A stretch of DNA of 24,322 bases, from the IMG/VR virus record IMGVR_UViG_3300044766_000040, positions 1 to 24,322 of that record; one strand, given 5' to 3'. The notes below the pieces were generated by a model, which was not told where the DNA came from, did not search any database, and was given only the letters and a program-made list of their open reading frames with translations. This document shows positions 1-24,322 of this stretch, in pieces. The translations under genes and the position numbers were made by a program. The stretch is from a virus. Every line of letters begins with the position of its first letter. The stretch's first letter is position 1.

Positions 1-209
1 GCTTGCTCCACCACAGAGATCTGCTCCTCTGTGAGGTGCTGGAACATCGGGACAAGGGTGTCCCGGATGAGGGCGGCGGCGCCGGTGGCCAGCGTGACGA
101 TCGCCGCCTCGCCGGGCACCAGAGCGTTGACCAACGCGCCGATGGTGTTCACGACGAGCACCATGTCATCCGCGCCGGCCTTGACTTGTACTGGAGTTGG
201 ATTTGCCAT
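1..209 (-). CDS. Hypothetical protein, 3' end cut by the window edge
   Basis: An open frame starts at the ATG at 209 and runs off the left edge after 69 complete codons, so its C-terminus is unknown. It begins MANPTPVQVKAGADDMVLV and continues with two fairly hydrophobic helical stretches (VNTIGALVNALVPG; AAIVTLATGAAALIRDTLV), then MFQHLTEEQISVVEQA. Codon use is GC-rich, as in the real genes here. Its A-rich leader after the lipoprotein stop (CAACTCATAAATCAATTATCAG) matches the local style of starts. It could be a small structural or membrane-associated protein; nothing identifies it. Confidence 0.6.
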   Translation of the reverse strand, partial: MANPTPVQVKAGADDMVLVVNTIGALVNALVPGEAAIVTLATGAAALIRDTLVPMFQHLTEEQISVVEQ

Positions 210-246
210 CTGATAATTGATTTATGAGTTGTGGTTGCGGAGGTGG

Positions 247-732
247 TTAGGAGGTCTTGATGACAATCGTTGAGCGGTACTGCGCGATGAGCGGCAGGAT
301 GTTCTGGATCACGGCGATCGCCCCTTGTAGCTTGTCGTGGGCCGTCGTCACTACGCTCCCGTCGGGCGCAGGAGTGTTGTTGGCCTTCGACGCCGCCACG
401 GCATCCGCGTATGCCTTGACCGAAGACGCATAGGCGCTGCGAGCGGTGTATGCCGTCTTCTCCCACGTGTCAAGGTTGGCCTTGATCTGCGAGGCCAGCA
501 TCACCGCCTGCGGGGCGTTCGCCGTGAGGAAGACATTGTTGGTGTCAACCCACGCGGTGAAGTCGAGCAGGCCGTGCTTGGCGTCGAGGATGGCCCGGTC
601 GGTCTGATATAGAACCGGGTCGGAGTAGGGGCCGCCCGCTTCGAGGACGACGGGTTTCGGGCAGCCGGTCAGCGCGAGGCCGACGAGCAGGACCAACACG
701 AGGGCTGGCATCTGGCGTTGGAGTGTCTTCAT
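247..732 (-). CDS. Predicted lipoprotein, helical
   Basis: A 161-residue protein with a lipoprotein signal: hydrophobic core (ALVLVLLVGLALTGC) with lipobox LTGC and Cys24 as the lipidated residue. After a Pro-rich linker (CPKPVVLEAGGPYSDP) the mature part is mainly helical: LYQTDRAILDAKHGLLDFTA, AVMLASQIKANLDTWEKTAY, ASSVKAYADAVAASKANN, TAHDKLQGAIAVIQNILPLI. A long helical outer-membrane lipoprotein near a holin-like gene makes an outer spanin or envelope-spanning role worth considering, but it lacks any specific motif. The leader (733-778) is A/C-rich with CCAGAACAAAG, like the leaders of the capsid and tail genes. Confidence 0.72.
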   Translation of the reverse strand: MKTLQRQMPALVLVLLVGLALTGCPKPVVLEAGGPYSDPVLYQTDRAILDAKHGLLDFTAWVDTNNVFLTANAPQAVMLASQIKANLDTWEKTAYTARSAYASSVKAYADAVAASKANNTPAPDGSVVTTAHDKLQGAIAVIQNILPLIAQYRSTIVIKTS

Positions 733-778
733 AGGAATCGGACTTTGTTCTGGTTTTGGTTGCGCGTTTCACTAACGA

Positions 779-1201
779 CTAACTAATGGGATAGAGCCTA
801 GTCACACCGTTCTGGGTGATCTTAACCCCCGTAACGATGTTTCCGGGGCCAGTGATGATGGTGAGCGTCGCGGTGTCGGAGGTCGCCGATCCGGCGGCGT
901 TAGTCACGACCACCGTGTAGACGCCTGCATCTGTGGACACCACAGTAGAGATAATGTAGGCGGAGAGGGGCACTGAGATGCCTGTTACATAGGATGGCAC
1001 CGCCACGCCAGTCGCGCCGGAGATGGCCGTGCCGTTCTTCTGCCATTGGAATGTAAACGGCGTTGTGCCGTCGCAAGACACGAGGTAGAAGGTGACGGTC
1101 TTGCCAGAGACGGCTGCTCCGGTAGAAGCACAGGCTGACGGAATGCCCATGGACACGCACAGGAGTGCGGCCACGGCGAGGATCTTGATTATGTTTTTCA
1201 T
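779..1201 (-). CDS. Secreted Ig-like domain protein
   Basis: A 140-residue protein with a signal peptide (MKNIIKILAVAALLCVSMG, probable cleavage after SACA, residue 25). The mature part is one Ig-like β-sandwich: PFTFQWQKNGTAISGATG (48-65) with W53 at the core, and STDAGVYTVVVTNAAGSATS (89-108) with the D-x-G-x-Y signature (Y95), ending ATLTI. The pairing of FQWQKNG with DAGxYTVVVTNxAGSATS is very common in large secreted Verrucomicrobia proteins, which suggests that a host domain was captured. Its role on a virion or host surface is unknown; Ig-like folds often give weak carbohydrate binding. The last 20 residues form a short, probably β, extension. It follows the lipoprotein gene at 15 bases with an A-rich leader. 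Confidence 0.78.
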   Translation of the reverse strand: MKNIIKILAVAALLCVSMGIPSACASTGAAVSGKTVTFYLVSCDGTTPFTFQWQKNGTAISGATGVAVPSYVTGISVPLSAYIISTVVSTDAGVYTVVVTNAAGSATSDTATLTIITGPGNIVTGVKITQNGVTRLYPIS

Positions 1202-1216
1202 GTTTCTTTTGTGTTG

Positions 1217-1870
1217 TTACAGGTTTAGGTCGATGATGACCGCGTTGCCTGAAGTAATGGTGGGGTTGTCGGCTCGTGGGGTCCATACCCGGACCTGAGC
1301 GGGCTTGCCGTCGGTCCGCGTGAGGCTTCCGATGGTAACATCGGTGGTCTTCTCCGTAGGCACTTGGGTGGAGATGCCTCCTAGCTCCATATCACAGTTT
1401 CCTGATCCTGGGGTGATGGTCACGGTCTCCGCATGAATCCCGTGGCATCCACCCTTGATCGTCCAGGCATTTTGCTGCCCCTCTTGGAGGTTGATTGCAC
1501 CACGGAAGGAAATGTTGGAGCAGTGGTTGTTCATGTCGATGTCCTGCTCCTGCTGGTTGCCGCCTGTGTAGACCGTAACCGAGCCGTCCACGAGGATGTT
1601 GACCGCGTGGGAAAACTTCAGCACGTCATTGTAGCCCGAGGCATCCGTTAGGATGATTGTGAGGCCGGGAATGACATAGACGGGTAGCGGTCCCGACCGG
1701 AGCTGGAGGCCGCCCGGGTTGGCAGGATTCGTCAGGAAGAGCGACCCTGAGTCGTCTCCACTGTAGGACCAGTAGTTGACGTCGGGGGTGGTCTGGGACG
1801 GTGAAAGGACGCAGCCGCCTAGCCCGAGCGTGAGGATCAGCAGGGTGAGGAGAAGGCGTGAGTTTTTCAT
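1217..1870 (-). CDS. Predicted lipoprotein, β-rich
   Basis: A 217-residue protein with a lipoprotein signal: MKNSRLLLTLLILTLGLGGC, with a lipobox LGGC and Cys20 as the lipidated residue. The mature part is β-rich with regular strands (SGSLFLTNPANPGGLQLR, PVYVIPGLTIILTDASG, HAVNILVDGSVTVYTGGN, AETVTITPGSGNCDMELGG). It may form a small β-helix or β-sandwich. No family is recognised. It starts six bases after the holin-like gene. Phage-coded lipoproteins are known as outer spanins, receptor blockers and superinfection-exclusion factors; this one is larger than typical outer spanins. Confidence 0.72.
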   Translation of the reverse strand: MKNSRLLLTLLILTLGLGGCVLSPSQTTPDVNYWSYSGDDSGSLFLTNPANPGGLQLRSGPLPVYVIPGLTIILTDASGYNDVLKFSHAVNILVDGSVTVYTGGNQQEQDIDMNNHCSNISFRGAINLQEGQQNAWTIKGGCHGIHAETVTITPGSGNCDMELGGISTQVPTEKTTDVTIGSLTRTDGKPAQVRVWTPRADNPTITSGNAVIIDLNL

Positions 1871-1876
1871 GGTAAG

Positions 1877-2197
1877 CTATTGGGCCGCCGCGTTAAGTTT
1901 GGACGCAGCCGAGGCGGGGGTCGGAGTGGGCGGCGGGTTGGGATTATCGAGCGTAGGCTCGAAGGCCGAGAGGTCGTCTGGGAACGGGTGGCTGTTGAAG
2001 TAAATCAGCGCGAAGGAGAGCATGCTGATGAGCAGTGGATGCCAAACATTCGCCCAGGTTACGCCGCCCGCGAGCTTGCCCGAGATGGCGTCGTTCACCA
2101 GCACGACGGCAGTGGTGACGGCTCCCTTGAAGGTCTGCGCGAAGAGGCCGTAGACGTAGTGCTGAAGCCAGTGTAGGAAGAGGTTCTGAGTTTTCAT
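1877..2197 (-). CDS. Holin-like small membrane protein (candidate)
   Basis: A 106-residue membrane protein. Residues 24-42 (KGAVTTAVVLVNDAISGKL) form an amphipathic or weak membrane helix, and 51-67 (VWHPLLISMLSFALIYF) form a clear one. They are joined by a short loop and followed by a Pro-rich, soluble tail (PNPPPTPTP). Size and layout suit a phage holin, which would permeabilise the inner membrane at lysis, but the tail lacks the usual charged residues and no endolysin gene is visible in the window. The ATG at 2197 was chosen because it overlaps the upstream stop as ATGA and starts ATGAAAAC like its neighbours; a longer frame from 2272 begins in the overlapped gene. Confidence 0.6.
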   Translation of the reverse strand: MKTQNLFLHWLQHYVYGLFAQTFKGAVTTAVVLVNDAISGKLAGGVTWANVWHPLLISMLSFALIYFNSHPFPDDLSAFEPTLDNPNPPPTPTPASAASKLNAAAQ

Positions 2198-2592
2198 GGG
2201 GTTGCGGGTTTGGTTGGGCCTAATGAGACGGGAGAGAAGGCCGGCTTCAGCGCAGCATCCTCGGCTGCCCACTTCGCGGCCAGCGGACCGAAGGCGTTCA
2301 GCAGGGCGTCCACGTCAGCCGAGACGGCCGCCGCCTCGCGCTCGATGAGCGGGAGCGGCGTGCTGCCGTAGGCGGTGCCGTCCGGACCGACCTGAATCCG
2401 CTCTCGGAAGATGAGTACCCATGTTCCGGGCCGTGCCCGTTCACTAATGATCTCTATGCGGGTAATGCGCTCGGTCGCGATGAGGGTGATGGAGGCGGCC
2501 TTCGCAGTGACCGGGGCGGCAATATCGACGCGCTTCGGGGGCGCGGCGGCGAGCAGCAGCGTGAAGGCGAAGAAGAGGAAGAGAGTTTTCAT
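2194..2592 (-). CDS. Exported protein of unknown function
   Basis: A 132-residue protein with a signal peptide (MKTLFLFFAFTLLLAAA, cleavage near residue 17). The mature part starts with a β-rich segment (RVDIAAPVTAKAASITLIAT, ERITRIEIISERARPGTWVL) and ends in a helical, Ala/Pro-rich stretch (VDALLNAFGPLAAKWAAEDA). No family is recognised. ATGA overlaps tie it to the genes on both sides, including the holin-like candidate below, so it is probably made together with them and acts in the cell envelope. Confidence 0.7.
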   Translation of the reverse strand: MKTLFLFFAFTLLLAAAPPKRVDIAAPVTAKAASITLIATERITRIEIISERARPGTWVLIFRERIQVGPDGTAYGSTPLPLIEREAAAVSADVDALLNAFGPLAAKWAAEDAALKPAFSPVSLGPTKPATP

Positions 2593-3068
2593 GGCGTTAC
2601 GATGGGAGTGAGAGCGGAGAGGAGCGTGGCGGGGATCGGGTTGGCGTCGAGCTTCAGCTCCTCCAGTTTGACCTTGGTGAGCTCCACCGTCAACGGCTGG
2701 GTGAGGATCTCGTTGTAGGCGGCTGTGAACTTGGAAACGCGCACAGAGTCGGTGGCCGCGATGGTGCCGGACTCGCCCCCGACCTGCTTGACGAGCGCGT
2801 TCCGCGCCTCATCAGCGGACTTCACTGAGGGAGCGAGGGCGGTGAGGTTCTGCGCGATGGTCCACCGGATCTTCCCTGAGAACTCATAGGGCACGACGAC
2901 GAGCTTGGCTGGCGCTTCGCCCTGCGGAACCACCTTCTGCTGCCCGTCGAGGGACGAGAGCGCGGCGTTCAGGGCGAGGGCGTCGGCCACCTTCAGTTTG
3001 ATCGGTTCCGCACAGAGCGCGGACGCCGAGAGGAGCAGAGCGATGACTAACAGGCGTTGTGTTTTCAT
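2589..3068 (-). CDS. Exported protein of unknown function
   Basis: A 159-residue protein with a clear signal peptide: basic start (MKTQR), hydrophobic core (LLVIALLLSASA) and an expected cleavage after ALCA. The mature part is mostly helical: KVADALALNAALSSLDG, SADEARNALVKQVGG, KFTAAYNEILTQPLTVELTK. It has no motif I recognise. A small protein of this style, with an N-terminal DALALNxALxxLDG segment, may recur in related phages, but I cannot confirm that here. It begins 12 bases after the fibre gene stop, and its own stop overlaps the next start as ATGA. It is first in a run of exported small proteins. Confidence 0.72.
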   Translation of the reverse strand: MKTQRLLVIALLLSASALCAEPIKLKVADALALNAALSSLDGQQKVVPQGEAPAKLVVVPYEFSGKIRWTIAQNLTALAPSVKSADEARNALVKQVGGESGTIAATDSVRVSKFTAAYNEILTQPLTVELTKVKLEELKLDANPIPATLLSALTPIVTP

Positions 3069-3080
3069 GGGAGAGGGAGA

Positions 3081-5390
3081 TCAGTCGTCAGTTAACTTGG
3101 CTGCGAGGTAGTAGAGGGTCCCACCTACATCGAGTTCAACTGTGCGATTGGGCGCGGTGGGGGAGACCGAATGAACCACGCCCAGCTTCCACGCGGCGGC
3201 GGTGCCACCAGCGGGAGCCGAGGTCTTGATGTCTCCGTTGACCTCCAGCTTCGCCCCCGGGCTCGTCGTTCCGATGCCGACGTTGTTGGTTGTATCGACG
3301 ACGATGCCTGGTCCATCTGCAAGGGTGCCTGTGGAGTAGCTGTTGCAAATATAGAGTCGGCTGTCACTTGCTTTCAGGCCGAAATGAGCCGAGCCCACAC
3401 CTGATTGGAAAATGAACAGGTCCGCAGATGTGCCCCCGCTCGCAGCCGTCGCAGCTAGGCCATTCGTAAATGAGCTCGGATCAGTGGTGGAGCCAAAAGT
3501 TCCGAGACCGATGACGTGTAGCTTAGAAAAAGGCGACGCTGTACCGATGCCGACGTTGCCACCTTTGAAGTAGACGCCGGCCGTGCTGCTGGGTCCGACC
3601 CAGGATTCTGCTGCGGTCGTCAATGCCCCCACCGCGGTCGTCGTCAGGGCTGTAAATTGAGGACTTCCCGCGGTGCTGTAGTCCTGATCAATCGTCGCGT
3701 TTCCGCTCAGCTTCAGCGTCCGCGCGGCGTTCACGAGGTCGAGGGTCAGTGTGCGTCCGGCGCTGAAGGCGGTCGAAGAAGTCGAGGCGATCGTCAGATC
3801 ATAGGCCGCGCTCGTGTCCCGCATCGCGAAGCCCGAGCTGGGAACGTGCACGGCGTTCGCCCAGATCGTCTTCGCGACGCCCATCCCGCCCGCCGTGATG
3901 ATCGCACCCGTGGCAAGTGTCGTGGCATCTGTAGTGGCGGCGGCGTCAAAGACATTTCCCCAGATCGTCTTCGCGACCGCGAGGCCGCCCGCCAGCGTCA
4001 CGCTACCAGTGGTCGTGTTGCTCGCGTCAGTCGTGTTTGCGACCGCCATGATGCCCGTCGAGCTGAACCCCATTCGGTAGGTGTTCGACGTGCCGAAGTA
4101 CAGGCCGTAGGCCCCGGTCGAGGTGATGTAGGCAGCCTCGCCCGTCGGCGATCCGCTGACGATCGAGCCCGAGTAGGTCGAGCCCGCGTAGCCGATCTCC
4201 AGCGCCCGCCCGCTGGAGTTTTGGTCATTGTAGCAGCGGAAGGACGAGTACCCCGTGGCCGTAGTCGCCTGCATGATGATGTTCACGCCCGTCGTGATGA
4301 CGGACTTCATGCTGGCCACTGCGCCCGAGGAAACCCAGAGCGGAAGCGAAGCATCTGCGGCCGCGCCGAGCCCGAGCCGGCCGAACTGGAAGACGGCCGA
4401 GGTGGATATGGCGAAAGCCCCGTCAGACCGGATCGCGCTGGTCGCCGTGCCGTTAACAGCCGTGTTGTTGGAGAGCGTCGCCGTCGGGTTGGCCACCGTA
4501 GTGCCCGCCGCATTGAGCGTCGTGCCAGAGAAAGAGAGATTGGTGCCGAGCGTGATCTGCTCGATGGCTCCAGTCGCAGCAGTGTTGCGGCCGAGCAGGT
4601 AACCCGTGCTCATCGTAATCCCCGTGCTGCCCACCGCCGCGTTGTAGGCAAGGACGCCGCTGCCGCTGTTGCTCAGCACGCCGGCCGCGTTGGCCAAGCT
4701 GGCCATCGTCAGCAGGATGCCGTTGACGGAGATCGTGCCAGTGGAGGTAATCGGCCCGCCCGTCAGCCCAGTCCCCGTCGCGACGCTCGTTACGCCCGTG
4801 GCCGGGGTGGGAATCCAAGAGCGTACGCCCACCAGAGTGCTGGAGAGTATGTAACCGTCGGCGGCGGGGTTTCCAAGCGCCGGTTCGGAGCCGATGTCCG
4901 CGCTGGTAAGCACAAGATTACTGCCGAGCGAGTGCGTGTTGATCGTCCGCCCGGTCGGCACGCCGTCGGTGATGCCGTACCCGGCGAGCGTCGTGTGGTG
5001 CGCCGCATAGTCCACGTCCGCCGTCGCGACCGCGAAAGCGGAGCCGGTGCCCTTCAAGATCCCGTTGAGCGTAGTGGTGACCGCGAGCGTCCCCGCTCCC
5101 GTGATTGGGGAGCCCGTGACGGTGAAACCCGTCGGCATCGTCAGCGCTACGCTGGTCACGGGCGAGCCCGCCGGGCTGATCGCGCCCCCGTTGAAGTAGA
5201 GCGTCGTGCCGATCACGTAGAGCTTGTTCGTGGTGGGGCTCGGCGAGTAGGACATGAACACGATGTCCTGCTGAACGGTGAGCTCCCGGACGAGCTGCTG
5301 TCCGTGCATGGTGAGGGAGAGGACCGAGAAAATGACCACTGCGATGATCAGCACGGCGGCCATCAAGATGAGCTTGAAGACAGTTTTCAT
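3081..5390 (-). CDS. Large fibre-like protein with N-terminal membrane anchor
   Basis: A 769-residue protein. Residues 5-28 (FKLILMAAVLIIAVVIFSVLSL) are a strong hydrophobic segment after a basic start, unusual for a fibre. The rest is low-complexity β-structure typical of phage tail fibres: Gly/Thr/Ser/Ala-rich, with GYGITDG, GTGLTGGPITSTGTISV, a 33-residue tandem repeat containing GVAKTIWxN, and two NVGIGTxSPxxKLxV motifs at about 612 and 702. Such VGIGTTSP motifs are common in receptor-binding and surface proteins. The C-terminus is short and has no peptidase-S74 chaperone domain, although the VGIGT motif often precedes one. It is coupled to the lectin-like paralogue by ATGA. It could be a tail fibre with an odd leader, or a surface-anchored protein. 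Confidence 0.75.
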   Translation of the reverse strand: MKTVFKLILMAAVLIIAVVIFSVLSLTMHGQQLVRELTVQQDIVFMSYSPSPTTNKLYVIGTTLYFNGGAISPAGSPVTSVALTMPTGFTVTGSPITGAGTLAVTTTLNGILKGTGSAFAVATADVDYAAHHTTLAGYGITDGVPTGRTINTHSLGSNLVLTSADIGSEPALGNPAADGYILSSTLVGVRSWIPTPATGVTSVATGTGLTGGPITSTGTISVNGILLTMASLANAAGVLSNSGSGVLAYNAAVGSTGITMSTGYLLGRNTAATGAIEQITLGTNLSFSGTTLNAAGTTVANPTATLSNNTAVNGTATSAIRSDGAFAISTSAVFQFGRLGLGAAADASLPLWVSSGAVASMKSVITTGVNIIMQATTATGYSSFRCYNDQNSSGRALEIGYAGSTYSGSIVSGSPTGEAAYITSTGAYGLYFGTSNTYRMGFSSTGIMAVANTTDASNTTTGSVTLAGGLAVAKTIWGNVFDAAATTDATTLATGAIITAGGMGVAKTIWANAVHVPSSGFAMRDTSAAYDLTIASTSSTAFSAGRTLTLDLVNAARTLKLSGNATIDQDYSTAGSPQFTALTTTAVGALTTAAESWVGPSSTAGVYFKGGNVGIGTASPFSKLHVIGLGTFGSTTDPSSFTNGLAATAASGGTSADLFIFQSGVGSAHFGLKASDSRLYICNSYSTGTLADGPGIVVDTTNNVGIGTTSPGAKLEVNGDIKTSAPAGGTAAAWKLGVVHSVSPTAPNRTVELDVGGTLYYLAAKLTDD
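3859..4010 (-). repeat. 33-codon direct repeat within the fibre gene
   Basis: The 19-base sequence CCCAGATCGTCTTCGCGAC (plus-strand reading) occurs at 3860-3878 and again at 3959-3977, 99 bases apart. At protein level this is two copies of a unit of the form TTxATGxxxxAGGxxVAKTIWxN. The unchanged reading frame shows an in-frame duplication, as is common in tail fibres. Confidence 0.7.
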
Positions 5391-6046
5391 AGAAAGGCGG
5401 CTCCCATGAGCTGGTAGTTGGCGGCCGGGATCGTCGCTCCGAAGTAGAAGCGGACAGCCGAGGCCGTGAGGGTGGAGAGATCCGGAGTGCAGGGAATCGA
5501 GAAGCCCCCGGCCGGCATGGCGATGTTGCCAATCACGGCCGTCGGAGTCACTCCGAAGGGCGTGTCAAAGACCACGTCAATGTAGTCAGTCCCGATGGTG
5601 AGTGCTGCGGCGAATCGTTTCACGTAGTCTTGTCCGGCCCCGGGCACCGGAATGTCGGTTGAGTCGAAGGAGCCGGCCTGAAAGGTATAGGCGGCCTCGG
5701 CCTCGACGCCCTCGGCCTTGACCGTCACGGAGACCAGCACAGCGTTCTGGAGGTTGAGCTGCTGCGTGTTCGCACCGTCTCCGGCGATCACCATAAGCGT
5801 CGCCTTGTTGGCGAGCGTCGCGGCGTGAAGCATCGCGTACACCTCGGCGTCCTTGCGGCTGGCGAACTGACGGCGCACGCTGAAGCTCAGGTCGGTCGAG
5901 AGGTTGCCCCGCGAGTAGTAGGTCATCGCGGTCGCGCGAAACAGCTCGGCCGGGTCGATCACCAGCTTCTGCGCCTGCGTCCAGCCGAAGACCTCGCCCG
6001 AGATCCCGCCCGGGCAGAGCACCACGCCGTTGTAGTAGATCAGCAT
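5387..6046 (-). CDS. Tail-associated protein, long paralogue with lectin-like C-terminus
   Basis: A 219-residue protein. Residues 1-126 are the paralogue of the preceding gene. Residues about 130-219 form an added β-rich domain: KRFAAALTIGTDYIDVVFDT, PFGVTPTAVIGNIAMPAGG, SAVRFYFGATIPAANYQLMG. The pattern of T-x-Y-x-D-V-x-F, a P-x-x-V-I strand and a closing N-Y-x-L resembles the H-type lectin or knob domains at tips of phage tails. The domain may contact host glycans or other tail proteins; this is a pattern-based inference. Its stop overlaps the start of the large fibre gene as ATGA, linking it to the fibre. Confidence 0.7.
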   Translation of the reverse strand: MLIYYNGVVLCPGGISGEVFGWTQAQKLVIDPAELFRATAMTYYSRGNLSTDLSFSVRRQFASRKDAEVYAMLHAATLANKATLMVIAGDGANTQQLNLQNAVLVSVTVKAEGVEAEAAYTFQAGSFDSTDIPVPGAGQDYVKRFAAALTIGTDYIDVVFDTPFGVTPTAVIGNIAMPAGGFSIPCTPDLSTLTASAVRFYFGATIPAANYQLMGAAFL

Positions 6047-6055
6047 GGGATCTCA

Positions 6056-6442
6056 CTAGCTGAACAAGCCTCCTTGGAAGCTGTAAGTCACCGTGATCGA
6101 GACGCCCATGGCCACCATCTGGACATTGGCAAGCACCGCATTGGTCAGCGTTACGTTCTGGGTGACGCCGCCCTCGCCGCAAGTCAGGACCAAGGAGGCC
6201 CGACCGGCGAGGGCGTTGATGTGCGTCGTGAGGAATACCCACGCGTCCTTGAGCGTGTTGAACTGGCGCGTGACCGAGAAGCCCAGCGTGGCGCTGATGT
6301 TGCCCCGGTGGTACCACGTCGCGGCGGCAGCGCGAAAAAACTCCGCCTGCTCGGTGATGCTCTTCTGATCCAGCTGGAACGCGGCTGGCTCCCCGGCGAG
6401 GCCGCCGGGGGCGAGGATGATGCCGCCGTAGGTGACGATCAT
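6056..6442 (-). CDS. Tail-associated protein, short paralogue
   Basis: A 128-residue protein of unknown exact role. It aligns along its whole length with the first 126 or so residues of the next gene. Shared positions include the opening I-x-Y-x-G-x-x-L-x-P-G-G, EFFRAAAATWYHRGNIS against ELFRATAMTYYSRGNLS, FSVTRQF against FSVRRQF, and a β-rich end (LTNAVLANV against LQNAVLVSV; YSFQGGLF against YTFQAGSF). This points to a tandem duplication. It lies directly after the putative tail tube gene, nine bases before its paralogue, so a role in the tail tip or as a minor tail subunit is likely. I do not recognise a named family. Confidence 0.72.
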   Translation of the reverse strand: MIVTYGGIILAPGGLAGEPAAFQLDQKSITEQAEFFRAAAATWYHRGNISATLGFSVTRQFNTLKDAWVFLTTHINALAGRASLVLTCGEGGVTQNVTLTNAVLANVQMVAMGVSITVTYSFQGGLFS

Positions 6443-6449
6443 GGGTGGC

Positions 6450-7646
6450 TTAGCTGGTCGGCGCGGTCACTCCGATCCCGAAGACGGCCTCGGGCGTGCC
6501 ATCGTTCTTGAAGCGGCGCGAGGTCTCCCACGTCAGCTGACCGGCCCGGGGCTGCGTCGGGTCAAACTGCTCCGGCACGTCCCGGAGGGCCGCGTTGAAG
6601 AAGCGGGCGTAAACGTCGAGCCCCGCCCCGCTGATCAGGAAGTCGGCCGCCGTCCGCTCAACGCCCCGGCCGGAGCCCACGCCCTGCAAGTCAAGAAACT
6701 CGCTAAGCTGATCCTCGCTCATCCCGGCCGGCGATCCCGTGATGGTCGTGGTGAGGCTGGTGATCTTGCGGGAGAGAATCCCGAGGCTGTCCGTCTCATA
6801 CGGCGCGAGCCCTAGGTTGAAGCGCGCATTGACCGGGCCGCGCGTGGTGAAGGAGTTGAACGGTGAAACGAGGCCCCACGCGCAGGTGTAGGCCTCGGTC
6901 TTAATGAGCGCCGGGTTGGGACCGGCGTAGCTGTAGGGCGCATAGTCTACAGAGAAGAGGCTCCCGACATCAGCCCAGGCCGCTCCGTTCTTCCGGAAGC
7001 ACTCAAACGTGATCCCGCCCATCAGCGTCTCAATCGCGCTGAAGCGGAGCTCGGGCATGCCCGTCACGGCCGCGACCGGAAAGGTGATGCGGTTGCCCTG
7101 CAGCGTATGGACGATGAGCGGCTCCTGCTCGACGAGCTGGCTGACGCCCGTTCCCTGCGTTCCGAGCGCGATCAGGCTGGCGTTCGCAATCGCATCGGCG
7201 GCCGTCGTGTGGAAGCTGATATGGCCCGAGTCTGGCGCTCCGATGTAGTAGAGCGTGCCGGCGACGATCCCGCTGGGGAGCGTACCGAGCGTCCCAACCA
7301 TGGCGGGCGTGCCGGCGACGATCCCGTGCGCGGTAATCGCGATCTTGTTGGTGCCCGTATTGGCGTCCGAATAGAGCCATGACGTGACTGGGGTGACGAG
7401 CTGGCCAATTCGGGGATTGGTCCACGGCCAGAGGATCGCCGCGAGCGCGGCGCTGAACTCGCCGACCGGGGCGAAGGTGATCTGGACGGAGGGCTGGCGG
7501 GCGCGCTGCCCGATTGGCCCGTAGGCCGCGCTCGGGATGGAGAGCGTGTCCTGCGTGAACTTGACGCCGAGCGTGGCGGCGGAGTGGAAGCGCTGGCCCT
7601 TGTAAAACACGGTCGCAGGGCCTTCAAGGATTTGGGCAAGGTTCAT
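6450..7646 (-). CDS. Putative major tail (tube) protein with inserted FCCH-like domain
   Basis: A 398-residue protein in the place where tail tube genes lie. The N-terminal part (GPATVFYKGQRFHSAATLGV, then RQPSVQITFAP) and the C-terminal half (LRFSAIETLMGGITFECFRK, ARFNLGLAPYE, GQLTWETSRRF) are β-rich and suit a tube fold. From about 93 to 173 there is a separate module with TNKIAITAHGIVAGTPAMVG, TLPSGIVAGTLYYIG and HISFHTTAADAIANA. This is the pattern of the FCCH-like domain often found inserted in phage tail proteins. The start has an A-rich leader with CCTCC rather than a Shine-Dalgarno site. It is followed at seven bases by a pair of paralogous genes. I cannot exclude a different tail component. 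Confidence 0.65.
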   Translation of the reverse strand: MNLAQILEGPATVFYKGQRFHSAATLGVKFTQDTLSIPSAAYGPIGQRARQPSVQITFAPVGEFSAALAAILWPWTNPRIGQLVTPVTSWLYSDANTGTNKIAITAHGIVAGTPAMVGTLGTLPSGIVAGTLYYIGAPDSGHISFHTTAADAIANASLIALGTQGTGVSQLVEQEPLIVHTLQGNRITFPVAAVTGMPELRFSAIETLMGGITFECFRKNGAAWADVGSLFSVDYAPYSYAGPNPALIKTEAYTCAWGLVSPFNSFTTRGPVNARFNLGLAPYETDSLGILSRKITSLTTTITGSPAGMSEDQLSEFLDLQGVGSGRGVERTAADFLISGAGLDVYARFFNAALRDVPEQFDPTQPRAGQLTWETSRRFKNDGTPEAVFGIGVTAPTS

Positions 7647-7688
7647 GGTATTGGAGGATAAACTTGGTTGAGTTTTTAGTTCTGGTGG
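7647..7688 (-). promoter_or_regulatory. A-rich, non-Shine-Dalgarno leader of the tail tube gene
   Basis: This 42-base gap reads on the minus strand as an A/C-rich leader with CCAGAACTAAAAACTC at 7670-7685, nearly the same as CCAGAACAAAAACTC before the capsid gene. Next to the start codon is ATCCTCC, the complement of a Shine-Dalgarno site, rather than the site itself. It probably acts as a start signal for an uncoupled, strongly expressed gene. Confidence 0.4.
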
Positions 7689-8432
7689 TTACGAAGTCGG
7701 TGGGATGGTCGTGATCTCGGCTTCAATGCAATCACTCTGCTGAAGGCCGGTAGCGACGGCGGTGACGCGGAGGAGGCACGGCGAGGAGATGGGAAAGGGT
7801 GCGGCGTAGAGTACCGAGGTCGCCCCACCCGGCACTGGGTAGGATTCGTCGAGCGTGTAGTAGAGGTCCGCTGTGTAGCTTTGGCCGGTCGGCGGAGTGC
7901 AGGCCAGCGTGATCTCCAGCGCGCCCGATATCGCGGCCGAGCTGATCTCCGGCATGGCCACTTTGGTGATCGGCTGGTCCACGCCGAGCCGACGGAAACT
8001 CGTCACCCAGCAGACGCGGCCGGGCTTGACTGTTTCTGGGCGCTGGCCGTCAAAGATGAGGACATTGCCCCGGCCGAGCTGAACGTAGTGCAGGATCTGA
8101 CGGATATACTCGCTGATCTCCTCGGCTGTGTAACCCGCGCCGCCCGCCGGATCGAGCGCAGCCGTCGGCCAGACGATCGTCTGGATGCCGTACCGGACGT
8201 AGTAGCGCGGCCCGGCCGCGTCGCGCGCCTCGGGAGCTAGGTCGGGCATCAGTACGATGATGACCGCGCCCGTCTTCCCACCCTTGGAGTTGAGGGACTC
8301 CAGCGCGCTCTCCACATCGCTCTCAATGACGCCCCGGCGCTGGATGAGGACCTTGATGGCGGCGAAGGCCGGGAACGCCTGAAGGCGTGCTCCGAGGTCT
8401 TCTTGATCTAGTTCGATGGCAGATTTACTCAT
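7689..8432 (-). CDS. Putative tail terminator with C-terminal Ig/CHB_HEX-like domain
   Basis: A 247-residue protein. Residues 1-165 are α/β (LGARLQAFPAFAAIKVLIQR, TGAVIIVLMPDL, YYVRYGIQTIVWPT, GYTAEEISEYIRQILHYVQL), a pattern compatible with tail terminator or completion proteins. The position between the G-like protein and the putative tail tube supports that. The C-terminal 75 residues look like a β-sandwich: ALEITLACTPPTG, ADLYYTLDESYPVPGG and SVLYAAPFPISSPCLLRVTA match the chitobiase/hexosaminidase C-terminal (CHB_HEX_C_1-like) pattern of surface proteins. Such added domains often decorate tails. ATGA overlap couples it to the gene above; a 42-base A-rich leader follows before the tail tube gene. 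Confidence 0.6.
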   Translation of the reverse strand: MSKSAIELDQEDLGARLQAFPAFAAIKVLIQRRGVIESDVESALESLNSKGGKTGAVIIVLMPDLAPEARDAAGPRYYVRYGIQTIVWPTAALDPAGGAGYTAEEISEYIRQILHYVQLGRGNVLIFDGQRPETVKPGRVCWVTSFRRLGVDQPITKVAMPEISSAAISGALEITLACTPPTGQSYTADLYYTLDESYPVPGGATSVLYAAPFPISSPCLLRVTAVATGLQQSDCIEAEITTIPPTS

Positions 8433-9157
8433 GTGGATTCATCTTGTTGGTCGAGGCTGTTGACGTAGTCGCGATCTTCGAGGCTGGTGAGGTAGTTCTC
8501 CATGGACTCCCGGATCACGTCGCTGAACTCGTCTTCGTCTGGGATCACGGTGGGGTCCGGGCGGATTGTAGCCTCCTTGACGAGCCAGAACATGACGCGC
8601 TCCAGCGAGGCCGTGCGCTTGTCCAAGAAGCTCAGTGTGGTGGCGCGCTTGAGCAGCGCGAGGTTCTCCGCCTTGGAAGCGCCCCGGCGCTCCGGGTTTT
8701 CGCGCTCCTTGAGGGCGAGGGCGAACGGCCCTTTGCGGCCCCATAGGACTTCGAGCGACGCGCCAAACTCGCTCGCGCGCTTCCCGTACGCCTCGGCGCA
8801 CGCCGGGATCGTCAGGTAGCGCGTCGGCTTCGCCCCCGCCGAGCTCGTGCTCGCGCCGGGCACAACCGTGCCGCCGTAATAGTGGAGGCTCATCCCGACT
8901 TGGTGAATCGTCACAACGGCGCTGTCCTCATCGGCGGAGAAGGACGTGCTGTGCGCTGCTGCTCCGTAGTAGTTGGACTTGGTCGCACCGAAGGCGTTCT
9001 GCGTCGAGAGGTTCTTTTCAATCAAGTGCGTCCTAACGGCGTTGCGCGCCGCGCGGCCGAGGACTTGGTTGAGGCGCGATGCCCCGAGCCGCTCCTCTAG
9101 CTGTGCCATGGTGATGGAGCCGGGATCCGGGCTCATCTCACATTCGAGATTGATCAT
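8429..9157 (-). CDS. Virion morphogenesis/tail completion protein, Mu G/P2 gpS-like
   Basis: A 242-residue protein of the Phage_tail_S (virion morphogenesis) family, needed for joining or finishing tails. The N-terminal helix region (QLEERLGASRLNQVLGRAAR) is followed by a β part with VVTIHQVGMSLHYYGGTVVP (81-100) and, after a short loop, PTRYLTIPACAEAYGKRASE (111-130). The GG-x-I/V-P followed by LTIP pattern is the family signature. The C-terminal third contains AKENLALLKRAT-type helices and an acidic tail and is not characteristic. The start at 9157 overlaps the minor head stop as ATGA; an internal ATG eight codons in is possible. The stop overlaps the next start as ATGA. Confidence 0.8.
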   Translation of the reverse strand: MINLECEMSPDPGSITMAQLEERLGASRLNQVLGRAARNAVRTHLIEKNLSTQNAFGATKSNYYGAAAHSTSFSADEDSAVVTIHQVGMSLHYYGGTVVPGASTSSAGAKPTRYLTIPACAEAYGKRASEFGASLEVLWGRKGPFALALKERENPERRGASKAENLALLKRATTLSFLDKRTASLERVMFWLVKEATIRPDPTVIPDEDEFSDVIRESMENYLTSLEDRDYVNSLDQQDEST

Positions 9158-9948
9158 GGCGCGCCTCCTCCCGTAAATGACAAAACGCCCTTCTTGAACA
9201 CCGCCCTACCGTGAAGGAAGTCAACAATGGCGTTCCTCAGTACGCCGTCCCGGATGCCGAGATCCGCCTGAAGATCCTCGTTGAGCCCCCGGTCCTGCGG
9301 CTCGACGCGATCGTTGGCGTCGAGGAGGCCGAGCCGCTCCGCCTCGCCCCGCTCCACGTCCGCGACATCCATGCCGCTGTTAAAAGCGAAGGGCGGGTAG
9401 GGATTCCCGAGCCCGTCATCAAACAGGTCCTGATCGCCGAGCTTGTCCCAGATCCCGTCATCCTTCCGGGCTACCATCCGGTCCCCTTCGAGTAGCTCTC
9501 CTCCAGCTGTCTCCCAGCGGTCCGGCCAGTCACGGGGCACCTTCTTTGCGTCCACGCGCACGAGCTCCTGAGCCGGCCACGCATCTAGGATGTCCTCCTG
9601 CTGCCCCTGAGTGAAGCTCCCATAGCCCTCGGCCATCTGGAGGTTGGTGTCGAGAATCAGGTTCAGCCGTGCGTCGCTGAGATCGGGCGCGCCGAGCTCG
9701 TCGATGATCTTCTTGAGCCGCGCGCGCTCGGCGTCCCGCGTGGTCCCTCCCGCGAGCATGTCGTCAATGGCCTCGCTGATCTTGCCGAGCTCGTCGGCCC
9801 GGGTGACGGCCGAGGAGAAAAAGCACCGCTCCCGGATCTCGGCGGGCAGCGCCCGCAACAGCTTGCTTCTCAGCTCGGTCGGCAGAAGCATCTTGGCCAG
9901 CCGGCTCTCCACAGCTTCGTTGAACGGCATTGGCTCGTCGAATATCAT
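9154..9948 (-). CDS. Minor head protein, Mu F/SPP1 gp7-like
   Basis: A 264-residue protein of the phage head morphogenesis group (PF04233-like). After a helical N-terminal half, LNLILDTNLQMAEGYG (95-110) matches the conserved Asn-containing helix. WETAGGELLEGDRMVARKDD (145-164) replaces the usual RPxHxxLHG block. NPYPPFAFNSGMDV (182-195) is the typical closing motif, in the PPFxxNSGM form that lacks the Cys-Arg-Cys of other members. Family members are minor virion proteins, some injected with DNA. In Mu this gene directly follows the portal gene; here it lies after capsid, adaptor and four carbohydrate-enzyme genes. It overlaps both neighbours as ATGA. Confidence 0.78.
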   Translation of the reverse strand: MIFDEPMPFNEAVESRLAKMLLPTELRSKLLRALPAEIRERCFFSSAVTRADELGKISEAIDDMLAGGTTRDAERARLKKIIDELGAPDLSDARLNLILDTNLQMAEGYGSFTQGQQEDILDAWPAQELVRVDAKKVPRDWPDRWETAGGELLEGDRMVARKDDGIWDKLGDQDLFDDGLGNPYPPFAFNSGMDVADVERGEAERLGLLDANDRVEPQDRGLNEDLQADLGIRDGVLRNAIVDFLHGRAVFKKGVLSFTGGGAP

Positions 9949-11552
9949 GGCGCGGTGACGGCCTCGGGGAATCCTTCCCGCGTGACCTTAAAGTGAGTGA
10001 CCGGCGTGACGAGGCCCTTGAAGGCCGCCACCCGGGGGTTCATCAGTCGGAGCTGGGGCGCAGCATCTATCCTCATCGGCAAGTAGTCCTCCCGATCGCC
10101 GCGCCACGTCGGCGCGATGAGTTCGCCATTGACGCGAAGCGTATTGAAGACGGCGCGTGTGAATCGGCGCGGGATCCCGAGGCGCTCCAGATGCCTCCGG
10201 AGGATGCCCTCGGGGTTGCGGCTGTCGGGGCGGGTGAGGGGCTTGGGCTGCGCGAAATACTGATAGACCGTTGTGCCAAGCTTGAAGTACTGCTCCATCA
10301 GTAGCGACGGACCGAAGGCAAAGCGATCGTTGATGCCGTTCCAGTTGTCGTGGCTCGGCGCATAGATCCCGTCGGGTGTGAGCGTCGAGAGCGCCTCCAT
10401 CGGCCGGACCACCTGAAGATCCGGGCGGCAGCGGATCACCCAATCATAGCAAAGATTCCCCTGCGCTTCTTCGGCCAGCCTTACGAGTGAGCCGACTACG
10501 AGATAGCCCTGCCACTGCTGCCAGATCATCTGCTCTGACTCAGCGCGGTTGCCCGGGTAGAAGATCGGGAGGCCCTTGATCTCGGGGTTGCGCTGCGGAT
10601 GGAGAATGGCCACCGAGGTCCACGGCCACATCTCCGCCCACGCCACGTCCTCCCGCCAGAGCGCTCCAAACCAGTCTACCTGAGCTCCCGGGCCTGCGGC
10701 TGCCTTGAACATCGCGTCGAGCCCGGCGGCGTTCTTGGCGAAACTCCTGATTTGCCCTGAGACGGCCACGGCGACGCGGAGGCGGGCCGCCGGCTTAATC
10801 ACCAGCTCTAGGCGCTCCCTGATGTCGGCTCGCGCCTGATGCTCGAATGCAGCCGCCTCCTGATAGTCACCCCAGTGCTTCGCGATGTTATCTGCTGAGA
10901 GCCGAGATCGCTGCACGCGCAATTGTTCGACGATTGCGCCAGTCGGTCCGATCCACTTAAAGTGAAGCAGGTAGGCCGTCGGGTTGCTAAACGGCCGCTC
11001 AACAATCGAGGGTAGCCGCGTCCCGTCCACCAGCACGGTCTTGCTGTCATGCGCGCCAACGTTGAAGCCGGTCTCACGGACCAGCGACGGCCGGAAGAAG
11101 ACGGGCTTGCCATAGCCCCAGAGCGAGTCGTAGCGCGCGCCGTGCCGGATCTCGTCATAGATCTGTCCCGGGCCGGTTGGAAAGGTCTCGCTCAGCATGT
11201 TCCAGCCGTAGGGCCGCACCATAGCGAGCCCCTGCGCCTCGTAGGCGGCGATCGTCGCCTCGACGCCGGCCGGGAAGTAGAGCAGCTCATCCGCGTCTAA
11301 CATCCCCACCCAGTCGGCGTCAGATCCCTTCCAGCAAGAGTTCTTGAGCTCAAGCGCCATCTGATCGTTCAGGCGATCACCTGTGTCCCAGTCCACGACC
11401 TCGGCCCCCATCGCCCGAGCGATTTCTCGGGTTCGGTCCGTGCTTCGGCCGTCATAGACCCGGATGCGCCGGGCGAACGTCTGGTAGTGACGGATCGCGT
11501 AGGCGATGATCCGCTCCTCGTTGTAGGCGAGAATGACAATGTCGATCTTCAT
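9945..11552 (-). CDS. Two-domain glycosyltransferase (GT2-like plus second GT-like domain)
   Basis: A 535-residue fusion. Residues 1-250 form a GT-2-like domain: DIVILAYNEE (4-13), then IRVYDGRSTDRT (30-41), where most family members have D-N/D-G-S, and WVGMLDADELLYF (81-93) with D86/D88 as the DxD pair. H198 in LLHFKW lies near its end. Residues about 258-535 form a second domain beginning RVAVAVSGQIRSF (259-271), with YDWVIRCRPDLQ (369-380) and APSHDNWNGINDRFAFG (398-414). That pattern is known from uncharacterised glycosyltransferase-like proteins in polysaccharide loci. A longer frame runs up to 12161, but the ATG at 11552 overlaps the upstream stop as ATGA and begins the conserved domain. 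It is coupled by ATGA to the minor head gene. Substrates are unknown. Confidence 0.8.
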   Translation of the reverse strand: MKIDIVILAYNEERIIAYAIRHYQTFARRIRVYDGRSTDRTREIARAMGAEVVDWDTGDRLNDQMALELKNSCWKGSDADWVGMLDADELLYFPAGVEATIAAYEAQGLAMVRPYGWNMLSETFPTGPGQIYDEIRHGARYDSLWGYGKPVFFRPSLVRETGFNVGAHDSKTVLVDGTRLPSIVERPFSNPTAYLLHFKWIGPTGAIVEQLRVQRSRLSADNIAKHWGDYQEAAAFEHQARADIRERLELVIKPAARLRVAVAVSGQIRSFAKNAAGLDAMFKAAAGPGAQVDWFGALWREDVAWAEMWPWTSVAILHPQRNPEIKGLPIFYPGNRAESEQMIWQQWQGYLVVGSLVRLAEEAQGNLCYDWVIRCRPDLQVVRPMEALSTLTPDGIYAPSHDNWNGINDRFAFGPSLLMEQYFKLGTTVYQYFAQPKPLTRPDSRNPEGILRRHLERLGIPRRFTRAVFNTLRVNGELIAPTWRGDREDYLPMRIDAAPQLRLMNPRVAAFKGLVTPVTHFKVTREGFPEAVTAP

Positions 11553-12070
11553 GAGAACGCCTGAGTGCGGTCGGGTCTCATCCCGTTCAAATGGAGGCAG
11601 CCGGCGAAGTCGGCGCGCCCGAGGCTGGCCACCCGATTGGAGGCGACGGTCGCGGTGAGGTGCGTATGGTCGATGCCCCGGAAGGCCCCGACGCGCTCGG
11701 CCCAATGCTTGAGAAAGGTGCGCGCGCCCTCTGTGTCCGCGATGAACATGCACTGCGCCGCGATCCGGTTTTTGTGCGTCTTCACGGGATTCTCCGCGAG
11801 CGCCACGTCCCACGTCCCGGCCGGTAGGAGCGGCGCGCGGAGGAGGAGCGTGTCGATGTCGAGGTAACAGAGTGGGCCCTTGAGCCGCCCCCGGAGCGCG
11901 AGCAGGGCGCGGGGCTTCTGACCGGTATTCTCGGCCCAGTCGTTGACGCTTGTCATTTCCTCGACCGAGCACGGGATACCGATTGAGTCGGCTTGGGCGT
12001 AGAAGCGCTGCATGCAGTCGCGGTATTCCGGAGTGCAGAAACCGACGATGGTGTAGGGTGGGGGACTCAC
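11549..12070 (-). CDS. Small GT-A-like glycosyltransferase
   Basis: A 173-residue protein that looks like a compact GT-A-fold transferase. It starts with a β-strand (YTIVGFCTPEY) followed by a helix. The key motif is GPLCYLDIDTLLL (65-77), with D71 and D73 forming a DxD metal/nucleotide-sugar site. AAQCMFIADTEGARTFLKHW (104-123) and CLHLNGMRP (158-166) match the order of acceptor-side and late metal-binding elements in such enzymes. It starts at GTG (12070), giving a GTGA overlap with the methyltransferase, and its stop overlaps the next start as ATGA. It is short for a glycosyltransferase, so it may be a minimal catalytic domain that works with its neighbour. Confidence 0.7.
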   Translation of the reverse strand: MSPPPYTIVGFCTPEYRDCMQRFYAQADSIGIPCSVEEMTSVNDWAENTGQKPRALLALRGRLKGPLCYLDIDTLLLRAPLLPAGTWDVALAENPVKTHKNRIAAQCMFIADTEGARTFLKHWAERVGAFRGIDHTHLTATVASNRVASLGRADFAGCLHLNGMRPDRTQAFS

Positions 12071-12780
12071 GGGAGATGCTTCCGGTTGCGGAGGGCGTCG
12101 AGGGCCTCCTGCGCGCGCGGGCCGCGCGTGTGATCATACCATTGTTCAAAATCTCGGTCATCCTCCTTTGTCTTCACCAGCGCCGCGAGGCGCGTTGGCG
12201 GGCAGGCAATCAGGTCATAGTGGAGATGCGCCATTGCATGGGCGACCACGCTCTGCACCGCCGGAAACTGAAAGTCATCAAAGACCACGACGCCGCCCAC
12301 GTCCAGCATCCGGTCGATGAAATAGAAGTCCACAAACGTCGGGTCCATACGGTGGTCGCCGTCGATGAAGGCGAACTGGATGCGGTGCCCATCGTGCGCG
12401 AGGTGCGCCAGAGCCCAGTCGGAGCGCTCCTGGCGGAAGTCTACGAGGTTCCGGAGCCCGTAGCGATCGAGCGATTGAAGCCCGACACCGTGGTAGGTAT
12501 GGGGTCCTCCGGGGAGATCCTGATGCGGGTCGAGGATCGTGGCCCGCGCCCCGTTCTCGTTGTCCCGGAGCGCCGCGCAGATCGCTGTCGAAGAGCCGCC
12601 CCACGCCAACCCAACCTCCACTGTCCGGTGTGGTTTCAGGGCGCGCACTGTCTTGTAGAGGTACTCGGCCGCCACGCGGGTGACCGAATACTCGCGCACG
12701 ATCGTAACCGTGGTGCCGCGTGCTGCCAGCTTCACGTTGGAGCTGTAAAAATCGTCGAGGAGCTGGTCGATGGACATCAT
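12067..12780 (-). CDS. Class I SAM-dependent methyltransferase (Methyltransf_24-like)
   Basis: A 237-residue methyltransferase. Motif I is RTVEVGLAWGGSST (52-65), the glycine-rich loop for S-adenosylmethionine. RATILDPHQDLPGG (79-92) holds the acidic end of strand 2, FAFIDGDHRMD (137-146) is the motif IV region, and GGVVVFDDF (162-170) follows. This order is typical of the Methyltransf_24 group, which includes sugar O-methyltransferases and cephalosporin-hydroxylase-like proteins; the HxxxxD arrangement suggests possible metal dependence. The ATG at 12780 was chosen because it overlaps the upstream stop as ATGA. The following gene starts at a GTG overlapping this stop. Sitting between glycosyltransferases, the simplest reading is methylation of a sugar residue; a protein or small-molecule substrate is possible. 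Confidence 0.82.
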   Translation of the reverse strand: MMSIDQLLDDFYSSNVKLAARGTTVTIVREYSVTRVAAEYLYKTVRALKPHRTVEVGLAWGGSSTAICAALRDNENGARATILDPHQDLPGGPHTYHGVGLQSLDRYGLRNLVDFRQERSDWALAHLAHDGHRIQFAFIDGDHRMDPTFVDFYFIDRMLDVGGVVVFDDFQFPAVQSVVAHAMAHLHYDLIACPPTRLAALVKTKEDDRDFEQWYDHTRGPRAQEALDALRNRKHLP

Positions 12781-13859
12781 GAGGTGGTTTGGGCGGGCGG
12801 GCGGGCCTTGATCATGGCTGCATTCACGATCGCCGCGAGGTTGGGGAGGGAGGAGTGGATGATCCAGTGCAGGGCCGCTCCGTTCTGGATCTCGGGGATG
12901 GTCCACTGCCCGTAGGCCAGCCGGCAAAGGTATTCATGCACGTCCTGAATGCTGACATAGGCGTGCCCGCCGGCCTCCGCCTCCGCGCCCCAGCCGTAAT
13001 CAGCCACTAGGGCATAATGCGCATCCTGATGGCAGTCCACAGCGACGCCTGCCAAGATCGCCTCCACAGCCGAAGTCGAGTTGTACGTCACGGCCACTCG
13101 CGCGTCCGCCAGCGCCGTCGCGAGCGTCTCCACGTTGGAGAGCCGCGTGCGTACGTAGGGGATCGGCTGTAGCCCCAGCGCCATCGCCATCGGGTGCGGC
13201 CGGTAGTGGACCTCGTAGCCTTGGGCCTGCCAATAGCCGGCCCGTTCCGACAGGTAGGCGCTCAGCGCGGCCGAGTTGAGCCCGTGCTGGGAGTCTCCGG
13301 GGAGCTGCCCGAGGATCAACGCGACCTTCTCGCGCGCGGGCGCGGCCGGGGGCGCGAGCGTCACTCCGAGCGCGCTGAGCCGGTCCCCGGGACATGGCAT
13401 CGAAGGGATCGCGCCGACGCGGCCAATGCCGATCTGGTTGTAGCCAGTCGCGTCCTGCGCGTGGGAAGCGCGCTGGATGTAACCGAGATCCGCGATAACC
13501 AGCGGGATTCCGGCTGCCTTCAACACGCCACGGGCCCAACCCTCGACCGGGTGCATGCCGGACGTGAACGCGAGCAAGACGCCGTGCTCGCCGGCCGGCG
13601 CTTTGATCAGGTCCAGCAGCCGGCGACTCTCGCTCTCCGCCAGCGCGAGGGGCTCGCCGCCGAGGGCCTTGACTCCCATGGCGAAGGCCTGCAACCGGAT
13701 CTTGTCGAAGTAGGCCCCCAGCTGGAGCGCCCGCCACGTCGCGCCCCGCTCGCTCGGGTTTAGCGGCGTCGGCCAAGTGAGGCTGCGCCCCACGCTAGCA
13801 GCCGTCATGAAGATCATCGCCGGCCGGGCAGTCGGATCGCGTTGAACGGAGGTGTCCAT
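12777..13859 (-). CDS. GT-B-like glycosyltransferase (capsule-synthesis type)
   Basis: A 360-residue protein that looks like a GT-B glycosyltransferase of the group that includes capsule-polysaccharide and glycerophosphate transferases. The C-terminal half carries VHYRPHPMA (217-225) and ARVAVTYNSTSAVEAILAGV (253-272), the latter a typical nucleotide-sugar binding loop and helix near the end of such enzymes. The N-terminal half contains VLLAFTSGMHPVEGWARG (94-111) and LVIADLGYIQR (120-130). No signal peptide or membrane segment is seen, so it should act in the cytoplasm. It is the first of four carbohydrate-related genes, starts six bases after the adaptor gene, and its stop overlaps the methyltransferase start. 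The donor and acceptor cannot be read from the sequence. A KpsS-like relationship is inferred from motifs only. Confidence 0.7.
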   Translation of the reverse strand: MDTSVQRDPTARPAMIFMTAASVGRSLTWPTPLNPSERGATWRALQLGAYFDKIRLQAFAMGVKALGGEPLALAESESRRLLDLIKAPAGEHGVLLAFTSGMHPVEGWARGVLKAAGIPLVIADLGYIQRASHAQDATGYNQIGIGRVGAIPSMPCPGDRLSALGVTLAPPAAPAREKVALILGQLPGDSQHGLNSAALSAYLSERAGYWQAQGYEVHYRPHPMAMALGLQPIPYVRTRLSNVETLATALADARVAVTYNSTSAVEAILAGVAVDCHQDAHYALVADYGWGAEAEAGGHAYVSIQDVHEYLCRLAYGQWTIPEIQNGAALHWIIHSSLPNLAAIVNAAMIKARPPAQTTS

Positions 13860-13865
13860 GGGAAG

Positions 13866-14324
13866 TCATAGACCGCGTGTCTGGTGGCGGGAGGCGCGCT
13901 CGCGCGTGGAGCTGACGAGCTGCATGGCCGGGCCGCTGATGCGCTGGGTGGTGGGAACTTGGGGGAGCTCGATCCGGACCGAGCAGGCCGCGACCTGATC
14001 GAGGTACTTGAGGGCGTCCTCGTACTCCTTCCGGCGCTCCGGATTGATGAGCCCGGCCGGGACGCGGGAGCACGCATAGTAGCGCGCGAGGTTGAGACAG
14101 GCGTTGCGGCACTCCTTAGGGATGACTTCGCCGCTCGCCTCATCTCCGAGATAGTTGTTCAGGCAGCCGGCCACCTTGCTCCGCGTCAACTCGATCGCGT
14201 CGATGACGGCCTGAGGCACCGGATCCGCCTGCGCCGTGGCGAGGGCGGCCGACTGGATCGCCGTGTATTCGGCTCCGGCGAGGAGGCCCTTGAGATCAGT
14301 TTCGGTGAGGGTTATCCATGACAT
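13866..14324 (-). CDS. Head-tail adaptor, Mu gp36/DUF1320-like
   Basis: A 152-residue protein resembling the gp36 (DUF1320) family, whose members follow the capsid gene in Mu-like phages and are thought to connect portal and tail. The helical pattern fits: an opening WITLTETDLKGLLAG, then AVIDAIELTRSKVAGCLNNYLGDE, then IPKECRNACLNLARYYACS, then ERRKEYEDALKYLDQVAAC. A basic, disordered tail closes the protein. The start at 14324 has no Shine-Dalgarno site; the leader carries CCTCC instead. It lies 191 bases after the capsid gene, behind two hairpins, and is followed at six bases by the first gene of the glycan cassette. Family assignment rests on position and pattern rather than a strong motif. 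Confidence 0.68.
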   Translation of the reverse strand: MSWITLTETDLKGLLAGAEYTAIQSAALATAQADPVPQAVIDAIELTRSKVAGCLNNYLGDEASGEVIPKECRNACLNLARYYACSRVPAGLINPERRKEYEDALKYLDQVAACSVRIELPQVPTTQRISGPAMQLVSSTRERASRHQTRGL

Positions 14325-14362
14325 ATTGGTGGGAGGATTTCGGTGGGCGGGAGAGCTTCTTG

Positions 14363-14392
14363 GAGCCCGCCGGGGTTGAGTCCAGCGGGCTC
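14363..14392. repeat. Strong hairpin between capsid and adaptor genes
   Basis: GAGCCCGCCGG (14363-14373) pairs with CCAGCGGGCTC (14382-14392) with a single C:A mismatch, giving an 11-base stem and an 8-base loop. No T run follows on the minus strand, so it is not a typical intrinsic terminator. It sits 38 bases upstream of the adaptor gene start and could be an RNA stability or processing element that sets capsid expression apart from the genes below. Confidence 0.5.
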
Positions 14393-14416
14393 GGGGAAGC
14401 CGCCCCGGACCTAAAG

Positions 14417-14440
14417 AAGGCCCGAGGCGCTTCGCACCTT
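14417..14440 (-). terminator. Possible terminator hairpin after the capsid gene
   Basis: Read on the minus strand, AAGGTGCGA and TCGGGCCTT can pair (one G:G mismatch and one T-G wobble) around a 6-base loop, and the stem is followed by CTTTA. It lies about 75 bases after the stop of the capsid gene, in a 191-base gap. The U tract is short, so partial termination or an RNA end protecting the abundant capsid message is more likely than complete termination. Confidence 0.35.
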
Positions 14441-14515
14441 TTCACCATTCGGCTTGGGTACGGTTCCCATGACTAACACGCCTGCAAACCCACGCACTCT
14501 GAGCCCGGCAAAAGC

Positions 14516-15589
14516 TCAGGACGTGGAGGTGGTGGTGAACTTGCGGATGCCGAGGCTGGAGGTCAGGATCACGTTGGAGTAATGCTCCACCGAGATCTCG
14601 ACTTTCTTGGCGCTGATCTGGCGCATGTACACGTTCAGATCGAGCCCGCCCGTGGGCCGCGACTGCGAGGTGTCGGCCGAGAATACGTTGGGCGGCGGGC
14701 TGACGAAACGCTTGACGTTGGAGGGATCCTCGATGTCCTGACCGGCCTGCGCCGTGAACATGAGCACGAGGTTCCCGACCACCTGGCTCTTCAGGGCCTT
14801 GGTGGAGGCGTAGCGCTCCCGGCTGACGTAGCATGCATCCACGCCGAGCACCGGGGCGAGTTGCGCCGGGGTGAGGCCGGAGGTGGCGAACTTCGCGGCG
14901 TTGGCGTTTCCGCGCAGAGCGAGGAAGCGTTGGGCCCACGACGTATGACCGTAGCCGACCCGGTTGAACTGGAAGCCCTGCAAGTCGGCGGCCGTGACTG
15001 CCTCCTGCACCACGTCGGAGTCCGGATCGCTCGAAGCGTTCCAGTTCTTGGCGGTGTTGGTGGCGGCGGCGGCGAGGATCGCGATGGAGCGGTAAAGCTC
15101 ATTGCGGAGCAGCCGGCGGATGATCTTCGCAACGAAGCGATTCTCCCAGCCCGGCATCTGGAGCGGGACCTGATCGAGGTCCACGATCATCATCAGGCCC
15201 TTGTTCAGGGTCTTCCCGGTGACGTCGATACCGGTGTACTCGATCCGCTTGAAGTCCGCGCCGATCGCGCGGATGTCATCGGTCTCCTGGTAGAACTCCT
15301 CGGCGTTGTCCCACTTCTTCCATTCAAACAACCGGCCGGGGACGATCACCTTGGGGGAGAAGAACTCCAGCGCACCTTCGATGTCGTTGGGGTCCTTGTA
15401 GCCGACGGCGTACGTGGTCAGCGGCTCGCTGAACATGGCTTCCGTGAACCGGGAGTCATCGTTGCCTAGGGCGTAGATCTGCCCCGGCAGCGCTTCGCTG
15501 GCCATGGACGGGGCGGCGGCGCTCGGCTGATAGCCGAGGCTGTTGGCGAGCGCCGTGACGGCGCGCATATCAATCAAAGAGTTTTTCAT
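14516..15589 (-). CDS. Major capsid protein
   Basis: A 357-residue protein that fits a HK97-fold major capsid protein by length, position and pattern. It follows the protease/scaffold and decoration genes and precedes the gp36-like adaptor. The N-terminal part contains an extended segment (LEFFSPKVIVPGRLFEWKKW) and a helix with acidic residues (AEEFYQETDDIRAIGADF). The middle has a helix rich in basic residues (FVAKIIRRLLRNELYRSIAI), like the spine helix. The C-terminal half has PAQLAPVLGVDACYVSRE and a β-rich end with HYSNVILTSSLGIRKF. The start at 15589 lies 64 bases behind the upstream stop, the longest gap inside the head module, and has an A-rich leader without a close Shine-Dalgarno site. 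Two hairpins follow the gene. Confidence 0.85.
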   Translation of the reverse strand: MKNSLIDMRAVTALANSLGYQPSAAAPSMASEALPGQIYALGNDDSRFTEAMFSEPLTTYAVGYKDPNDIEGALEFFSPKVIVPGRLFEWKKWDNAEEFYQETDDIRAIGADFKRIEYTGIDVTGKTLNKGLMMIVDLDQVPLQMPGWENRFVAKIIRRLLRNELYRSIAILAAAATNTAKNWNASSDPDSDVVQEAVTAADLQGFQFNRVGYGHTSWAQRFLALRGNANAAKFATSGLTPAQLAPVLGVDACYVSRERYASTKALKSQVVGNLVLMFTAQAGQDIEDPSNVKRFVSPPPNVFSADTSQSRPTGGLDLNVYMRQISAKKVEISVEHYSNVILTSSLGIRKFTTTSTS

Positions 15590-15653
15590 CTGATTTGGGA
15601 TTCGAGAGTTTTTGTTCTGGGTTTTCGGATCTCTGTGAGATGGTTCCTCCGGG
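15590..15653 (-). promoter_or_regulatory. A-rich leader of the major capsid gene
   Basis: This 64-base gap carries CCAGAACAAAAACTC (15606-15620) on the minus strand and ends in AAATCAG before ATGAAAAACTC. A GGAGG sits more than 50 bases away, directly after the upstream stop, too far to serve this start. No -35/-10 pair was seen. Similar leaders precede genes starting at 7646 and 732. Confidence 0.4.
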
Positions 15654-16148
15654 TTAGCTGGTCACGGTGACCTGATAGGGCAGTACGGGAGTGACCTCGA
15701 AGTCATCCCCGATTGCGGCCGCCGACTCGGCGATGCCGACAACCCAATAGACGCCGCCCGCCGTGGGCAGAGGCTTGACGAGCCCGCCCGCCATCGGGAC
15801 GAGCTTCTGGCCGAAGGTGATGATCGCTCCGGCCATCATCTTATCGGTGCCTGCGCCGAGGCCGAGAATGCGGGCCTCAACGTAGTCGCCGATCGCGGTA
15901 GCCGCGTCGCGCAGGAGATATTTCGGGGTGTCGCTCAGGCCGCACACGGCAACGGTGGAGCCGGCGGCCCCCACGCCCACCTTGCCCAGCAAGAAGCGGG
16001 TTGCGATGACGGCATCAACCGCCTTGGACACTATGCCATGCTCGTGCACGCCCGGGCCGAAATTGGCCAGGAGAACGCGCGACGGCGTGAACATCTTCTC
16101 GACGCGCTGGAGGAGAAGGTGGAGAGAGAACAGAATGAAGGTTTTCAT
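15654..16148 (-). CDS. Putative capsid decoration protein
   Basis: A 164-residue protein between protease and major capsid genes, the usual place for a head decoration or stabilising protein. The body, from about residue 40, is rich in Gly, Ala and Val, and β-strand patterns such as STVAVCGLSDTPKYLLRD and AGAIITFGQKLVPMAGG suggest a small β-fold similar to DUF2190-like decoration proteins. That is only a weak family match. The start is uncertain. I use the ATG at 16148, which opens with ATGAAAAC like many genes here and lies behind an A-rich leader. A TTG at 16157 and an ATG at 16094 (MFTPSRVLL) are alternatives; the first 18 residues are hydrophobic and unlike a decoration protein, which favours 16094 on protein grounds. 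Confidence 0.6.
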   Translation of the reverse strand: MKTFILFSLHLLLQRVEKMFTPSRVLLANFGPGVHEHGIVSKAVDAVIATRFLLGKVGVGAAGSTVAVCGLSDTPKYLLRDAATAIGDYVEARILGLGAGTDKMMAGAIITFGQKLVPMAGGLVKPLPTAGGVYWVVGIAESAAAIGDDFEVTPVLPYQVTVTS

Positions 16149-16209
16149 TTGGTTCAAGTTTATCTGAGTTGTTTGGTTTGGGACTGATGGATGGTTTCGA
16201 ACAGAGGGG

Positions 16210-17580
16210 TTATTTCTTGCCGCCCTTCTCCTTCTTGTAGGGGAGGTCTGGCTCCTTCATGCCCTCGAAGATCGCGGCGTTGGCGGGATCGGTGGCGACG
16301 TTGGCATACGCCGTCGTGTAGTCCTCGCCCTCCTTCTCCTTCATGCGGGCCGCGACGAGATCCTGAATCTTGGCGGAGCGGTTGGGCGTCGGAGTCGTTT
16401 CGACCTTCTGGTTGCCGAGCGCGGTGAGGGCCTTGCCCTCTGTGCTGAGGAGGGGCTTGCCCTCGGCGACGGTCTTGGTGTCGGCGTCGAATGTCTTCAA
16501 GTCGGCCGCGTTGCAGAGGCGCTCGATCACCACCGGCACATCGGCCGCCCGGATCTTCCCGGCCGTCATCGCGGCGTTGGCAAAGCGCGTGGCGTGGGCC
16601 TTGCGCTCGGCCTTGGTGGCCGCCTCGGCGTTGGCCAGAGCGGTCCGGGCCGTGTCGCGCTCGGCCGTGAGCGTGGTGGCCGTGGCCGTCGCGGTCGTGA
16701 CGGCCGAGTTGGCCGTTGCGATCGCCGTTTTGGAGGCGGCGAGCTCAGTGAGGGCCGTCTCCAGCTTGGCCTTGTCGTCGAGCTTCGCGTTGGCGAGCAC
16801 GGCGAGGAGGGCCGCGTTGGCGGCAGCGGCGGGGGCGGCCTTCGCGGCGTCGGCGGTCTTCTTCTGAAGATCCCCGATGCAGGTCTGGACCGCGTTGGCG
16901 AGCTCGGTATCACCCGCCTGAGCGGTGACGTTGGTGCCGAGTGCGGCGAGGATCTGGATGAGCAGATCACGTTCTTTATTCATAGGATTATCATGGGTCT
17001 GAGTTGCGGTTGCGGAGTTCATGAGGCTCGGTCCGGGAATGTTGCCCTTATCCACGAGCCCAACGGATAAAAGGCGAAAAGGGGAGACGATCGGCCGGCC
17101 GTCGGCCGTAAGGGCGGCGAGCGGCTTGCACCACCAGTAGGGCGAGAGCCGGTCCCGGCCGCCCGTGACGAGGTCCGCCCCATTGGGCGTGAGGACGGGC
17201 TGGCCGTAGAGGCCGTCCTCCCGGGCCTCCAGCTTGGCCCACGTGCCCTTGACCTCCGTGTCGGGGAAAATCTTTTCGAAGCCCGGGACGTCCGGGTGGC
17301 CGTTGAAGATGGGGAGCCCCGTGATCGCCCGCTTGACGCGGCCCCACGTCGAGTTGTAGGCCGCGACGATGTTGTCGGCCGCTGCGCGGTCGAAGCGCTG
17401 GAGCAGGGGCTTTCCCGCATTCGGTTGGCCCGGCGGCGGCCCGGGGTGCGGGTGGTCGCCATACTTCGCGATCAGCGCCCAGCCGCCCGCGTCTGCCGAG
17501 GCGAGCGCGTTGGCGATGCTCGGAAAATCCTCGATGTCGAAGGACGCGAGGCAGAGTTTCAGATTGTCGTTCTCGTTCAT
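16210..17580 (-). CDS. Head maturation protease/scaffold, Mu gpI type
   Basis: A 456-residue protein that fits the Mu I family, in which an N-terminal protease is fused to a C-terminal scaffold that supports capsid assembly and is then degraded. The N-terminal 190 residues contain the pattern ITGLPIFNGHPDVPGF (H95) and PFRLLSVGLVDKGNIPG (S172), with RLSPYWW between them; His and Ser are the likely catalytic residues. From about 195 to 360 the protein is a long Ala/Thr/Lys/Glu-rich helix, probably coiled coil, as expected of a scaffold. The C-terminus ends in a lysine-rich tail. M200 (16983) starts the scaffold part and could serve as an internal start, as Mu gene Z does in I, although no ribosome site is visible there. 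Confidence 0.82.
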   Translation of the reverse strand: MNENDNLKLCLASFDIEDFPSIANALASADAGGWALIAKYGDHPHPGPPPGQPNAGKPLLQRFDRAAADNIVAAYNSTWGRVKRAITGLPIFNGHPDVPGFEKIFPDTEVKGTWAKLEAREDGLYGQPVLTPNGADLVTGGRDRLSPYWWCKPLAALTADGRPIVSPFRLLSVGLVDKGNIPGPSLMNSATATQTHDNPMNKERDLLIQILAALGTNVTAQAGDTELANAVQTCIGDLQKKTADAAKAAPAAAANAALLAVLANAKLDDKAKLETALTELAASKTAIATANSAVTTATATATTLTAERDTARTALANAEAATKAERKAHATRFANAAMTAGKIRAADVPVVIERLCNAADLKTFDADTKTVAEGKPLLSTEGKALTALGNQKVETTPTPNRSAKIQDLVAARMKEKEGEDYTTAYANVATDPANAAIFEGMKEPDLPYKKEKGGKK

Positions 17581-17595
17581 GGCGGGGGCGGGGGT

Positions 17596-19308
17596 TCAGG
17601 GTTTCACGGCCTCGCCCTTCGCGAGCGGCTCCTCGGTGGGATCGGCCGTGTGGAGGAAGGCCTGTTGCTGGTGATGGGAGGCGAGCGCCGCGTGGTGAAC
17701 GGCCACATCCGGCTTGGTCCCCGGGGCCTCGGAGGCGTCCTTGTGGGCGCGGGCCGCCTTGAGGTGGGCGAGGGCCGCCGCGTCGTGATCCTTGGGCTTG
17801 CCGGTCTCGAAGGCTTGGGCGCTCGCGTCGTGGGCCTCGGAGGAAGCGCCGTGCGCCTCGGCCGAGCAGTTGCACTGCTCCGGCTCGGGCTCCGGCGCGT
17901 TGGAGATCCGGACGGGGCGGGGGAAGGGGGCGCTGTTGTGGACGGCCGGGGTGCCGGCGCGGCGGTGGAAGTCGGCGAGCCCCTTGTGCATCGAGGCGAG
18001 GTTGGAGTGCTTGCTGAGGTCGGGGCCTCCGCCGCCCCGGTGGAAGGTGTCCTGATGCTGCTTGGCGGCCTCGTCGTGCGCGGCGGCAGCGGCGGAGTGG
18101 TCCTCGGGCTTGCCGGAGCGGTGGGCCTGAGCGGAGGCGCGATGCGCGGCCATGGAGGACTTATTCGCCCCGCGCGCGTCCGGGTCCGGGCCGCCGTCTG
18201 GGGTCCAATTGCCCCGCTCGGCCCGGCTCTGCCCGGGATCGAAGTTGGGCATCATCGCCGCCTCGATTGAGGGGGCGGAGTTGGGATGGCGTCCGGGCAG
18301 GTAATCCTTCAGCACCATCGAGAGCTTTGCGGCGCGGTCCCGGTGAATGTCGGCGCTCTTGATATGGAGGATGGCGCGCTCCGTGTGGTAGTCTCGGTCG
18401 AGGCCGTCGGAGTGCTTGGCGGCCGTGAGGTGGGCGATGGCGGCGTCGCGGTGGTGGCCCTCGGCGACAATGTGATCCTCCTGTTGCCCGTCCTGCCGAG
18501 CGACTTTGTCGGATACTTTCGCCCGCGCGCTCGCCTGTGAAGCAGCATGGGCAGCCTCGGCATATTGGTTGCCGTGGAACTCATGTCCGGGTAAGTCACC
18601 GTTGACCAGAGCGGAGTCGAGCGCGGCGTTCGCCTTGCCATCAGGCTCTTTCACGCTCCCGCCCATCTTCTCATAGATCGTAGCGACGACTGGCCAGTAG
18701 GCCTCGTCATCGAGCGAGTAAGTCTTGGACGCAGCTTCCTTTGCCTTGTCCCACACGTCCTCGTCTTCCACCCAGCCCGCTGGGTTCTTTCCCTTCTTGA
18801 ACTGCGCGTGGGCGAGCGCCCCGAGATGGATCGAGCGGCCGGTGAGCTTCTCGCCCTTGACGGGCGTCGTGAAGTTGGTCTCGGAGAGGCGCGAGGCTCC
18901 GACGGTGCCGGAGTCGGTGAGCTCGGTGTTGCCCAAGAGGGCGGATTCGAGCGAGGGAGGAGCTTTCATGGAGGAGTTGGAGAGATTGTGCTTGACGGGA
19001 TGAATGAGATTGGACCGAAAGATATGGGTGACGTGGGCAATGGGTGCCTTCGACTCATCAGTCAACACTTTGCCTGAGCCCGCAGCGCCCAGCTGGTAAC
19101 GGCTCTCGTAGGTCAGATTCTTTAGCCCCACCTTTAGGACCTTCACCGCGCTGCCCCCATAAGAAATGCCGGGTGCGTCGAGCCGCACGTGATCTCCAGC
19201 TCGGATCTCGGAGGCGCTCAGCTCTGGCCCCGTCGTCCACTGATTGCCGTGGAAGTCGTGACCGGGAAGGTCACCGTTGGCTACTAGAATGGCGAAGTCC
19301 AAAGTCAT
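17596..19308 (-). CDS. Large His/Ala-rich repeat protein with two GHxFHGNQ motifs
   Basis: A 570-residue protein of unknown function in the head module. It begins with the motif NGDLPGHDFHGNQW (11-24), repeated almost exactly at 236-249 as NGDLPGHEFHGNQY. A third, related sequence, FDPGQSRAERGNWTPDGG (356-373), resembles the ERGRWT motif seen in many phage minor head proteins. Residues 201-217 (DEAYWPVVATIYEKMGG) resemble a segment found in other phage structural proteins. The part after 250 consists of three long helical repeats rich in Ala and His (about 251-330, 386-451 and 484-554). Each contains a core of the form GKPxDHxAAAxAHxxAAxxH, or a diverged version in the first copy. There is no signal peptide. 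Its place between portal and protease suggests a virion or assembly protein. The functional call is open. Confidence 0.72.
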   Translation of the reverse strand: MTLDFAILVANGDLPGHDFHGNQWTTGPELSASEIRAGDHVRLDAPGISYGGSAVKVLKVGLKNLTYESRYQLGAAGSGKVLTDESKAPIAHVTHIFRSNLIHPVKHNLSNSSMKAPPSLESALLGNTELTDSGTVGASRLSETNFTTPVKGEKLTGRSIHLGALAHAQFKKGKNPAGWVEDEDVWDKAKEAASKTYSLDDEAYWPVVATIYEKMGGSVKEPDGKANAALDSALVNGDLPGHEFHGNQYAEAAHAASQASARAKVSDKVARQDGQQEDHIVAEGHHRDAAIAHLTAAKHSDGLDRDYHTERAILHIKSADIHRDRAAKLSMVLKDYLPGRHPNSAPSIEAAMMPNFDPGQSRAERGNWTPDGGPDPDARGANKSSMAAHRASAQAHRSGKPEDHSAAAAAHDEAAKQHQDTFHRGGGGPDLSKHSNLASMHKGLADFHRRAGTPAVHNSAPFPRPVRISNAPEPEPEQCNCSAEAHGASSEAHDASAQAFETGKPKDHDAAALAHLKAARAHKDASEAPGTKPDVAVHHAALASHHQQQAFLHTADPTEEPLAKGEAVKP

Positions 19309-19314
19309 GGGGCG

Positions 19315-21153
19315 TCAGTTCTGGTCGTGGAAGGTGCGCCCCGTGCGGGCGGCCGAAGCCTCGGCGGCGCTCGACACGAGCGCCGAGCCGAAGACCTCTT
19401 CCAGCGCGTTCGCCAGCGCCGGGTCCGACGCGATCCGCCGGTACCATCGCGGGAGGTCTGCCTGGAGCTTCATCAGAGCGGCTTTGCGGGCCGTATCGTC
19501 CGCCATCGCCCCCACCTCCCGAAGCTGGCTGAGCAGGGGCTCCAGCGCCCCGCGCTGGGCATTCAAGAGCCGCTCCAGCGCCGTGGCGCGGAAGACGGCT
19601 AGCTTGCCCGCCATGCGCGCGTCGTGCCTAAGGAGGGCCGGCGTGACGCCCCCGCGCGCGAGCGCGTTGGCGACGGCCTGCTTCTCGGCGGCGGCCTCGG
19701 GGGATCCGGGGGCGGCTTTGCCCTTCGCCTCGTCAGCGGCGGCCGTCTCCTCCGGGTTGCTGCCTCCACCAAACGGCGCGGCCGGCGCGGGCGCGGTCAG
19801 GAGCTCCTCCTCGTCGCCGGGCTTCGGCACGCCGAGCTCCTCGCGGGCGTAGTCCTGCCCCACCTCGACGCCGTTGGAGACGAGGAAGGTGAGCTTGGCG
19901 ATCGTGTCGGTGGTCTGCTTGGTGTCCGGTATGATGACGCGCGCGTGCGCGAAACACACTGGATCGTTGAAGAGCCATGAAATTACGAGCTCGTCTATCC
20001 GGCGCAGGTTCTCCGTGATCAGCGCCGCATCGTCCTCCTCGATCAACGCCGTCTCATCGCCCTGAAGGGACGCGCCCCGGCCCTGCGACGCCTTGCCGGA
20101 GGAAATGGTCGCGAGGTCCGCCCCGCGCACCAGCGTCGCGATCGCCTTGTCCATGTACTGCGCGAGGGGCTCGAAGACCGTGTTGTTGCCGGTGGCGCTG
20201 GTCGGCTGGATGAGGGTGATTTCGTTCTCGACGTTGGTCACGGCGGACCAGTGCTGCGCGAACGCGGCGAGGTCCGTTACCATCTGGTTCCAGCCCGGGC
20301 TCCCATACGCCGCCTTCGTCTTCCCGATCAGGCCCGGCGTCCCGAAGCGCTCCGAGAAGCTCATCCAATCCTTCAGCGACATCCACTTCATCATGTAGGC
20401 CACGGCGATCGGTTCGCAGAGGCCGTCTCCGACCGTCACCAGCCACTGCTTCGGGTCCATCTCCTCGCCCATGATCGTGCCGAAGTACCGCTTGTTGAAG
20501 CGGAGGTGGCCGACGCTCGACTCGAAGAACTGGAGCGGCACATAGTTGAAGTCCGCCGTCAGGCGCATCTCGCCCGTGATCGGGTCCACCATCGGCCGCC
20601 AAACGATCTCGTGCACGGCGTAGCGGAAATAGACCGCCTCCATCATCTGCTCCACCAGCAGGCGCGCCCCGCCCTGCTGGTCTTGTTCCAGTACGTTCCG
20701 GGCGTGCAAGTGGTCGTAGAACCAAGTCAGGGCCGCCTTGTGCTCCGCGGCGCGGGCCTTGATCTTGGGGTCCTGAAGCTCGTCGGTGATGATGATCTTG
20801 ATGCCGTGGCGCGCGACGCCCTTCTCGCGCTTGCGGGTGCAGACCTGCACGACCGGATCGCGCCGCTTGATCGCGTCTGCCATCAGGGCGAACTCCCGCA
20901 GGTACCCGTTCTGAAATATGTCCATGATCCGGGACAGGTACTCGGGCGACAGCTGGCGGATCGGGTTGTAGCGGCTCCGCTTCGCGTACATCGCCACGAA
21001 GGCCGAGACGTTGGGGCTCACGACGCCCGCCACGTTCGCGAGGCCGCCCCGGCGGGGCTGCTCGGCGCGGGTGAGCTCGGAGCCGGGCGCGACGAGCTGT
21101 GCGCCGGCGTCCTTCGGTTTGCGGGTGGGGGTCTTACGGGGATGGGAGGTCAT
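19315..21153 (-). CDS. Portal protein, Mu gp29/DUF935 type
   Basis: A 612-residue portal, the ring at one head vertex through which DNA enters and to which the tail attaches. The N-terminal part has the DUF935 pattern: YNPIRQLSPEYLSRIMDIF, then LREFALMADAIKRRDP at 85-100 before a cluster of basic residues. It continues with a helical segment ending in AVHEIVWRPM and the signature LCEPIAVAYMMKWMSLKDWM followed by ERFGTPGLIGK. The body runs to about residue 450. The remaining part is Ala/Pro-rich and then helical, giving a product about 100 residues longer than Mu gp29. The start at 21153 overlaps the upstream stop as ATGA. Six bases separate its stop from the next start. Confidence 0.9.
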   Translation of the reverse strand: MTSHPRKTPTRKPKDAGAQLVAPGSELTRAEQPRRGGLANVAGVVSPNVSAFVAMYAKRSRYNPIRQLSPEYLSRIMDIFQNGYLREFALMADAIKRRDPVVQVCTRKREKGVARHGIKIIITDELQDPKIKARAAEHKAALTWFYDHLHARNVLEQDQQGGARLLVEQMMEAVYFRYAVHEIVWRPMVDPITGEMRLTADFNYVPLQFFESSVGHLRFNKRYFGTIMGEEMDPKQWLVTVGDGLCEPIAVAYMMKWMSLKDWMSFSERFGTPGLIGKTKAAYGSPGWNQMVTDLAAFAQHWSAVTNVENEITLIQPTSATGNNTVFEPLAQYMDKAIATLVRGADLATISSGKASQGRGASLQGDETALIEEDDAALITENLRRIDELVISWLFNDPVCFAHARVIIPDTKQTTDTIAKLTFLVSNGVEVGQDYAREELGVPKPGDEEELLTAPAPAAPFGGGSNPEETAAADEAKGKAAPGSPEAAAEKQAVANALARGGVTPALLRHDARMAGKLAVFRATALERLLNAQRGALEPLLSQLREVGAMADDTARKAALMKLQADLPRWYRRIASDPALANALEEVFGSALVSSAAEASAARTGRTFHDQN

Positions 21154-21458
21154 TTGTGATGCCGTCGGATTTCAAGCCACATCAGGAAGAGACAGAAAAA
21201 GAATGTCATGCCGGATCCTAAGCACAGCCACATGTCAGTCTTCAAGAAGTCCGCGCCGTGGAGCCGCGACTCATAGACCACCGCCCGCTCCCAGAACTCG
21301 ACCCCCAGCACGAGCACCACGGTCTCGATCGTCGTCAGGCGCACCTTCGCCGACGGCGGAACCACGAGAGGGCACTCCGCGAGCGGCGTGGACTCCGTTG
21401 GCAAGAACGGGCAGCGCAGGGGCTGCTTGGTGGGCGGAGGTGGGATTAGTTTCTTCAT
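21150..21458 (-). CDS. Small membrane protein between large terminase and portal
   Basis: A 102-residue protein of unknown function. The N-terminus is Pro-rich (MKKLIPPPPTKQP). The middle is hydrophobic and may contain a first, weaker membrane helix around 42-56 (TTIETVVLVLGVEFW). Residues 76-95 form a clear membrane helix (MWLCLGSGMTFFFCLFLMWL), followed by a short basic end (EIRRHHK) that suggests a cytoplasmic C-terminus. It is joined by ATGA overlaps to the large terminase on one side and to the portal gene on the other, which strongly supports it being translated. A membrane protein here is unusual. It could help assemble proheads at the membrane or act in lysis or exclusion, but nothing in the sequence decides this. 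Confidence 0.7.
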   Translation of the reverse strand: MKKLIPPPPTKQPLRCPFLPTESTPLAECPLVVPPSAKVRLTTIETVVLVLGVEFWERAVVYESRLHGADFLKTDMWLCLGSGMTFFFCLFLMWLEIRRHHK

Positions 21459-22897
21459 ACGCCCGGCATCCTTCCCCGGCCGAAGCCGCCCCCCATCCGT
21501 GCCACCGCGAGGTCGAGATCCTCGGAGCGGTGGGAGTCCACGACGCCGAGCCCGCTCCGGCCGGCGCTCGATCCCTTGCGCAGCATCTCGGCGAGCGCGA
21601 GCGCGTTCACGCAGTCATCGTTCATGCCCTCGGGGGCCGAGTAGCAGACCATCGTCTCCCGATAGATGAACTCGAAGGACTCCAGCTCCAGAACGAGTGC
21701 CGCGCAAACGTCCGGATCATACCGGACGGACCGGGCTTGGAGCGAGGCGGCGAGGTTCTCCATGAGCTGCTGCTTGGACTTGTTCGTGTAGACGTAGCCT
21801 TCAAAGTTAGAGCCTCCCCGGTTGTGCAGTTCATCGAGCGTCTGATCGCCGCCGCCCGTCGAGTCCACGAGGCCCCGCGCGCCGGCCGTGATTGAAATGA
21901 TGAGGTCCCACGTCACGGGCCACGGCTTCTTCTGCCAGCGCTCAAAGCCGGACACGTGCCCGTCCTCGTCGAGGCCAACGCCCACGGTGTAGTCAACGTG
22001 CTTCGCCAAGTCCCAGCCCCACGCCACGGCGGGCTTCCGGGAGAGACCGCCGGAGAGCTTGCAGGCCTCGATCGCGGTGAACCCGAATGGGTTGTTGTCG
22101 TCCCCCGTGTCCTCGACATCATAGAGCTCCTTGAAGACGCGCTCGGGCAGGACGCGCTGCGCCGCCTCGTACTCCTCCTGATCGTAGAGGCCGGCGGCGA
22201 TCGCCTGCTTGGCGGTGATCTTGTGGTAGGCCATCCCGGCCGCCATCCGCTCCTCCCGCGTCCGGAGCTTCTCGGCCTCGCGGGCGAGCTTGTATGCCCA
22301 GTTGTGACGGCCCTTGCGGTTGCCGATGATGCGGACGGGGCCGCGCGTGTGCGTGAGGGTCGAGCGGATCGCCCACCACGCGCTCGACTTCATGCGGGTC
22401 GCTTCGTCGCAGACGGCCGCGTAGACATCGTCACCGTAAAGTGAGTCGGGCCGGTCCGCGCCCTTGAACGTGATCGTGGTGTCGGTGTCGAGGAGCGTGA
22501 TCGAGAGCCGGGACTCATTCGAGTGGAACGCCTCGCGGGGCAGCCCGCGCTTCAGGCGCTCGTACGCGATCCGCGCCGTGCCGCCCACGGGGGCGATCCA
22601 CCAGTACTGGTACCCGGGCCGCCCGAGGTAGGCGTGCTCGGTGAGCCACTGGAGGCAGCCCGAGGTCTTGCCGCTCTTGGTGGCGGCCTCGATGACCGAG
22701 ATCCGGGCGGCCTCGTAGATCGCCGCCTCCTGCTCGGGATAGAGGGCGGCGCGCTGAATCTCGATCCGGCGCGGGGCGGGCGGGGCCTTGGTGGCGGTCT
22801 GGACGAAGCCGGCGGCGGCCGGCGGCGCGGCCGAGCCCGCCTGATCATCGGCGGCGGTGGGGGCTTCGGCGATCGCGTCGGGAGGGGCCTCTATCAT
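21455..22897 (-). CDS. Terminase large subunit (packaging ATPase/nuclease)
   Basis: A 480-residue motor protein that drives ATP-dependent packaging into the prohead and cuts the concatemer. The ATPase half shows a Walker A-type loop at 71-80 (AATKSGKTSG) and a Walker B strand at 158-166 (VYAAVCDEA). The nuclease half shows the acidic residues expected of the RNase H-like fold: D296 and D302 in WGWDLAKHVDYT, D345 in GLVDSTGGGD, and D427/D428 in GMNDDCVNALAL. The first 45 or so residues are Ala/Pro-rich and look disordered. The ATG at 22897 was chosen because it forms an ATGA overlap with the upstream stop; a longer frame starting at 23032 begins with non-coding-looking sequence. The length is normal for the family. 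It is followed by a coupled membrane protein and the portal. Confidence 0.93.
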   Translation of the reverse strand: MIEAPPDAIAEAPTAADDQAGSAAPPAAAGFVQTATKAPPAPRRIEIQRAALYPEQEAAIYEAARISVIEAATKSGKTSGCLQWLTEHAYLGRPGYQYWWIAPVGGTARIAYERLKRGLPREAFHSNESRLSITLLDTDTTITFKGADRPDSLYGDDVYAAVCDEATRMKSSAWWAIRSTLTHTRGPVRIIGNRKGRHNWAYKLAREAEKLRTREERMAAGMAYHKITAKQAIAAGLYDQEEYEAAQRVLPERVFKELYDVEDTGDDNNPFGFTAIEACKLSGGLSRKPAVAWGWDLAKHVDYTVGVGLDEDGHVSGFERWQKKPWPVTWDLIISITAGARGLVDSTGGGDQTLDELHNRGGSNFEGYVYTNKSKQQLMENLAASLQARSVRYDPDVCAALVLELESFEFIYRETMVCYSAPEGMNDDCVNALALAEMLRKGSSAGRSGLGVVDSHRSEDLDLAVARMGGGFGRGRMPGV

Positions 22898-23208
22898 GCA
22901 AAAGTTTTCCCGCCCGCAGATCCATCGAGCGCGGCTCCGAGTTGCGTGGCCGGCAGCGCGCGCATATGGTTTGGGGCAGGGTCGCCTGTGCTGGAATGCC
23001 CCGCGCGCGAAGTAGCCGTGCGGTTGCCCCAATCAGTTGCGGCATGAGCCGGCTGAGGAGAGGGGCGGGAAAATGGATTGGGTGGGAGCTCGCGATGGAA
23101 GCCGCGCGCGTCCTCCCAGCCTTCAGGCGCGAAGGCCCATTGGTTGATGGCCCAAGCGATCCAGAGCGCGCACGCCCACGCGAGGAGGCTAGTTAGAGCT
23201 GGCGTCAT
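22894..23208 (-). CDS. Small membrane protein between the terminase genes
   Basis: A 104-residue protein of unknown function. Residues 4-21 (LTSLLAWACALWIAWAIN) form a strong hydrophobic segment, either an uncleaved membrane anchor or a signal sequence. The rest is polar and rich in Pro, Ser, Thr and Ala, with no motif I recognise. The case for a real gene is positional: its ATG lies inside the end of the small terminase gene, and its TGA overlaps the ATG of the large terminase as ATGA. This is the coupling pattern used through the whole module. No clear ribosome site precedes it, so it is probably translated by coupling. The alternative is that it is only a coupling spacer, or an open frame created by GC-rich sequence. 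Confidence 0.5.
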   Translation of the reverse strand: MTPALTSLLAWACALWIAWAINQWAFAPEGWEDARGFHRELPPNPFSRPSPQPAHAATDWGNRTATSRAGHSSTGDPAPNHMRALPATQLGAALDGSAGGKTFA

Positions 23209-23890
23209 GGGAGACGGGGGCGCGGGAGCCGTTGCCGTTGGAGGATCCGTTACCGTTCGCTCCGGCCGACGGCACGACCATCGGGGCGAGCGGCTGGATG
23301 ATGGTGAGCTTGATGACGCGTGGGGCGTCCGGATCCGCCCGGCCCGGTCCATCGTCGCGCTGGACGGCGACGAGCTGCTCGCGCTGGCCGAGGAGCTGCT
23401 TGCCGAGCCAGATCAACATCGTGAAGTTGCCCCGCATCGCCATCTGGATCTGCTTGCGGCGGACGGCCTGCTTGAGGGACGAGAGCCCCCGGTGGTATGC
23501 GAGCGCAAAGGGCGTCTGCGAGCCCGTCGCCGGGTCGGTCTCCATCTGCCGCCGCACGTCCACGAGGTTCGCCCCGAGGATGTACGCCATCTCCTCGTTG
23601 CTCATCCCGACGCACCCGAAGCGCCTAATCAACTCCGACGAAACCCGCACGAAAGGCGATCGCGTCGCCTTCTTCGTCGCCGGGTTGCTCCGGAGCGCGA
23701 CCTTGGGCGCTACGACGGGGGCGGCCTCGATGTCCAGAGCCTGCCCGGGAGCGCCCGACCGCGCGAGCTCCTCCGCGAGGGACCGCGCCTCCGGGCTCAT
23801 GCTCTCATAGTCCGCCGGCTCGATCGAGAGCCCCGGGTTGGTGGGCTCGGGAGTCTTGGGCGCGCGGGCGATCTCGGCGGAGGCAGTCAT
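23189..23890 (-). CDS. Terminase small subunit (putative)
   Basis: A 233-residue protein, probably the DNA-recognition subunit that brings phage DNA to the large terminase and the portal. A helix-turn-helix-like segment around residues 82-115 contains GMSNEEMAYILGANLVDV. It is followed by a helical stretch ending in GNFTMLIWLGKQLLGQRE, a pattern typical of small terminases. The first 75 residues are Ala/Pro/Glu-rich and the tail is a low-complexity Asn/Gly/Ser run. I chose the ATG at 23890 because GGGAG precedes it by five bases and because an upstream extension would be Pro/Ser-rich junk. It is the first gene of the module and overlaps the next gene by 20 bases. The subfamily is not certain. 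Confidence 0.72.
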   Translation of the reverse strand: MTASAEIARAPKTPEPTNPGLSIEPADYESMSPEARSLAEELARSGAPGQALDIEAAPVVAPKVALRSNPATKKATRSPFVRVSSELIRRFGCVGMSNEEMAYILGANLVDVRRQMETDPATGSQTPFALAYHRGLSSLKQAVRRKQIQMAMRGNFTMLIWLGKQLLGQREQLVAVQRDDGPGRADPDAPRVIKLTIIQPLAPMVVPSAGANGNGSSNGNGSRAPVSHDASSN

Positions 23891-24322
23891 CGAAGCTCCC
23901 ACCGAAACGCCGGGACGCGCCGGAAGGCAAGCCTGCATTTGCTCGCGCGGTCCACTTACTCGCGCTGCGAATCGCGTTGAGCAGGGGTCGGGGCAGGAGT
24001 GAGAACGGGGGTCACCGGGGAACAAGCTGGGAGGTGAGGAAATAAATCGGTCGAGTGAGGGAGACGAATAAGCTTGACCCAGAATTTTCGGATGGGCAAT
24101 TAATAGCCTGCTCACCTCAGGGAAGCCCGGCAGACCCCGAGGTCATGGGCTGGGGGGACAGGACAGAGCCGAGCGATCTGATCGGCGGGGCCGCACCTCC
24201 CTACAGGTCACCTCTCGTGGTGTTCGTGCTCCCGGGCATGGGGTCGCACTCACCCCGAGAGGGCCTTGCGGGAGGCGCTGAGAGAGGAAGTCGGGGGGGT
24301 AGGATCCGCGCGCGAGGGTGGG
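23891..24322. other. Non-coding leader upstream of the terminase genes
   Basis: This 432-base stretch holds no convincing gene. One minus-strand frame stays open from the window edge for about 80 codons, but its product is Pro/Arg/Ser-rich and looks non-coding. The part from about 24036 to 24110 is clearly more AT-rich than its surroundings and is flanked by a perfect 8-base inverted repeat (24031-24038 and 24111-24118). A short near-perfect palindrome, CGATC-T-GATCG, lies at 24174-24184. In many phages the region just upstream of the small terminase gene carries the packaging start site (cos or pac) and a late promoter, so that is the natural guess. I could not find a convincing -35/-10 pair on the minus strand. 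Confidence 0.5.
24031..24118. repeat. 8-base inverted repeat flanking an AT-rich island
   Basis: GAGGTGAG at 24031-24038 is matched by its exact reverse complement CTCACCTC at 24111-24118, with 72 bases between. The enclosed segment contains AATAAAT, AATAAGCTT, GAATTTTC and CAATTAATAG and is the most AT-rich sequence of the right-hand end. A role as operator pair, promoter region or packaging-protein site is inference; an 8-base match over this distance could also be chance. Confidence 0.35.

Follow-up and report, generated by a model that had tools for sequence, protein, structure and literature searches.

We describe a set of five proteins—a holin-like protein, two lipoproteins (lipoprotein 217 and lipoprotein 161), an exported immunoglobulin-domain (Ig) protein and a protein of ~90 amino acids—that stays together in phages whose virion genes are unrelated, in genomes where no classical endolysin is recognisable. 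Judging from the sequence comparisons, this core looks like an exchangeable module and not a part of one virion. We tentatively regard it as the heart of an exchangeable late-operon envelope cassette, carried by phages of diderm hosts, that would complete release from the cell—our preferred reading, held with somewhat less than even confidence. Of the phages that infect poorly cultured diderm bacteria from the environment, few are understood in anything but their virion genes, and the five-gene envelope module offers a defined protein set for studying the ways in which such viruses exit their hosts or seal them off.

The window, i.e., the whole stretch of DNA analysed, corresponds to an entire IMG/VR record (24,322 bases), which is classified as linear. 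The recognisable virion genes of this phage all lie on the minus strand and include a terminase (PHROG 2 match, 5.5e-23), a Mu-type portal (PF06074, 3e-47), a Mu gp36-like adaptor, tail-region genes and a fibre-like gene. The last of these is followed by six genes between positions 247 and 3068, and then by a seventh, truncated at the contig end. In the order of transcription, the features are:

3081–5390, minus strand: fibre-like protein, 769 aa, beginning with the strongly hydrophobic MKTVFKLILMAAVLIIAVVIFSVLSLTM (signal anchor or signal peptide)
2589–3068, minus strand: exported protein, 159 aa, signal peptide MKTQRLLVIALLLSASALCA; variable part of the cassette
2194–2592, minus strand: exported protein, 132 aa, signal peptide MKTLFLFFAFTLLLAAA; variable part of the cassette
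1877–2197, minus strand: holin-like small membrane protein, 106 aa, two moderately hydrophobic segments; core gene
1217–1870, minus strand: lipoprotein 217, lipobox LGGC with Cys20, modelled as a beta-helix; core gene
779–1201, minus strand: exported Ig protein, 140 aa, signal peptide and one Ig (I-set) domain; core gene
247–732, minus strand: lipoprotein 161, lipobox LTGC with Cys24, modelled as a long-helix bundle; core gene
3–209, minus strand: ~90-aa protein without a signal peptide, of which only the start is present as the contig end cuts it; last visible core gene

The genes are coupled by ATGA overlaps (5387/5390, where the fibre-like start codon overlaps the preceding stop, 2589/2592 and 2194/2197) or separated by gaps of at most 46 bases, and no promoter or terminator signals above those of shuffled sequence were found near the cassette. 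The first-pass annotation had listed six exported or membrane genes at 247–3068 on this strand and in this order; all of them were found, and inspection of signal peptides and lipoboxes agrees with that description, with classical signal peptides in five of the six proteins and lipoboxes in two of these five. The holin-like protein has no signal peptide and ends in a Pro/Ala-rich tail. We prefer its start at position 2197 over a longer GTG-initiated reading frame because the former overlaps the upstream stop (ATGA) and because both relatives described below start there. It matched no Pfam or PHROG family, holin families included, while NCBIfam returned one weak, unrelated match; size and topology make it a candidate holin. 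Both lipoproteins lack Asp at position +2, and the lipoboxes and this absence are kept in the relatives. Under the E. coli rule that a lipoprotein without Asp at +2 is expected in the outer membrane, both are predicted to reside there. The same annotation had considered the number of envelope proteins unusual, and a crude uniform scan bears this out: export-type N-termini occur in six of seven consecutive genes here versus at most two in phage loci without the cassette (within-window P of about 2e-4 for the clustering), a count that serves as a comparison and not as a measurement, since the scan misses signals in the relatives and finds only 1–3 in those that carry the cassette.

A search with lipoprotein 217 led to three IMG/VR contigs (G001, G002 and G003), and later cassette scans of IMG/VR returned the same three. 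The cassette matches of G002 are the same as those of G001, so these contigs provide two independent comparisons, not three. This neighbourhood comparison, which the first-pass annotation had proposed, placed the five core proteins together in G001/G002 and in G003, and in all three phages the core comes behind the fibre as the last part of the late operon. Identities to G001 and G003, respectively, are 44% and 39% for the holin-like protein (which occupies the same place), 71% and 52% for lipoprotein 217, 54% and 56% for the Ig protein and 67% and 38% for lipoprotein 161; the protein encoded at 3–209 is 71% identical to a 90-aa protein of G001 and 51% identical to a 99-aa protein of G003, each beside lipoprotein 161. 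The signal peptides and lipoboxes of the core are kept in all three phages. Differences are most frequent at third codon positions, and where the protein sequence is retained the majority of four-fold sites have changed—a pattern indicating that the conserved genes are coding and that the core proteins are under purifying selection.

The surroundings of the core are more fluid. The Ig and lipoprotein-217 genes have changed places in G003, with HNH-type genes interspersed, and in G001 an 85-aa gene stands ahead of the holin-like gene; the absence of intervening soluble genes, claimed earlier, thus holds for the window and fails for the corresponding stretch of the relatives. Nor did the six genes survive as a unit: those at 2194–2592 and 2589–3068 are variable, the core gene at 3–209 lies outside the block, and the fibre also bears a signal sequence. 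No recognisable relatives of the two variable exported proteins were found in other phages, and a comparison with the exported proteins of the cassette-bearing relatives did not show homology. After the core, both G001 and G003 encode a coiled-coil protein with one transmembrane segment.

Outside the core, tblastn detected no similarity between the window and its relatives except for the G003 fibre and matches of 28 and 30 residues (E about 0.001). The G003 fibre, which likewise starts with a signal peptide, is 41–54% identical to the body of the window fibre in separate segments. G001, a siphovirus with a DUF4055-type portal and a lambda J-type tail, has in common with G003, whose portal is SU10-type, the core and one weak nuclease-like match. 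Since the core is common to phages with unrelated virion genes, a function at the host envelope is suggested rather than a virion part. Beyond these contigs, tblastn of the concatenated cassette (all but the Ig gene) against 50,697 phage records, with E allowed up to 1, gave no match, and for four of the five core families a convincing match is absent from Pfam, PHROGs, NCBIfam and PADLOC alike. Scans of IMG/VR and genome contigs with single proteins (the portal, the holin-like protein and the product of the fibre-adjacent gene) brought up no relatives, and the tail tube, major head protein and fibre had no match in phage records. Two further candidates were set aside: relatives of the terminase large subunit (~50% identity) had the terminase alone in common, with a single match to the cassette profile at chance level, and a gut contig with a related portal proved to be an ordinary Mu-like phage.

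Structure prediction adds detail to three of the core proteins. Lipoprotein 217 is predicted to form a right-handed beta-helix (pLDDT 73 overall and >74 from about residue 71), and the model aligns with tailspikes and pectate-lyase-type beta-helices at VIA-align Z scores of about 10–12, the best being 11.9. The likeness of this predicted parallel beta-helix to PL3 pectate lyase, VexL and CBA120 TSP3 is one of fold; lipoprotein 217 differs from these lyases and tailspikes in being short and lipid-anchored. A Foldseek search matched it to one uncharacterised phage protein (E 3e-4), and the three-sequence family has an invariant stretch, QTTPDVNYWSYSG, shortly after the lipid anchor. Weak cold-shock matches of the same protein were taken as chance in view of its lipobox and predicted beta-helix. 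The model of lipoprotein 161 (pLDDT 80.8) consists of helices from residues 39 to 155 and matched generic helix bundles only. The Ig protein matches Pfam I-set (3.9e-7) and a PHROG of Hoc-like decoration proteins (7e-12); Hoc-like decoration and tail proteins are the closest to its domain in both PHROGs and the PDB. Its signal peptide ends in an invariant PSACAST and is better conserved than the mature part (63–74% versus 52–54%).

The lysis genes of known relatives provide the second line of evidence. The portal lineage of G001 includes Stenotrophomonas phage Bhz54 and Pseudomonas phage PSASB_03 (53–54% identity), in which an endolysin, a holin or unnamed counterpart and a small protein with one transmembrane segment lie directly before the terminase small subunit, with little or nothing after the tail genes. 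In G001 the placement is reversed: this block is absent before the terminase, and the cassette, which Bhz54 and PSASB_03 lack, follows the tail genes instead. The earlier statement that no endolysin is in view agrees with our searches of the window fragment, where none was found, and no muralytic domain was recognisable in any cassette protein. Seven lysin families (PF00959, PF01510, PF13539, PF01464, PF01520, PF01551 and PF05257, together covering phage lysozyme, amidase 2 or 3, M15_4, SLT, M23 and CHAP) gave no match in the three records although their controls worked. Across all eight families searched with working controls, the sole match was an NlpC/P60 domain of G001 in the lambda-K tail position; PF00182 and PF05838 were searched without a working control. 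The Pfam scan covered 39 proteins of G001 and was less complete for G003, being read from the matches listed, with nine of the 34 matched families outside them. As the three linear records may be incomplete and a distant endolysin is possible, the absence of endolysins is suggestive only.

Taken as a late exit cassette, the module could work as follows. Its genes would be transcribed last, along with the virion genes; the holin-like protein would sit in the inner membrane, the two lipoproteins would be arrayed along the outer membrane, with the variable exported proteins and the Ig protein acting in the periplasm or at the surface. As infection ends, these proteins may jointly weaken the envelope or breach it and thereby complete release, the cassette standing in for the holin/endolysin block that G001's known relatives possess. 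Like the holin–endolysin–spanin cassettes of lambda, P2 and T4 (PMC6139136), the module consists of late genes at the end of a structural operon and includes a small two-segment membrane protein and lipoproteins; it differs in having no endolysin, two larger lipoproteins, an exported Ig protein and no recognised spanin pair. Despite the two lipoproteins, no adjacent coiled-coil protein with an N-terminal anchor was recognised in the window as an i-spanin partner, and the coiled-coil transmembrane protein after the core of G001 looks cytoplasmic by charge. Additionally, the cassette lipoproteins are larger than typical o-spanins, which speaks against an exit function. A bolder version, in which the core is a self-contained release system that opens the diderm envelope without a dedicated endolysin and moves between unrelated phages sharing a host group, seems improbable to us.

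Lysis, superinfection exclusion and surface display had been put forward in the first-pass annotation, and all are sensible candidates. Superinfection exclusion or lytic conversion is a serious rival to release, possible though doubtful as the main role: the lipoproteins and the Ig protein would block or remove the phage receptor at the surface, which would keep progeny and competitors from being captured by the infected cell or its debris, and the holin-like gene would be only a neighbour. The best precedent is phage T5, where the gene of the exclusion lipoprotein Llp adjoins and lies downstream of the gene for the receptor-binding protein pb5 (PMC9586334). Like T5 Llp and the Cor proteins of T1 and phi80 (PMC9586334), the two conserved cassette lipoproteins lie downstream of a receptor-binding or fibre gene and are predicted to have a signal peptide with a lipobox and outer-membrane sorting. 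By size they fall outside the small Llp/Cor sequence family, with mature parts of about 140–200 aa versus ~60–61 aa; their folds are other, several proteins occur together, and the genes close the late operon, where no promoter of their own was detected, whereas Llp is made early according to the title of a reference cited in PMC9586334. A beta-helix fold suits the binding or cleavage of glycans, and transfer among phages with unrelated virions fits a common surface target on the host; however, the fibre genes of G001 and the window phage are unrelated, so that one shared receptor is not obvious, and the cassette has no similarity to PADLOC defence models. We prefer release because the genes lie late, one of them is holin-like and G001 lacks the lysis block of its relatives, but the evidence is not decisive, and a role at the surface or in receptor interactions would suit the beta-helix lipoprotein and the Ig protein no less than lysis does.

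Ig and beta-helix folds are typical of surface proteins, and the module could also be a fitness moron, whose products would take no part in exclusion or release and would instead be displayed on the infected cell or benefit the host (e.g., through adhesion or protection from grazing). Such a display would include the exported fibre-like protein, and in both the window phage and G003 the fibre-like gene does begin with a signal sequence. This account appears unlikely, as the cassette comes last in the late operon, the unit has a holin-like gene within it, and the Pfam matches of G001 (47.7 kb) include no lysogeny genes. Very unlikely, in our judgement, is that the proteins belong to the virion or become associated with it, the Ig protein decorating particles in the manner of Hoc and the others being structural and attached after release. 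The block adjoins the fibre gene, and the Ig protein shares with Hoc-like decoration proteins (PHROG 2973 and 4069) a single I-set domain in a phage. Yet it differs from them in having an export signal that is better conserved than the mature domain, which argues against its assembly onto particles in the cytoplasm, and we rate this explanation low because signal peptides and lipoboxes would direct the proteins out of the compartment where virions assemble and because phages whose virion genes are unrelated have these proteins in common.

As to the host behind the proposed exit cassette, the lipoprotein profile gave no match in a collection of 84,980 species genomes. Shine-Dalgarno-like motifs are few in all three phages (4 of 25, 1 of 11 and 3 of 15 genes), which is consistent with one host group for the three. 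Combined with the ATGAAAA starts, this scarcity leads us to guess at a host of the Verrucomicrobia type.

The terminase large subunit of the window phage has been exchanged by itself, apart from other genes: the many IMG/VR phages (loci L008-L087) whose terminase large subunit shares ~50% identity with that encoded at positions 21455-22897 have almost no further detectable gene in common with the window.

We also observed glycosyltransferase-type genes among virion genes. The virion gene block of the window contains, at 9945-13859, a glycosyltransferase together with a methyltransferase-like protein and an unassigned 360-aa protein; Tunturiibacter phage Tunturi_4 has such a gene between its terminase and portal genes (L002, 1567-2565), and one of family 9 adjoins the portal in G003, a phage with an SU10-type portal that carries the cassette core (L098, 3632-4765). 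The portal-adjacent 570-aa protein of the window (17596-19308) displays repeated His/Ala-rich motifs, and no family match for it was found in PHROGs or Pfam.

In the tail region, two neighbouring window proteins (5387-6046 and 6056-6442) are paralogues, with 45% identity over 128 aa (E 2e-37), the former having an additional C-terminal part compared with the latter. Fibre-like genes start with a signal sequence in two phages—the window (3081-5390) and G003 (L094, 4250-7456)—an odd feature, given that a tail fibre assembles in the cytoplasm. Within the envelope cassette, the signal peptide of the exported Ig protein (window, 779-1201; L094, 9564-9959; and cassette-relative locus L092, 10624-11001) ends in PSACAST and shows stronger conservation than the mature domain does. 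This signal peptide may be retained, or its Cys may belong to an unusual lipobox.

Finally, G001, a cassette-carrying siphovirus (L095-L097), has Pfam matches to thymidylate synthase and to the 5-hmdU DNA kinase helical domain, which suggests that its DNA is hypermodified.
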